Positions 1-64,000 of a stretch of DNA of 64,000 bases are shown one piece after another. The notes under the pieces were generated by a model. The model worked only from the letters and a program-made list of their open reading frames with translations, was not told where the DNA came from and did not search any database. The position numbers were made by a program, and so were the translations under genes. Numbering within the stretch: position 1 is the stretch's first letter; each line of letters opens with the position of its first letter. Origin of the DNA: Candidatus Altimarinota bacterium (lineage in GTDB: Bacteria > Patescibacteriota > Gracilibacteria > Absconditabacterales > Absconditicoccaceae); contig JAIPIU010000002.1 in the NCBI GenBank assembly GCA_021734475.1, positions 83,592 through 147,591 on the forward strand. Reading direction: 5' to 3'.

Positions 1-468
1 TTTGATATAACTCAATCCAAGAAATAATAAACCCAATCCAAAAAATATTTTAAATATATTTTTAATTTTAGTGTTTTTTGAAAAAATCATTACAGAAATA
101 CCAGATAATCATATCAAAAATAAAGATACAAGTTCAACATTAAATTTTAATCAAATTGATCATAAAACAACATCCATTATTGGTCATCATAAATTGGTTC
201 ATATAATTACTCAAATAGCATTTTGTAAACTAATAAAACCAACTCCAACAAATGTTAATATTATCAAAGAAACAACAGATGTACTCTGTAATATAGCTGT
301 AGCAAAAGTTCAAGATAGTACCGCTTTTAAATTAGTATTAGTATATTTTCTTAATAATTTTTTAAATGTTTTTGTTCATAAATTTTTTACAGAATCTTCA
401 AAAATACTTAATCAAAAAAGAAACATACCAAGTCATCCCAAAAAGAATATTATAAGTTTATAATCCAT
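1..468 (-). CDS. Na/Pi cotransporter-like protein, N-terminal part (cut by window edge)
   Basis: The first 156 residues of a membrane transporter; the gene runs off the left edge. With TGA as Gly it starts MDYKLIIFFLGGLGMFLFG and contains the QSTSVVSLI segment followed by GVIIGTNLGG. These are the glycine-rich start and the QSSSATT-like helical hairpin of the sodium/phosphate cotransporter (NptA/PNaS) family. Several hydrophobic segments are visible. Start chosen at the ATG upstream of the first glycine-rich helix. The family imports phosphate with sodium across the inner membrane; transport by this protein is inferred from family. Divergent from the next gene. Confidence 0.8.
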
Positions 469-536
469 TTATATATAAATTTATTTAAATATATATAAAG
501 TATAAATAATATTTAAAATCTGTCAAAAAAGATAAT

Positions 537-564
537 TTGACAAAAAAATACTTAGATATATAAT
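537..564 (+). promoter_or_regulatory. sigma-70 type promoter
   Basis: TTGACA at 537-542 and TATAAT at 559-564 with a 16-bp spacer, both matching consensus exactly, 26 bp ahead of the next ATG. Seen directly; activity not tested. Confidence 0.65.
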
Positions 565-589
565 ATATTATTTAATAATAGTAAATATA

Positions 590-1381
590 ATGATAAAATA
601 CAAAAAATATATTATATTTGTTTCTTTTATATTAATTTTATTAATTATTTTATTTTTTCAAATACCTTCATTTAAAAACACTATAAATTTAGAATTATTT
701 TATCAATCACAAATAAATGAAATAATATCTATATCTGATGTATCTTTAGATAAAACTCAATGATCAATATTATTAAATAATTCTAAATTAATAAATATAA
801 ATAAATGAATTTATTATTATCCTATAAATTTAGAAAATAATATAACAATAAGTTTTCCAATTCAAGAAAAGTATATATATACCTTTATTTATATAAAATT
901 ATATAATTGAAATATTATTGAAATAAAACCACATTCTGTTGTACAAATAAGAAAAATAAAAGATAAATTTGAATTTAATCTATTAAATTGACAATTAGAG
1001 TTTTATAAAGATGATAACTTAAATTTTACCTGAAAAAATAATATTAAACAATTAAATCCAAAAAATAAAAATATTCAATTAATTTTAGATAAAATAAATA
1101 ATCAAATAAAAACATATATATTAGATCAGTATTGATGAAATATAATTATAAACAATACTTTAAATAAATTAATATCTTTAAAATTAAAATTTTTATATTT
1201 TATATATCCATCAAAATATATAATAAATATAACAAATTATCAAACTTTTATATCTAATATAAATAATTTTTGAATAAATATTAATAATATAATACAATTC
1301 AAAGAAAATGAAAAAAAAGAAATACAAAAAAGTATATTAAATGAATTAAAGAAATGATTAAATCAAACCAATAATTTTTAA
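590..1381 (+). CDS. hypothetical membrane-anchored protein (263 aa)
   Basis: Not recognised. One N-terminal hydrophobic helix (about residues 6-24) is followed by a long Asn/Ile/Lys-rich region with no second clear membrane span, so it is probably anchored with an external domain. Ten TGA codons are read as Gly. It sits behind a consensus promoter with an AT-only leader and no Shine-Dalgarno sequence. The stop is TAA. Composition is extremely AT-rich, as in its neighbours, so it looks native. Confidence 0.6.
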
Positions 1382-1643
1382 CAAATTTCTAACAATAATT
1401 ATATAATATATTTTCAATAAAATTAGATTTTTCAACAAATAAACATTTTTAAATATAATATAATTTTTAGACAAATATAGACACCTTTAGTCAAAATTTA
1501 ATATTTAACATATTTTTAATATATTTATATTATTATGACTATTAATTCTTTTATATATATTTATATTATAATATATAAAAAGTATTTGAAAAAAAAGATA
1601 ATAAATATATAAACAAATTCCTTTTAAAAATTATATAAAATAA

Positions 1644-2054
1644 ATGAAAGATATTATCAAAAGATCAATTATTACAATAGTATTTTTAGTTATATTTATT
1701 TATTTAGTATATTCATTTATTTCTTGAAATACAATTACAAACCAAGAATATTTACAATTAAATAATACATATTATTATACACTTATGTTTATAGCTTTAT
1801 ATATAGCTATTATACATGGTTTATATCCTATTCATGTAAAATTTAATAAAGCAATAATATTTTTTATATGAATAGCTATGATAGTAGTATGAAAAACAGT
1901 ATTAAATAACGATTGACAAATGTGAATATATTTTTGAGATTTTTCTATAGTAATATGAGTCGTATTAACATTATTAGCTTGGACAAATACACTTACACCT
2001 GATAAAATTAATAAAAAAAAGATGTCTAAAAAAGTTGAAGTAATTGAGGTTTAA
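1644..2054 (+). CDS. hypothetical multi-pass membrane protein (136 aa)
   Basis: Not recognised. Four hydrophobic segments (roughly residues 9-28, 44-63, 70-90 and 102-120) and a short lysine-rich C-terminal tail that probably faces the cytoplasm. Several glycines in the membrane segments are TGA. It ends 9 bp before tRNA-Gly. The 262 bp upstream are almost pure A/T and show nothing I can name. Confidence 0.6.
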
Positions 2055-2063
2055 ATAAAAATT

Positions 2064-2140
2064 GCGGGTGTAGCTCATTTGGCTAGAGCGATTCCTTGCC
2101 AAGGAATAGGTAGCGGGTTCGAATCCCGTCACTCGCTCCA
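2064..2140 (+). tRNA. tRNA-Gly (anticodon GCC)
   Basis: Full cloverleaf: a 7-bp acceptor stem (GCGGGTG with CACTCGC, one G-T), an anticodon stem ATTCC/GGAAT around TTGCCAA giving anticodon GCC, a TTCGAAT T-loop, and an encoded 3' CCA. It decodes GGC/GGU. It cannot read UGA, so the code-25 tRNA-Gly(UCA) must lie outside this window. Confidence 0.95.
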
Positions 2141-2165
2141 TTAAAAATTAAATTTAATATATAAA

Positions 2166-2192
2166 AATAACTAATCTTTTTTGGTTATTTTT
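2166..2192 (+). terminator. weak rho-independent terminator after tRNA-Gly
   Basis: A 9-bp arm AATAACTAA pairs with TTGGTTATT (one G-T) around a T-rich loop, followed by T residues. AT-rich and therefore weak, but placed as expected after the tRNA. Confidence 0.45.
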
Positions 2193-2248
2193 TGCATTTT
2201 TTTTAAAAAGCTATATAATAAGTCTATATTATATATAATAATATTATT

Positions 2249-4450
2249 ATGAATAATGTAGAACAAATTAATACAATAGAGAATCAAGATAGTAATTTGG
2301 ATAATTTACAAACAGATATTGTTGATAATCAATTAACTAATCTTGAAGATAAAGTTGAAAATATAAATAACAACTCACAATTTTTGGAAATTATAAAAGA
2401 AACATGATTATATACCAAACTTCAAGAATCTTTTAAAGATAATACAATATATCCTGATTTAAATTGAAATATAGAAGCAAAAATAAATAGATTTTCAGAA
2501 TCTATAAACAATACAGTTGTAAATTATTTATCTTGAATACTTTCTACTCCAGAAAATCCATTTTCCAATGAAGCAATAAAATCTATGAGTACTTCTATAC
2601 AATTTCTATTAATGGAAACTTTAAATGAACAATCAAATACTAAAAATTGAAAATTTTTTGAGTCATTTTGAAAAATAAACTTAGAATGAATAAATTCTAT
2701 TTTATGATGATTAACATGAGCTTTTGGTAAATCTACATGATTTCTAAACCTATGAAAAAAAATTACTAGAACTATAGATATATTATCATTTAATACATCA
2801 AAACTAAAAACTCCTGAAAAAATACCAACCATAATGAATCCATATAAATTTATGAATATAATAAAAAATATAAACTTAGATACTACCAAAGATATTACTC
2901 TAGTTTCATTAAAAGATATATGAATTATAGACTTAGAATGAGATATTACTATGACAGAAACAGAAAAAAATTATTTGAAACAAATAGCTGAAAATTCAAA
3001 ATTAAAAAACGATCCAGAAACTATTAAATGAATAATAAAATCATTAGATTCAGCATCTAAATTAATAGATAAAAGATCTGATTTGTCACAAAAAGCAATG
3101 GATTTAATGGATAAAGCTGATTGATTATTATGACCATTTCAAAATATGTTATGAATAAATATTATGGATATATTAAAACCATTTAAATGAGTTTTAAATA
3201 TTTTTTTAAGTTTTTTATGATTTTCATGAGGTTTAGATTGACTTGAAAGAAAATGGTTAAGAAAAAAAATAGATAAAGAATTTGATATATCTGATAGAAC
3301 AGAATTTATAAGTCAAATTTTGAGTGATTTTACAGATAATTCAAAAGACAAAACAATATCAAACTGAATATTAACAAAATATTCATCAATTATATCTCAA
3401 ATACCAGATGAAAAGAAACTTTTAATAGATTTTGATTATGATATTTTATATAAATCTATTATAAAAGATAGAACCAATAAAGATTGAAAAACCATTAATT
3501 TTTCAGAAAACATAAATCCAATGGTATTAAAAAATATGTGATGAGAATATACAACATATATCAAAGAATCTAAAAATTCTGATTGAGAAATACAATATTC
3601 AATAGATCCAAGTTTTGATTGACAAAAAGAACAATTTACAGAAAATTATATTAAATATATTTTACCAGAAATAACTAAAAATTCTGATTTTATAGAAAAA
3701 ATAAAAACTCCAGATGAATTAGCATTTTCTATTATATGATCTATGTTTGTAGATTCAAAATATATGATTGATTGAATCAAAACTCAAGCAATATCACCAC
3801 AATTATTTTTACAAGAAACAGAAATTAATCAAGAAAATCAAAATAATTCAAATGAACAAGTAGAAACTACAGTAGATGAAGATAAATTAATTAATGCTAT
3901 CAAAGAATCAATTATACCACACGAAAGTGCATGAAATTATTGAGCTGTTAATAAAGATGATGTATGAACATGAGTTTCTATATCTTTAATTCAACGACAT
4001 TGAGAAAGAGCCAGAAAAATATGTAAAAATTTATATGAAAAAGATAAAATATTATTCCAAAATATTATGTGAGATAAAATAGTTGATGATATATATAAAA
4101 CAAATCAACGAGCTTCTAGTGAAAATTCAGATAAAAATAAAGTAGTATGGACAGATTTAGATGTTAGTAATTTTAAAAAACTTATGGAAAATCAGAAATT
4201 TAAAGATATTATAGATAATCAAATTAGAAGTGATTGTTTATTATATATACAAGCAGCTAAAGAACAATGAATTACAGACCCCAAAGCGATAATTTATTAT
4301 TCTAATATAATGAATAAATACTGAATATCTTGAGCAAAAAAATATGTATGAGATGGTAGTTTAGATTCTATGTATGCTAAGGTTTGAAAACGAGATTATA
4401 TAAAAACAAATCCATATCCAGAACTATATAATCAAGAAAATATAGCATAA
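2249..4450 (+). CDS. large protein with C-terminal lysozyme-like domain (733 aa)
   Basis: Most of the protein is unrecognised. From about residue 552 it contains HESAGNYGAVN, then SISLIQRHGERARKI, and further on QAAKEQGITDPKAIIYYSN. This pattern resembles the lysozyme-like domain in clostridial and phage cell-wall proteins (E-S-GNYGAVN ... SIG-IQWHG-RA ... A-IYF-D). In that family the conserved Glu is the likely catalytic residue. A hydrophobic Gly-rich stretch near residues 300-330 could be membrane-associated. I see no classical N-terminal signal. It lies upstream of the transglycosylase gene, consistent with peptidoglycan work. About 35 TGA codons are read as Gly. Confidence 0.6.
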
Positions 4451-4515
4451 TTTTTTCTATTTGAAAAACAATCAACAAAACTTATAATAAATCAGATTAA
4501 AACTGATATTAAACA

Positions 4516-5274
4516 ATGATTCCAAAAAACTATAACAATAAATTTAGATTAAATCAATTACATCTAAAAAAATTTAAAAAGTATATAAAAAAAATATATA
4601 TATATTTTTTTTGAGTAACTATATTTTTTGTTATTCTATATAAACGAATAAATCCACCAATTACATCTTTTATTATTACAAGATTTTTTTGACAAGTATT
4701 CTCATCTTATGATATCAAACTAAAAAAAAATCGAATAAATATAGAAAACATACCATCAAATGTTATATACGCTACTATATGATGAGAAGATCAATTATTT
4801 TTAGATCATTTTTGATTTGATTTTAAGTCAATAAAAAAGGCATACCAATATAATCAAAAAAATAATTCATTAATTTTATGAGCTAGTACTATTACACAAC
4901 AGACAGCTAAAAATTTATTTCTTTGGTCATCTCGTTCATATATTAGAAAATGATTTGAAGTTTATTTTACTATTTTATTAGAAATATTACGATCAAAAGA
5001 AAGAATATTGGAAATATATCTAAATATAATAGAATTTGGAAATTGAATATATGGTATACAATCAGCTTCTTTATATTATTTTGATAAACCATTAGAAAAA
5101 TTAAACAATTCTCAAATAGCTTTTTTAGTTTCAATATTACCAAATCCTAGATTTTATGAAAACAATAGAAATATATACCAATTAAATATTAGAAAAAACT
5201 CTATAATAAATAGCTTATATAAAATAAAAAACAACAAAACTTATCAAAATTTTGTTAAAAACATAAAAGAATAG
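4516..5274 (+). CDS. mtgA: monofunctional biosynthetic peptidoglycan transglycosylase
   Basis: Glycosyltransferase family 51 protein that polymerises lipid II into glycan strands at the outer face of the inner membrane. An N-terminal hydrophobic helix (about residues 30-45) is followed by the family motifs in order: YATIGGEDQLFLDHFGFD (first catalytic Glu), LGASTITQQTAKNLF, and LRSKERILEIYLNIIEFGNG. Length (252 aa) fits a transglycosylase without a transpeptidase domain. Key glycines in GGED, GAST and GNGIYG are partly TGA. Stop TAG. The downstream gene is convergent, with a 6-bp gap. Confidence 0.93.
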
Positions 5275-5280
5275 TTATAT

Positions 5281-5658
5281 TTATTGAAATAAGTTTACTA
5301 TAAGTCTAACTGCTGCATACGAAAGCACAGCTATAAAAATACCAATAACACTACCTATTATTAATTTATTTGCTTTTTTTAATTTTTCTGCGTTTCCTTC
5401 AGCACTGAGTATTTTAAATCCACCAATTATCAAAACAATAAGACAAAAAAATCATATAGCGAACCATAGATATTGATTTACAATTTGTATAATCTCAAAT
5501 AATGTTCATTCATTTGTTTCTACTTGAGTTGGTCATGTAACTACAATATCTTCATTTCATTGACTACTTGGTACATATATACTTATAGCAAAAACATTAG
5601 CAAAATTAGCTGATACAAACACAATAATACTCAAAAGTAATAATTTTAATTTATACAT
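5281..5658 (-). CDS. TrbC/VirB2-like pilin-type membrane protein (125 aa)
   Basis: An N-terminal signal-like helix (about residues 1-24) is followed by two hydrophobic helices, one with IGGFKILSAEGNAEKLKKAN. This is the layout of the small TrbC/VirB2 and CPR T4SS-pilin-like proteins: two helices joined by a short charged loop. Its start overlaps the end of the upstream gene by 8 bp, so the two are co-translated. It is last in a minus-strand run of five genes headed by a PilT-like ATPase. Pilin function is inferred from architecture and context. Confidence 0.65.
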
Positions 5659-6205
5659 TAGAGTCAATATTTTTATAAAAATACCTATTAATATTATTTA
5701 TATATGATCAGAATCAAATTTTGTAGTTAATTTCTATAATTCAAAAATCTTCACCAGTTTTCAAAGAGCTCGTAGAAATAGAATTTATTAGATTTATTAT
5801 ACCCAAACTAGATAATGCTAATAAAATTCATCATCAAACATAAATCAGATTTTTTTGTACATCTTTTGGATCTTCTCATTTAGATGATTTTAAAATATAC
5901 ATAATTCAGTTATACAAAACCATCGTTACAGACAAAACTATTGTCATTCTAAGTAAAAATTTAGATATCCTTACTATCAAAGGTGCTTTATAGCTAACTC
6001 ATTGTCAAATAGTTACATTCATAGATTCTCTTAATATTTCATTTCCAACAGCATCTGAACTATTTCATAAATTTATCAATCATTGTTGTTCCATAGCTGG
6101 ATCAAAAGCCTTTTCCAATAAATCAGTAGCAAAAACTCCAGATACAGACAAAAAAAACAGGATTAAAATTAAATATATTTTTCTATTAAAAATTTTTTTA
6201 AACAT
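5651..6205 (-). CDS. TrbC/VirB2-like pilin-type membrane protein (184 aa)
   Basis: A signal peptide-like start (IYLILILFFLSVSGVFA) is followed by two hydrophobic helices, the second containing NLIYVGGGILLALSSLGIIN after a charged KSSKGEDPKDVQ loop. Same two-helix plan as the following gene, with longer flanks. Its last codons overlap that gene by 8 bp (stop TAA at 5651-5653). Likely a paralogous pilin or inner-membrane channel component of a secretion or pilus system; no family signature beyond that. Confidence 0.6.
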
Positions 6206-6221
6206 TTCTTTATTTTCAAAT

Positions 6222-6632
6222 TTAAATTTGACTTAATAAATTATCAGCATCCTCACTATCTTTTTCTTTATGTATATTTTCAGTTTCTTGTAATTTATCC
6301 ATAGTACGTTCATAATCATTAGCTTTAAATCTACTTTCATATTTTTGTTTTATTTCCTCTTTTTTCTGTTCATATTTATTTTCTATTTCTTCTAATTTAT
6401 TTTTTTCTCTTATCAATATATCTCTCAATCTATCTACTTGTTCTTTATTCATTATAGCCAATAGATTAAACCAACTCTGTTTTTCTTCTGGTTTATCAAT
6501 AGATTTTGATTTCAAAACCAAAGCAATCAATTCACTATCATTATTTAAATAATTTTCTGGTATAACAAAAGTACTTGCTAGTTCCCATAGATCTTCAGGT
6601 AGTTTTTGTTTTATTAGTTCAGATACAGGCAT
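6222..6632 (-). CDS. hypothetical coiled-coil protein (136 aa)
   Basis: Not recognised. Residues 1-70 look globular, with a hydrophobic helical pattern around VIPENYLNN. Residues about 70-130 are a charged Lys/Glu heptad region typical of a coiled coil. It has no glycine codons at all, so it is one of the few genes whose reading does not depend on the code. It starts 1 bp after the upstream stop. Its place in the PilT/pilin gene run suggests a cytoplasmic accessory role; that is inference. Confidence 0.6.
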   Translation of the reverse strand: MPVSELIKQKLPEDLWELASTFVIPENYLNNDSELIALVLKSKSIDKPEEKQSWFNLLAIMNKEQVDRLRDILIREKNKLEEIENKYEQKKEEIKQKYESRFKANDYERTMDKLQETENIHKEKDSEDADNLLSQI

Positions 6633-6633
6633 T

Positions 6634-6918
6634 TTAAGATATATTTTTAAGTAAATTTTTTATTATTTTTATCATTCTTTTAAATATATTATGATTTTTA
6701 TTATTAATTTCATTAGTCTTCGTAATCTTCACAACTATTTTTTCTTTATTTGATATATTTTTCTTGATAAATTCTTCTGCTTCGATTTCTTGTTTTAAAT
6801 GATATTCATCAGATTTTTTTTGAATTATTGGTACTTTTTTCATATTATTCTTCATAGTTTCTATTTCTTTTTTAGATATTTGTTTTTTGTTATCTCATCA
6901 GAAATATATTTCTCTCAT
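6634..6918 (-). CDS. hypothetical small basic protein (94 aa)
   Basis: Not recognised. With TGA as Gly the frame extends upstream of an internal ATG to an ATG at 6918, adding MREIYFGGDNKKQISKKEIE. The product is Lys/Ile/Asn-rich with no clear membrane span. It sits between the PilT-like ATPase (18 bp upstream) and the coiled-coil gene (1 bp downstream), so it belongs to the same transcript. Confidence 0.55.
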
Positions 6919-6936
6919 ATCTATATTTTATAGAAT

Positions 6937-8025
6937 CTAAACTCAATTATTATTTTTTTGATCTAATATCCAATTTACATCTTCAGCACTTATTATATTT
7001 TTTTCAACTAATCTTTCAGCATATTGTCTAAGTTTTATCATTCATTTATTATAAGAAGTTTCAATAAGATTATCAACTTGGTCTATATCTTTTTTTCTAA
7101 GGTTATTTCTAATAGCCGTATTATTCAACATTACCTCCATCAAGGCCACTCTATTTTTACCATCTTTTGTTTTTACTAGTACTTGTGATTGAATTCACAG
7201 TAAAACATCAGCAAATCTTTCACGTATACTATCTTGTGATTCAGAATTAAAAAATGAAACAAATCTATTTATAGTATGAGATGCACTACTAGTATGTAAT
7301 GTACTAAAAACGAGATGTCATGTCTCAGCTAAATTCAAAACAGATTCTGCTGTCTCCGAATCACGAATCTCTCATACAAAAACAATATCTGGATCTTGAC
7401 GCATAGCTCCTCTCAAAGAATTTTTAAAAGACCAAGTATCATGTCATATTTCTCTCTGAGAAATTAAACATTTTTTTGGCTCAAATATAAATTCAATTGG
7501 ATCTTCTATAGTTACTATATTTTCATTTCTTATTTCATTTAGATATTCTATAAAAGCAACCATACTAGTTGATTTACCAGATCAAGTAGGTCAAGTTATC
7601 AAAAATAATCAATTTTTAGCTGTTGATATTTGTTTTTTTATATTATCTGCTATATTTGAAAACATAATTTCTTCCAATTTTCTAGGAACGCTATTAATTT
7701 TTCTCATTACCAGTCATATTCTACCAGTTTTCAAAAAGGCATTTACTCTATATGATGTTCAATCTTTTGCAACATATGCAAAATCTGATTCTTTATCTGC
7801 CAAAAATTTATCAAATCTTTGTGGATTTCACTGAAATAATTGTCTAAGCATAATTTCAATATTTTCATTTGTTAATTTACCAGCTTGTTCTTGTCTTACT
7901 ATTTCTCAATTAAGTCTGTAAGCAATAGATTCATCTCATGAAAGGTGAATATCTGATATATTTGGATTTTTGACTGTCAAAGCCATTATATCTTCTATAT
8001 CTACAGACAACAAAATATTATTCAT
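6937..8025 (-). CDS. pilT: PilT-like type IV pilus retraction ATPase
   Basis: A 362-residue secretion ATPase. In order: N-terminal domain with SDIHLSGDE, Walker A GPTGSGKS at residues 145-152 (two of its glycines are TGA), Asp box TIEDPIEF, Walker B region RQDPDIVFVGEIRDSETA, and the His box GHLVFSTLHTSSA. These match PilT (hexameric ATPase that retracts type IV pili by ATP hydrolysis at the inner membrane) rather than a longer PilB. I count 14 Gly as TGA against 5 as GGN. First gene of the minus-strand run with the pilin-like proteins. Stop TAG. Confidence 0.9.
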
Positions 8026-8212
8026 TTTTGGTTTTTATTATTTAAAATAATATACAATCAATTCTAATCAAAAATTTCGATTTGTCAAAAAAACAAGCCA
8101 CTTTTCTAATATTTCTTTTAAATCCAAAAATAATCAAAAAAATATCTTTCAATGTTGAAAAAGAAAAGATGTTTTTTATACTAAAAAAGATTATTTTACT
8201 TAATATCTCCAA

Positions 8213-9334
8213 ATGAAAATTAAAATATTATTATTTTGATTATTAACAACTTTTCTAGTATGATGCTCTATTCAGACACCAAAATTTTTTACTTTTGATG
8301 AATATAATTCTGCTCTAAATAAACAAATAAATGATATATTATCAGTCTATTCAGATGTGTTTTTTTGAACATGAGATATAGATCAACTATTACAATTAGA
8401 AGTAGATTGAAAAAATTCAGATTCAGATTTTAATTTAAATATGGATTTGTTTTTATCTATAGATACATTTACACAAAACTATTCTAGTCAAATTAATTAT
8501 AATGCTAATATTTTACAAAAACCTAATTTTCAAAAAATAAATAGCAGTTGAAAACTATATTATTCCAACATAGACTATACTCCATTTTTCTATTTAGATC
8601 AATTTGATATAAATATGTGAACTGGTAATATAGAAGTCAAATTAATAAAAACAATAAGCTCTTCAATTACAAATAAACGAATTTTGATAGATATTCAAAA
8701 TCAAGAAAATATAATTCAAAAACGGGTTGATATAAATAAACTCATCTTAAATATTCAAAAAATAAATCTTTGTAATGTTTTATATCCAATAAAAAAAACA
8801 GTCTACAACGCAAACTATGTCTACAAAATATGAATAGATATAAACAAACTACAACAATGTTTAAATAAACAATTCGATTATTCATGAATTGTTTTAGAAT
8901 CTTTTCTACGATGAAAATCCAATAAACAGGCTAGTTTTGAAATAAAAAAATTACAATTACCTCAAAATCCATATCGAATAAAATGAACAATTATACATAA
9001 TAAAGCCTATTTAGAAATATTGGACAATAAAAATAATATTATTAGTAAATTAAATATCCAAAAAACAAAAGATAAGACAAGAATTGTATTTGAATATTGA
9101 TATTCTATTTTAAATATAGACTTGAAACAAAAAAATGAATCAATTTATTTTAAATGAAAGATAGTTGTCCAACAAAACAACAATTCAAAAAAAATTCTAT
9201 TTGATTTAGAGTGAAATTTATATAAACAAAAACTCTCAAATTTAATAATAAAACAACCCTCAAATTATATAATTATGAGTCAATTATTGTGAGACAAGTT
9301 CTCATTACAAAATCTATTATGAAATATTAAATAG
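8213..9334 (+). CDS. hypothetical lipoprotein (373 aa)
   Basis: The N-terminus MKIKILLFGLLTTFLVGCS has a signal peptide ending in a lipobox (LVGC) with Cys18 as the lipidation site, so it should be anchored to the membrane after Lgt/Lsp processing. The rest is Asn/Ile/Lys-rich with no domain I recognise. It ends 21 bp before the LCP gene and probably shares its transcript. Confidence 0.65.
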
Positions 9335-9355
9335 TTTTTAATCAAAAAATAAAAA

Positions 9356-10819
9356 ATGTTTTTTAAAAAGTGAAATTTTTCTAGCACTAGAATATGAGAA
9401 ATTGATAATTATAATACAAACAAGAAAAAAGCACCATTTATTAATTCTGTAATAAGATTTCTTGCTATAATTTTTTCTATAATAGCTGTTTTTTATGTAT
9501 GAAAATACGCAATATCATTTGTCCAAGCTAGTATGTGAATTATATCCAAATGATCAATAAAAATGATAAGTCAAAACATATGACAAGATATGAAAAAAGA
9601 TGAATTTGGTAATGTAAATATATTATTAATAGGGTATGGTTGAGAATCTCATGCTTGATGATATTTAGCTGATTCTATAATGGTAGCATCACGAAATCCA
9701 GAGCTTTGAGCAATTACCTTTATTTCTATACCTAGAGATTTACGAGTAAAAAACCCAAACACAAATTGATATAGTAGAATAAATGTTTTATTTAACCGAA
9801 TCTACAATAGAAACAAAGATCTAATACAGGCAGCATCATGATTCTCAGAAAAAATAGAAGAAATAGTTTGACTTGATATAAATTATTATGCTACCATAGA
9901 TTTTAATTGATTTGAAAAAGTAATAGATACTCTATGATGAGTAGATATATATATAAAAAATACGATACATGATACTACATATCCTGATTGAGAGAAATGA
10001 TATATGACATTTCATTTGGATGCTTGACAACAACACTTAGATTGAAAAACAGCTTTGATGTACGCCAGATCTAGACATACAACGTCAGATTTTGATAGAT
10101 CTCTGAGACAACAACAGATTATAAACTCAATCAAAGATAAATTATTATCATGATGAAATATCAAGAGTGTTTCCAAAATAAAAGAACTATATTGAGATTA
10201 TACTCAGATGGTAAACACCAATATAAATTTTAAAGAAATAGTTTGAGTTGTAAAATATATAGATAATATAAAACAGATTTTTTCTTTTGGTCTCAATACA
10301 AACTGTGTATATACCAATTTTGAATATATGACGCCTGGTTGTTTTCTTTATAATCCTAATAGAGAATTATTTGATTGAGCAGCTGTTATTATTCCAAATT
10401 GATGAACACCATGAAATGTGTCTTTTTATGATCATATTCATAAATTTTCATTTTTAGTAACTCACAATCAAGAATATTTACTTGAATGAGCCGATATAAT
10501 AATTCAAAACTGAATAGATAAAAATTTTGCTAGAAGCATATGAAAAAGAATCGATTGAAATTCTAATCTACTTGCCGCTAAACTCAAAAAATACTGATTA
10601 AAAATATCTGATACACAAAATGCAACATCTCCAATAGAAAAAACAACAATATATATTCCATATACATGAGCATTTCAATGAACCACAAAAATTCTATGAT
10701 TGTTTTTTGATGCTCAGATAATAAATAGTAATATATGAACATGAAATGAACTAACAATAATACTATGAAACGATTATATTCAAAAAATCAAAGAAAATGG
10801 ATTTAGATATGATTTATAA
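9356..10819 (+). CDS. LytR-CpsA-Psr (LCP) family cell-envelope protein
   Basis: LCP proteins transfer undecaprenyl-linked polymers to peptidoglycan outside the membrane. One N-terminal membrane helix (about residues 28-50) is followed by the LCP core: AITFISIPRDLRVK, a GYSRINVLFN segment, the DFNGFEKVIDTLGGVDI block, and HLDGKTALMYARSRHTTSDFD with the conserved Arg residues. The C-terminal ~100 residues (ATSPIEKTTIYIPYTG onward) resemble a LytR_C domain. 487 aa, with many TGA glycines including GGVD. Confidence 0.88.
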
Positions 10820-10939
10820 AATTAAATTATTGTTTATGTGTTACAAATAAGTTAAATTCCAAAAATAGTTTTCCCTTTGAAAACAATACTTACTTCATTA
10901 ATTATTTAAAATAAAAATATTTAATTCTTAATTCAATAA

Positions 10940-11701
10940 ATGATTCCAGAATTTGTTTACAAAAAAAAAGAAGAAATAATTAAATATGTAAAATGACTCT
11001 GAATAAATACTAGTAAAATAAAAAATTATGATATGCTTTTACAATCTTTTATACACAAGTCATTTGCTGCGGATTTTAAAAATATAGCAGATCATAACGA
11101 AAGATTAGAATTTTTATGAGATGGTATATTGGGCGCTATTATAAACAAAATACTATTTACAAACCATCCAGAAATGGATGAATCAGATCTAACTCTATAT
11201 AAAATAGCTCTAGTAAAAGAACAAACATTAGCTGAAGTGGCTAATGATATTAATTTAGATAGAATGGTTTTTATTAGTAAATGAGAAGAAAAATCTCAAT
11301 GAAGAAAAAAGGAAGCTATTTTGTCTGATTGTTTAGAGGCTTTTATATGATATCTATTTCTAGATTTGGGTATTCAAGAGGTAGAAAAATTTATTACGAA
11401 ATACCTTTATTTTAAAATCAAAGAAATATCTACCAAACCAGTAAAATCATATAAAACTCTAATACAGGAAATAGTTCAAAAAGAGCATAAAGTTATCCCA
11501 GAATATATAGACACAGAAAACAAAATAGATGATAAATGAAATGTATTGGAATATAAATCAGAGATATTTGTACTATCCAAAAAACAATCTCATGGATTTG
11601 GAACAAACAAAAAGAAGGCTCAGGAGTGTGCTGCAGAAAATTATTACCAAAAACTTCAAAGTAAACAAAATAAATCTTGAAAAAAACAGTTAAATAGCTA
11701 G
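10940..11701 (+). CDS. rnc: ribonuclease III
   Basis: Cleaves double-stranded RNA during rRNA and mRNA processing. The signature NERLEFLGD lies at residues 53-61 (its Gly is TGA) with the second catalytic acidic patch in DCLEAFIGYLF. A double-stranded RNA-binding domain follows from about residue 165 (SYKTLIQEIVQ ... GFGTNKKKAQECAAENYY). 253 aa, typical for the family. The 120 bp upstream are AT-rich with no clear feature. Confidence 0.94.
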
Positions 11702-11755
11702 AATTCACAAAACAAGTTTTTTTTATTCAAAATTTTTAGTTTAATATTTTAAAAG

Positions 11756-12712
11756 ATGAAACCAAGATTTAGTATTATAAAGAGAGCTCCTTATTGGATT
11801 TTGCTATGAGCATGTCTTCTAGTTGTTGCTCATTTTTTGTTTTTCAAAAACGTTCAATTAAGTGAAGAATTTACATGATGAATAAATATATGAATATCTA
11901 CCAATGTAGAAGAACAAAATTTGGATTCATCTATCAGGACATATTTGGATTCTATAAATTACAAAGATGCAAAAATCTTTATAGATACTCAAGATATCTG
12001 AACAAAGATAAAAATTAATACCCAAATAGAATCTGATGATAAAGTAGCAGAATTATCAAGAAACATACAAAATCTACTTATCGAACAAAAATACATATCA
12101 AGTGACGAGGAAATAATAGAGCAATCTATTATATGACCTAGCGTGTGATCTTATATGCAAAAAACAGCTAGAAGTGCTGTTTTGGTTTGATTGGTATTTA
12201 TGGCTATCTATATGCTTATATCATTCTCTGTTATTAGAAAAGTAATCTCTCCAGGAATATTAGCTAGTATTACTATTTTGACAATGATTTTTGATATATC
12301 TATACCAGCATGAGCTTACTGATTACGGATGATGTTTGATCCTACAATACAAGTAGATACAGTATTTATTATAGCTATATTGACCACTATGTGATATAGT
12401 ATCAATGATACCATCATTATTTTTGATAGAATTAGAGAAAATTTTCAAAATAAGTGATGAACAAAAGATATTGTATACGGTAAAATATTTGAACAAAGTT
12501 TACGACAAACCATGAGAAGATCTTTTGGAACTGTTTTGTCTACATTATTAGTTATAGTTGCTATGTATATATTTGGAACATGAGATATCAAAGAATTTGC
12601 ATTCACTATATGAATATGAGTAATTGCCGGTTCTTATTCTTCCATATTTATATCAGCTCCTCTAGCATATCTAATAATGTGAAAATATAAAAAAGAAAAA
12701 AACAAACTTTAA
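11756..12712 (+). CDS. secF: protein translocase subunit SecF
   Basis: A 318-residue membrane protein with one helix near the N-terminus (residues 11-28), a periplasmic-type domain (30-135) and five further hydrophobic helices. Typical SecF pieces are visible: GPSVGSYMQKTARSAVL, IPAGAYWLRMMFDPTIQVDTVFIIAILTT, and GYSINDTIIIFDRIREN. With SecD it uses the proton gradient to assist Sec export. No secD is adjacent in this window. It starts 54 bp after rnc and ends 15 bp before the next gene. Confidence 0.92.
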
Positions 12713-12727
12713 TTCTTTTAAAATAAA

Positions 12728-13678
12728 ATGATTAAGAAAATAATATTATTTTTTGTATTTATTATGTTTCTATCATTTACATATGCATCCACATTAGAAG
12801 ATTCTATTTCTCGAATGCATGAAAATTGACTAACAATTTATGATAACACCACCGACTTTAAATCATATACTTCATTAAGAAGAGATGAGGCCGCCAAGTT
12901 TTTTGTTAAATTTTCTAAATTAAAATGAAAGGAGACTTATATAAAAACAACTAATGAATGTCAGTTCTCCGATATAAATGAAAGTCGATCGGATTTAAAA
13001 GATATAGTTATAGAATCCTGTAGATTATGATTATTTCAATGAAATAAAGGAAAATTTAATCCAAAGGACAATCTAACAAACGCACAATGAATAGTTGTTT
13101 TGATGAGAATAATAGATGGTCGACAAGATGAGAAACTAACAAAAAATTGGTATGATGCTTATGTTTCAAGATCTAGTATTTGGAATATTTTGGATAATAC
13201 GGCGCCATTTTATATGTCTTCAAATATAACAAGAGCCAATATGGCTATTATGATTTACAATTGAAGATTAGTTGATCCAGATATTAGTCCTTTAACAAAA
13301 ACAGAGGTAGGATTAATTAAACAAGTATATATAGATCCAAACTGAAACAAAAAATTAGAAATAGATTATATACAGTTTTGATGACAAAGTAATTGTGGGT
13401 GATGAGTAACTTGTATAATAAATCAAAATTCAAAGCTTAGAACATTTTTAATATCAGAAAACACAGAGGTTTATTTTCAAACATTAAGTCATACTTCTAA
13501 CTGAAATTTTAATGGGAATCAAAAGGTTTCTTTGACTTATTTTATAGAAAAATTTAATGATACATCACAATATGATGAATACCCTTATAATTATAGTAGT
13601 TATTTAAAAGCAATACCATATCAAATCACAATAGAAAATAATATAATAGTAAAAATAGAAGAAATATATATGTCTTAA
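12728..13678 (+). CDS. secreted protein with SLH-like region (316 aa)
   Basis: Signal peptide at residues 1-20. The middle contains a pattern like the SLH-like module of the S-layer protein elsewhere in this window: SLRRDEAAKFFVKFSK, then QFSDINE, then ESCRLGLFQG...FNPKDNLTNAQGIVVLMRII. SLH modules bind secondary cell-wall polymers, so this is probably an envelope-attached protein. The C-terminal third is unrecognised. Start at the ATG before the signal peptide; stop TAA. Confidence 0.65.
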
Positions 13679-13707
13679 GTACAAACGCTTATTTTAAAAT
13701 ATACAAT

Positions 13708-14472
13708 ATGTTAATATACCAAAACACAAATTTCTATTTCTTTTGGAAGCCACATTGATTGGCTTCCTCTTTTGGAAATGAGAAATCTTTTTTAGATTAC
13801 ATCTTTTATCAAAAAGAGAAACTACCAAATAACTTCATATCTTATCAAGATATAGATAAAGATACATTGGTCTATATAAAAGATCAAATCAATTCTCTGA
13901 ATTTAGAGCCAGTTCTTGATACTCAATCTCAATCAGAAATAATTCAGAATTTAATTAAAAATTTTGATAAAGAAAATGAATACTGACTGCTAAATAGACT
14001 AGATAATGACACTTCTTGATTTTTGTATTTTGCAAAAGATGCTTCGATTTACCATGAATATAAGATTAAACAAGCTGACGGTTTATTTACAAAATATTAT
14101 ATAGCTCAGGTCAAATGAAATCCATTCTACAAATCAGATAAAAAAGAAATGGATATAGACTACCCCATTATGCATCATAAATTTGCATCAGATAGGATGG
14201 TTTGTATCAAACAAGATTCTGATCTAGCTAAATGATCGTGAAAAGAACACATGGTTTCTAGCAAAATATCTTTATTGAGCTTTGATAAATCAAAAAACAT
14301 ATCAACATTACTTATTTCTATATCCAAATGAATTAGACATCAGATAAGGGTCCATTTGTCTAGTATATGATGTCCAATAATATGAGAAAATATATATTCC
14401 AATGATAAATCCAAAGATTTTCTACATCTACGATCAGTTTGATTTATATTCAAGCACCAAAAAAACAAATAA
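13708..14472 (+). CDS. RluA-family pseudouridine synthase
   Basis: Isomerises uridine to pseudouridine in rRNA or tRNA. The N-terminus carries a KPHGL motif. The catalytic motif RLDNDTSG has its Asp at residue 99. The C-terminal GIRHQIRVHLSSIGCPIIGE is the conserved RluA binding and folding motif. The 254-aa length suits a catalytic domain without an S4 domain; target uridines cannot be told from sequence. Gly in TSG, GIRHQ and IGCP is TGA. Confidence 0.87.
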
Positions 14473-14518
14473 AATGATTTTTTTTGGATGATTGAATTAT
14501 ACCGATGACTTCTATAAT

Positions 14519-14545
14519 CTTTAATTTCTATATTAGAAATTAAAG
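14519..14545. repeat. perfect 10-bp stem-loop downstream of the pseudouridine synthase
   Basis: CTTTAATTTC and GAAATTAAAG flank a 7-nt loop, followed by TTTTA. It could be an AT-rich terminator of the upstream gene. Confidence 0.4.
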
Positions 14546-14605
14546 TTTTATAAAACAATTGTGTATAAATAGATATTGACATTTACTATCATATATTTAT
14601 AAACT

Positions 14606-14633
14606 AAAATGCTTTATTGCATTTTAATTTTTT
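14606..14633 (+). terminator. hairpin plus T-tract immediately before the next ATG
   Basis: AAAATGC pairs perfectly with GCATTTT around a 6-nt loop and is followed by a T-rich run. It ends only 3 bp before the ATG at 14636. It is shaped like a terminator, but its position also allows control of translation start of the downstream gene. Confidence 0.45.
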
Positions 14634-14635
14634 CC

Positions 14636-16267
14636 ATGCTAGAATTACAGGATTATCAGTATGGTGAGCTTATAGAAAAAAATAGAGAAGAATTAAACAA
14701 AAGACTTCTCGAAGAAATTAGAAAGACATGAAATACTCTCTTTTGATTTTTTTATGATAAATTGAATGATCCTCAGATATCAAAAACAAAAACTTTCATT
14801 GAAAAATTAAAACACGATAATGCTAAAGCAACTAGAATAAAATGGCGAGAATTTCATTATCAACATCTAAACAATATACAAAGATCAATACTTGGTATGT
14901 TAAAACAGTTTTTTGATAAAAAATTCCCTGAAATTGCTTCAGATCCAAAAATATGAGGACTCTATTTCAATCAAGATCTAAAAGATATAGTCCGATTTGA
15001 TTTTATATTTGGCTATGTACCACATAATTCTTTTACTTCAGATGATGTAGATAATTATACTGCCAAGTTTTTTTTACAGTGATGATTCAAAAAAAAACAA
15101 GAAAAAGAAGAAATAAAAACCAAGACTAAAAAAGAAAAAGTACGATTAGCATCAGAACACAAACTAGTTAATACAGACAACTATACAGAATATAGAGATT
15201 CTATTATTTCATGAATAAAATTCTCTGTAAATGAATATTCTCAAAGACTAAATATAGACACAAAAGATCCATTAAAATACAAAATATTTATAGAAAGATA
15301 TTTTATTTATTTATTCAAAAATGCCCTATTTCAAAATAAATTAGTTTTGGATATAAAATCCAATAGAAAATCTGAAATGTTTAAAGAAATAATTGAGGAT
15401 ATAATAGAATATTTTAACAAGCAAATATGATCAGAATTGGATATTGATATTTGAATTATTGTAAAAAAATTTTTTAGAAATATAAATAGTGATAATATTC
15501 CTCCATTGGAATTTACTTATATAAACACAACACTTGAAGATATTTTTCAGCGACAAGATTACTTTGATAAAACTTATTTTTCCAAAAACGATGTGTCATC
15601 AAAAATAATATATGCACAAATAATGGAAGAATTTTGATCACAATGAGATCAAATAAAAATGGCTCATGCTTTCTATAGTCCTGATTATTTTGTTATGAAA
15701 AACAAAAAAGAGAAACTAGAATCTGATTTATATAGATTAAATTCATGTGAACCCAAAGATATAAACTTACAAAATATCATAGATTCTACCAACGAAGAGT
15801 TGTTTAGTATTATTTCCGATATGGACAAACATTTCTATTCAAAAGTAGACAAAGACAAAAGGAAATGAAAATGAGACTCTATGGAAAAAATTATGCAGAA
15901 ATACATGAAATATTATAAAATACCACTCCAATACCGAAGAAACTTTTTTATACTTATAAATTATTTAAATCATCATTATAAACTGAAATCAGATGTAAAT
16001 AAAAAAGCAAAAGACTTTAATCAAAAATTAGAAGAAAAATTAATAAATTCTCCAGATCAAGATAGGGAAATATTAAATTTTTTGAGAGACTATATTACTC
16101 AGAAATACATAAATGAACTTATAGATAAAAAACGAGATAAAAACTATCAGCTAAAAATAAATGAACTAAGAAAAAAGACATGAGCTTTTTATACTCAAAA
16201 TAATTTAGATATAGACAATGTAAAAAAAGATCATAAAGAAGAAATTCAATTAAGTTTAAATTTTTAG
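14636..16267 (+). CDS. hypothetical protein (543 aa)
   Basis: Not recognised. A long, highly charged, mainly helical-looking protein without signal peptide or clear membrane span. Lys/Glu-rich stretches near residues 145-165 and toward the C-terminus suggest coiled-coil segments. Only some 14 glycines, nearly all TGA. Probably cytoplasmic. The gene that follows by 67 bp encodes another charged cytoplasmic-type protein, so the pair may act together; that is inference. Confidence 0.65.
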
Positions 16268-16334
16268 TCAAAAAATTTGTTTTAAAATCAAATTTAGATT
16301 ATAATTGGACATATTTAACTACAACCCACTTATC

Positions 16335-16937
16335 ATGAGTATAGAAAAATTGGATCAACATTATTATTACAACAAACAATTAATCGAAGCCTATATCCAA
16401 AAACAAAATAAAAATAAACTTCGATGATCTATGGTAAACGAAAAATGATTACAAAAAACTGAAATACGAAAAGATGTTTGTCTGGTAAATGAAAAAAGGA
16501 TTGAACTATTGGCTTTGAGTGATAATAAAAATAAAGATAAATTCAATGAAGCTTATAATTTGATAATATGATCAACTGAAAGGAAGTTTATTAAGTGATA
16601 TAAATCTTTGATATGAACACTACTGGGTTTTTTGAAAACACCAGAATACAAACAATTATTAGCAAAAAAACAAGAAGAAGTTAGATTATCTTTGGATATG
16701 GAATATGCAGTTAAAAGGCAGTTATGAAGTGAATTCTTATATAAATTTGATTCCTTGATAAAGAATAATATTTCTCAAATTTGATCTCTTGCTCAAACTA
16801 TAGATTACTGTATAAGTGAATTAAATAAATATATGATAGATGTTCAGAAGAGAGATTTTACAGATAATGAAGAAGAAATACTTAAAAGAATGGCTTTTGA
16901 ACGCTATAATTGAGACTGATTAATAAAAAACAAATAA
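16335..16937 (+). CDS. hypothetical protein (200 aa)
   Basis: Not recognised. Charged, helical-looking and without a signal peptide. A mildly hydrophobic GYKSLIGTLLGF segment around residues 98-110 may be a buried helix rather than a membrane span. Stop TAA. Downstream lies the dyad-rich region before the HigA-like gene. Confidence 0.6.
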
Positions 16938-16956
16938 AATTTTTTTTAAATAAAAG

Positions 16957-17117
16957 TTCACTGTTTCATAGAATAAGTGAATTAAATATTAAGAGTAAGT
17001 TCAGTTTTGATGGGAAGAAAAAATTCACTGTTTCAGTGAAAGAGTGAACTAAAAGAAGTAATTGTTTGTTTTGTTTTCTTTGTTCACTGCTTTAGTGAAA
17101 TTCACTATATTAGTGAA
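16957..17117. promoter_or_regulatory. array of TTCACT/AGTGAA dyads (candidate operators)
   Basis: Three 17-bp inverted repeats of the form TTCACT-N5-AGTGAA lie at 17024-17040, 17083-17099 and 17101-17117. A looser copy with a 13-bp spacer is at 16957-16981, and a half-site AGTGAAC follows at 17043-17049. This fills much of the 343-bp gap before the HigA-like regulator. A TTGACA box stands at 17201-17206. The layout fits binding sites for a dimeric helix-turn-helix protein, most simply autoregulation by the next gene. Confidence 0.6.
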
Positions 17118-17280
17118 TTTAATAATATTATAAAACATATATTTTAAAAGTAAATAATGCGATATGTTTAGTGTATTGTTTTATAGAGTTAGCTTAGTAA
17201 TTGACAAAAAATAGGACCGAACTAAAAATAAAAATATAAAAATTCATATAAATAGTGAATTTTATAAAAATTATAGAACG

Positions 17281-17973
17281 ATGAATCAACATCCATGAAA
17301 AATTTTAAAAGAAATAATAAAATCAAAATCTCTAACACAGAGACAATTTGCTATTTTGCTTTGAAAAAAAGTTTCAGAATTAAATGAGCTTATAAATTGA
17401 AAAAGAAATATTACCGTTCAATGGGATATTTTACTTTCACATGTCTTATGAACGGATCCAAAATATCGATTAAATTTACAAAACGACTATGACTACCAGA
17501 TAGCTAAAGATGATTTTGACACAAGTTCTTTACAAAAAATAGAAGAATTGGCTTCTGATAAAGTCGAAAAAATAAATAAAGAAGAAAAAAACACCCAAGA
17601 ACTTAGTAAGCCCAAAACCCAATCAAACAAGCCAGATATAAATTTACCATCAAAATCAAAACATCAAATCCCAATTAAAAAACCAGAAAAAATAATAGAT
17701 AGTTGATATAAAAATAATAAATATGATAAGCAAAAAATTTACAATGAAGATGATAGATTCGATTCTTATTTCTCACCAAAAGATAAAAAAGAAAAACATG
17801 GATTAACGTCGGTTAATGTTGATAAAAATTGAAAAAATAAGAAATTAAATTCTGGCCGCAATCCCACCACTACAAGTGGTGTGGGATCGGAATGACAAAA
17901 AAAATGACAAGAAAAAAAAGATGATCACAAAGATCATCACAAACACAAAGAAAATGTATTTAGGAATTTTTAG
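17281..17973 (+). CDS. HigA-like XRE-family regulator with long C-terminal extension (230 aa)
   Basis: Residues 1-50 read MNQHPGKILKEIIKSKSL followed by TQRQFAILLGKKVSELNELINGK, the HigA/VapI helix-turn-helix. The usual HigA length is about 100 aa; here a charged, low-complexity tail follows, ending in a His/Lys-rich segment. No HigB toxin is adjacent, so this is a solitary regulator. Residues about 190-205 are encoded by a palindromic repeat copy (17849-17896) read in frame. Dyads upstream suggest autoregulation. The next gene is convergent. Confidence 0.78.
17849..17896 (+). repeat. palindromic repeat (ATTCCGG class) embedded in the higA-like coding sequence
   Basis: It begins ATTCTGGCCGCAA and ends ATCGGAATGAC, the termini of the repeats found between genes elsewhere in the window. 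Inside it a hairpin pairs CCCACCACT with AGTGGTGTGGG. It is read in frame as SGRNPTTTSGVGSEG, where the last Gly is the TGA of the terminal GGAATGAC. Confidence 0.75.
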
Positions 17974-18021
17974 TAATATCCAGAAGCTAAAATGTTAAGA
18001 TTTGCTTTTACCCAAAGAACG

Positions 18022-18702
18022 CTATATTATTTCTAAAAACTCTTTATATTTTTTAATCTCTAAATTGTTCTTGTTATTGTCTCGATATTGAACATAAAAC
18101 TCTTCTTTATCAAAATCTTTTGGAACTTGAATTTCTTTATTAATTAATATCTGATATTTTGGAAATTTTATCGTTCGAAATATTTCTGTAAACATATGTC
18201 GATATTTAAGAATTTCCAGAGGATCTGTGATTATTACTTTTCAATCATTTATTCAAAATCATAATCGAGAATCCGTCTCGATAAAATTTACTCGTTTGAA
18301 AATTTCCATGGTGTCAAACTCTTTTGCTTGTAAGTTTCATTTAGTTTTTGTATCATAAAAATGTCATTGCCATAGCATTCAATTTAAAATAATTTTACTT
18401 GTGCCAATATAATTAGTTTCTTCTACTTCAAGATTTATTTCCTCTAACATTTCTCTTTTGAGAGATGTTTGATGAGATTCTCATTTATCTATTTTTCATG
18501 ATGGAAGTTGTCGGGATCAATGTTTTTTATTGAAACCAACTAAGATATCTCACGTTTTATTACGAATAATTGCTGTTACATATTGTAAACTTCAATCAAA
18601 AGATCGTTCGTATTTTTCGATATATTTTTGATGTTTTTTTTTATCTTTGTTGAAATTATCCCCAGAAGAAAAATAAATTGGAAATTTTGTTCTTTGGTTC
18701 AT
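18022..18702 (-). CDS. NUDIX hydrolase family protein (226 aa)
   Basis: The Nudix box GKIDKGESHQTSLKREMLEE begins at residue 69 with the spacing G-x5-E-x7-RE-x-LEE. The usual following Gly is replaced by Asn (INLEV). Nudix enzymes hydrolyse nucleoside diphosphates linked to another group; the substrate cannot be read from sequence. The N-terminal ~35 residues and the C-terminal ~80 extend beyond the fold. The first Gly of the box and its last Gly before the Glu are both TGA. Stop TAG. Confidence 0.85.
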
Positions 18703-18915
18703 TGTTCTCTATAAAATATAAAGTTTTGTTTTTATAATAATTTTTTATATGTTGAACAACGTTAGGAATATGAGAAACATTTTCTTATAAAATATATAGA
18801 CAATTATTTCTTGAAAGCAAGTAGACAATGTGTAGACTAAATACGCTAAACCTAGCAAGGTAGAAACGTAAAATATAAATTACGCTTATACACTTTTACA
18901 TTTTTTCATTTCTAC

Positions 18916-20076
18916 ATGTCCAAGCTCAATATAGTAATGGCCTGATGATGAACTTGATGACATGTTTTTCCTATCAAAAGCTTGATAGAATTCATTTCTT
19001 CCAAATCACAATATTCCTCCCAAATAAAAAATTTATATCGATTTTGAGAAAAAAACTCACTTGAAAAACAGACATTTCAAAAACTTAAACCAACTACTTA
19101 CAACTCCAAATTTATTCAAATACTTTCTTGAAAATACCGTAGAGAAACCATTATAAAATCTAGGCTAAAAAACGTGCGTGATATATTTCTTTTTATTGCA
19201 TGATTTTTTCAATCATTATTTCGACTTGTCTACTTGCGCGTAGATGTGATATTTTGCAAATGAGGATATGTCGCGCTCCCTCTTGTTTTGGCATGAGCAC
19301 TACTCCGCAAAAAAATAATAGTTCATGAATCCGATACTCACCCATGATTGGTAAACAAAATAGCATCCAACTTCGCTCGCAAGAGTTTCACTGGTTTCGA
19401 TTGAATTTTTTCTGACTCAGAAACGGTTTGACAGATATTATCAGATGAAATAATTGTATCACAAAAAGATATCAAAAACTGACTAAAAACACTAGTTCAA
19501 GATAATTTCAAAAATATAATTTCCAGTATTAATCAAACCAAGACTCTTGTTTTTGTGTCATGATGATCTCAGTGATCAAAAAGATTATATCAAGCCTTAC
19601 ATCAAATCATCAGCCAGAGCGAAAATCTAAAATCAGATTATATATTTTTTATTACATTATGACTTTTGAATAAAGATATCAAAAATTTATTCAAAGATTT
19701 AGACAATGTCTACACATTTGATTTTCTTTCTCAGAAAGAGATGTGAACATTGTGTTTTATGTGTGACCTTGCTATTACTCGTGCTGGTACTACATCATTA
19801 GCCGAGCAAAAATTATATGATATGAAAATAATTATGATACCTATACCTTGGACTCATGATCAGTATGATAATGCTAAATATTATGTCAAAAAATATTGAG
19901 ATATTTTGGTAGATCAAAAAGACGAACAGTTTTTGACAAAACTATCTGTATCTATCAGAAAATACAAAAATTTCAAAAAGAAGATACCAAATAGAGATAG
20001 ATTAGAAGAAATCTCTATAGCAAAAGAAAAAATAGTGAGAGAAATATTGAATGTTAATACTAAAAGTCCCTCTTAG
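18916..20076 (+). CDS. murG: UDP-GlcNAc:lipid I N-acetylglucosaminyltransferase
   Basis: Adds GlcNAc to lipid I on the inner face of the membrane to make lipid II. The N-terminal loop GGGTGGHVFP is at residues 10-19, with all five of its glycines TGA. Then come KGGYVALPLVLAG, HESDTHPGLVNK, the second loop VSGGSQGSKRLY and the donor-binding RAGTTSLAEQ. I count 20 Gly as TGA and only 3 as GGN. 386 aa. The last codons (SPS, then TAG) run into a palindromic repeat, so the native C-terminus may have been altered by it. Confidence 0.95.
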
Positions 20077-20109
20077 GAAAAGAGGGTGTCCCGGTTTATC
20101 GGGACGGGA
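20065..20109. repeat. hairpin repeats at the murG 3' end
   Basis: CCCTCTT pairs with AAGAGGG across the murG stop, and a second hairpin GTCCCG/CGGGAC follows. Both resemble other GC-rich palindromic units scattered between genes here. They may act as terminator or REP-like elements. Confidence 0.5.
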
Positions 20110-20131
20110 GATTTATAATATAAAAGCTTAT

Positions 20132-20518
20132 ATGTCTAACTGAGCAATCTATTATAATCCAAACTTAAAAAGTTTTTCCAAAATAAATAGAAATCAAAAA
20201 AATATGACAAAATATGAATGAATTTTATGGAATATTATATTGAAACAAAATAAAACATGATATAGATTTCTAAGACAGAAGATAATTGATAATTATATAT
20301 TGGATTTTTATTGTGGCAAATTAAAATTAGCCATAGAGATAGATTGAGACAGTCATAACTACTCAATAGATTATGATAAAAAAAGAAATAATAATTTGAA
20401 AAAATTATGAATAAAAACCATAAGATATACAAACACAGAATTAAATAGAAATCTTGAATGAGTACTGGCTGATATTCAAGATCAGATTAAAAATAGAAGA
20501 AAAGAATTAAATTTATAG
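20132..20518 (+). CDS. DUF559 (Vsr-like endonuclease fold) protein (128 aa)
   Basis: Conserved DUF559 features: MTKYEGILWNIILKQ, YRFLRQKIIDNYILDFYC, LKLAIEIDGDSHNY (acidic and His residues of the PD-(D/E)XK-like core) and a C-terminal GIKTIRYTN helix-strand. The family is related to very-short-patch repair endonucleases and is often carried near mobile or repeat elements. Length is typical. Biochemical role unknown. The Gly in IDGDSH is TGA. Confidence 0.85.
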
Positions 20519-20533
20519 ATTATAAATCCTCCT

Positions 20534-20582
20534 GTCTCACACCAATATTGGTGTGAGACCACCCCTCCTTTTACAAAGGAGG
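20534..20582. repeat. two strong hairpins: 26-bp perfect palindrome and CCTCC/GGAGG stem-loop
   Basis: 20534-20559 is perfectly palindromic (GTCTCACACCAAT followed by its own complement). 20564-20582 pairs CCTCCTTT with AAAGGAGG around 3 nt. The CACCA...TGGTG core also occurs inside repeats at about 17865-17886 and 41866-41888. The CCTCC/GGAGG unit recurs near 27.5 and 42.9 kb. Confidence 0.6.
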
Positions 20583-20604
20583 AATTTAGTTCTAATAGTT
20601 TTAC

Positions 20605-23600
20605 ATGAAGAGATTTAGATATTTCTTCCTTGTTTATTTAACTATCCTGGCTCTAGGGACAGGATTTTTTTATGCAGATGATGATTTAAATTTTGAAAAA
20701 TTTATAGCAGAGGAGGCTGTAGAAATTATAGAAAATAATTTGATAGAATCTGATCAAAACACTAATTTTGAAAATATTCAAGAACTTGTAGGTGAAGATT
20801 TATTTATAGATTGAAACGTATCTGGCACTTCAATATTGTCAGAAGATAAAGAAATTTTCACAGAAAAAACTGATGTTGATAGTGAATATAATTCATGACA
20901 AAAAATAGACAATACATCAGATATAATAGAAATACTTGATATTGATCCTATTGGTGTTCAACTAAAAATTACTGAGGTTTATCGAGATTGAACTGATGAA
21001 TGGATAGAAATTACAAATATATGAAACACTATATTTTCATGAGATATCATAATTTCATGAGCCAAGACAACATCAATCACAGTCTCCAATATTATTATAA
21101 ATCCAAATCAATCTTGGATTCTATGAGATTCTTGTTCTATAATTGTAGATTTTTCATATGTATGGTCAACTTGACTAGCTATGTCTATATCAGATACCAA
21201 TCCAAGTAATATATCGATATATTACTCTTGAGTTCAGATAGATTCTTTGAACTTAGATTCAAACATACTTTCTCAATACAACAATACAGATACATCTATA
21301 GAAAAAATAAAAATAGATTCTGATTATTACGCTACATGAACTAGCTCCGATAGAGTATTTAATATAATCTCATGATACATAGCCAATCCATGAATAATTT
21401 TTGATCTTACAAATTCTTGATCAAATAATACTTGAACAATATCAACATGAAACCAAACCTGAGAAATCCAAAATACATGAAATTATTCACTTTCACAATT
21501 ATCTATCACAGAAGTATTTTTTGATTGATATGATGAGTGGCTTGAGATTACAAATTTTTCCACATGAGATTTTTCTGGTGATATATCGATATATTGAGCA
21601 TCTTCATCACCCATAAATTTTAACTCAATTTTTATACAGTCTGGATCGTCTATAATAATAGCTGATGATTGACAATGTTTTTTAAATTCCTGATGAGTCA
21701 TTTTAAATACTCTGAGCATTTCAGATACCAACCCCATATCTGTTTTTTTGTATCATTCATGAATTCAATTAGATTTATTTCAAGTATCCAAATCTTTTGT
21801 CGATAGCATAAACAACCAAAAAACCTCTTTTGAAAGAATAATAAACACTAGCTGATTGTTAGTCACAACCATAACAAATACCGATAGAATATTTAATATA
21901 ATTTCATGATATATGGCCAATCCATGAAAGGTTTATCAGTCTACATGAGAAATTACTGATATATCTATACCAACAACTCAGACAGAATTAAATCTAAGTT
22001 GACTCACAATACCTATTGATTGTATAAATCACAATTCGTCAATATTCCAGATAACAGAAATCTTTCCATCCAACAGTCAGGTTTCGACATTTATAGAGTT
22101 GTTGTTTTTAGATGATTTTTCATGAACGGTGTTATTTTCTGGTGGCTTGTTGACTGATAATTTCTATCAAAATTTACAAATATCTTCATGAGAGAGAATA
22201 TTGATAAGCAATGGTTATCAAGGCTTCTTGGAACAAGAGAAAATAGTGGTAAATACAAGTTTAGAACTACAATCTAGCTCTTGATGGCTAATAGCCCATG
22301 GACAAAGTTGACAAGTTTTGGACATTGTCTATTATTTTAATCCAAACAATTCCCAGTCCTCTTATTTTGATGGATTGTATAGTTCTTGTGCTAGAATATT
22401 CAATTATAATGATAACTATTCTCCATGATTTGATAGGACTTTGTTGTCTTATTTTCCACAGTGACTACCTATATATTTAGATAAGATAGTATATGTTGGT
22501 GGTTGATGATCTTGTTCTTGTTCCAATTCTATTATAAACACTGGTCAATCAAGCAACTCAAATACATCTACAAATATAGATCCAAACTTACTTTCTGATC
22601 AGATTAAAATCCTTTTTATAGAATATGATCCTGAATGAAGTGATACAAATAATGAATCCATTACTCTTCAGTCTTTTGCTAATCAGGATATAGATCTGGA
22701 TAACTATCGTCTACAAGTAGTTTGAAAAACCAGCAAAAAGACAGTTAGATGAGATATTTTACATTCACTATCTATAGAGTCTTTTACTGGTAATTATCAG
22801 TTTCCCAATTCGGCTTCTTGTATAAATTTACTTTATGATTACTATATTTTAGACACCTATTGTTATTCATGAACATCCGATAATTCATCACAAGAAGAGC
22901 CATTAGAAAATACAAATTATTCTAGTCAGTCTTTTGGGATATTGGAAATTGTAAATATAGAATATGATCCTGAATGAAGCGATGTTGGAAATGAATATAT
23001 TATTTTAAAATTAAATTCTGGCGAGCAACTAAATCTTTGAGATTATAAATTACAAATTGATAAAGATTCCAAAATCACAAAAAAATCACTATCTTGAATC
23101 CTTTTGTTATGACAAGAACAAACCATCCGATGAAATTTTTCATTCCCCAATTCTACTAATAATTGAGAGGATGTTGTAGTTTCCGTACTATCTCCCAATC
23201 AGGAAATATTAGCTATATACAATTACAACCCCAATCTTCCCAAAATAATTCCTCCACCTTGAATTTACAATGTCTACTCTGTATTGGATTGAGACACATT
23301 TAGAATCAGATACAATGAAAAATTAATCAGTTTTAGACTTTTATGAGTCGATGCTCCAGAGTCATCTTCTACTAGATTTGGATATCCAGAATGTTTTGGC
23401 GCTCAATCAAAAGAATATCTAAAAAATCTAATAAACAAAAAAGATATTAATATCCAATATCAGTCAGGACAGCTAGCAGATTCTTATGGAAGATTGCTTA
23501 CCTATGTATTTATGGATTCTCAAAATATAAATCAAAACATGATCCAAAACGGTTATACACGAGAATATACTCATCAGTGAAATATCTATCAATATCAATC

Positions 23601-24561
23601 TACCTTCCTTTCTTCACAGTCATATGCATCATCCAATCAATTGGGTTTACGATCGCCATATACATGTAGTTGACAGAGATTAAATGCTTTATCTTGAAAT
23701 ATTATCCAAACATGAATTTCTATTAGCTGAAATATGTCTGATATCAAAATATTGTCTATACTGCCCAACCCACAATGAAATGATAAATGAAATGAAACCA
23801 TTACTTTATTTTATAATCACCCCAATTTAACAATAAATTCCTGACAAGAAATTAGCTGAAATAATATAGATCTTTGAATTGGATATTATCTACTAATCTG
23901 AACAAGGAAAAAATATTTGAGCTGAATTTTATATCCTTCTATAGCCAAAACACTTACTTGAGATTTTGCTTTTCCAAATTCCGCTTCATGTGTCAAACTT
24001 TATTTATTATCAAATATTATAGATACCTTTTGTTATGATAAGCCAGATAATTGAGAGGAATTTAAAATAAATAATTGAGTCCTATCTTCCATTTCCAATA
24101 TTGATATTTCCATATTAAATCAATCAAAATTACAAACAATATGAACAAAATTATGTTTAACATACCAATGACAAACAATCCATTGTAAATCAATACCATC
24201 CTCCAAAACCAGTACAAAAAACCAAAATAAAATCAGACTCTATGAAAATTATTTGGATTTGATCGATGACTATATGAGACAAAATCGATGAATTTTATTT
24301 TACAATACTGAGATAAAAAATTATTTTGACTTGCTAAATGAAGCCAAAAAAAATATAAGCGATTGAATTTATTATGTTAATATAGACTGAGAATTTATAC
24401 AGACAACAGACATCTCTACTTGGTATACTTCCAAATATAATCAAACGTCTTATGACTATTTAGTCTCCGTATTAAAACAAGATTTATTATGAAATGATCT
24501 AGTGGAAAAATACAAAAAATTGAAAGGGGAATATTTTAAATATTTAGAAAATAATTATTAG
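20605..24561 (+). CDS. giant secreted lamin-tail-domain protein with staphylococcal-nuclease domain (1,318 aa)
   Basis: Signal peptide at residues 1-24 (ends FFYADD). At least four lamin-tail-like (LTD) segments follow, marked by ITEVYRDGTDEWIEI, FFDGYDEWLEITN, ILFIEYDPEGSDTNNE, VNIEYDPEGSDVGNE and SILPNPQGNDKGNE. Between them, about residues 890-1030, is an SNase domain: VLDGDTFRI, SFRLLGVDAPE and DSYGRLLTYVFMD. It keeps the Arg, Glu and Arg equivalent to the R35/E43/R87 active site. LTD-SNase combinations are known among secreted bacterial nucleases. Probably a surface or extracellular Ca-dependent nuclease that degrades DNA/RNA. The C-terminal ~120 residues are helical. Confidence 0.85.
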
Positions 24562-24667
24562 ATCGCTTATTACTTCATGTCTCATGAGGTGTTGGACCGG
24601 AATAATTAAATGATTAAATGAGAAATAATTAGTTTAGGATTTTAGCTTTTATTTTTAGGTTTTATAT

Positions 24668-25612
24668 ATGGAAGCTTTTTTGAAGTGATTCTACTGATAT
24701 AAAAATTTTGGAGACGAAATGTTATTTTTTTGATTGATAAATTGGATAGATCAAAATTATGATATTTCAAAACTCACAGTGGAAGTTTGAGACAAATCTT
24801 GGATGGAAAATTGGATAAGAGAAAACAAAGAATATATGTGACCAATATTGGATAAATTAGATATAGTTCCAATCAATAGATATAGACTCAGATATTTTTC
24901 TCATATTGTTACGTTATTGTGAATCTGACCATATAAAAAACTTTTCAAGTTTTTTGGATGATGAGAGGTTTTGGATGATTCTAGAAAATTTCCTCATGAT
25001 GGACGAAATATAGCTTTGTTGTATAGTGCTAGTATCCGCAAAAAATATTTTATATTACTATGATGAATCTGAACGATCAAGAAAAAATCTACAAAAAGAT
25101 TATATAATTTTATATTACCCAGAGCTCAAAACATAGTATGTAGAGAAAACGTATCTTTTAATTTGGTTAACAAATACAATAAAAAATCTACATTATTGCG
25201 AGATTTTTCTAAACCACTTTTGGAGGAATTTTTAAGTAAACATAATAAATCCAATCATGAAGAATTACTGTTTCCATATATATTAATTAATATTAGCCCC
25301 AAAAGTTTCAATCATGCTAGTTTTGAAAAAATCCAAAAATTTTGTAAAAACTATCCCAAACACAAAAAGATATTTTTTCCATGTGACATGAATTATGATG
25401 AACAATATTTTGATCAACTAAAAAAAATGTTTGGAGATCTGGAAATATATAACCGGACAAAACATAGTCTACAAGAGACTCTTCAGCTGTTTTATAATAG
25501 TGATGGATGAATATGAGCCAGATTACACTTTCTATATCCATTAAAATTTTTCAAAAAAAATATCGAAGCTTTGACTCAAGAAGAGAAAGTAGAAAAACTA
25601 ATTTTTAATTAA
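24668..25612 (+). CDS. polysaccharide pyruvyl transferase family protein (CsaB-like)
   Basis: 314 aa. The start GFYGYKNFGDEMLFFGL matches the G-Y-x-x-x-GDE-x-L motif, followed by KFFGGGEVLDDSR, YFILLGGIGTIKKKST and AQNIVCRENVSFNLV. This is the family that transfers pyruvate ketals to cell-wall polysaccharides. Pyruvylated polymer is the classic ligand of SLH domains. SLH-like modules occur in three proteins of this window, so a role in anchoring the surface layer is a reasonable inference. The stop TAA is directly followed by the inverted-repeat leader of comEC. Confidence 0.8.
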
Positions 25613-25615
25613 ATT

Positions 25616-25686
25616 GTAAATACTGTAAAATTTGTAAAAACTGTAAAATTAGTCTTTACCGTATTTACTGCATTTACAGTGTTTAC
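25616..25686. repeat. inverted repeat in the comEC leader
   Basis: The arms GTAAATACTGTAAA (25616-25629) and TTTACAGTGTTTAC (25673-25686) are complementary except one base. Between them the unit ACTGTAAAATT recurs. The hairpin covers the junction between the pyruvyl transferase stop and the comEC start and could regulate either. Confidence 0.55.
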
Positions 25687-25696
25687 TATATCACAA

Positions 25697-27280
25697 ATGC
25701 TAATCTTTATATCAACATTTACAATATTCACTTTCATAAATATTTTTTTTGAAAATATAAAAATATCTTTCTTTGTATTTTCTATAGTTTTCATTGTTTT
25801 ATTATTTTATTTACTCGTCAAATTCAGAAAATTTTTTTATAAAAAATGGAAATATTTCTTTATTCTGACAATATCTTTCATTGTATCTATTCTTGCCATT
25901 ATTATCAAAACCCTGACTTATGATCAGAATTTATTCAACAAGTTTTTTGATTTAGAAATAGAAAATATCAACAACTCAAGCTGATTGAATTATTTTATAT
26001 GATCATGAATAATAACTGATACATACTCATCTAATAAATATATTTTTCAACTAGCTAATTGATCCAAATATATACTCGATTCCAAAAAATCTTATCAAAT
26101 CCAAGATCAATTACGATTGGTTTGATATCAAAAAAATGTAGACATCTCTTCAAATAAAAACAGTTCATGAATATTCAATCGAGAATTTGACTACAATAAA
26201 CGGCTCATAATGAAGTGATTTTACGGTAATATTTATGAACAAAATTCTATCGATTTAAGTCAAAAAAATAAGATTGCTTCATCATTTTATTCTTCACAAT
26301 GACTATGATATATCAAAAGAAATCTTCAGTCAAAAATCATCTCTATATATTGAAATTCTCGTAACGCTGGTCTGATTTTGTGAATGCTAATATGAGACAA
26401 ATCTCAAATACCAAAACCTGATTATCAAAATTTTATTGATAGTGGACTAGTTCATATCATAGCTGTCAGTGGTGGTAATATTATTATGATAGTGATTTTT
26501 TTGTCTATTGTATTGTTCTTTTTACCTTTTTATTTTAAAAATTTTGTTATATTTTTAGTTGTTATATTGTATTCACTGGTCTGTTGAATGGACTCAAGTG
26601 TCTTTCGTGCTGTTCTTTTTGCTTGAATGACTATGATGGCTTTGTTTATGGGTAAAGAAAATAATTTTCGAAGATCGGTCTGAATAGTTTATATTGTCAT
26701 GCTTTTGTACAATCCTTATTTTTTATTATATGATTTGGGCTTCTTACTTAGTTTTTGAGCTGTAATAGGTATAAAAATATTTTCTAGTCTAAAAGATCAA
26801 TGATCAAAGATACAAGATAATAAAATGAAAACAAGATTTTGCTTGCAATACTTAAGACCGGAATGACTAGTGAGAAAGGTTTATAATAACTACATCAAAC
26901 CTAGTCTATGAGCCAATATATGAATATTTCCTATAATTATTTTCTTTATGTGAAAGATTAATTTAATCTGATTTTTGTCTAATCTTTTCGTACTTCCAAT
27001 TGTACCAATACTAATGATATACTGATTTTTTAGTATTTTTTTATACCAGATATTTCCATATCAAATTATTTTAGATATACAGATCGTACTTACAAACTAT
27101 GTTTTTGCTATTTCAGAACTAACTTGAAATTACTGAATATATCTATTGGTGGATTCTCCATTGATCAAGTATATGGTTTTATCTTTATTTATAATTTTAT
27201 TAGTTATCCACATAGCTAAAATTAATAAAAGCACATCAAAAACGACTAAAACAAAAAACATTATCAAAACATGATTTTAG
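25697..27280 (+). CDS. comEC: ComEC/Rec2-family DNA uptake channel protein
   Basis: Conducts single-stranded DNA across the inner membrane in natural transformation. The competence domain is recognised by HIIAVSGGNIIMIVIF, CGMDSSVFRAVLFAGM, NPYFLLYDLGFLLSFGAV and many membrane helices. An N-terminal OB-like segment lies at about residues 110-190. I chose the ATG at 25697; a GTG at 25679 is also in frame, and the frame is open back to the previous stop. About 527 aa, without the C-terminal metallo-beta-lactamase domain seen in long ComEC proteins. Stop TAG. Confidence 0.88.
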
Positions 27281-27523
27281 TCTTTTTTATAAAAAAGCAA
27301 TGCTAATAAATTAAATATACTTATTAAAAAATAGTTAGCTTTGTAATTATATTTTAGAAAGACCGGTCAAATATTATATATAAATAAAGTAGTATAAAAA
27401 TGTCAAGTTTTATTGGGATTGAAGCAGAGGGGGAAATGTTTAGAAATATTGCAGTCCGCTCCCCTGATAGGAGGGCTTAGTTGAACCCACCAGTCCTCCC
27501 TTATTAGGGAGGCTTAGTTTAAT
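27281..27523. repeat. intergenic stretch with CCTCC/GGAGG hairpin repeats
   Basis: The first ~160 bp show no gene. At about 27449-27474 and 27494-27516, CTCCCCTGATAGGAGGG and CCTCCCTTATTAGGGAGG form hairpins, each followed by CTTAGTT. The same unit occurs at 42949-42971, so it is a dispersed repeat. Confidence 0.55.
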
Positions 27524-27595
27524 AAGGGAGTGGTGTTAGTGGTAGCACGTCGGTCTCCGAAGCCGAAGGGATAGGTTCAATTCCTGTCTCCCTTG
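27524..27595 (+). tRNA. tRNA-Arg (anticodon CCG)
   Basis: Acceptor AAGGGAG pairs with CTCCCTT, D-stem GTGT/GCAC, anticodon stem TCGGT/GCCGA around CTCCGAA giving anticodon CCG, T-arm ATAGG/CCTGT around TTCAATT. Discriminator G; no encoded CCA, unlike tRNA-Gly. Reads CGG, a codon rare in these AT-rich genes. It sits inside a cluster of palindromic repeats. Confidence 0.85.
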
Positions 27596-27606
27596 AATTC
27601 ACAAAA

Positions 27607-27730
27607 GTCATTCCGGTCTCAGGCGTTGCAACCGGAATCTAAATCACTTCGTCATTCCGGTCTCAAGTGTTGCAACCGGAATCTATAAATAATACTAGAT
27701 TCCCTCTTCCAACAATAGTCCGGGAATGAC
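27607..27730. repeat. palindromic repeat cluster, ATTCCGG class
   Basis: Two direct copies of GTCATTCCGGTCTCA...GTTGCAACCGGAATCT (27607-27640 and 27651-27684), then a diverged unit from AGATTCC to CCGGGAATGAC (27698-27730). Each copy is a hairpin with CATTCCGG/CCGGAATC arms. Tandem and opposed arrangement resembles REP/BIME organisation. Confidence 0.75.
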
Positions 27731-27844
27731 AGTCATTTGGTCGTTTTACTTCTCGCACAAATAAGTAGAGAAAATATTGAAAAAATATCAGACTTCCTTA
27801 TCTACAATCAAAGATAAAATTTATTTTACGATCATATAAATAAA

Positions 27845-30800
27845 ATGAAAAATTTCAAAAAAATTTTTAGCATTACTTGTTGAATTTTGATCTTGTTTAG
27901 TCAGGTCAATTTTTTATTCGCTCAAAGTCCACAGACAAAACAAATTGCTCTTGGATCCAAGACTAATATATTGCCTCAACAAGATTTTGTACCATGAGAG
28001 ATTTTGGTAAAATTCAAAGAGACCAAGATCAACTTAAAATCATCATCATCTATTCCCACATTAAATACTTTTTCTAGCAATCAAGATATCCAAAAAAAGA
28101 AAACTATCTGAAATAATAATATGGCTATTTTTCAAATGGATGAATCCAAAGATATTAATACAAAAATATCTCAATTAAATTCTGATCCAAATGTAGAATA
28201 TGCTCAACCAAACTATATCTATAGATTGTATTCCAGTTTCAATGATCCATATACTTGAAATTTACGATGATTACCCAAAATACAACGATACGAAGCATAT
28301 GATATGTTTAGTGGTGATGTTGTCACAACATGAACAATAGTGGCTGTATTGGATGCATGAGTAGCATATGGACATCCAGATTTAACTACAAATATGCGAG
28401 ATGGAAGCTCGTGTTTGGATTCTCAATGAAATACTCTAAATAATTGTGAACATTGATATGACTTTTTGGACAACGATAAAATTCCATATCCAGTTCGTTC
28501 TTCTCATGGTACACACGTAGCTGGTACAATAGCCGCAGCCGCAAATAACTGATCTGGTATAATATGAATCAATCCCAACGCACAAATAATGGCTATTAGA
28601 GCTGGAGATGATGCTCTGACTACAGATGCTATTATACAATGAATAAATTTTGCTAGATACAATGGAGCTAAAATCATTAATGCTAGTTTTGGATGAACAT
28701 ATTACGATACGTGAATGTACGATGCTATAGATGATTTTAGATTAGCTTGATGACTTTTTGTAGCTGCCGCTGGTAATGGAAATAATTATTGATCTCCTAC
28801 TGTATGAGATGATCATGATAGTGTTGGTCATGTCTATCCATGTGATTTTGATCTAGATAATATTATATGTGTAGCTGCTACAGATTCTAGTGACAATTTA
28901 GCTACATTTTCAGATTATTGAATTACATCTGTAGATGTCTGAGCTCCATGAGTAAATATATATAGTACTACTTTTGCAAAAACTACAGCTACATGATATT
29001 TTGAAGATTTTGAATCACAGACAACATGATATGCTCCTACATGATGGACAACATGATGAACTAATAATTACCGATGAATACGAGATGTATGATGAGGTCG
29101 AATTAATGTTTTGTTTGGTGATCTAAATTACCCATATTTGAATAGTGTAGATACAACTATAGACAAGGCTGTAGATTTGTCTATGTATAGTTGAGCTACT
29201 ATATGATTTCGAGTGCGATGTGATACAGAATATAGTACTTCTGCTTGGACAGACTATATGTATATGCAAACGACTTCCGATGGTTCCACATATACATGAT
29301 TGATTTTTCCAACATTATGAGATTACAAACGAGATGAGGTGTCTTTTGATGATGATTATGTTTCTACAAATAATACTTGAAACTGAACACAAACATATCT
29401 ATCTGCAGATATCCCATGATGACATTTGACAAGTAATTTCAAATTTAGGCTATGACGATACACAAACTCTTCTGATAACGCTTATCAGTGATGTATGGTA
29501 GATGATATCAAAATCACATGATATGGTCTCAGTTGAAATGTAGAAGTATATGAATACAAAGATTGAACTTCCATGGCGTCTCCTCATGTTGCATGATTGG
29601 CTAGTTTGACATGGAGTTCTAGTGGAAATTTAAGCTATTCTCAAATTAGAAATCTTATAATAAACTCATGAGATACAATTAGCTCTCTGGTATGAAAAAC
29701 AGTAAGTTGAAAAAGAATAAATGCTGCAAATATCTTGATGGCGCTCGGTTATGATAATACTCCATGGAGTTTTATATATTCTACAATATTTTCTATACTT
29801 TCATGACAATGAATTAATAATAATTTAAATACTGTTAATTGAATAAACGCTACTAATTTCTCATGATTATATTTTGCTCAGATGTCTGGCTCAGATGAAA
29901 TGTGAAGAATTACATTTCATACATGACTAAACTTGACAGATACATGAACACAAAATTTCTTGTCATGAGATTTACCAAATTCTATATGAATGTCACAGTG
30001 ACAAGTTTGGTTCAATCCATGAACATGATTTGAATGAAAAAATGCAACACTCAAAATAAATTTACCAATCAGTTTTTCTTGAATATTATGATCTATAAAT
30101 TCATGATCATTTATAGTTAGAGAGGGTAGTTGACAAGCAATTACATGAAACGATATGATTACGTCTGTATATTCATGAGCCTGTGTATGAAACTGACAAT
30201 TTGCTTGTCCAATATATTTGGATATAGCTCATTTTACGTCATTTGATCTCAAGCCACAGTTAATCAATGTTAATATCCAGTCAGATAATACCAATAGTTC
30301 TAGCTATGCTCATTCATGAGATTTGATTACGCTTACATTTACATGAAGTGAATCTATTACATGAGTCTCTATTACATTCAACTGACTTACAAGTTTGGCT
30401 ACATGATGATGAACATCACGATATTCTACATTTTTGATAACATGATGAACAGCAGAAACCTGAGTTATATTTTCTATAGATTTTGAAGATAGTCAGTGAA
30501 ATACATGAAATACTGTTTCATCTACTACAGATTCTTCTTTTGTTAATGTAGACAATACCGCTCCATCATTTACACTTACCACCACAAATGTAACATGATC
30601 TAGCGCTAGTATACAATGAACATGATCTGATAATGGACAAATCAATAATCTATATATCAATTGAAATTTGGCTACATGAACATGATCTTGGTCTATTGCG
30701 CTTACATGACTAACGTGATGAGCTAATAATTTTCTATACTCATGAACTGATATAATGTGAAATTTAGCTACATGAACTTTCCAAATAATTAGAGTAGCAT

Positions 30801-32608
30801 ATCCATCGTCTGTATCTACCAATATGCTAAGCTGATCGTCTATGCAGATATCATTCACTTCAGATCTAAATTCTACATGATACATAATATATGGTACATC
30901 ATCACTAAACAATATCACAACATGAACACTGACAACATCTCACAATATCACTCTCAATGGATTGCAAGACGACACTACATATTATTTCAGAGTTTATTCC
31001 AATTTTGATAATTATACCGGAGTATATTCATCTACAGGAAATTTTAAATTACCAAAAATAATTCCTACTAGTGGATCATGAGATATTACCACAACATGAA
31101 CAGTAGATATATGATGATGATCGTCTACTTCATTTACAACTAGCTGAATCCTTAGATTGTATGGTAGCTGATCTATTACAAATTTTTTCCAACTAAACCT
31201 TAGTTGACTGACTATCACATCCAATAGTGGATGACGAAATGGATTTGTAGATGGACCAAAATCTATGACATTTACATGAACAGCGCCATCATATACAGAT
31301 TATACTCATCAGCAAGCTACAAGTTTTAGGGTTTGAGTTGATGGGATTTCTTTGACTTTTGCATGACAGACTCCAAGTATCACATATTATGTATGAACAA
31401 CATATAATACAAAATCACTCAGAATATATAGATCTACAGATGGATCGACATATACATATGTTAATTCATGTACAGTTTCTGGATGATATTGTATATTTAC
31501 TACTACATGATTTTCTTACTTTACTATGATGAGTCCAAATGATACTGGATGATGATGAGGTGGATGATGATGAGGTGGATGATGATGAGGTGGATGAGAT
31601 GATACTACTAGTACATCCAATCCTGATCTAGATGACTTTACATTGTCTACAGATGATTCTAGTCCTGATCAAGATCAGCGAGTAGATCTAAGTATAGAAG
31701 CTCTAGATGATAATAATGATGTGCTAGAAGATTATGATGGAACAGTAGAATTTACAGTGTATTATAGAGATCCAGACGATTCTGATTGGACAGAAACTAG
31801 TTCAGATTCATATTATGATATAGATGAAGACTATGAAGATGGATATACATTTACATCTTCTGATGATGGGACCGTGACTCTCAATGACTTTATTAGATTC
31901 AACAAAGATAATTATGAATATAAATTACTAGTAGAAGATGATGAAGAAAATGTAAGCGAATCCAAAATATTCTATGTATGAGTCAGTCAAACGACTACAT
32001 GTACTACATCTAAACTAACTTGTAGAGATTGAAAATATGAACTAAAATCCGGAGAGTCTTGTGAATGATGAAAACTATGAGATAGCTGTACACCCTCATG
32101 ATGAAGTATAGAATGATCTCGATATACCAAAGAATTCAATGATGCATATCTATATGCTTACCAGATAGGTATCACAACTATGACTACAGTTCAAAATGCT
32201 AATATGTATTGAAGCCTGCAAAGATCTCATATGGCCAAAATGATAGTAAATTATGCTTCCAATGTATTATGAGTCGAAGCCGATACCAGTAAATTATGTA
32301 CGTTCTCAGATATCTCAAGTCAAAATTCTGAACTTAGATGATATATCAAACTTGCTTGTCAGATGTGATTGATGTGAATATGATTAACAGAATTTAGGCC
32401 AACAGATCAAGTACTTAGAGCAGAGTTTGGTACTGTATTGTCTAGAGCTATCCGATGATCAGCAAATGATCAGGCTAATAAATATTATGAAAGACACTTG
32501 AATGCACTCAAATATAACTGAATCATGACCAAGATAGAAGATCCTTGGATGGTAGAAAAGAGGTGATATGTAATGATAATGTTGATGAGAGCCGAAGAGA
32601 AACTTTAA
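27845..32608 (+). CDS. large surface subtilisin-like serine protease with SLH-like C-terminus (1,587 aa)
   Basis: Signal peptide (about residues 1-28), I9-like propeptide (VPGEILVKFKE ... NVEYAQPNYIY), then an S8 peptidase domain with the triad Asp170 in AVLDAGVAYGHPDL, His221 in SHGTHVAGT and Ser576 in GTSMASPHVAG. A ~150-residue jelly-roll-like insert lies between His and Ser. Several Ig/FN3-like repeats follow, then an uninterrupted 17-glycine run (31547-31597), an acidic Asp-rich linker, and a C-terminal SLH-like module (YAYQIGITTMTT ... FRPTDQVLRAEFGTVLSRAI) nearly identical in pattern to the next large gene. Probably a cell-surface protease. Stop TAA. Confidence 0.92.
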
Positions 32609-32622
32609 TAACTTTTATACTT

Positions 32623-32650
32623 GCACCCGGGTAAAAAAATACCCGGGTGC
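32623..32650. terminator. strong CCCGGG hairpin after the protease gene (REP class shared with the transposase)
   Basis: GCACCCGGGTA pairs perfectly with TACCCGGGTGC around a poly-A loop. The same CACCCGGGTG core flanks the REP-associated transposase gene at 39.1-39.9 kb, so this is a dispersed copy that may now serve as a terminator. Confidence 0.7.
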
Positions 32651-32655
32651 TTCTT

Positions 32656-32684
32656 AAAAAACTTATATTATATAAGTTTTTTTA
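32656..32684. terminator. bidirectional rho-independent terminator
   Basis: AAAAAACTTATA pairs with TATAAGTTTTTT around TTA, giving an A-run and T-run on either side; works in both directions. Confidence 0.6.
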
Positions 32685-32699
32685 TTTTATGGTTAGATA

Positions 32700-33240
32700 A
32701 ATTAAGACAAAAATAACTAGGTCCAAACTAGAATTTCTAATATATACTTAGACAGCTGTCTACTTTTTTGTCACATAGATTATGCTAATTCGTATATCCA
32801 ACTGTAAAGGATGGTAAGTTATGGCTCTTTAACAAAGCACGATTTCCAGCAAATAGTGGTGGTTTGCTTAGCAGGCAATTTTTTTTATCTTGCAGAAAAT
32901 GCAAAAACTCACAAAAAGGATCGGTCTGTCTACAAATGTCATCCAGAAAGTAATATAAAAATCAGATTTTTATGGCTTTTGAACTGATATTTGAACCATT
33001 ACAATAAAGGCTTGAAATTGTGTCTATAATGCTTAACTTATAAGATAAGTTTACTGTGTGGAGACACAGAAACGTATACGGACTCATTTGTTTATGGGTT
33101 TTAATTGGTATTATGTGGTGAGACACAAACTCCTTGTTCCCCTGGTTAAAGCAAAAAGCCCAAAGCCCAAAGCCCAAAGCTTTTAGTTTAACTAGTATTA
33201 GTTCATTAAAATTGATCTTCCCCCTTATTAAGAAAGTTTG
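32700..33240. other. unassigned region with nested hairpins; possible structured RNA
   Basis: No convincing gene. Base composition is less AT-biased than surrounding spacers. TTGTGTCT near 33016 can pair with AGACACAA near 33121, enclosing AACTTAT/ATAAGTT and CTGTGT/ACACAG hairpins. Three AAAGCCC tandem units lie near 33157-33180. I looked for tmRNA, RNase P and SRP RNA landmarks and did not find them. Confidence 0.35.
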
Positions 33241-33248
33241 CTTAAAAA

Positions 33249-33334
33249 GTCATTCCGGCGCTAAGAGTTGCAGCCGGAATCTATAGTTTAATAAATAGTA
33301 GATTCCCTATTCCAAAACTTAATCCGGGAATGAC
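33249..33334. repeat. palindromic repeat pair, ATTCCGG class
   Basis: GTCATTCCGGCGC...GCAGCCGGAATCT is followed after ~20 bp by GATTCCC...AATCCGGGAATGAC. Same two-unit arrangement as at 27651-27730. The 348 bp from here to the next ATG hold no gene; they form the probable promoter and leader of the S-layer-like gene, including a TTTTGTC/GACAAAG stem near 33630. Confidence 0.7.
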
Positions 33335-33682
33335 AGTCTAAAAAGAATGGCGGTAAGTTCTCTCAATGAGGGGGACGAAAAAAGGAAAAAGTTTGTGTCG
33401 CTATCGATTATTATCTCGACAAGTGATCATTTCATCCTGTCCTATCGTTTAGTTTATTTAAAAAGTTTTAGACAAAAGTAATAAGACTCAAGATATAAGA
33501 TAGAAATAAATGTTTTAGAGGATTCTAAAATATTTAAATCTCATCTTTAGTCCTGGATCTTTGATCTTGTATCTAAAAAAGAATGTGGTGTTCTTATATC
33601 TTCTTGTTGTGATTCTCGGATTTTGTCGGAAGACGCCCGATTGAGTCAGACAAAGATGTTTTAATTTATATTTTATTGACAC

Positions 33683-36600
33683 ATGAACATTAAAAAATTA
33701 TTCGCAAGTGTAACATCAGTGTTGATGCTTGCTACATTGCTTCCTGTTGCTACATTCGGAGCTTCTTACAGCGACGAATTAGAAGGAGCTTATGATTATG
33801 CCTATGAAAATGGTATAACTACAATGAGTTCAATAGACAACGCTAATATGTATGGTTCTTTGACTAGAATCGCATTAGCAAAAATGATCGCTAACTACGC
33901 TATGGACGTATTAAATCTAGAGCCAGATACAGATATGGATTGTTCTTTTCCAGACGTTTCTGCTAGCTTAGATGCTCAGTATGATGATTGAGTTACAAAT
34001 GCTTGTCAACTAGGTCTTATGGGAGTTGGTATTACTAACTTCAACCCATATGGTATAGTTACTAGAGCAGAATTTGGTACAGTATTGTCTAGAGCTTTAC
34101 GAGGAGATATGTATGATGGAGCTACTCCATACTATGCAGATCACTTAGAAGCTTTGGAAGATGCAGATATCATGACAAATATTTCTAATCCTTCTGCTAC
34201 AGAAGTTAGAGGATATGTAATGTTGATGATGCAAAGAGCTGAAGAGGACGCAACTCCTGCAGCATGTTTGGATCCTATGGTTCAAATAGCTTGTGCTCTT
34301 AATTCAGAAGACGACGCATGTCCAGTTGAATGTAGAGATATAGAAGATGATGAAGATCTTCCTGAATCAGATTGAACATTAAGTTTCGATTTGAATAACA
34401 ACACTCCAGATGCTGCTAGTATAGCTCAAAACGCTCAAGCAGTTGAATTCTTGACTTTTGATGTTGAAGCTACAGATGAAGATGTTCACTTATCTTCAAT
34501 CACAATAGAAAGACAAGGTTTGTGAGATAGAACAGATTTCGACAAGGTTTGGTTAACAAAAGGTGATGTTATTGTTACAACAGACAAAACTATCAATTCT
34601 GATGATCAAGCTACTCTTACATTGGATATAGATGTAAAAGCTGGTTCTACTGAAACATTTACTGTTGTTGCTTCTATGAATAATTTTGCAAACAAAATTA
34701 ATAGTTTCGCTGTAGTAGATGTAGAAGCTAATACAAACGATATTGATGGATTACCTGTAGAATGAGAATCTATGACAACTGTTGCATATACTGTTGCTCA
34801 AGTAACAGCTACTATAAAAGGTGCTGATACTACAATAGATGTATGAGCAGATTGAGTTATCTTGTGAGAATTTAAATTACAAGAAACTACAACTGCAACA
34901 AGAGATGTAGAAATAAAATCTATTAGATTTAAAAACGTTGGAAATGCAAAAATGGCAGATGTTGATAATTTAGAACTATATGCAGATGGATCTTTGGTAG
35001 ATCTAGATGAAGTAGTTGTAGATTGAGATTATGTTACATTTGTATTTGATAACAATTTCATGATAGAAGATGGAAAATCAAATAACTTCTCTATTAAATG
35101 AGATATTTTGGCTGGTGATAACGCAGCTAAATACCAATTCCAATTAAAGAATAAGTTTGACTTATACGCATTGGAAGAAGGAACAAATATGTGAGCTTCA
35201 GTTGATGGTGCTCCATTGCCTCTTAAAACTTACACTTTGAATGCTGGAAAAATCACATTATCAGTAGATAATGAAAATAATCCTTCATCTGAAGAATATG
35301 TAAAAGAAACAGACGATGTATTGTTGTTTGCTGTAAAAGTAGATACAGACCAAGATATCAATGTTGATAAAGTTAGAGTATTTATAGACGATGGTACAAA
35401 AGATCTTACAGAAGCTAATTTTGAATCATATTTCCAAAATTTTGCTCTATACAGAGGTAATAGATTGATAGACACTACAGATAATGTTGTAGTTAATAAT
35501 GTGGCTGCTACTCCTGTAGGAGACGATGGTTTGGATTACTTAGAATTTGATATGTGATGAACATTATCAGATAATGATGTATTGTATGTTTACGTAGATG
35601 TTAAATCTACAGCTGCTGACAATACAGCACTAAAATTAAAAGTTGATAATGCAACTACAACATCAGCTTGATATTCATCTACTCTTCAAGATGTAGAATA
35701 TATATCAAATGGTGATGCTGTTGCTACAGCTAAATTTGCTGGTACAGCTACTTCAAACACAATGACAGTAGTACCTGCTTCAAATGGTGCTTCTATCGTT
35801 AGAAATGACGGTTACGATGCTAGTACAACATTCCTAGCTGGTGAACAAGCTGCAGAACTTATGAAGTTCACAGTAAATGCTGGTAATAGTTCTTCTCTTG
35901 AAATTAAAAGATTGAATTTTGACTTAGATGTTACAAGTTCTCTTTTCTCAAACTATACAAACGTTAAAGTTTTGATAGATGGTGATCAAGAAGGTAACAC
36001 AGAAGATTTTGCTGCTACAACATCTCCAGATGGAACAGTAACAGTAGAAGATATCAATTATGTTATAGCTAAAAATGGTCAAGTACAAGTTACTCTAGTT
36101 TCTGATATTGCTTCTTCAACTGCTGCTGAAGCTACAACACAAATAGATGTAACATTAGATGTTTCTGATTCATTATTCTATGATGTAAATTGAAATGAAG
36201 TTACAGCATGATTAGTAGATGTTGCTTCAGCTAATTTCGTAGTTGCTACATCTGCTTCATTAACTGTTGCAAAAGATGGAAACTCTCCTGACTCTGCTAT
36301 AGTTATAGCTTGAACAAATCAAGTAGAAGTTGCTAAATATAAATTCACTTCATCAAATGGTGATATAAAAGTAAAAGACTTATACTTCAGAAATGTTAAT
36401 GCTGCTGCTGATGATGCTAGAGTATCATCTTATGAATTGGTAGTTAATGATGAAGTAATAGATTCTAGAGCTCCATCAAGCAATAACTTCCACTTCAATT
36501 TAGGTACAACAAATGGTTTTGAAGTAGAAAAAGATGGTAATATAGTAGTTACAATTAGAGCTAACTTAAACTCTATTACAGCTGATTCTCAAACAAACAA

Positions 36601-37294
36601 GGGTATAACTCTTGAATTGACTGATGTAAAAGCTGATACTGTTGCTACATCTACAGCTTTGACTACAGTAAATGGAGGAACTGCTATAGATAATGGTGAT
36701 CACTATACTACATCTGCTTTGGCTGCTTTGAATATTCAATCAGACGCTATGATGGTTAGAAAAACTCAACCTACAGTAGCTACTGTTGATCTATGAACAG
36801 CTAAATTGACTAACGGTGAACAAACTATATACAAATTTACTGTAACAGCTGATTCTGCAGAAGATGTAGAAATTGCTGAAATAGATTTTGATGTAACATT
36901 ATGAGATGCAGACGGTGGTTGAGAAATTGCTGCTCCATTCGCTTCTCACAAGTTATTTATTAACTGAACAGATAAAACAGCTGATGGTGCATTTGCTGCA
37001 CTTGATGTATTTACATTTACATCATGAAAAGATGTTATTATATCTGCTGGTACATCAAAAACATTTGAACTAAAAGCTACATTAGCTTGAGTAGAAACAG
37101 ATGATTATATAACTACAAAAATTATTGAAGATGCTACTGCATCAGCGTGAACATACGCTACAGTTACAGCTGCTTCTGATAATTTTGTATGGACTGATAA
37201 TGCTGGTTCTCCACACTCAAGAACTACAACTGATTGGTTCAATGGTTACAAAGTAAATGGATTAGATACTATAGCTACTACTCTTGAAAAATAG
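33683..37294 (+). CDS. S-layer-like surface protein with N-terminal SLH-like module (1,203 aa)
   Basis: Signal peptide (residues 1-27, ending VATFGA). An SLH-like module spans about residues 28-200 (AYENGITTMSS ... FNPYGIVTRAEFGTVLSRAL ... VRGYVMLMMQRAE). About 1,000 residues of Ala/Thr/Val/Asp-rich repeating beta-type sequence follow with almost no Cys. Length, composition and signal peptide fit a major S-layer or surface protein. Glycine use differs from neighbours: I count about 23 TGA codons, clearly fewer than GGT/GGA, and codons such as GCT, ACA and GTA dominate, as in a highly expressed gene. A strong terminator follows. Confidence 0.8.
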
Positions 37295-37344
37295 TTTGTA
37301 GTAAATAGTTTACTAACATACAAAAAGATTAATTTCTTTTTGAG

Positions 37345-37370
37345 CCCCGGATTCATTCCGGGGTTTTTTT
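37345..37370 (+). terminator. rho-independent terminator of the S-layer-like gene
   Basis: CCCCGGA pairs with TCCGGGG around a 5-nt loop and is followed by seven T. Confidence 0.9.
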
Positions 37371-37431
37371 ATTGCAATTTTTTGTGTAAAATTTATAAAC
37401 TCATTAACTTTATTTAAGTAAAAAATTATTG

Positions 37432-38406
37432 ATGAAAAAATTTATACTTAGCGCGCTTTTATTACTTAGCTTATCTTCTATATCATTATGAGTTAGCGTA
37501 GACCTAAACCAAACAATAGAATTTGATAATAATATATGAGACGTCTCCATTCCCAGTATTATTGTTAATCTGAGTTGAGAAAATTTAGATGAATTTTCTT
37601 TACTCTTATGATCTCAAAAAATTATTTTTATAGATTCTTATAATTGAGATTTGGAGTATTCTATATCAAACGACCACAAAAAATTAACTTTCAAATGAGA
37701 TTTTGAAAATGAAACAATTACAATAGAGTGACTAAAAATAAGGGTATATTGAGACAAAATAAATGAGGCTCGTATATACTTGGATATAAATTGAGATTCT
37801 ATAACAGATTATACGAGTACAAAGTATATATACGTAAATGATGACGACAATGACGATGATACAAAACCATTGCCTATAAAAAATTTATCTTACGAAATAA
37901 ATGGTAAAAATATCAGCTTGTCTTGGACAAAATCTCCAGATTTAGACATAATGAAACAAATTGTAAGAATATATAAGGACAATAACTTTTATATGGATAA
38001 ATTTATTACAGCTGGAGATACTTCCATTGTTTTAGAAAATTATGACACAAACAGTAATTCTTATAAGATAGAAATATATGCAAAGGATCAGTATTATTCA
38101 TCAGATTCTGTATATATAGATATTCCAAAGATAACAAACACTGATATTACACAAGATATTGAAACCACAGAATATAATCAGTCAAAATATGAAACAAATA
38201 GTATTCAACTAAAAGCAATAGCAAATATAATAGATACAAAAATTAATTTAAAAAATTATAATGCAGAGAAATATAATCAGGCCATAGAATATAGAAATCA
38301 ATTGATAGAACTTTTGGATAAATATCTAAAAAAAGAAAAAACAATGTCACAAACATCAAAAGAAATGGTGCCTATATTAGCTTCTCTTATACCGTTTATA
38401 AAATAA
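37432..38406 (+). CDS. secreted protein with FN3-like region (324 aa)
   Basis: Signal peptide at residues 1-20. The first half is beta-rich and unrecognised. An Asp-rich linker near residue 140 is followed by an FN3-like segment (about 147-235: NLSYEINGKNISLSWTKSPD ... SYKIEIYAKD). The C-terminus is helical. The two halves differ: TGA serves for most Gly in the first, while the second has few glycines. It lies 7 bp before the next gene and probably shares a transcript with it. Confidence 0.65.
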
Positions 38407-38413
38407 TTTAAAC

Positions 38414-38998
38414 ATGAAAAAATCTACAAAAAAATTATCGATTTATAAAATCATTATACCTGCTTTATTATTGGTTTTGGTAGGGATATTTCTATATATC
38501 TTCTCATACAACAAAACAATGCCCTTGGAAGAGATATATATAAAGTCTACTTTCACAGTTGAAGAACAAGATAAGTTTAAACAAAAACTACAAGAATCTT
38601 CTTGAAAGAAAATTACATCTTATACAGATGCTATAGATAAAGCCAGGTTATATTCCTATCTTTGATATCCAGGTAAAGCTATCCAAGTTTATAAAGATTT
38701 TGAAAAAATCAGAACATGAGAGTACACTGCCATATTAAACAATATATGACATCTTTACAAAGATGTATGTAAAATACAGGATACTTTAAATAGACCATAT
38801 TGTAAAAAAGCCATATCTTATTATCAAATTCTTATAAATAAATATAGAGATTTTTCTAAATATAAAGATATTTCAATAGTATATTTAAAATTATGAGATC
38901 AAAAAAAGGCATTAGAAAATTATGAGTTATATAAGAAAAAAACAAACAAATGAGAGTCTTGGATAGAAAAAGAACTTGGTATATCAGATAATTTATAA
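38414..38998 (+). CDS. membrane-anchored TPR-like protein (194 aa)
   Basis: A single N-terminal membrane helix (about residues 12-32) is followed by helical repeats of TPR type: AIDKARLYSYLGYPGKAIQV, then TAILNNIGHLYKDVCK, KAISYYQILINKY and KKALENYELYKK. TPR arrays bind partner proteins; the partner is unknown. Probably part of the same envelope operon as the preceding secreted protein. Several Gly are TGA. Confidence 0.65.
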
Positions 38999-39007
38999 AC
39001 TTTGACC

Positions 39008-39033
39008 CCCTCCCACTCCGGGAGGGTTTTTTT
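39008..39033 (+). terminator. rho-independent terminator
   Basis: CCCTCCC pairs with GGGAGGG around a 5-nt loop and is followed by seven T, 10 bp after the TPR-like gene. Confidence 0.88.
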
Positions 39034-39147
39034 ATTTTTCAAAAATAACTCAAGCAAATAAGCGACGAAAAGTCGCTTGCTACCATATCTAAATTTCCAA
39101 ATTTGAAGTGGATCTCTCTTGGATGAAACCAATTAGCAGAGGAGAAA

Positions 39148-39171
39148 GCACCCGGGTGATTTCACGGGTGC
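39148..39171. repeat. REP, CCCGGG class, upstream of the transposase
   Basis: GCACCCG pairs with CGGGTGC around GGTGATTTCA. First of the units flanking the transposase gene. Confidence 0.7.
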
Positions 39172-39262
39172 AATAGTAGTATAGCTTATAAAGCCATATA
39201 ATTCATTTGTCAAAAACAATCTTGAAAAGTAGATAAAAAAGAGTATAGGGGAGAAAGTCTTA

Positions 39263-39294
39263 CCACCCGGGTGTCTTTTTCTGCACCCGGGTGG
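39263..39294. repeat. REP pair, CCCGGG class, just upstream of the transposase
   Basis: CCACCCGGGTG and CACCCGGGTGG face each other across a T-rich 10-bp spacer. It ends 26 bp before the transposase start, as expected for REP/RAYT modules. Confidence 0.72.
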
Positions 39295-39320
39295 GATATA
39301 AGATTTTATTTTTCACTCGG

Positions 39321-39821
39321 ATGCAAATGCCTAAAAGATTAGAATTTGAAGAAAATGCATATTATCATGTTTATAATAGATGATTAAATAAACAAATACT
39401 ATTTCATAATAATAAAGACTTTCAGAGATTTTTACTATATTTGGATATTTATAAAAATAAGTGTAAAAAAGAATTATGAATTATTTCTTATTGTATATTA
39501 CCCAACCATTTTCATTTCGTGCTACTTAATAAATCACAATCTCATAAAATATCTTATTTTATCTGAAATATCTGCGCATCATATACGAGGTATTATAAAG
39601 CTAAATATTGAGCTGATAAATGAGTATTATATTTTGAATCTAGATTCAAAGCCAAATTAATTGACAACGATGAGTACCTACAACAATGCATTCAATATGT
39701 CGAATATAACGCACTCAAACATAAATTAGTTGAGAAGTGAGCTGATCGGATATTTAGATCAGATTCTGGTTCAAAATTAGGATCGGAGATATTAGATTTA
39801 GATTGGGAGTTTGAGTTTTAG
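39321..39821 (+). CDS. REP-associated tyrosine transposase (RAYT, Y1 HUH type)
   Basis: 166 aa (an ATG at 39327 is also possible). Features of the IS200/RAYT family: YHVYNRGLNKQILF near the start, the HUH motif in LPNHFHFVLL (His63, His65), and a C-terminal helix CIQYVEYNALKH with the probable nucleophile Tyr126. RAYT enzymes cut and rejoin single-stranded REP hairpins. CCCGGG-class REPs lie on both sides, and another copy stands at 32.6 kb. It uses both TGA and GGN for Gly, so it is adapted to the host code rather than newly arrived. Confidence 0.88.
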
Positions 39822-39825
39822 TTTT

Positions 39826-39840
39826 ATTACCCGGGTGCAA
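39826..39840. repeat. REP half-unit, CCCGGG class, downstream of the transposase
   Basis: TACCCGGGTGCAA directly follows the transposase stop. It is a single arm rather than a full hairpin. Confidence 0.55.
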
Positions 39841-39907
39841 TAAAGATTCCTTGCTATTCTTCAATAAATGGATATAGGCTAATTAGTTTATCTCCTATCC
39901 AAACAAA

Positions 39908-40105
39908 ATGATTTTTCAAAAAGTTCTCAAAAAGATTCCGAATCTAAATGTTCTTGATCGATCTATCCTCAAGATCTGTCTTGTATCTTTTGGTCTGTTA
40001 TTAGCAGCTTTGATACCAGAACTAGCTCAATTGGATCGATGGATATATGCTATTATTTTTGTAGCGACAGATGTTTATGTCTTGCTTAGATTATTTAGAA
40101 AATAG
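39908..40105 (+). CDS. small membrane protein (65 aa)
   Basis: Two hydrophobic helices (about residues 22-41 and 46-62) with a basic N-terminus (KKIPNLNVLDRSILKICL). Similar short two-helix proteins are often labelled as putative permease fragments, without experimental support. It has a single Gly (GGT) and no TGA, so it reads the same under either code. AT content is lower than in neighbours. Confidence 0.6.
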   Translation: MIFQKVLKKIPNLNVLDRSILKICLVSFGLLLAALIPELAQLDRWIYAIIFVATDVYVLLRLFRK

Positions 40106-40209
40106 ATTATAAAAACAAAACCTACACATTATCAATATTTTTTGTATTGACTTAAATTTGATAATAATTATAAGATAATTCAAAACAAAAATATCAAAAA
40201 ACGCTCAAT

Positions 40210-40698
40210 ATGGAAAAATTTATTTTGATTATCGCTATTGCGGGTATTACTTTCATCGCACTCAGGATTAGACATCATTACAAGCAACAAAACAGAGAAT
40301 TATTGGATAATTTTCTTGAGATACTTTCATCATCATTTCATGAAGGTAAATGGAAGTTACTGGAAACAACAGATGTTTTTTCTTATAGTGATGAAAAAAT
40401 TAAAGACTCTTTGATATCTATTATCAAAAAAGACACTTCTCATTTTTTGAGAGAATTAATATCGAAGATGGAATCATTTCCAAGAGGAGGCTTTCGCTAT
40501 TATACTGGCGATCCTGGGACAAATACATTTGTTGCTAGGGCTTACAACTTAATCAAAGAACATCATCTGAGGATTTATTCACTTTCAAAAAAAGAAAGAA
40601 TAGAAAATCTAGATAAATTATGTGATGATTTTTATGATGCATTACAAAAAATAATTCTGGATATCCAACAGAATGGTGACTTGATAAAAAACACTTAA
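40210..40698 (+). CDS. hypothetical protein, TGA-free (162 aa)
   Basis: Not recognised. An N-terminal hydrophobic segment (residues 4-20) is followed by a charged helical domain with a SFPRGGFRYYTGDPGTNTF motif. All eight or so glycines use GGT, GGC, GGA or GGG and none uses TGA, unlike most genes here. That suggests a later arrival from a standard-code donor, though small size limits certainty. A well-formed terminator follows. Confidence 0.65.
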   Translation: MEKFILIIAIAGITFIALRIRHHYKQQNRELLDNFLEILSSSFHEGKWKLLETTDVFSYSDEKIKDSLISIIKKDTSHFLRELISKMESFPRGGFRYYTGDPGTNTFVARAYNLIKEHHLRIYSLSKKERIENLDKLCDDFYDALQKIILDIQQNGDLIKNT

Positions 40699-40704
40699 TT
40701 TATT

Positions 40705-40738
40705 AAACCGTTTGCTTTTTAGCAGACGGTTTTTTTTA
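40705..40738 (+). terminator. rho-independent terminator
   Basis: AAACCGTTTGC pairs with GCAGACGGTTT (one G-T) around a 6-nt loop and continues into a T-run. Confidence 0.9.
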
Positions 40739-40763
40739 TTCCGTTGTTTCAAACGGAAACCAT

Positions 40764-40978
40764 GTCATCTCGAGCAGAGTCGAGAGATCCCTTAAATCGA
40801 TTTCTTCGTTCTGCTCAGAATGACGGTTAATATTCTCAATAACAGTGATCTGGTCATTGCGATCCGCCTTGGCGGGAAAGCAATCTTAAATAAACGAAAA
40901 AAAAAGATTGCCGCGTCGTCGTTTCACTTCTCCTCGCAATGACAGTTCTGTCATTTTACTCCTTGCAATGACAGAGAA
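40764..40978. repeat. palindromic repeats, GTCATTGCGA and TCGAGCAGAG classes
   Basis: Fills the 313-bp gap before lemA. 40764-40824 runs from GTCATCTCGAGCAGAG to CTGCTCAGAATGAC. 40853-40943 runs from GTCATTGCGATCCGCC to CTCCTCGCAATGAC, with a matching GAAAGCAATCTT/AAGATTGCCGCG interior. A shorter unit ends at 40973. Repeats of this appearance occur in many unrelated bacteria. Confidence 0.65.
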
Positions 40979-41051
40979 ATAATATCCTTTATTTGCTTTT
41001 TATAAATAAAAATTTATACTCCCAAAAACTTTTATCATTTAATATTCAAAC

Positions 41052-41606
41052 ATGAATAGTGGATTAATCTTTCTTATTATCATCTGAGTGATTGTTCTTT
41101 ATCTAATAATGGCATACAACAAGCTTATCAAACTTAGAAATAATATTCATAATGCGTTCGCAGATATAGATGTACAAATGAAACTCAGATTTGATTTAAT
41201 TGAAAATTTGGTAAATACTGTAAAATGATATGCTAGTCACGAAAAAGAAACACTAGAAAAATTGACTCTAGCTAGGACAAATTTTATGTCGGCACAATCT
41301 CCACAAGATAAATTAGCTGCTGATAATATGCTTAGCTGAGCTTTGAAATCATTGTTTGCTGTATCAGAAAACTATCCAGATTTAAAAGCTAATCAAAATT
41401 TTCTACAACTACAAAATGAACTTAGTGATATAGAAAACAAACTAGCAGCAGCTAGAAGATACTTCAACTCTTCTACTAACGAATACAATTCATCTATACA
41501 ATCTTTCCCTACCAATTTAGTAGCTAAATCATTCAATTTCAAAGAAGAGAAATTTTTTGCTATAGAAAATCCAGAAGAAAAAGAAGTACCCAAAGTTCAG
41601 TTTTAA
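41052..41606 (+). CDS. lemA: LemA family protein
   Basis: 184 aa: one N-terminal membrane helix (about residues 4-21), then the LemA helical bundle ([64 protein letters not shown]). The conserved block [13 protein letters not shown] is diagnostic. LemA function is unclear, but the gene is commonly paired with the membrane protease htpX, as here 322 bp downstream with only repeats between. Confidence 0.92.
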
Positions 41607-41613
41607 TCACACT

Positions 41614-41887
41614 GTCATTCCGGTCTCATTGTTGCAACCGGAATCTAAATCACTGTGTCATTCCGGCCTCAAATGTTGCAGCCGGAATCTATAGTTTAAT
41701 AAATACTACCACATAGTCTGACACTCAGAATAACGATTACCTAGTCATTGCGAGCGTATGCGAAGCAATCTTAAATAAACAAAAAAAAGATTGCCGCGTC
41801 GTCGTTTTACTTCTCCTCGCAATGACAGAAAAAAAAAGATTCCCTCTTCCAACCCAACACCATGTAATGGTGTAGTATCGCAATGAC
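41614..41887. repeat. palindromic repeat cluster between lemA and htpX
   Basis: Two ATTCCGG-class copies (41614-41646 and 41657-41690), one GTCATTGCGAGC/CTCGCAATGAC unit (41744-41826) and a GATTCCC...CGCAATGAC unit holding a CACCAT/ATGGTG hairpin (to 41887). No gene in the 322 bp. Confidence 0.7.
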
Positions 41888-41928
41888 TAGTATTTTAACA
41901 TTTTTACATTTTAACGTTTTTACGTCCC

Positions 41929-42858
41929 ATGTACAAAGGTATCCAGAGTTCTATTTGGTCCAATAGAATGAAGAGTTATTTTTTGATAGTGCTTTTCCCT
42001 ATATTTTTGCGACTTGTAGTGGACGTGGTTTTTACATTACTATTTTTTCTAGACAAAGAATCTCAGCTTACTCTCAATCAATCACGAGCTCAAGCTTTAT
42101 CTATATCCGGAGATATTTTCACTCTACTTGGTCCAATTATTTTGATACGATGAATGATTTCATTCTTTTTTTATAGAAAAATAATATTCAAATTTTCAGG
42201 AGCTAGAGAACTTACTAGAAAAGAAAATCCTGAAATTTACAATATAGTAGAAAATTTGTGTATCTCTAGATGACTCCCCAATCCCAAAATCTGAATTATA
42301 GATGATGATAGTCTCAATGCTTTTGCTACATGACGAAACACCAAATCAGCCTGGATTGTTTTCTCTAGATGATTGATCAATAAACTAGAAAAATCTGAAA
42401 TAGAGGCTGTTGCTGCTCATGAACTCAGCCATATTATCAACAAAGATTCTCTACTAATGATAGTGATAATAGTTTTTGTCTGAGTAATATGAACATTGTG
42501 ACAAATACTTATCAGAATCAGGTCTCGTAATAGTGAATGAAAATGAAATATATTACCATTAATCTGACTTATATTTATTATTTTATGATATTTAATATAT
42601 CCATTTATCCAGCTTGCTATTTCACGTAAGAGAGAATACTTAGCAGATGCTGGTAGTGTAGAACTTACCAAAGATAAATATTCAATGATCTCAGCATTAC
42701 AAAAAATATCTCAAGATCCTGTGATAGAATCTATAGAAAAAGACACAGTAGCTGCTATGTGTATCCAGACACCATTTTCAGCAAAGAGTAAATTCAAGAC
42801 ATTACTTTCCACACATCCATCTATAGAAGATAGAATCAAAGCATTGCAAAGCTATTAA
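41929..42858 (+). CDS. htpX: HtpX-like M48 zinc metalloprotease
   Basis: 309 aa with four hydrophobic helices. The zinc motif HELSH lies at residues 164-168, and the third ligand is probably the Glu in SRKREYLADAGS. The N-terminal half carries the usual IIDDDSLNAFATGRNTKSAW block. HtpX degrades damaged membrane proteins at the inner membrane. The N-terminal ~80 codons contain no TGA while later ones contain many. Convergent with dnaJ, with hairpin repeats between the two. Confidence 0.92.
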
Positions 42859-42889
42859 AGTCCTCCTAAGAAGGCGACTAAAAAAAAGT

Positions 42890-42975
42890 CCCCCTAGGAA
42901 GGGGGATAAAGGGGGTTTATTTCTTATTAAGAACAAAAACCACCCTGCCCCTCCTTATCAGGAGGGCTTAGTTTT
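42890..42975. terminator. bidirectional hairpins between htpX and dnaJ
   Basis: CCCCCT/AGGGGG at 42890-42905, and CCCTCCT/AGGAGGG at 42949-42966 followed by CTTAGTTTTT. The second matches the dispersed CCTCC-class unit near 27.5 kb and overlaps the dnaJ stop. Confidence 0.6.
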
Positions 42976-44041
42976 TCTTTCCTTTTCTCAATTCTTCCCA
43001 AAGCTTTTCTTCAGCTTTACTTAATTTTTTAGGAATACTTACATGTGGGATGAGATACATATCTCATTTTTTTCAAAAAATTCATCCTGTTCAGAAACCT
43101 TTCCCAGAAATTTTAACCATATCTCATATTTGAGTTCATTTTGGTATTTTTACTTTCATTTTTCATTCTGGATGTGAAATTTGAGCTTCACCACCCAAAA
43201 CTAAATCAAAAATACTGACATCTATTTTGCTATATAAATTATCTCATTTTCTTTCAAAGACTTTTGATGGATTTATACGTATCTGAATATAAAGATCTCA
43301 TGTTTCAGTAGTCCCAAATCCCGCATGTCCTTTGCCTGTAAATTTAATATAAGCTCAGTCTTTGATTCAAGCTGGTATTTTTATATCTATAGTCTCTTTA
43401 ACTTCTTCTAATCATCCGTTATCCAGTTCCTTTCAGTTTTTTGTATATATATTACCACTACCACCACATTTATCACAAACTGCTTGTGTTTGCATCACTC
43501 CAAATGGGGTTCTAGCCTGTTTAGTTACCTTACCGTGACCTTTACATATATCGCATTGTTTGCTTTCTGCTCATTTGACTTGCATATATCTATGATAAGC
43601 TATCTTTTTTTCTACTCCCAAAAATCATTCTTCAAAGCTAATAACTATCGTATCTTTGATATCTTCTCATCTTCTTACTCTAGATCTTCATCCTCATCCA
43701 AAATCTCATCCAAAAATTCATCACATTAGATCACCAAAATCTACACTACCAAAATCAAAACCTGATCCTCCATTGAATCCACCAAAATCAAAACCTGATC
43801 CTCATCCTCATCCAAAACCGGAGAATCATCATTGTTTAAAAGAATCATATTGTTGTTTTTTGGCTGTATCTCCGATTACTTGGTACGCTTCGTTCACTTT
43901 TTGAAATTCTTCTTTGCTACCTCATTTATCAGGATGATGTTTGACAGCAGCTTTTTTAAATGCTTTTTTGATCTCTTCGGGGCTAGCATCTTCCGATACT
44001 CATAGTATTTTGTAATAATCTTTATTTGGATCAAAGTCCAT
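42968..44041 (-). CDS. dnaJ: chaperone protein DnaJ with a reduced zinc finger
   Basis: 357 aa. J domain at residues 6-70 with HPD at 36-38, a Gly/Phe-rich linker rich in TGA and GGN Gly, a zinc region near residues 155-200, and the C-terminal substrate-binding domains (IPAGIKDGAYIKFTGKGHAG onward). Only two CxxCxGxG motifs are present (CDICKGHG and CDKCGGSG) instead of the usual four, so it can form one zinc site. It stimulates DnaK ATPase; grpE is at 53.5 kb, dnaK is not in the window. Start ATG gives MDFDPNKDYYKILGV. Confidence 0.93.
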
Positions 44042-44076
44042 GTACGTGAATTTATAATCTAAAATATATTTTTTTA

Positions 44077-44168
44077 GTCATTCCGGTCTCAATGACGAAG
44101 TCTGCAGCCGGAATCTATGTCTTTCAATTAATTAAGATTCCGGCCGCAAATAATAAAGCCGGAATGAC
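44077..44168. repeat. palindromic repeat pair, ATTCCGG class
   Basis: GTCATTCCGGTCTCA...GCAGCCGGAATCT, then GATTCCGGCCGCAA...GCCGGAATGAC in opposite orientation. The second half is the same module that lies in frame inside uvrC. The remaining gap to 44360 is AT-rich. Confidence 0.75.
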
Positions 44169-44300
44169 GACGAAACGTTGTTAGCACACTAGTGTAGGAG
44201 GTGATATTATAAAGAAAAGAAATTCGATTGCAAATTTTTATCTAAATTTTAATCAAAATAACTCTTTAAAAATTTGTTTATAAATTTTGTTTTATAAAAT

Positions 44301-44328
44301 TTGCAAAAATCAGATTTGTGTTTATAAT
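44301..44328 (+). promoter_or_regulatory. probable promoter
   Basis: TTGCAA, 16 bp, TATAAT; 31 bp before the ATG at 44360. Confidence 0.5.
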
Positions 44329-44359
44329 TAAAATATGTTTTAAAAATAATAGTTAAATA

Positions 44360-44539
44360 ATGGATGAATTAATAAATCAAGAAAATATAAATGATATTGA
44401 TAATCAATATCAAGAGCAACTAAATTTAAAGAAAGATTTACAAAAAATCTGACAAAATAAAATATCTTTAAAGATGCATCTAAAAGAATTTATAGAAACT
44501 AAAAAAGAAAACCCTGAAGATTTATTGAAAGATTTATAA
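44360..44539 (+). CDS. hypothetical small acidic protein (59 aa)
   Basis: Not recognised. Charged and helical-looking, with one Gly (TGA) in the middle. It follows a consensus-like promoter and precedes the next gene by 26 bp, so it is probably the first cistron of a two-gene unit. Confidence 0.5.
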
Positions 44540-44565
44540 AAATTTTATATAAATAAATTTATAAA

Positions 44566-46191
44566 ATGGCCTTAGAAAATTCTAATTCAAATGATCAGAG
44601 AGAAAATTTAGAAAAAAAAATAGATCAAAGTCGTACTGATGTTGATAATTTAAAACCATATGAAAAATTAAAATTAACAGAAGAATTAAGAAATAAAAAT
44701 TTACAAGAAAACACAAGAGAAGAAAAAGATATTTATGTGATAAGTAAAGATTTACGAGAAAATCATAGTATCTTGTGAAGAAAAATAAATTCTGAATTTA
44801 GGAGTGAAATAGGTAAAATAAGAACGGATTTGAGAAAAAATAGAACTAATTTATATGAAAAGTATGATGTTCGGGAAAAGGCTAGTTTTAAAAGAGATAT
44901 GACACAAGCAGAAGAAAGATTTGATAATGCGTTTAGGGTTTTGAATAGATACTGAATTCCCAATACTCAATGAAATTTAAACAGTTCTTCCTGAAATTTT
45001 TATCAAGATTTAAAAGTTCAGAAATCTCTTTTTCAAGAAAGTTCAAGTTTTTACATAAATCGTTTAAATGATAATTATTCAAACGATAGTGAAGCTTCCA
45101 TTCTTATAAAAAACATAAATGAAAGAAGAAATTTTTTATTAGATCAATTGAATAGTGTAATTCAGACGCTTGAAGAACAACAAAAGTTACAACCAAAACC
45201 CATTGTAGAAAAAGAAAAACCAGTATATATACAAGAAGATTTAGAAATTAGTGTAGATGAAAAAGATCAAAAAAAATGAGAAACAGAAAAAATCTCATCA
45301 GAAAATATTAAGATTGTTTCAGAATATATTAAAAAACACAATAATACAATTGATTATTATACTATTTCTGGTCGTGCAGATGGTCATAATTTTCAAAAAT
45401 GATGAAAATGAGAAAAAAAAGTAATGGATAATTATCAGGAACTTAAATTGCGAGCAGATACAAATAAAATAGATGTGCCAAAAGTTGATGAAAGTATGCC
45501 TAACGAAATTTTAGCTCGAAATAGAGCCGTTTCTTTTTTAAGAGATATGGATATTTCTACTTTGAATACTATTAAAGAAAAATGAATAAAGCGGGATATA
45601 TCAACAACAAAAGAAAAGGATATACAATGAACATATAGATTTTGATCTATACAAGCAGAATTTAAAAAAGATTTTGAAATAATAAGTGAAATAGAAGGGG
45701 TTCCTAAATATTTGAATGATGTTTTTTTACAAAATCCATGACAAGATCAGCTTCATGGTCATACAAAATATCTTGTAAATTTGAGTTGAACAAAATTATG
45801 ACGACAACAATTGTGACAAGTATCAAGTTTTCTTTGATCAGTTAATAATGATCGATATATAAATCAGGGTAAAGAAAATTGAGAAAAATCAAATGAGACA
45901 GAAACTTTATGGAGAGAATGAGATAATCAAGCAGATTTAGATTATTTGCTTTTGAAAATTTTTTCATGAAAACAGAAAATACCTTTAACTGGTAGTAATT
46001 TAGAATGAGACCCAAATTATTATAAATGAGAAAAAGTAAAATCTGTAATTCAACAAGCACAATGATATATTGACTGAATACAATCATGAAAATATTCTTC
46101 AGTCCAAATATTAAATCGAATATTTGAGCGTAATAATATTGGTACGCCAGGGTATGATTATAGTTATGTGAAAATACCTTGAGAGAAATAA
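44566..46191 (+). CDS. hypothetical protein (541 aa), weak OmpA-like feature
   Basis: Mostly unrecognised. The first ~150 residues are highly charged and coiled-coil-like. Around residues 260-325 the pattern YYTISGRADGHNF ... NEILARNRAVSFLRDM resembles the OmpA-type peptidoglycan-binding motif (GHAD ... N-LA-RRA--V), but the match is weak. No signal peptide is seen. Its stop is 1 bp from the convergent gene's stop, with no terminator. Confidence 0.6.
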
Positions 46192-46192
46192 T

Positions 46193-46780
46193 TTATTTTT
46201 TTCAAAAATTTAAAACCCAATATCAATTATAATATCAAACACCCAGGTCGGTATATAAATTAAATAATAAATTTTTTCTATGTGATGCAGAATAGTTTAA
46301 TCGATGATCTAAAACCTTTTCTATACTTTCTTGTCATCTTGCTAAATTTTCTCAAACAATCTCAAAATTACCTCATTCATTTTTAATTCTATCGCTAGAT
46401 CTCAATCATTCTTTGTCAGTATGACTGAAATGATTATTTTTTGACATATATTCTGAATATTTTTTTGATGATATATTTAAAATATTATTTAATTTAAGCG
46501 GAGGATAATTATTCATTTCTTTTCTTAATTTATTAATCTCTATCAGCATATGTTCTCTAATTAATTCTAGTCATTTCTCATTACCATAAATTTTCAAAAT
46601 ATCTTCTACATTCATTTTGATAATAGTGTCATGAGCTAGTTCAATTCAATCAAGATTAGTTGCTATATTTTTTGCTGTATCATTTTTAATTTTTTCTACA
46701 TTTTGAGAAAAGGCTGGACTTCATGCTAATACAGAAGTGACGATTGATAATCATAATATTAGTTTATCGGTTTTTTTCAT
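46193..46780 (-). CDS. secreted CAP/SCP-domain protein (195 aa)
   Basis: Signal peptide at residues 1-25 (ending SPAFSQ). The CAP fold is marked by IREHMLIEINKLRKEMNNYPPLKLN, YSEYMSKNNHFSHTDKEG, GENLARG and SASHRKNLLFNLYTDLGVGYYNGYW. These match the family motifs for the first helix, the FSH histidine, GEN and the final strand. Extracellular CAP proteins have varied roles; no enzymatic claim is made. Expressed from the consensus promoter just upstream. Confidence 0.85.
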
Positions 46781-46807
46781 TTAGAATTTCAAACTAAATG
46801 TATCAAA

Positions 46808-46835
46808 ATTATAATAAAAACAATGAATTTGTCAA
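46808..46835 (-). promoter_or_regulatory. sigma-70 type promoter of the CAP gene
   Basis: On the minus strand TTGACA, a 16-bp spacer and TATAAT, all exact; the -10 box ends 28 bp before the ATG. Confidence 0.7.
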
Positions 46836-47042
46836 ATAAATTAACAAACATATAATATATAGACATATATAAAAAAAGACTTGTAATATGTTGGGATTTT
46901 ATTATATATTGATTTATGGTTTGTTCATTAAAATTCTTTATATTCTCTATATATTATCTCATTTACCGTCATAGTATAAATAGTAAAACTCTGGTCTTTG
47001 GACGGAAAGATATTCAAAAGAGTTATAAAACAAAAAACGATT

Positions 47043-48479
47043 ATGAAAAACCTTATGGTTATTTTGATTTTGGCTATTTTTAGCCTTGTTTCCTCCTCTG
47101 TTTTTGGACAGGTGTCCTTCACTCAGTATGGTACTTTGCCATTTGTGAGTAGTCTTGATGTTGCTATGATTAGTATATCAGACATGAATAATGATTCCCA
47201 AGAAAACATAGTTTCTATCTATGGGTTTTCTACATCCAGTGGTTCAAACTATTTTCTAAAAATTTCTACAGTTCATCCTGTAGGCACAATTACATCTATT
47301 GATTATCAACTTGATTGTTCTTCTACTATCAGAAATTTCGAAATTCTGGATGCAAATAATGATGGAATGAAGGATATTGTATATGTCCACTCGGATAGTG
47401 TTACTATCTTGTTTCAGGGGGGTATGTACAATTTCAATACAGCTAATCAACTCACTATGTTTTCCGGATTTACATCAGATGGAATCGCTAAAGGGGATTT
47501 CAATCAGGATGGACTTGATGATTTTGTGGTTTCTAATTGGAATGGCACAAATCTACGTATCTTCAAACAGTCTACTAATATTAACTTAATCGGTTATTAT
47601 ATAGAAGATATTGCAGCTACTCAGGCTGGTTATAATCAAGTAAAAGTTTGGGATGTAAATTTTGATGGTTGGGATGATATAGTATATTTAGCTGGTCAAG
47701 GAATGTTTTCTGGAATTTATGTTTATCTAAACAATGGATCAGGATTTTTTACGTCTTTTCCATCATATTTTCCAGTCCTTGGTTCTGCGGGTAATACTCT
47801 AGTTACTTCCAATGTTTCTTTTGGAGATTTCTTTGGAACTGGTCCTGGTTTGATAATAAATAGTTGCTATGGAGGTCCAGATAATACTCGTTTCATTCAA
47901 TACCAAACAAGTGGTAATTGGGTAAATATGGGATTAACAAACATGGCTGATTATTTTCCATCTTCTGTGGTTGCTGATTTTGATAACAATGGTATAGATG
48001 AAGTAGTATATTTAGCTAATAGTCTAGAAAATGTTAGAGTTATGCAATTCTCTGGGTTATCTTCGTTTACATCGACGAACTTTCAAACTATTAGCGGTAA
48101 TTATCATGCTTATGATCAGATGTTAGCAACTGGCGATATTGTAAACAATGATGATAATATTGATTTTGCTCTAATCTCCGACTGGGGTGAAATAACAATT
48201 TTTACCAATAATGGAAACACAATAACTGGTATAAAATATCCATCTTTTGTTTCTAATATTGATATTTATCCGAACCCCACAACTGATTATCTTCAAGTGT
48301 CTTTGAATGAAATTGGAGAATATAAATGGATTATTACAGATGTTTCAGGGCGTATCATCTTGGAAAATAAAAATGATGAACAAAATTTTATAATCAATCT
48401 GGAATCTATTCCCTCAGGGATTTATTTTCTAAAGATTGAAGGAAAGGAATTCTTTTCCAAGAAGTTTATTGTTCAATAA
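47043..48479 (+). CDS. secreted FG-GAP repeat protein with T9SS C-terminal sorting signal (478 aa)
   Basis: Signal peptide MKNLMVILILAIFSLVSS onward, ending FGQ. FG-GAP/VCBS-like calcium-binding motifs occur at intervals: DANNDGMKD near residue 103, then DFNQDGLDD, DVNFDGWDD and DFDNNGIDE. The last ~75 residues begin IDIYPNPTTDYLQVSL and end GIYFLKIEGKEFFSKKFIVQ, the type A sorting domain of Bacteroidota type IX secretion. No in-frame TGA; every Gly is GGN and Trp is frequent. An in-frame start at 46998 is possible, but the signal peptide favours 47043. Likely acquired from a Bacteroidota donor. Confidence 0.88.
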   Translation: MKNLMVILILAIFSLVSSSVFGQVSFTQYGTLPFVSSLDVAMISISDMNNDSQENIVSIYGFSTSSGSNYFLKISTVHPVGTITSIDYQLDCSSTIRNFEILDANNDGMKDIVYVHSDSVTILFQGGMYNFNTANQLTMFSGFTSDGIAKGDFNQDGLDDFVVSNWNGTNLRIFKQSTNINLIGYYIEDIAATQAGYNQVKVWDVNFDGWDDIVYLAGQGMFSGIYVYLNNGSGFFTSFPSYFPVLGSAGNTLVTSNVSFGDFFGTGPGLIINSCYGGPDNTRFIQYQTSGNWVNMGLTNMADYFPSSVVADFDNNGIDEVVYLANSLENVRVMQFSGLSSFTSTNFQTISGNYHAYDQMLATGDIVNNDDNIDFALISDWGEITIFTNNGNTITGIKYPSFVSNIDIYPNPTTDYLQVSLNEIGEYKWIITDVSGRIILENKNDEQNFIINLESIPSGIYFLKIEGKEFFSKKFIVQ

Positions 48480-48489
48480 TGTTATATTT

Positions 48490-48518
48490 AAAAGCTCAGG
48501 TTTATCCTGAGCTTTTTC
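48490..48518 (+). terminator. rho-independent terminator after the T9SS-signal gene
   Basis: AAAAGCTCAGG pairs with CCTGAGCTTTT around TTTAT and continues into T residues. Confidence 0.9.
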
Positions 48519-48583
48519 TATTAAAAAAAAACTGAAAATAAATTCAGCTTTCTATTTTAGGTTTTATAATTTCGGCTTTAATA

Positions 48584-48656
48584 TGGGGTAACCGGGGATC
48601 GAACCCGGGACCACCAGCTTAAAAGGCTGTTGCTCTACCGTCTGAGCTATTACCCC
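48584..48656 (-). tRNA. tRNA-Lys (anticodon UUU)
   Basis: Minus strand: acceptor GGGGTAA/TTACCCC, D-stem GCTC/GAGC, anticodon arm CAGCC-TTTTAAG-GCTG type giving TTT, T-loop TTCGATC. Discriminator A, no encoded CCA. Confidence 0.94.
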
Positions 48657-48661
48657 CCATA

Positions 48662-48683
48662 AACGCTTAACTAGTTAAGCGTT
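48662..48683. repeat. 22-bp perfect palindrome between rpmB and tRNA-Lys
   Basis: AACGCTTAACT followed by its complement AGTTAAGCGTT. It lies between the rpmB stop and the tRNA on the minus strand and could terminate the ribosomal transcript or mark an RNA processing site. Confidence 0.55.
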
Positions 48684-48691
48684 AGTATTTT

Positions 48692-48880
48692 TTAAATAAA
48701 TCCTTTTACTTTTTTGTAAATTCTTGAACTTATTTTTATTTTAATTTCTTTTCAATCTTCTAACTTAACCTTTTTAACCATTAAGTTTGGTTTAAAAGAT
48801 CTCTTTGTAGCTCTCATACTATGGGATCTATTATTCCCAGATTTTGTCCCTTTTCAGGTAAAATAGCAGATTCTAGGCAT
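48692..48880 (-). CDS. rpmB: 50S ribosomal protein L28
   Basis: 62 aa: MPRICYFTGKGTKSGNNRSHSM and a C-terminus rich in Lys, matching bL28 (CxxTGK, GNxxSHS). Length typical. Last protein gene of the minus-strand ribosomal run. The Gly in TGK is TGA and the next is GGG. Confidence 0.93.
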
Positions 48881-48903
48881 CTTATTAAATCTTAAAATTA
48901 AAA

Positions 48904-49569
48904 TTATTTATTATCTCATTCTTTTTTATCTTCTTCTTTAGCGTCTCATTCTTTTTTATTTTCTTCTTTAGTATCTCATTCTTCTCATGTTGTTTCAGGC
49001 ACAACTTCTTCTTCAACTTCTTCAGATATTGCTACCACAGTAATAACTGGTTGTTCAAGATCTTCTACTATTTCAGCTTTAGATCAAACATCCAAATCTT
49101 TTACGAATACAACATCATTCATATTTTCGATTTTTGATATATCAATTTTGATCTCATGAGGTAAATCTTGAGGAAATGCTTCTACTTCAATAGAGTCTTT
49201 TAGTAATTGTATATTTCATTCTCAATTTTTTTCGATATTTGATTCTCCAATTAACAATACTGGAACACTAGCAGTAACTTTTTCATCTCTACTTACAGCT
49301 AGAAAATCTATATGACTCAAAAAATCACTAACAGGATCAACTTGAATTTCTTGAATTAAGGCCAATTGATCAATTCATTCTCCACTCAAAGTGATAGGAG
49401 TAGAATATCCTGTTTTTTTGAATAATTTCAAAAATTCAATTTTTTCACAAGAAATAGATATAGATTTATCTGTGTGTTTTCAGTAAATAACCGCTGGTAT
49501 AATACCTTCTCTTCTAAGTTTTTTAACTTCTTTACCTGTTATATTACGAATTTCTACATTGAGTTTCAT
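48904..49569 (-). CDS. rplY: 50S ribosomal protein L25/general stress protein Ctc
   Basis: 221 aa, the long (TL5/Ctc) form: N-terminal 5S rRNA-binding domain (MKLNVEIRNITGKEVKKLRR, GIIPAVIYGK, DPVSDFLSHIDFLAV) and a C-terminal beta domain to about residue 185. A tail of about 35 residues rich in Glu/Lys with an imperfect repeat (EEGDTKEENKKEG ... EEDKKEGDNK) follows. It lies 30 bp before L19 in the chromosome and belongs to the same run. Confidence 0.92.
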
Positions 49570-49599
49570 TTATAATATTAACATAATTTAAAATAATCT

Positions 49600-50103
49600 T
49601 TATTCTGATTTATTTGTCTCTGTTTTATTTTCTTCTACTTTAACTTCTTCAACTTTAATTTCCTTTGCTTTAACTTCTTTGTTTTCTTTTTTACTTACTT
49701 CTTTTTTCTGAAATCATTTAAGCTCTTTCAGTAAGTCTTTATCTTTATTTTCAGCAGATATTGCAGATTTTAATTTTGCTCATTTTCAAACTTTATCTCT
49801 TAAATAATATAATTTTGATCTTCTTGTTTTAAATTCATCTAACAACAAAACTTTATCAAATTTTTTATATGACAAAGGATATATTTTTTCTATAGTCATA
49901 CGAGCTACTGGTCATCTAATCGTAAAAGATCAGTCAGCATTATTTGGTTTTTTAACTTTTATCACAAGTCATCTAAATTTCCAAACTCTATTTCCATCTC
50001 ATTCTGCTATTTTTTCATGTATTTCCAATTGCATTCATTCCTTTATAGGAAGAACAGATTGACCACTTTTATCATAGATAGTTTTTAATCTTTCATAATT
50101 CAT
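49600..50103 (-). CDS. rplS: 50S ribosomal protein L19
   Basis: 167 aa. Core bL19 motifs: LEIHEKIAEGDGNRVWKFRG, FTIRGPVARMTIEKIYPLSY and RRSKLYYLRDKVGKGAKLK. About 50 extra residues at the C-terminus are Lys/Glu/Val-rich (low complexity), an extension also seen in L25 here. Gly in EGDG, FRG, IRG and GKGAK is largely TGA. Confidence 0.93.
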
Positions 50104-50129
50104 TTTAACTTTTTTGATGATTAATAAAA

Positions 50130-50273
50130 TTATTTAGTCTTTCTATTTACAACTTTAGCTTTCCACTTTTTTTGTTGTTCAAGAGCCTTTCTTACATCCA
50201 TTACTACAACTTTCTCTACTCTAACCAAAGCTTTGTTAAGTTTTTTCTTTCCATTAGTTTTTAATCTAGACAT
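50130..50273 (-). CDS. small basic protein in the ribosomal gene run (47 aa)
   Basis: Not recognised with certainty. MSRLKTNGKKKLNKALVRVE then a helical, Lys-rich remainder; charge and place between S7 and L19 suggest a ribosome-associated protein. Its ATG overlaps the last base of the upstream stop (TAATG), so translation is coupled. One Gly (GGA), no TGA. Confidence 0.55.
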   Translation of the reverse strand: MSRLKTNGKKKLNKALVRVEKVVVMDVRKALEQQKKWKAKVVNRKTK

Positions 50274-50542
50274 TATACAGATACTTTAGAAACTAAATCT
50301 TTTAATCATTTTCTATCCAAAAACTTTACTACAGTTTCATTTTTTATCCCATATTTTTTCAATCTAGCCAAAGCTTTTTCTTTCGTTTTAATAGTTCGCT
50401 TACTTTCTCAAGCTTTTTCTTCTTTTTTTAATATATCTATATATCGCTCTATAGCTTTTTGATATTTTTTTCAAGATTTTTTCCTTACTATATTGAGATT
50501 ATAGAATATATGAGGAAACTTTCCTCAGTTGGTATCTCACAT
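50273..50542 (-). CDS. small basic protein in the ribosomal gene run (89 aa)
   Basis: Not recognised. It reads MGDTNGGKFPHIFYNLNIVR, then a Lys/Arg-rich helical stretch and a C-terminal LKKYGIKNETVVKFLDRKG segment. It is visible only with TGA as Gly (second codon is TGA). The frame has a stop just upstream, fixing the ATG. Coupled by overlap to the next small gene. Possibly a lineage-specific ribosomal protein; inference from context only. Confidence 0.55.
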
Positions 50543-50597
50543 TTTTCATTAATTATATATTAAAAGATTCTAGATTCTAGAAATTAGATTCTAGTTC

Positions 50598-51053
50598 TTA
50601 ACTAATGTATTTTGCCATATAAGCAAACGCTTTATTAGCTTCAGCCATTTTATGTGTTTCTTCTTTTTTCTTTACAGCTGCTCATTGACTTGAATAAGCC
50701 GCTAATATTTCTTCAGAAAGCTTTTTATACATTGGTTTACCTTTTTTTGTTCTTGCAGAATCTAATATCCATCTAACAGAATAAAATAATCTTTTATTTT
50801 GTTTTACTTCTACGGGTACTTGATAGATAGATCCTCATATTCTTTTTGATTTTATCATCACGCTAGGTGATGCATTTTCTATAGCTGTCTCTACAACTAC
50901 TACAGGATTCATATGTCCATTAGATTTAATATCTTTTAGAACATCAGCAAAAATCTTTTTCGCAACACTTTTTTTCCCACTTTTCATTATATAGTTTATG
51001 ATTTTATCAATTTTTTCACTAGACTGAAATCAGTCAAAATTTGTTTTTCACAT
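50598..51053 (-). CDS. rpsG: 30S ribosomal protein S7
   Basis: 151 aa. Motifs: KIDKIINYIMKSGKKSVAKKI, ENASPSVMIKSKRIGGSIYQVPVEV, RWILDSARTKKGKPMYKKLSEEILAAY and a C-terminal AEANKAFAYMAKY. Binds 16S rRNA to start head assembly. The second codon is TGA (MGKTNFDG). It follows rpsL by 29 bp, the usual str-operon order; fusA does not follow. Confidence 0.95.
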
Positions 51054-51082
51054 TTAGTTTGGGCTATATCATTATAAAATAT

Positions 51083-51499
51083 TTATGCTTTTGGTCTTTT
51101 GCAGCCATACAAAGACCTAGACTGTTTTCTGTTTTGAACTGGATTTGTATCGTATTTACCTCTTACTATATGATATTTTACTCATGGTAAATCTTTTACT
51201 CTACCTCATCTTACAAGTACGACACTATGTTCTTGTAGTGTGTGAGCTTCTCCAGGTATATAAGCCAAAACTTCTGCTCAGTTTGATAATCTAACTTTTG
51301 CAAATTTTCTTTGCGCAGAATTTGGTTTTTTTGGTCCCATTACAGAAACCTTCAAACAAACTCATCTTTTGAAAGGAGCTGGTTTGCTTACTTTTTTATT
51401 ATTTTTCAACTTATTGATTCCAAATTGTAAAACTGGAGCTTTTGATTTAACTTTTTTCTTTTGTCTTCAGTTTCTTACTAATTGATTAATTGTTGGCAT
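51083..51499 (-). CDS. rpsL: 30S ribosomal protein S12
   Basis: 138 aa: [20 protein letters not shown], the [16 protein letters not shown] decoding-site loop, [20 protein letters not shown] and [14 protein letters not shown]. The block before the loop reads [19 protein letters not shown], diverged from the usual CTKVYTTTPKKPNSA. Of the glycines I count five TGA and six GGN. First gene of the ribosomal run. Confidence 0.95.
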
Positions 51500-51653
51500 A
51501 AATAAAATTTAGATATAATTAAAAAATACAAAAAAATAACACGTAAGCAAACATATATATAATCGCTCAACAAAATCAAGCAAAAATTACAAAAAAACAC
51601 TATTTAGATATATTATTACAAAAATATGTTGAATATCTGTCTTTGATTATTTT

Positions 51654-53426
51654 TTATTTAAATTCATTTTTCATCTGATTTTTTCTATAAGCATTTGCAA
51701 ATCTATGTGCTTCATCACGAGCTTTTACAATGATTTTGTCTGATTGATCATAGATTAAATCAATGCTTTTTATTTTCTTATCTTTATCAAAATAGTATAT
51801 TTTTTCTCCGATTTTTCAATTTTGATTATTTTGTCATATTCTACTCTTTTTTCTAGCTTCTCCTTTTCAAATTGAAATAAAATCAATCTGATCCAATATA
51901 TTTCTCCATTTACTATTTTCTTCTATTATTTTTTTCATTATTCATAGTTGTCATTTACCTCAATCTATAATAAACAAATTTGGTAAAAAATCTTTATTTT
52001 TCAGTCTACGAATTATTACTTCTTTTAATGATTCATAATCGTTTATCATTTGTCATTCCGGCGATGTTTTTTTGCGGCCGGAATCTATTTTTTTATTTTT
52101 AGATACTATTTTTTCTTTTGCATAATTCATGGTGATTTTATATTTTCTATAATATTTCTTTTCCAATAGTCATCATATTAGGCATGAAAGTCATCAACTC
52201 GTCCATCATCATGATAAGTGAGATATATCTATACATTCGATATGATAAGGAAAATTATTCAATTTATATCTTTCTTTTAAATTCTGCAAAAGTTCATTGT
52301 TCAAATTATCTCATTCAAAAGACGTAGATATGATATAGGATTCAAAAAATCATTCAATCAATGTGTTTATATCTTTTTGATCAGATTTGGATAATTTTTT
52401 TATAGATTTACTAATTCAGATAATTTCTTGGGTATCGACAAATAAATCTTTATCCAAAATAAATTCTCCACAGTCTTTTGTTATACTAGCCACTATACTT
52501 GCAATATCTGATTCATCTTGATGGAATTTATGACGAACAATATCGATCAATTTTCATTCATAGAAATACAATAGGACGTAAACAAACCACTTTCACATTT
52601 TTTTTATTTGGAAAACATATCAAGAAGTTTGTTTTTTTAATACTACTGTCTGAGCTTCACTCAAATTTTCTATCTGTAGATAAATATCTCTAAGTTTAGC
52701 TGCTCGTTCAAAATTTTCCATCTGGACAGAATTGTCTATTTGTTTCAATATCTCTTTTTGTATGGGTTTGATATCTCCACGAAAAAAAGATGTAATATAA
52801 TTGATAATTTTTTTATAATCATCTATTATTAGTCATTCCGGCGAGTTTTTTTTGCGGCCGGAATCTTTTTTATTATTTTTAGAGATTGCTTCATTCTTCG
52901 CAATGACAGGTAAATTACACCGACCTTTACAAAGTCAAAAATAGAAATCTGAACATATTTTTCCTTTTTTAAATTCTGATATTTTACATCATCTATATTG
53001 CAAAACTTGTCTAAGATATTGTAAAAATTTTTTCAAATTTATTGTATTGTGTTTGGGTCATATATATGTAGATCCATCATTTAATCTTTTTCTAGTAATG
53101 AAAATCTGAGGAAACTCTTCATTTGTTATTTTTATATAGGCATAACTATTTGATCATTTGAGCATATTATTGTAATAGGGTTTATGTTTTTTTATTAGAT
53201 TATCTTCCAAATATAGAGCCTCACTCTCATTTTTAACCAGTACAAAATCTACACAGTTAGCTTTTTCCAACATCTCTTGTTTCCATATAGATCATGGAGA
53301 AAAATATTGAGCAACCCTCTTTTTTAGATCTTTGGCTTTTCCTATATACAAAATATCTCAAGTTTTATCTTTGAAAAAATAAACTCAAGCCTTATCTGGT
53401 ATTTTTGATATATTTTTAATATCCAT
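51654..53426 (-). CDS. uvrC: excinuclease ABC subunit C with two repeat-derived insertions
   Basis: 590 aa. GIY-YIG domain (KAGVYFFKDKTGDILYIGKA) at residues 10-90, Cys cluster CSDFYFGLCKGRC, a UVR motif (VQMENFERAAKLRDIY), and the RNase H-like domain with IECIDISHLSGG and IDGGKGQLG. It ends just after RDEAHRFANAYRK, so the C-terminal helix-hairpin-helix pair normally present in UvrC is missing. Residues about 174-198 and 447-459 are encoded by palindromic repeats read in frame (DSGRKKNSPEG and DSGRKKTSPEG). Both sit at loop positions between domains. UvrC makes both incisions in nucleotide-excision repair. Confidence 0.93.
52052..52086. repeat. ATTCCGG-class palindromic repeat inside uvrC
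   Basis: GTCATTCCGGCGATG...GCGGCCGGAATCT, a complete hairpin unit. On the coding (minus) strand it reads D-S-G-R-K-K-T-S-P-E-G; the last Gly is TGA. Confidence 0.8.
52832..52907. repeat. two palindromic repeat units inside uvrC
   Basis: 52832-52866 is an ATTCCGG-class unit, read D-S-G-R-K-K-N-S-P-E-G on the coding strand. 52884-52907 is a GATTGCTTC...GAAGCAATC-type unit ending CGCAATGAC, read PVIAKNEAIS. Both are in frame. Confidence 0.78.
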
Positions 53427-53469
53427 ATTTTCTTAAGTAAATGAATATTTTATATTTTCTTAAAATCAT

Positions 53470-54063
53470 CTATTCTCCTACAATTACTTTTGAACTAACT
53501 ATAACTTTTTTTTCTCCATCTTTTTCCCAAAAAAATCATCTCTCAAATTCTTGAATTATTTTTCATTTCATTTTTTTATCTTCTGTTTTTTGTACGCTTA
53601 CAGGCTCATGAAAAAATAGATCAGGCTCCAATCATACAGATTCAATTGCTTTGATATTCATAGATCCCAATGTTTTAATGAAGTTATCATATACTATTTG
53701 TACTCATTTGGTCAAAGGATCTTGTAGTTGTTCTTTATTTATATTCTCCAAAGATTTTCTTAAATTTTCCACAAATGGTAAAAACTTTTTTACTACATCT
53801 ATCAAAATATCTATACCTTGATTAGCATCTTTTTCTTCAGTTTGTCTTACAAGTCTATCAAAATCCATTTTGAGATTTATATAATCATATTGAGCTCTCT
53901 TTGTCATTTCAGTTATTTCTTTTTTTTCGTTTTCTAGTTCTTGAATCTTTTTATTCAATTCTTCTATTTCTCACCCAATTTCTTTATCTTCTTTTTCTTT
54001 TTTGATTTCTTCTAATTTTTCCAAAAGTTCATCATCATTTTTTTTCTCATCCTTCTTTGTCAT
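53470..54063 (-). CDS. grpE: nucleotide exchange factor GrpE
   Basis: 197 aa: N-terminal long coiled coil (residues 1-90, Lys/Glu-rich), then KRAQYDYINLKMDFDRLVRQ, LPFVENLRKSLENI, YDNFIKTLGSMNIKAIE and the beta domain GKIIQEFERGFFWEKDGEKKVI. Releases ADP from DnaK. Located 13 bp from the VanY-type gene, away from dnaJ (43 kb). Confidence 0.93.
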
Positions 54064-54076
54064 TTTAATTTAATAT

Positions 54077-54841
54077 TTACAATTTAAAACTTTTAAAGTA
54101 TTCGGCTATAGTCAAATTATTATCGTGTAGATAAGTTGCAAACGGTACTCATAAATATCTCCAATGTCGATGCTCAGCTATTTTTCCATCTACATCTACT
54201 CATTTTTGATATGTGTTGTGAAATCAATATTTATACGCATTTTCATCCATCCATTTATAAAAATCCGATCAAGTGTGCATTTGTACTATATTTCAATTTT
54301 TAGCCACAGAGATATCAATAGCTAATCATGCCTGATGTTCACTACTACCAGGATCAGCACATTCAGTTTTTTTACATCACATATTTTTTAAATTCTTTTG
54401 TGATCCAAAAGATCTATAAGCACTCGCTATATAAAATTTAGATTTTTTATCAAAGTGGTCCCAAAATCACCAAGCCATATCAGCAAACGCAATAGCAGCA
54501 CTAGATCTAAGTTTAAATTGACTTGCTTTATTATACGTGAAATGAGAATTTATACTCTGTAAATCACTAGGGACATATCAAGTATTTTTAAAAGGATTGT
54601 CATCACTTAGATATCTTTGTATAGAGCCATCATTTTTTATATCAAAAGTATTATCAAATTTTTTCTGACTTTCCAAGACTAAATTATCAAAGTTTTGTAT
54701 TATACTCAATTTACTTATATCTACTTTTTCATTTCTAAATTCATATTTTTGTGCGTTAGCTTGATTATATTGAATAATATAAAAAAACATTCAGGAGATA
54801 AGACCTATAAACAACAATATTCGTGAAAATCTATATTTCAT
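54077..54841 (-). CDS. M15/VanY-type D-alanyl-D-alanine carboxypeptidase
   Basis: 254 aa. Signal anchor at residues 8-26, then the LAS metallopeptidase motifs: SAYRSFGSQKNL, GSSEHQAGLAIDIS (His and Asp zinc ligands) and EHRHWRYLG (catalytic Glu and third zinc His). It trims the terminal D-Ala from peptidoglycan stem peptides outside the membrane. Same strand as grpE and uvrC, probably upstream in their transcript. Gly in QAGLA and YLG is TGA. Confidence 0.88.
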
Positions 54842-54998
54842 ACTCAATCTCTGTAATTTTTTTAAACACCCACTAATATAAAAAAATAAAGTCTGATTAC
54901 AATTTTTTTTCCAAAATTTTTTTAAAATAGATTCGTCTATAATTTTGTCTAAAAATATTTATACTGGGACCCGTATTTATAAAAATTAGCTAGCAAAT

Positions 54999-55601
54999 AT
55001 GTTTAAAATTTCTTTTGGAAATCAAGATAATGATTTTCGAAATCTAAAAGATGATGAGCTAATTAAAAAGACTCAACAATGACAGACTATAGCATTTGAA
55101 ATTTTGTACGATAGATACAAAGATAAAATTTATTCATATATTCGAAATATATTAAACTACAATGAACAAGAATCTACAATAGTATTGAGCGATGTATTTA
55201 TCAAATTATTTGAATATATATCCAAAAATGAAATCAAAAGTTTCAAAACATTTCTCTACAAAGTAGCACACAATACTTGCATAGATTTCATTAGATCCAA
55301 TAAATCAGAATATAGAATAGACGAAAACACTTATGTCGTAGAAGATTCTCAAGATTCAATACAAAAAGATAATTTCAATACTGAGTTTAAGCAAAAAATA
55401 ATGATGGATTATTTATGACAGTTGGATGAAAAACATAGAGATGTATTGTATCTATATTATCAAGAAGAAAAATCTTATGATGAAATAGCTGAAATAATAT
55501 GAAGTAACAAAAACTCCGTATGAACTCTAATATTCAATGCCAAAAAAGAACTAAAAGAAAAAATAAAAGATGAAAAGCTGCTTGAAGAAATTACTATCTA
55601 A
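54999..55601 (+). CDS. ECF-type RNA polymerase sigma factor
   Basis: 200 aa. Region 2 around residues 35-110 (FEILYDRYKDKIYSYIRNIL ... FKTFLYKVAHNTCIDFIRS) and region 4 near 140-185 (LDEKHRDVLYLYYQEEKSYDEIAEII, a helix-turn-helix). The short length without region 3 is typical of extracytoplasmic-function factors. The following gene, 20 bp on, encodes a single-span membrane protein expected for the cognate anti-sigma factor. Confidence 0.9.
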
Positions 55602-55621
55602 TTTATTATTTCAAATTCAAA

Positions 55622-56278
55622 ATGGATTTTAAAAAAGAACATTTCCCACAATCCAAAGCTCCAGAGATTGCAAGAAAAAAAGTGATGCAACACATCTATT
55701 GATCTTCACAAAAAAAGTTAACAAGCAAAAAAATCTATTTCAATAAAATCTATGCGCCGGTGTTTGTTGTACTAATTTTATTTATATGAACATTTTTTCT
55801 AAATTGAGAATGAATGATTAGTAAATATACTTTCAAAGCACCTCGTATATCCTTAAATCTCAAAAATTTTTCTTCAAAATCTACAGAAGAAATAAAGATT
55901 AAAGATTCTCAGTTAGAAAATTTTGAAGTCAAGTCTATTATAGAAGAGCCTCAAGAGATTGTGTTTGTAAAAAGATATACAGATACAAAAGACACTAATC
56001 AAGAAGAGATAAATTATGTAAATGATAATGAAAAAATAGTATATCAAAAAACAACACCAGCAATAGATAGGACAGATAGTTCTATTTATGATCAAGAAAT
56101 AGCTAGTACTAGTAAAGAATTAGCTCCTGAAATAATGGCATTAGCTACAGACACAAAATCTTATACTGAATGATCTAGTCAAGATTCATTAGATAATCTG
56201 TATTCTCAAATAACTGAACTAGAAAATATTATGAAAGATATTTCCAATCTTACACAAGAAGAAGAATCTTTGTTTTAA
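55622..56278 (+). CDS. single-span membrane protein, probable anti-sigma factor (218 aa)
   Basis: N-terminal ~45 residues cytoplasmic-type and basic, a membrane helix at about residues 46-64 (YAPVFVVLILFIGTFF), then an acidic extracytoplasmic domain. No zinc-binding anti-sigma motif is visible. The role is inferred from its position directly after an ECF sigma gene and its topology. An 18-bp gap to the next gene. Confidence 0.6.
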
Positions 56279-56296
56279 TCCTTATTCTTTTTTACG

Positions 56297-56743
56297 ATGA
56301 AAAACTTTATATTCATATTAATATCAATTGCTTGTATATCTATGTTTTTTGCTAGTTCTCAGGCTTCGTATATTGTTAACTCAGATGTGGATTTAAATAA
56401 AAATCAAATACAAAATAGCCAAGAAAAAAAAGAGCTATTGTTTGAAAGAATAAAAAACAATAATCAAAATAAAATAAATAAGATCCAAAAATTTCAAGAT
56501 CTTGCTAATAGTATAATTACGACTACAGATTCTTTGGGTTATAATACAAATAATTTAAAAATATATAATGATCAGATTACAAGTTTAAAAAGTAATTTTC
56601 AATATCTCCAAAACGATTTTTTGAATAAATGACAGTTTCCAAATTTTGAAGAAATAAAATATTATAACAACAACTTAAAGAATGTTGTAAACTCTTTTAA
56701 AAATGAACTTTCTACAATCAAAAATACATACAAGAGAAAATAA
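56297..56743 (+). CDS. secreted helical protein (148 aa)
   Basis: Signal peptide at residues 1-23 (ends SSQA), then a Gln/Asn/Lys-rich helical domain. Third gene of the sigma-factor unit. Possibly a periplasmic partner of the preceding membrane protein, similar in plan to small stress-sensing proteins. Unrecognised. Ends 2 bp before the convergent gene's stop. Confidence 0.6.
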
Positions 56744-56745
56744 TT

Positions 56746-58350
56746 TTATATTTTTCTATTTGTTCGTTTACCTTCATATTTCACTTGTGCTCCATTGGGG
56801 TACATTTTTTCATATTCTTCATTTTGATGAAAAGCATTTCGTTGATCGATATTTGTATATATATGTCAGTGTTGTTTTCATGCTATATCTAGCTGAACAA
56901 AAGTTTTTTCTTTTTCAAATAAATGATCAAATATTTTTTGTATAGCCTGGTTTTTATCTTGTTGAGATATTTTTTTAGCATCTCATTTGTATCCTCCCAA
57001 TGTTAATAATTCTGGAATTTTTCACATAAGTTTATCTTCTACAATATTTTTTTCTACAGCCTCATTTATATATCTATATATTATAGATACTGGGATATAT
57101 GATTGTAATCTGATCATAGTAGCAATTTTGGCTTTGGCTACATATATTAGATGATGTGATAATCATTTTTCATTTTTATTATTCACCAAATTTATTTGTA
57201 TTTCCACTTTTTTGTTTCACATTTTTCATTTGATTTTTATATCTCTATAATATTTACTATTTTTACTGTTTATTTTTCAGCTTTTGGATTTAGTTCTTTC
57301 TTCTTCCAATTTTCTAGATAATATTCTATAAAAATCTGGATCTAAATCTTTTTTATATTGATTTACTATTTCTATACTCCTATCTATATCTTCATCCAAA
57401 AACGCTTTATTGACTATTTCTCATCTTTTCCCCAAAACATTTACCCATAGATATTCCAATAAAAATAAACCATCTTTGGTATTATTTACTACATTTCTAA
57501 TTCCATAAATATCATGAATTGCTTTTACATTATCATATTTACGATCTCATATCATTTTCAATACTATTTTTTTTGAATCTTTGATTCTCCATGAACTTTT
57601 GAAATATATTGGCGCCTTGTTTCACATTTCTGATTTAGTCTGTAGCTGTACATAATCACAATCTCATGGTTGATCAAAACATTGTTTGTATAGATCATAA
57701 TCTATTTCTTTAGATTTATTATTATAAAAATATGGAAAGAAATCCTCTTTTTTAATATCTTGAAAATTCTTTTCCGCATCACTAAATTCTTTTTCATGTA
57801 ATTTATATTCATTTATTCATGCAGCGATTTTGAGTACAGAACAGTATATTTGTCTGTCAGCACCAGAATTTTTTTCTGTTGTGACTGCATCCAAAAAACT
57901 CAAAACATCATCTGTATTTCTCAAACTTATTTTAGATATTTTACTTTTACTCTTGTTTCGTTTTTGAATAAACGCTGGTCCTATAGTACGCAAAAGATAA
58001 CTCTTATAATAATCTATAGAATCATTCAATAGCTGATTTATGTAATTTATTCCAGCTGGAGTTACTAAATTATTTTTACGATCAAAGTATGCTTCATCTA
58101 ATATTTGATCATGAGATGAAAAAAAACTTGATAGTAAATAAAATTTCTCATTTTTACTCAGAGAATATAGTTTAGGTAAATCCAATATACTTAGTTTATC
58201 TTGGAGGGGTTTTTTTCATACCAAAAAACTATTTATTAGATCTTTGCTTATAGCATTTCTACTTAAATCCAAATCCAAAAAATCTGTTATTTTACCATGT
58301 CATTCTTCCCTTTTTTTTTCAGAAGCTAAAGTTCTATCGGGTTTTTTCAT
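56746..58350 (-). CDS. large cytoplasmic protein with possible RelA/SpoT-like nucleotidyltransferase region (534 aa)
   Basis: The middle third contains SSWRIKDSKKIVLKMIGDRK, then NVKAIHDIYGIRNVVNN and, further on, KVEIQINLV followed by GLSHHLIYVAKAKIATMI. This order resembles the RelA/SpoT synthetase core (S-x-K ... DI-GIR-V ... VEIQ). The match is suggestive only; the HD hydrolase and TGS domains are not seen. N- and C-terminal thirds are unrecognised. If correct it would make alarmone-type nucleotides. Confidence 0.5.
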
Positions 58351-58403
58351 TATTCATTTCAATTATTTATAAATTCAGATTTTTATATAAATTTTATTTA
58401 TTA

Positions 58404-59543
58404 TTAATTTGATATAATATCAAAACTATCAATTATATCATCTATATCTCACACCATATTACCATAAATTTTTGCGTCTTCTCAATCATATGGCATATCC
58501 AAAGCCTGAGAGTAATAAAAAACATATCAATTATTTTCTCCTATTTTGTTCATATTAAATTCTCATTCTTTAGTCAATTCTTCTCGACTATCTTGATCTA
58601 CCATAGTTATACTAAATATCATATTTTCATTTCACTTTACCTTGTTGTATTCAAAAATTATTGTACTCATAGACCCCAATCATCCAAAAATCTGAGAATC
58701 TGAAACAATAGCGCGTTCAGAAAAATTATTTTTCCAATCTTTTGGAATATCCAAAGAAAAAGACATATATTCACCATTTGCATCCAAGGTAAATTTTCTA
58801 GTTTCATAGTCTTTTGTATAAAACGTTTCTATAAAACTACTTATAGTGTTGGATATATATCTATATACATTTTTTACTTTAGTCCAAAAATTCACTTTAG
58901 ATTGTTCTGTATTGTATTCTGCAATATTGTTATTCAAGTTTCATGATATATTCTTATCTATTTGAGGAGCTCATTTACATTCTCATCTATAAAAAGCCCA
59001 TTCTTCACAATTCGATCAATCATCAAAATTACATATTCAAATCTGACCATCTTTTTGATTTTGAATTTCTAGCGTTCATCAATTATTTTCACAGTATACA
59101 GATGCTGGATTAGCCATCGAAACATTTCATTCTTTTGTTTTTGTACATTTTGGCTCACTTGGATTTTCACAATACATCAATGTACATGCAAGTAATTCTC
59201 AGTTTACCACACTACAATTATTACATCCATCAAAATAAGTCTCACAATTATTTAAATCTATTTCTTTATTCTCATTCTCAAATTCACACTCTCCTTCATA
59301 CAAAAATTTAGCTAATCCATTGGCTTCCATCTGACACCTATTTCCAAAAGTTTCTTTTAGTGGTGGACATGGAGCTTGTATACATTGAACTTGAACAGAT
59401 GCACATACAGGAGCATATTCCATAGTGCAAATAATATTTTCTTTTTCAGTCTTTCAACAATCAGCATCTCATGGTATACATTTAGCCTGAGAAAATCCTA
59501 ACAAAATCAAACTTACAAATATTCACAAGGTAATTTTTTTCAT
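58404..59543 (-). CDS. secreted Kazal-like plus DUF333 protein (379 aa)
   Basis: Signal peptide at residues 1-20. A Kazal-type Cys-rich region lies at about 40-95 (EYAPVCASVQVQCIQAPC ... FGNRCQMEANG ... YEGECE). A DUF333 segment at about 145-190 reads MANPASVYCENNGG ... GICNFDDGSNCEEWAFYRGEC. The C-terminal ~180 residues are unrecognised. DUF333 often appears next to Kazal or Cys-rich inhibitor segments in secreted proteins. Possible protease inhibitor; unproven. Confidence 0.8.
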
Positions 59544-59567
59544 TTCAAAAATAATATAATAAAGCCA

Positions 59568-59629
59568 GACTAATATTAGAAAATTATCTCTAATTTTCAA
59601 CGTCTTTATATTTAGACGAAATATTAGTC
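59568..59629. repeat. nested inverted repeat upstream of the second T9SS-signal gene
   Basis: GACTAATATT (59568-59577) and AATATTAGTC (59620-59629) enclose CGTCT/AGACG (59601-59618). Could be a two-way terminator or operator at the edge of the TGA-free block. The rest of the 251-bp gap holds only the promoter below. Confidence 0.5.
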
Positions 59630-59702
59630 GATAATTGTTCTAAAAAATTTTATAGCCACAAATTAAAATATATACTCATTGACGTTTTAATTTTATTTAC
59701 CA

Positions 59703-59730
59703 TTGACTTTTATCTCTAAAAAAGTATAAA
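59703..59730 (+). promoter_or_regulatory. probable promoter of the 704-aa T9SS-signal gene
   Basis: TTGACT, 16 bp, TATAAA; 64 bp before the ATG. Same spacing as promoters of native genes here. Confidence 0.5.
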
Positions 59731-59794
59731 ATAGATTAGATTCTGATCATTAAAATAAATCTGTAAAATTAATAATAATAAAAATAAAAGACAA

Positions 59795-61909
59795 ATGAAA
59801 AATTTGATTACAAAAATCCTGTTTCTTGTTTTCGCGATGATTACAACTATCCAGGTCAGTGCTGGTGTCTTCAATGATACTATCTGTTCAGGTTCTTCGA
59901 TTACAATCGGTAATGTATATCCTACGGCTACTTTGTACCAATGGAATACTACACCGCCTCAGTACACAGCAACAATTACAGTTAATCCAGTTGTTAGTAC
60001 TACTTACATTGTAAATGTATTCTCTGGAACTACATGGCTTGTAGCTGACACATTCAATGTTATTACAAACCCATTACCTACTGGTACGATTACACCTCCT
60101 CAATCTATCTGCGCTGGATCAAGTGCAACTTTAACTGCGACTGGTGGAGTAACTTATCTTTGGTCGCCAGGTGGAGCTACTACAGCTAGCATTACTGTTA
60201 GTCCAAGTGTTACTACAACTTATTCAGTAATAATTACTGGTACAAATGGTTGTTCTATTACTTTGAGTTCAGTAGTCACTGTCAATCCTTTACCGACATT
60301 TACTAGTATTGGATCCAATTCGCCCTTGTGTGAAGGTTCTACTTTGAATCTCTATGCAACAGCGAATACAGGATCAACTTATGATTGGACAGGCCCAAAT
60401 AGTTTCACTTCGAATCTACAAAATCCTTCCATTTCAAACGTTACTATACTAAATGCAGGCAATTACACAGTTACAGCTACTTTGAACGGATGCACAGCTT
60501 CTACAAGTACAGGTGTAGTTATCAATACTCCACCCACACTTACAGTAAGCGGTAGTTCATCAGTTTGCTCGGGTTCAACTATTTACCTTTTTGCAAATGG
60601 ATCTAGCGGATCAACTTATTCTTGGACAGGACCAAATGGTTTCAGTTCAAGTTTACAAAATCCCATAATATCCAATGCAAGTACTGTAAATTCTGGTTGG
60701 TACGTAGCGACAGCAACTTTGAATACTTGTTCTTCACAGGATAGTATCTTGGTTACGGTCAATACAGCTCCAGTAGTTAGTATTACAGGTAATCTGAATA
60801 TTTGTTCAGGTTCTAGTACAACACTAACAGCAACAGGAGGCGGAACTTATCTATGGTCTACTAGTGTTACTACTTCAAGTATTACAGTTAGTCCAAGTGT
60901 TACTACTACTTATTGGGTTACAGTTACTGGTACAAATGGTTGTTCTACAACAGCTTATGCTACAGTATTTGTAAATTCAGGACCAACTATTAGTTTTTCC
61001 CCAGCAAATCCTCAGGTTTGTGAAGGTGAAAATATAGTAGTGACAGCTATGGGTGCTAATACCTATTCCTGGTCAAACGGTACTAATGGATCATCTATCA
61101 GTGTCAATCCAACCACCACAACTACTTACACAGTTACTGGTACCAGTTCTCAGGGTTGCACAACCACAGCTTCAGTTACCATTTTGGTTGACCCCAAACC
61201 TATAGTAAGTTTAAATCTTCCACAGAGTCAGATTTGCTTAGACGCAAATCCAATTACTCTCAATGGAGGATCTCCTGTAGGAGGATCTTATTATGGTAGC
61301 GGAATATTTGGTGGAATGTTTTATCCATCAACAGTAGGTGTTGGTACTTACACAATATCTTATGAATATACCAATTCATATGGTTGTACATCTACAGCTA
61401 CAACATTACTAACAGTCAATCCACTGCCTACAGTAATATTCAATTCCATTTACCCCAATCCTGTAAATATCAATGCCGCAGCTTTCCAGCTCAATACTGG
61501 AATTCCATTGGGAGGTATTTATTCGGGACCTGGAGTAGTCAACGGTTGGTTTTATCCATCCGTTGCTGGAGTTGGTATTCATACGATTACCTATACATAC
61601 ATAGACTTTATGTCTTGTGCCAATACGGTGATGCAGACTATTACGGTCGCAGGAAACGTTGGGATCGAAGAGCAATCTTCAAAATCGATCAGAATCTACC
61701 CCAACCCTGTAAACAACTTTCTAAATGTAGAGCTGGAAGAAATTCCTAATCTTGTTCAGATAGTTGACCTGACTGGTCATGTATTACTGAGTCAAAAAGT
61801 TGATTCCGAAAATTTCAAGATAGATGTTTCGTATTTATCTAGGGGAATTTACTTTATCCACTTCAATTTTGAAGATGGATATAGTACAAGCACAAAGTTT
61901 ATTAAGTAA
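59795..61909 (+). CDS. secreted Ig/PKD-like repeat adhesin with T9SS C-terminal sorting signal (704 aa)
   Basis: Signal peptide (residues 1-23, ending QVSAG). About seven repeats of ~80 residues follow with the pattern ICSGSSTTLTATGG ... YLWS ... SITVSPSVTTTYWVTVTGT, the Bacteroidota PKD/Ig-like repeat of gliding and adhesion proteins. The last ~80 residues hold SIRIYPNPVNNFLNVELEE and SRGIYFIHFNFEDG, a type A T9SS sorting domain. No in-frame TGA; all Gly are GGN, mostly GGT/GGA. Function probably surface adhesion in the donor. Without a T9SS the tail would not be processed here. Confidence 0.9.
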   Translation: MKNLITKILFLVFAMITTIQVSAGVFNDTICSGSSITIGNVYPTATLYQWNTTPPQYTATITVNPVVSTTYIVNVFSGTTWLVADTFNVITNPLPTGTITPPQSICAGSSATLTATGGVTYLWSPGGATTASITVSPSVTTTYSVIITGTNGCSITLSSVVTVNPLPTFTSIGSNSPLCEGSTLNLYATANTGSTYDWTGPNSFTSNLQNPSISNVTILNAGNYTVTATLNGCTASTSTGVVINTPPTLTVSGSSSVCSGSTIYLFANGSSGSTYSWTGPNGFSSSLQNPIISNASTVNSGWYVATATLNTCSSQDSILVTVNTAPVVSITGNLNICSGSSTTLTATGGGTYLWSTSVTTSSITVSPSVTTTYWVTVTGTNGCSTTAYATVFVNSGPTISFSPANPQVCEGENIVVTAMGANTYSWSNGTNGSSISVNPTTTTTYTVTGTSSQGCTTTASVTILVDPKPIVSLNLPQSQICLDANPITLNGGSPVGGSYYGSGIFGGMFYPSTVGVGTYTISYEYTNSYGCTSTATTLLTVNPLPTVIFNSIYPNPVNINAAAFQLNTGIPLGGIYSGPGVVNGWFYPSVAGVGIHTITYTYIDFMSCANTVMQTITVAGNVGIEEQSSKSIRIYPNPVNNFLNVELEEIPNLVQIVDLTGHVLLSQKVDSENFKIDVSYLSRGIYFIHFNFEDGYSTSTKFIK

Positions 61910-61920
61910 TATCACAATAG

Positions 61921-61950
61921 CAGCCTGGTTTTTTACCAGGCTGTTTTTTT
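61921..61950 (+). terminator. rho-independent terminator
   Basis: CAGCCTGG pairs with CCAGGCTG around a 7-nt loop, then seven T. Confidence 0.93.
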
Positions 61951-62004
61951 ATTTTCTGTAGAAGATTAGCTACAACACTTACCGATTATTTTTATTAAAT
62001 AAGA

Positions 62005-62032
62005 TTGACTTTAGTTAGTAAATATATATAGT
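62005..62032 (+). promoter_or_regulatory. probable promoter of the UPF0182 gene
   Basis: TTGACT, 16 bp, TATAGT; 55 bp before the ATG at 62088. Confidence 0.45.
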
Positions 62033-62087
62033 AAAAGTGATGTTGTCATTAAAATTATTAAATTAAACAATCTAAAAAACAAAAGTT

Positions 62088-64000
62088 ATGTTTGGAACAA
62101 TTTTTTTCTTTGTATTATTGGGAAGCTTGATTCCTTTGATTATCAAGAGTATAAAAGCTATCAAGATTTATAGCTATAATGATAATCGTTATAATAGGAA
62201 TGAACATAAACCATATCCTTCCAATTGGACATCGGTTATCGTTCTTCCAATAGCTGTAATCATTTCGTGGATACTTTTTAGTGTCTATGTAAATTATGCT
62301 ACTAAATTTTGGTGGTATCAAGAAGTAGGAAGGACGGATGTTTTTTGGACTCTTTTGATTCCAAAGATAAAAATCTTTTTTGCTTCATTTATAATTCTAC
62401 TTGTATCTTTCTATTTATTTACAAAGTTACAATACAAAAGTTTGTTTGGAAATAGATGGTCTCTCGCCATCAATCTCCCAATTTCTTTTGTTGTTTCTCT
62501 TGGTTTTGGTCTTTGGATTGCTAGCGAATGGCAGAACATATTGATGTATCAAAACCAGTCTCTTATGGGATTACTAGATCCTTTATTTAATAAGGATGCC
62601 AGTTACTATTTGTTTTCATTAAATTTATACGATGACTTTCTTTTTATTGCTAAAACTTTAGTCATTTGTGCATTATTGTATTCTTTGATAGTTTTTATTG
62701 TAAAAGCTGTTAGAGAAGAAATGAATTTTGCAGAATTTATGAAAACAATTCCACGTTCAGTTTGGATTTTTATAGCACTATGGTGTGGTATACATTTATT
62801 TGATAGACAAATTTCGATTTATCAATTGATGTATTCAGATCACGGTTTATTCTCAGGTGTAAATTATGTAGGTCAAAATGTAGATATACCTATCTTTCAC
62901 ACAGAACAAATCGTTTTTGCTTTGATTGGTATTATTGCTCTTTGTATTCCTTTTTTCAAAAAAGCCGAAGGACTATTCAAATTCTTATCAATCGTTACAA
63001 TTATAGTAATGTTTGGTGGATTAATCCTTCCGCTATTTATAGCTACATTCAATATTGTATGGCTTATTATTGTTTTGCTTATTGCAATTGTAATATCTAT
63101 ATATTTATTTTTGTGGGGAAGAAAAATGGATAGGGAAATTCTTGTATTGGTTAATATACTGATTACAATTATTTTTGTTCAGTTTATTGCAAATGAAGGA
63201 ATAATTCCTGCTAGTATTCAAGCTGTATATGTTTCTCCAAAAGAAAAACAGGTTGAGGCTCCTTATATCAAAAATAATATTGAATTTACCAAACAGGCAT
63301 TTTGTTTAACTGACGAATATTTGGTAGAAAAATCTATTGATTATTCAGAAAAATTAACAAAAGAAATGCTGATTTCCAACCAACAAACAATTGATAATAT
63401 CAGGATTTTGGATCATGAAGCTACTATCCAAGTGCTAGATAACTCTCAAACAGAAACTCAGTACTATCATTTCAATGATGTGGATGTCGACAGATATCCC
63501 AATACTGATGGAACTAGCAATATGTATTTTGTTGGAGCTAGAGAAATGAACCAAGATGGTTTACAGTCCAAAACTTATTACAATACTAAGTACGTCTATG
63601 GACATGGATATGGATATATCAAAGCTCGAGGTAATACTTATGATATCACTAGTGGTTATCCGATATTAGAAGTAAAAGGAATGCCAATCAGAAATGGTGA
63701 GCCAAGAGTTTATTATCAAGAAGGAGATATTCCAGAGTTTTTCTATGTCAATTCCAATCAAAATGAAATAGATTATCCGGTAGAAAAAGGTGAAATAGAA
63801 TATGCTTACACAGGCAAGGGAGGAATCTCTATAAACACAGCTTGGAAGAAATTCTGTTTTGCAAAAAAATATGATTGGAGATTGTTTTTTGGTGGAGCCC
63901 CTGTAAATGATTCTACCAAAATAATGTTAAACAGAAATGTTTCAGAAAGAGTAAAAAAGATTTGTCCATTTATTACTTGGTCATCTGACGCTCTTTTCGT
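62088..64000 (+). CDS. UPF0182 (COG1615) membrane protein, N-terminal part (cut by window edge)
   Basis: At least 637 residues, open to the window end. About seven hydrophobic helices in the first ~340 residues, with FWWYQEVGRTDVFWTLLIPK and IQAVYVSPKEKQVEAPYIKN marking the family, followed by a large soluble domain (YSEKLTKEM ... DNIRILDHEA ... YFHFNDVDVDRY-like pattern). Function of the family is unknown. No in-frame TGA and all Gly GGN, as in the upstream gene, so it belongs to the same probably acquired block. Confidence 0.85.
   Translation, partial: MFGTIFFFVLLGSLIPLIIKSIKAIKIYSYNDNRYNRNEHKPYPSNWTSVIVLPIAVIISWILFSVYVNYATKFWWYQEVGRTDVFWTLLIPKIKIFFASFIILLVSFYLFTKLQYKSLFGNRWSLAINLPISFVVSLGFGLWIASEWQNILMYQNQSLMGLLDPLFNKDASYYLFSLNLYDDFLFIAKTLVICALLYSLIVFIVKAVREEMNFAEFMKTIPRSVWIFIALWCGIHLFDRQISIYQLMYSDHGLFSGVNYVGQNVDIPIFHTEQIVFALIGIIALCIPFFKKAEGLFKFLSIVTIIVMFGGLILPLFIATFNIVWLIIVLLIAIVISIYLFLWGRKMDREILVLVNILITIIFVQFIANEGIIPASIQAVYVSPKEKQVEAPYIKNNIEFTKQAFCLTDEYLVEKSIDYSEKLTKEMLISNQQTIDNIRILDHEATIQVLDNSQTETQYYHFNDVDVDRYPNTDGTSNMYFVGAREMNQDGLQSKTYYNTKYVYGHGYGYIKARGNTYDITSGYPILEVKGMPIRNGEPRVYYQEGDIPEFFYVNSNQNEIDYPVEKGEIEYAYTGKGGISINTAWKKFCFAKKYDWRLFFGGAPVNDSTKIMLNRNVSERVKKICPFITWSSDALF

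Follow-up and report, generated by a model that had tools for sequence, protein, structure and literature searches.

A HigA-like regulator with a variable tail and a conserved C-terminus

The window analysed here, a 64,000-nucleotide stretch of contig JAIPIU010000002.1 of Candidatus Altimarinota bacterium, encodes a HigA-like regulator whose N-terminus matches Pfam HTH_3 (PF01381; E-value 9e-6, 26.1 bits against a cut-off of 23) and is followed by a long polar tail and the C-terminal residues KENVFRNF (Table 1). Judged by composition alone, the tail is probably disordered. Homologues were found in 35 of the 99 genomes searched, and 30 loci were fetched; [VI]FxxF forms the C-terminal end of 27 of these proteins, and the three that lack it (L028-L030) are the weakest of the 30 matches. 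The length of the tail varies from 9 to 194 aa across the 30 homologues, and from 12 to 194 aa among the 27 with the motif. A C-terminal [VI]FxxF behind so variable a tail could be a docking motif on a tether. Upstream of the gene lie operator-like TTCACT-N5-AGTGAA palindromes, and a similar pair with the same 18-bp spacing is kept in this genome (G000) and in both of its genus-mates (G001 and G002), which suggests that the regulator controls its own expression.

Table 1. Coordinates of the features discussed, numbered from the first nucleotide of the window.
Feature	Position	Strand	Remarks
TTCACT-N5-AGTGAA palindrome	17024-17040		further copy upstream of HigA
Two TTCACT-N5-AGTGAA palindromes	17083-17099, 17101-17117	.	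operator-like, 18 bp apart, upstream of HigA
HigA-like HTH regulator	17281..17973	+	230 aa, code-25 ORF
Palindromic repeat copy, long-loop subfamily	17847..17896	-	50 nt; + strand translation includes NSGRNPTTTSGVGSEG
Inner hairpin ATCCCACCACTACAAGTGGTGTGGGAT	17861..17887	.	diverged form common to C2:28610-28659 and C2:34944-34993
C-terminal motif VFRNF	17956..17970	+	3' of repeat copy
Repeat copy in ComEC	26834..26867	-	gene + 25613-27280; peptide TRFCLQYLRPEGL
tRNA, anticodon CCG	27524..27595	+	ARAGORN label tRNA-Arg
GTCATTGCGA-family copies near Y1_Tnp (IS200-like) gene	40853-40943		gene 39249-39821
Repeat copy 1 in UvrC	52052..52086	+	gene - 51654-53432; peptide IDSGRKKTSPEGQ
Repeat copy 2 in UvrC	52832..52866	+	peptide KDSGRKKNSPEGL
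GTCATTGCGA-family copy adjoining UvrC copy 2	52884-52907		peptide VIAKNEAIS

The repeat described below sits between the HTH domain and this C-terminus. Were the gene to stop earlier, for instance at TGA read as a stop, the repeat would lie in a 3' UTR, and under translation table 11 the region indeed holds no ORF of at least 60 aa. Against this, the ORF contains eight TGA codons, four of them before residue 60 and within the HTH domain, and in a set of 211 well-scoring genes TGA is used at a rate of 41 per 1000 codons. Moreover, G000, G001 and G002 all have [VI]FxxF downstream of the repeat and in frame with it, which requires the repeat to be read through without a shift of frame. An untranslated tail, which the earlier note had named as one of two findings that would count against it, is thus highly improbable; the conserved downstream C-terminus indicates that the tail is almost certainly translated.

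A copy of a dispersed repeat within the HigA-like tail

The earlier note, made from the letters of this DNA, had described a diverged in-genic copy of a repeat at 17849-17896, with an inner hairpin of its own, placed in the tail after the DNA-binding domain and read from S-G-R to E-G with TGA as the last Gly. The location is right, although the element is slightly longer (Table 1), and the polar tail beyond the N-terminal HTH does hold it. The sequence and its reading in the code-25 ORF also agree with that description: the copy, TTCTGGCCGCAATCCC..GGGATCGGAATGACAA, translates as L-N-S-G-R-N-P-T-T-T-S-G-V-G-S-E-G-Q, its final Gly encoded by TGA, and the segment under table 25 is NSGRNPTTTSGVGSEGQ, as had been given. 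Its best partner among 123 genomic copies (C2:28610-28659) confirms the diverged form with its inner hairpin, being identical at 48 of 57 positions without a gap and with the hairpin present in both; another of its best partners (C2:34944-34993) has the same inner hairpin.

The HigA copy obtains a low score, 6.5 bits with an E-value of 0.75 in 3 kb, from a covariance model built on the plain 34-nt form of the repeat, and it is missing from the 123 model matches kept, which could be taken for chance resemblance in a low-complexity, A-rich tail. The weak score is explained by membership of the long-loop subfamily. The alignment score of 78, by comparison, is reached by none of 1000 dinucleotide shuffles (maximum 39.8) and by none of 3867 real segments of the window (maximum 46); together with the gapless identity that spans the inner hairpin, this leaves chance with a negligible probability. 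By alignment, then, the HigA segment is a real copy of the repeat family.

Comparison of HigA-like orthologues, a check that the earlier note had proposed, was likewise in its favour. By pattern search, the module is absent from all 27 homologues of other genera (L004-L030), and the HigA tails of the two genus-mates each contain a copy. That of G001 (LDSGRKIITPEGQ) is a near-perfect consensus copy (53 bits) at another tail position than in G000, while that of G002 (LNSDRKISSSEGQ) is diverged (15 bits). The copies of G000 and G002 plausibly derive from one ancestral insertion, given their shared KHG..NVDK context; a three-way alignment of the HigA sequences did not put them together. In G001, a possible worn remnant (LNSIQNTVSSKLQ) is found where the G000 copy sits.

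The presence of a copy in both genus-mates, and the near-perfect consensus in G001, would also fit a selected and reused module in which S-G-R..E-G is functional, for example in binding or in tuning the length of a tether. This is improbable: unrelated enzymes contain the same peptide types, the position and sequence of the copies differ between the genus-mates, the tail itself varies greatly in length across the homologues, and at least two frames of the repeat are in use (see below). No sign of a HigA function for the repeat-encoded peptide was seen among our results.

A REP-like palindrome family

The family to which this copy belongs is a multi-copy, REP-like palindrome, GTCATTCCGG..CCGGAATC, with about 120 copies in a genome of 1.17 Mb (8 contigs). 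The plain form, GTCATTCCGG..CCGGAATCT, has 77 exact cores, against none for the reversed control. The covariance model, built from 30 copies, matched 136 sites at E<=1; removal of 13 reverse-strand shadows left 123. The stem, ATTCCGGY/RCCGGAAT, comprises 8 bp with A-T pairs first, and its Y-R pair covaries in the 30 aligned copies. Loops are of about 13 nt in the commonest form and reach about 50 nt in copies with inner hairpins. Across the 123 copies the head is TGTC in 59, AGTC in 37, CGTC in 17 and GGTC in 2, such that GTC is kept and the first base varies; the tail is CTA in 57, CTT in 46 and CCA in 4. Pairs of close copies are head-to-head in 23 of 29 cases. The model also matched 26 sites in G001, 38 in G002, 11 in G004 and 48 in G020.

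These features recall the CGTC-tagged REPs, among them RPE-4 and RPE-6 of Rickettsia and dRS3 of Neisseria, which are characterized by a terminal CGTC (often TGTC or CCTC) beside a stem of 8-9 bp, by head-to-head dimers, by copies within genes that include uvr genes, and by the lack of a transposase of their own (Di Nocera et al. 2013, PMC3733652). The present family has a comparable unpaired xGTC head, and it shares an 8-bp stem opening with A-T pairs, the predominance of head-to-head dimers, intragenic copies that again include a uvr gene, and the absence of any dedicated transposase found. It differs from the elements described there in its loops (theirs 4-5 nt), in the first base of its head (mostly T or A here), in its CTA/CTT tail (theirs CCA), in its in-frame use of TGA as Gly, and in a host group absent from the phyla that the paper lists. 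The best reading is of a REP-like element of CGTC type rather than a strict member, from which loop length and tail set it apart.

The repeat has the look of a mobile element and is presumed to move; a dedicated mobiliser for the repeat was sought and none was found. A RAYT (Y1 transposase) is unsupported in this role: the genome has two Y1_Tnp genes, the 1.5 kb around each of nine Y1 loci checked contained no confident match to the repeat (a single match had E 0.73), and G020 has its 48 repeat matches yet no Y1_Tnp that we could find.

In-frame copies in housekeeping genes

To catalogue copies within genes, 206 instances were examined (124 from this genome, 18 from G001, 34 from G002, 7 from G004, 21 from G020 and 2 from G024), using a home-made coding score of the flanks for the in-gene call. 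Coding sequence lies on both sides in one open frame for 17 of the 206, and in different frames for none; one match with a stop inside the element adjoins a tRNA and is probably non-coding. Two of the 17 were set aside to give 15 independent sites: the HigA copy of G002, which may stem from the insertion seen in G000, and L211, where inspection by eye of the flanks and of an identical GTCATTGCGA partner pointed to the CsaB-like gene at C2:10244 as its counterpart, L211 being the orthologue in G001. Hosts in this genome, identified by Pfam, include UvrC (two copies), ValS (two), PheT, TrmD, TatD, KsgA and a CsaB-like polysaccharide pyruvyl transferase; AckA and ComEC copies, missed by the filter, are listed here and excluded from the count of 15. 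By these calls, a dozen or more copies are in frame within proteins, housekeeping enzymes among them.

Several of these copies are absent from orthologous proteins. The first ValS copy is a clean addition, absent from all four other orthologues, and the TrmD copy is absent from all nine; the PheT copy is common to G002, whose loop is longer. Peptides expected to span a repeat junction include KIPAAKLEAGMT in ValS and DSGRKK..SPEG in UvrC. At the site of UvrC copy 2, G001 has a different palindrome-like sequence (VILSEAKDPG), which we read, from our own inspection rather than a search, as a GTCATCCTGAG-type repeat. In G002, ComEC (L272) shows element peptides at several places, one of them where the G000 copy sits, and loops of ComEC appear to be a hot spot for repeat insertion in the family (G000, G002, perhaps G004 and G005). 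The TrmD copy (L120) is preceded by a GTCATCCTGAG..GCGAAGGAT palindrome, translated LSSGASAKD with an in-frame TGA, which makes a mixed-family head-to-head pair within the gene. A large protein of unknown function (L121; G000:C4:165471-165528) has an in-frame copy expanded to KIPAAKLDPRGAAGQAAGMT.

Codon meanings in this lineage

The meaning of the codons that the repeat brings into genes was assessed from alignments of UvrC, ValS, PheT, TrmD and HigA with their relatives. Of the 55 cells that are informative for CGA (88 minus 11 gaps and 22 CGA/CGG cells), 43 have Trp in the relative; CGG stands opposite Trp in 3 of 4 (12 minus 6 gaps and 2 CGA cells), and AGA opposite Arg in 213 of 354. CGG occurs 28 times in 70,213 codons, the rarest of those listed. 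Residue 63 of the HigA-like protein is an example of a CGA/CGG codon facing a Trp conserved in relatives. The tRNA with anticodon CCG (Table 1), read by eye, has A1:U72, G73 and no A20, and by the rules set out in PMC8629427 it would have a tryptophan-type identity. Three repeats of two families are clustered directly 3' of this tRNA (27608-27730). Alongside TGA as Gly, the source of these rules gives Trp as the meaning of CGA/CGG in Absconditabacteria and of CGG in some Gracilibacteria (Shulgina and Eddy 2021, PMC8629427), and the codon meanings found in our alignments agree with it. This genome is therefore best read as using TGA for Gly and both CGA and CGG for Trp, i.e. table 25 plus CGA/CGG as Trp, a reading drawn from alignments and tRNA bases.

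Strand and CGG content set in-gene copies apart

The earlier note had counted three in-genic copies, all in one frame, and argued that their frame use is not random. Taking its other two copies as those of UvrC, both do share the frame of the HigA copy, but the count was incomplete and its three copies represent two genes. The fourth copy in the window, in ComEC, uses another left-arm frame (RFCLQ..PEG). Genome-wide frame statistics, which the note had proposed, reject a single frame: at the 15 sites, with orthologous insertions counted once, the left arm reads DSG/DFG/NSG in 8 and KIP/EIP in 6, and the remaining copy lies on the model-sense strand. The earlier inference is wrong in form, yet it points at a real restriction, which lies in the strand and in the absence of CGG.

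Inside genes, 14 of the 15 copies run antisense to the strand of the model, whereas copies that lie between co-directional genes divide 40:49 (Fisher p 0.0005); with a looser gene caller the antisense:sense ratio was 22:1, and with the stricter one 16:1, which we used. The frames in use are free of CGG at 14 of 15 sites; in a background of 189 copies this holds for about 41% of frames that are open (p 3e-5). These p-values are rough, since sites are treated as independent and the background is drawn from several genomes. The exception is the TrmD copy, whose right arm has CGG in frame. The element's own TGA is in frame at 9 of the 15 sites, where the protein would be truncated under the standard code. 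Stop codons were rejected as the cause of the strand bias: an open frame is commoner in the sense than in the antisense orientation, and open frames alone would predict the opposite bias. Hydropathy alone is also insufficient, given that two polar frames, RFRLQ and SFRR, are seldom used and KIPAA is near neutral yet used; this failure lends weight, on 15 sites, to the argument from CGG and Trp, namely that CGG frames may be missing because they would insert Trp. The HSG..QPES frame is open and mostly polar, and is used once.

These biases could instead arise from the mechanics of insertion, through strand- or site-specific transposition or head-to-head dimers with another family, rather than from later selection. 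Close pairs are indeed mostly head-to-head, and the copies in CsaB, UvrC and TrmD are the downstream half of a pair with another family. Moreover, a second family, GTCATTGCGA..GCAATC, with 50 exact copies, lies within genes on the opposite strand (6:1), a bias due in part to the CsaB-like gene and UvrC, where its copies are paired head-to-head with those of the first family. Insertion mechanics, however, would leave the avoidance of CGG in both arms unexplained, there is no strand bias between co-directional genes, and the two families still differ when partnered sites are removed (11:1 against 1:4, p 0.01). The opposite strands of the two families favour selection on the peptide over a common rule of insertion strand, albeit on small numbers, and we regard a purely mechanical origin as unlikely.

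A probable account: a translated insertion filtered by the genetic code

Very probably, then, the HigA segment is a tolerated, translated REP-like insertion that has been filtered by the genetic code of its lineage. A repeat copy would have inserted into the polar, probably disordered linker of the regulator, where its peptide would be translated as a harmless part of that linker. On this account, which assumes that new insertions occur on both strands and in every frame, those causing a stop, a frameshift, or a hydrophobic or Trp-containing peptide would be lost. The frames that survive, DSG(R/C)..PEG and KIPAA..AGMT, would be those that are Trp-free and not strongly hydrophobic; survival of the first requires TGA to encode Gly. 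A bolder proposal, which we advance tentatively and hold at somewhat less than even probability, is that recoding governs the access of the repeat to genes, TGA as Gly having opened a polar, stop-free frame and CGA/CGG as Trp having closed the CGG frames.

Parts of this explanation have precedents. The authors of PMC3733652 consider it plausible that genes which an insertion inactivated have been lost, and that linkers or loops may accommodate others. The passages of PMC8629427 consulted contain no discussion of repeats; here the code is tied to which insertions persist. RAYT-mobilised REPs flank a Y1 transposase gene, an arrangement of which the nine Y1 loci checked gave no confident example.

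Palindromic elements of Rickettsia (RPE) were reportedly described by Ogata and colleagues in 2000. They are covered in a later review (PMC10969869) and are a precedent for in-frame insertion. Like RPEs, the present repeats are palindromes that keep the frame of the unrelated genes they enter, in a genome that is reduced, and they seem to be tolerated; they lie inside genes, in an open frame, and are absent from orthologues. They differ in size, at 34-60 nt against the roughly 150 bp given there, and in that strand and frames match a changed genetic code. WPE-like insertions of Wolbachia in addA, addB and priA are, in the portion of the source available, likewise in frame, mostly without premature stops, and in recombination and replication genes, but are much longer, the likeness being one of description (PMC4224334). 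In-frame MITE insertions are mentioned for Coxiella in the section of PMC5896051 available to us. Among titles and abstract openings of the open-licence literature, we found no description of translated palindromic repeats in Gracilibacteria, Absconditabacteria or Patescibacteria.

Our analysis thus adds a recoded bacterium of a candidate phylum, with a genome of 1.17 Mb, to those in which palindromic elements are inserted in frame. The repeat may have entered genes only after TGA was reassigned. If recoding does govern its access, translated REP insertions would result from recoding and leave a record of it that can be read, and the same element under different codes should survive in different frames; relatives with and without recoding that carry GTCATTCC-type repeats allow a direct test. 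For annotation, short non-homologous inserts are to be expected in essential enzymes of these genomes, and NCBI table 25 alone misreads many Trp residues as Arg.

What the first reader, a model, noticed from the sequence alone, without database searches (positions are those of the whole stretch)
51654..53426. In-frame palindromic repeats encode peptide insertions in UvrC, readable only because UGA is glycine
Two ATTCCGG-class repeat units (52052-52086 and 52832-52866) that also occur between genes lie inside uvrC in the same orientation and frame. They encode nearly identical peptides DSGRKKTSPEG and DSGRKKNSPEG. The unit's terminal GGAATGAC places a TGA in this frame; under the standard code each copy would truncate UvrC. 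Both sit at domain junctions (after the Cys cluster, and before the KEVIIRRL segment), where extra residues may be tolerated. This resembles Rickettsia palindromic elements, a known class of in-frame protein-invading repeats, but in an alternative-code CPR lineage. Sequence identity and frame are seen; mobility is inference.
Basis: partly seen in the sequence, partly recalled or inferred. Interest (0 to 1): 0.88.

Follow-up and report, generated by a model that had tools for sequence, protein, structure and literature searches.

The report
Repeat-derived insertions in UvrC loops
Short hairpin-forming DNA repeats that normally sit between genes have repeatedly inserted, in frame, into loops of the DNA-repair protein UvrC and many other proteins of bacteria that read UGA as glycine; about half of these insertions could not be translated under the ordinary genetic code.

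Summary
Two ATTCCGG palindromes lie in uvrC (minus strand, TGA=Gly) and encode DSGRKKTSPEG and DSGRKKNSPEG. The genome has 88 such units; reversed-pattern control 0. The true inserts are larger (about 25-30 aa). Site 1 is a two-unit composite (GTCATTGCG unit, 18-nt linker, ATTCCGG unit) built like the intergenic pairs.

UvrC from 41 genomes of the family: at site 2 most relatives, and T. maritima UvrC, lack the block. Other genera carry different inserts in the same loops, matching repeat families present in those same genomes. Site 1 carries at least four repeat families and site 2 at least three.

Beyond UvrC: of 344 sampled units from 12 genomes, 44 lie in 31 strong ORFs (ValS, PheT, LeuS, TrmD, TsaD, SecA, Tex...). 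25 of 44 need UGA as sense (14.7 expected; p=0.0008; p=0.09 with one copy per gene). So UGA=Gly opens extra frames but is not a general requirement; ValS and PheT use a UGA-free frame.

It works like Rickettsia palindromic elements and intragenic REPs, a known kind, here in an alternative-code candidate phylum with repeated re-invasion of the same loops. Mobility is inferred, not seen.

The parts
51654..53426 (-). uvrC, 590 aa under table 25, 27 TGA(Gly) codons
52824..52916 (-). Site 1 insert: GTCATTGCG unit + 18-nt A/T-rich linker + ATTCCGG unit; NLPVIAKNEAISKNNKKDSGRKKNSPEGLII
   Evidence: relatives have 24-54 aa (a few longer) across this stretch with unrelated or other repeat-derived content
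52884..52907 (-). Unit of the second repeat family, GTCATTGCGAAGAATGAAGCAATC, read VIAKNEAI; 50 exact-pattern copies in the genome
52832..52866 (-). ATTCCGG unit, copy 1: GATTCCGGCCGCAAAAAAAACTCGCCGGAATGAC, DSGRKKNSPEG (TGA read as G)
52044..52133 (-). Site 2 insert in the RNase H domain loop: TMNYAKEKIVSKNKKIDSGRKKTSPEGQMI; first half looks like a decayed partner unit plus linker
52052..52086 (-). ATTCCGG unit, copy 2, DSGRKKTSPEG
27607..27685 (+). Two intergenic ATTCCGG units (27610-27638, 27654-27682) just after a tRNA (27524-27595)
33249..33283 (+). Intergenic ATTCCGG unit
41614..41691 (+). Two intergenic ATTCCGG units
44077..44168 (.). Outward-tagged pair of ATTCCGG units just upstream of the dnaJ-like start
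40853..40945 (.). Intergenic opposed pair of GTCATTGCG units with an A/T-rich linker (same layout as UvrC site 1)
41744..41828 (.). Second intergenic opposed pair of GTCATTGCG units

Best explanation
The two blocks are in-frame insertions of REP-like palindromic elements: an 8-9 bp stem, one end tagged (N)GTC, often as opposed pairs about 20 nt apart. In this UGA=Gly family of Gracilibacteria such elements spread between genes and sometimes land in genes. Copies survive where the length keeps the frame, the frame is open (UGA read as Gly adds open frames), and the encoded peptide sits in a flexible surface loop. UvrC has four such loops, and different lineages have filled them with repeat families present in their own genomes. 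The peptide is translated and tolerated rather than selected for function. Shown: repeat identity, in-frame placement, presence/absence, loop location in a model, frame bias. Inferred: transposition as the mechanism, translation, neutrality.
For: 88 perfect units in the genome, 0 in control; 82/88 carry xGTC at one end, stems of 8-9 bp, 14 of 18 close pairs have tags outward, and UvrC site 1 has this layout. The site-2 stretch spans 23-31 aa in most relatives and 45-56 in G000, G001, G041, G047, G050. Match to own-genome repeats: G041 and G047 site-2 sequence belongs to a repeat found in 5 of 49 genomes, all one genus; the G045 site-1 unit has 23 hits in G045; the G042 site-1 insert is a full member of the CCTCCTTT family; the G011 site-3 insert is one of 8 copies there; the G001 site-1 unit is 90% identical to another copy 4 kb away. 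Hairpin z-scores -6.8 (G001 site 2), -6.5 (G015 site 1), -2.2 and -2.5 (own). AlphaFold segments with pLDDT<50 include 174-187, 332-341, 436-458, 531-534, i.e. sites 1, 3, 2, 4. Frame bias p=1.6e-4, 0.0008 for UGA-needing placements. Known protein families hit; ValS insert absent from G059 ValS; TrmD, PheT, TsaD inserts unaligned or gapped against PDB homologues.
Against: No polymorphic empty/filled pair within one species, so movement itself is not seen. Neither Y1 transposase gene of the genome is flanked by these repeats. Frame-bias significance drops to p=0.09 with one copy per gene. The two UvrC copies could partly reflect intragenic duplication, although the site-2 unit is about as close to an intergenic copy (L048:9632-9702) as to site 1. 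No proteomics. Genes were called by ORF length plus codon score, not by transcripts. Own uvrC hairpin z-scores are modest, and the G041 site-2 insert is not a significant hairpin (z -0.8).
Confidence: 0.86

Rival explanations
1. One ancestral in-frame insertion in the genus, then duplicated or gene-converted inside uvrC; the different content in sister species comes from later conversion by intergenic repeats, not fresh insertions.
For: G000 and G001 share the GTCATTGCG unit at site 1; the two G000 inserts are ~80% alike including linker.
Against: Site 2 of G000 and G001 holds different families; genus g14 has further families at the same sites; other genes in the same genome carry their own inserts.
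Confidence: 0.25
2. The peptides are functional additions kept by selection, for example to alter repair activity, as speculated for REP-decorated Uvr/Rec proteins (PMC3733652).
For: Same loops hit repeatedly; repair proteins are also hit in standard-code bacteria.
Against: Inserts differ in sequence and length between lineages, appear decayed in some (G000 site 2, G040 site 1), are absent in most relatives, and hit unrelated proteins.
Confidence: 0.07
3. The segments are ordinary variable linkers and the match to the repeat is chance.
For: Site 1 varies naturally in length in the family.
Against: A 35-nt unit matching an 88-copy family twice in one gene; 0 perfect palindromes in 100 window shuffles.
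Confidence: 0.01
4. The RNA hairpin is bypassed or removed, so the peptide is not made (like hop elements of some yeast mitochondria; recalled, not tested).
For: Several inserts are strong hairpins.
Against: Inserts keep the frame and lack TAA/TAG, and frame use is biased, as expected only if translated.
Confidence: 0.03

Closest known systems
CGTC-tagged REPs, including intragenic copies (Di Nocera et al. 2013, PMC3733652)
   Same: Palindrome with 8-9 bp stem, one GTC-tagged end, frequent opposed pairs, mostly intergenic, some in frame inside genes, notably Uvr and Rec repair genes; R. conorii uvrB has two; no linked transposase.
   Different: Loop 11-28 nt here against 4-5; strict CGTC tag in only 14 of 88; alternative-code lineage; UGA frame used; different families re-enter the same protein loop in different genera (the paper reports about the same site only for Xanthomonas recB).
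Rickettsia palindromic elements (Ogata 2000, 2002; as summarised in PMC10969869)
   Same: Hairpin-forming repeats inserted in frame in unrelated genes, also between genes, several families per genome, conserved peptide.
   Different: Units shorter (~35 nt, pairs ~75-90 nt against ~150 bp); different lineage and genetic code; no sequence relation tested.
REP/RAYT systems
   Same: Small palindromes dispersed through a genome; Y1 transposase genes present.
   Different: The Y1 gene in the window is flanked by CACCCGGGTG palindromes, not by these repeats.

Membership tests
CGTC-tagged REP (PMC3733652) | CGTC tetranucleotide at one end | tested here: not met
   14/88 CGTC, but 82/88 xGTC: related, not strict members
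CGTC-tagged REP (PMC3733652) | stem 8-9 bp | tested here: met
   86 of 88 have 8 or 9 bp
CGTC-tagged REP (PMC3733652) | loop 4-5 nt | tested here: not met
   loops 11-28 nt
CGTC-tagged REP (PMC3733652) | opposed (dimer) arrangement common | tested here: met
   14 of 18 close pairs opposed with tags outward, mostly 15-24 nt apart
CGTC-tagged REP (PMC3733652) | no association with transposase genes | tested here: met
Rickettsia palindromic element | in-frame insertion in unrelated genes, absent from homologues | tested here: met
Rickettsia palindromic element | ~150-bp element of an RPE sequence family in Rickettsia | tested here: inconclusive
   unit ~35 nt, pairs ~75-90 nt, not a Rickettsia genome; RPE sequences were not compared
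Rickettsia palindromic element | transcribed hairpin | tested here: inconclusive
   hairpins predicted, z -0.8 to -6.8; no expression data
RAYT-mobilised REP | repeats flank the cognate Y1 transposase | tested here: not met

The most novel reading that the evidence does not exclude
Reassigning UGA from stop to glycine has made genes of this lineage markedly more open to protein-invading palindromes: the frame ending ..GAA-UGA (DSSLRSEG, DSGRKKNSPEG) is closed in standard-code bacteria but is the most used one here, so the genetic code itself shapes how selfish DNA enters proteins, with UvrC loops as recurrent landing sites.
Probability: 0.35. Interest if true: 0.8.

Novelty: new variant of a known kind. 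Interest (0 to 1): 0.63.

Why it matters
In-gene palindromic repeats are known from Rickettsia and some REP-rich bacteria; I found no report for candidate-phyla bacteria or for a recoded lineage (literature searches). Here several unrelated repeat families enter the same loops of the same conserved proteins in different genera. That makes two questions testable: whether protein loops are general sinks for small mobile DNA, and whether a stop-codon reassignment widens that sink. It also warns annotators that such peptide blocks are genuine parts of proteins in this group.

Tried and rejected
Chance similarity: rejected. Transposase linkage: the Y1 gene at 39291-39821 is flanked by a different palindrome and the second Y1 gene has none of these repeats nearby. 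Control in 16 genomes of other families of the class, whose UvrC mostly lacks TGA: 26 units found in four of them, none convincingly inside a gene, against 26 of 88 in G022; suggestive but few genomes and confounded by lineage. The genome-contig scan gave mostly other phyla; only L088 named the group (Candidatus Gracilibacteria). Rfam: only tRNAs in the window.

Full report
OBSERVATION. uvrC lies on the minus strand at 51654-53426 and reads as 590 aa only with TGA=Gly (27 TGA). Pfam finds GIY-YIG and the UvrC RNase H domain. The two ATTCCGG units are at the stated places, in the same orientation and frame, and encode DSGRKKTSPEG and DSGRKKNSPEG. The window has 9 perfect palindromes where shuffles give none; the 1.17-Mb genome has 88, the reversed control none. 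The finding is real, but the inserts are longer than 11 residues.

ANATOMY. At site 1 the coding strand reads GTCATTGCGAAGAATGAAGCAATC - 18 nt A/T-rich - GATTCCGG..CCGGAATGAC, that is a unit of a second repeat family (50 exact-pattern copies in the genome) paired with an ATTCCGG unit. Intergenic ATTCCGG units carry xGTC at one end (82/88), have 8-9 bp stems, and 14 of 18 close pairs are opposed with tags outward, mostly 15-24 nt apart. The UvrC insert thus has the layout of an intergenic pair. Site 2 keeps one clear unit and what looks like a decayed partner. The unit at site 2 is about as close to an intergenic copy (L048:9632-9702) as to site 1, so intragenic duplication is not required, though not excluded.

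PRESENCE AND ABSENCE. UvrC was collected from 41 genomes of the family. At site 2 the stretch YRxYKI..RRF spans 23-31 residues in most and 45-56 in G000, G001, G041, G047 and G050. T. maritima UvrC has about one residue where ours has 26, which also shows that site 2 is a loop within the RNase H domain. Sister species G001 carries at site 2 a different repeat pair (VILSEAKDP..LDSSSSIQND), an almost perfect 80-nt hairpin (z=-6.8).

RECURRENT INVASION. Other genera have other repeats in the same loops: G015 site 1 (hairpin z=-6.5), G042 site 1 (CCTCCTTT family), G045 site 1 (CTGCCTGCCGGTAGGCA family), G041 and G047 site 2 (AAGGGACAAGG family). Pattern counts over 49 genomes show that these families are present in the same genomes: the AAGGGACAAGG family in only 5 of 49, all one genus, with 27 and 6 hits in G041 and G047; CTGCCTGCCGG in 7 of 49, 23 hits in G045; GTCATTGCGA with 8 in G011, one being its UvrC site-3 insert; CCTCCTTT in 12 of 49. 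G015's insert resembles the GTCATTCTGAG family but no exact match to that pattern was found elsewhere in G015; G050's long inserts were not traced to a repeat. A hairpin scan of the CDSs also pointed to inserts near residues ~343 and ~533 in genus g14. The AlphaFold model of this UvrC (mean pLDDT 78) has pLDDT<50 at 174-187, 332-341, 436-458 and 531-534 among a few shorter stretches: the same four loops.

BEYOND UVRC. In the fetched stretches of 12 genomes, 344 distinct (N)GTC-type units were found; 44 lie in 31 ORFs of at least 200 aa with coding-like codon use on both sides. Pfam identifies ValS, PheT, TrmD, a pyruvyl transferase, TsaD, YgjP, Tex, U32 peptidase, LeuS, SecA, a DnaX-type clamp loader, a radical-SAM enzyme, MurB, MetG and an HsdR-like helicase; other repeat families hit PflB, RsmI-type and RsmE-type methylases. 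The G000 ValS block is a clean 17-residue insertion against G059 ValS; LeuS of G040 and G022 carry different repeats in the same loop. TrmD, PheT and TsaD inserts fall in unaligned or gapped stretches against PDB homologues.

FRAMES AND THE GENETIC CODE. Observed/expected over placements open under code 25: tail-first UGA frame 17/8.0, ND 10/6.3, MT 4/7.7; head-first GTC 10/7.6, TCA 3/6.8, CAT 0/7.6; chi-square p=1.6e-4. Randomising each copy over its own open placements, 25 of 44 need UGA as sense against 14.7 expected (p=0.0008); without G022 13/25 against 7.2 (p=0.009); with one copy per gene 14/31 against 10.1 (p=0.09). So UGA=Gly opens frames that are heavily used, but it is not needed by every copy, and UvrC would be unreadable under code 11 anyway. 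In other families of the class 26 units gave no convincing in-gene copy; a small, confounded control.

COMPARISON. Intragenic REPs are known, including in excinuclease genes, with two in R. conorii uvrB (PMC3733652); Rickettsia palindromic elements are the classic case (PMC10969869). UGA=Gly recoding of this group is known (PMC4032931, found). The elements here work like these but fail two strict CGTC-REP features (tag, loop length). I rate it a new variant of a known kind.

LIMITS. No movement was observed, no protein data exist, the mechanism of spread is unknown (neither Y1 transposase gene is linked to these repeats), and the survey samples stretches around pattern hits rather than whole genomes.

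Noticed in passing
window 39291-39821: Y1 (RAYT-like) transposase gene flanked by CACCCGGGTG palindromes (39149, 39264, 39284 and ~39830), a separate candidate REP/transposase pair.
   Followed up: partly
window 44077-44168 and L048:2838-2916: ATTCCGG pairs sit directly upstream of the start codons of a dnaJ-like gene and an acetate-kinase-like gene; possible 5' UTR hairpins.
   Followed up: no
L086:3001-3040: Three tandem AATTGGG units lie inside what looks like an rsmH-like gene, probably another in-frame repeat type.
   Followed up: no
G059:C11:25630-26583: About 11 GTCATTCTGAG units in a tandem array with ~96-nt period.
   Followed up: no
window 59970-60947 and 36098-36680: Diverged internal repeats within long ORFs (TTSITVSPSVTTTY-type), likely surface proteins.
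   Followed up: no
L269:1827-2645 (G022): A flavodoxin-like protein whose N-terminal 100 residues carry three GTCATTCTGAG-type units in a row.
   Followed up: partly
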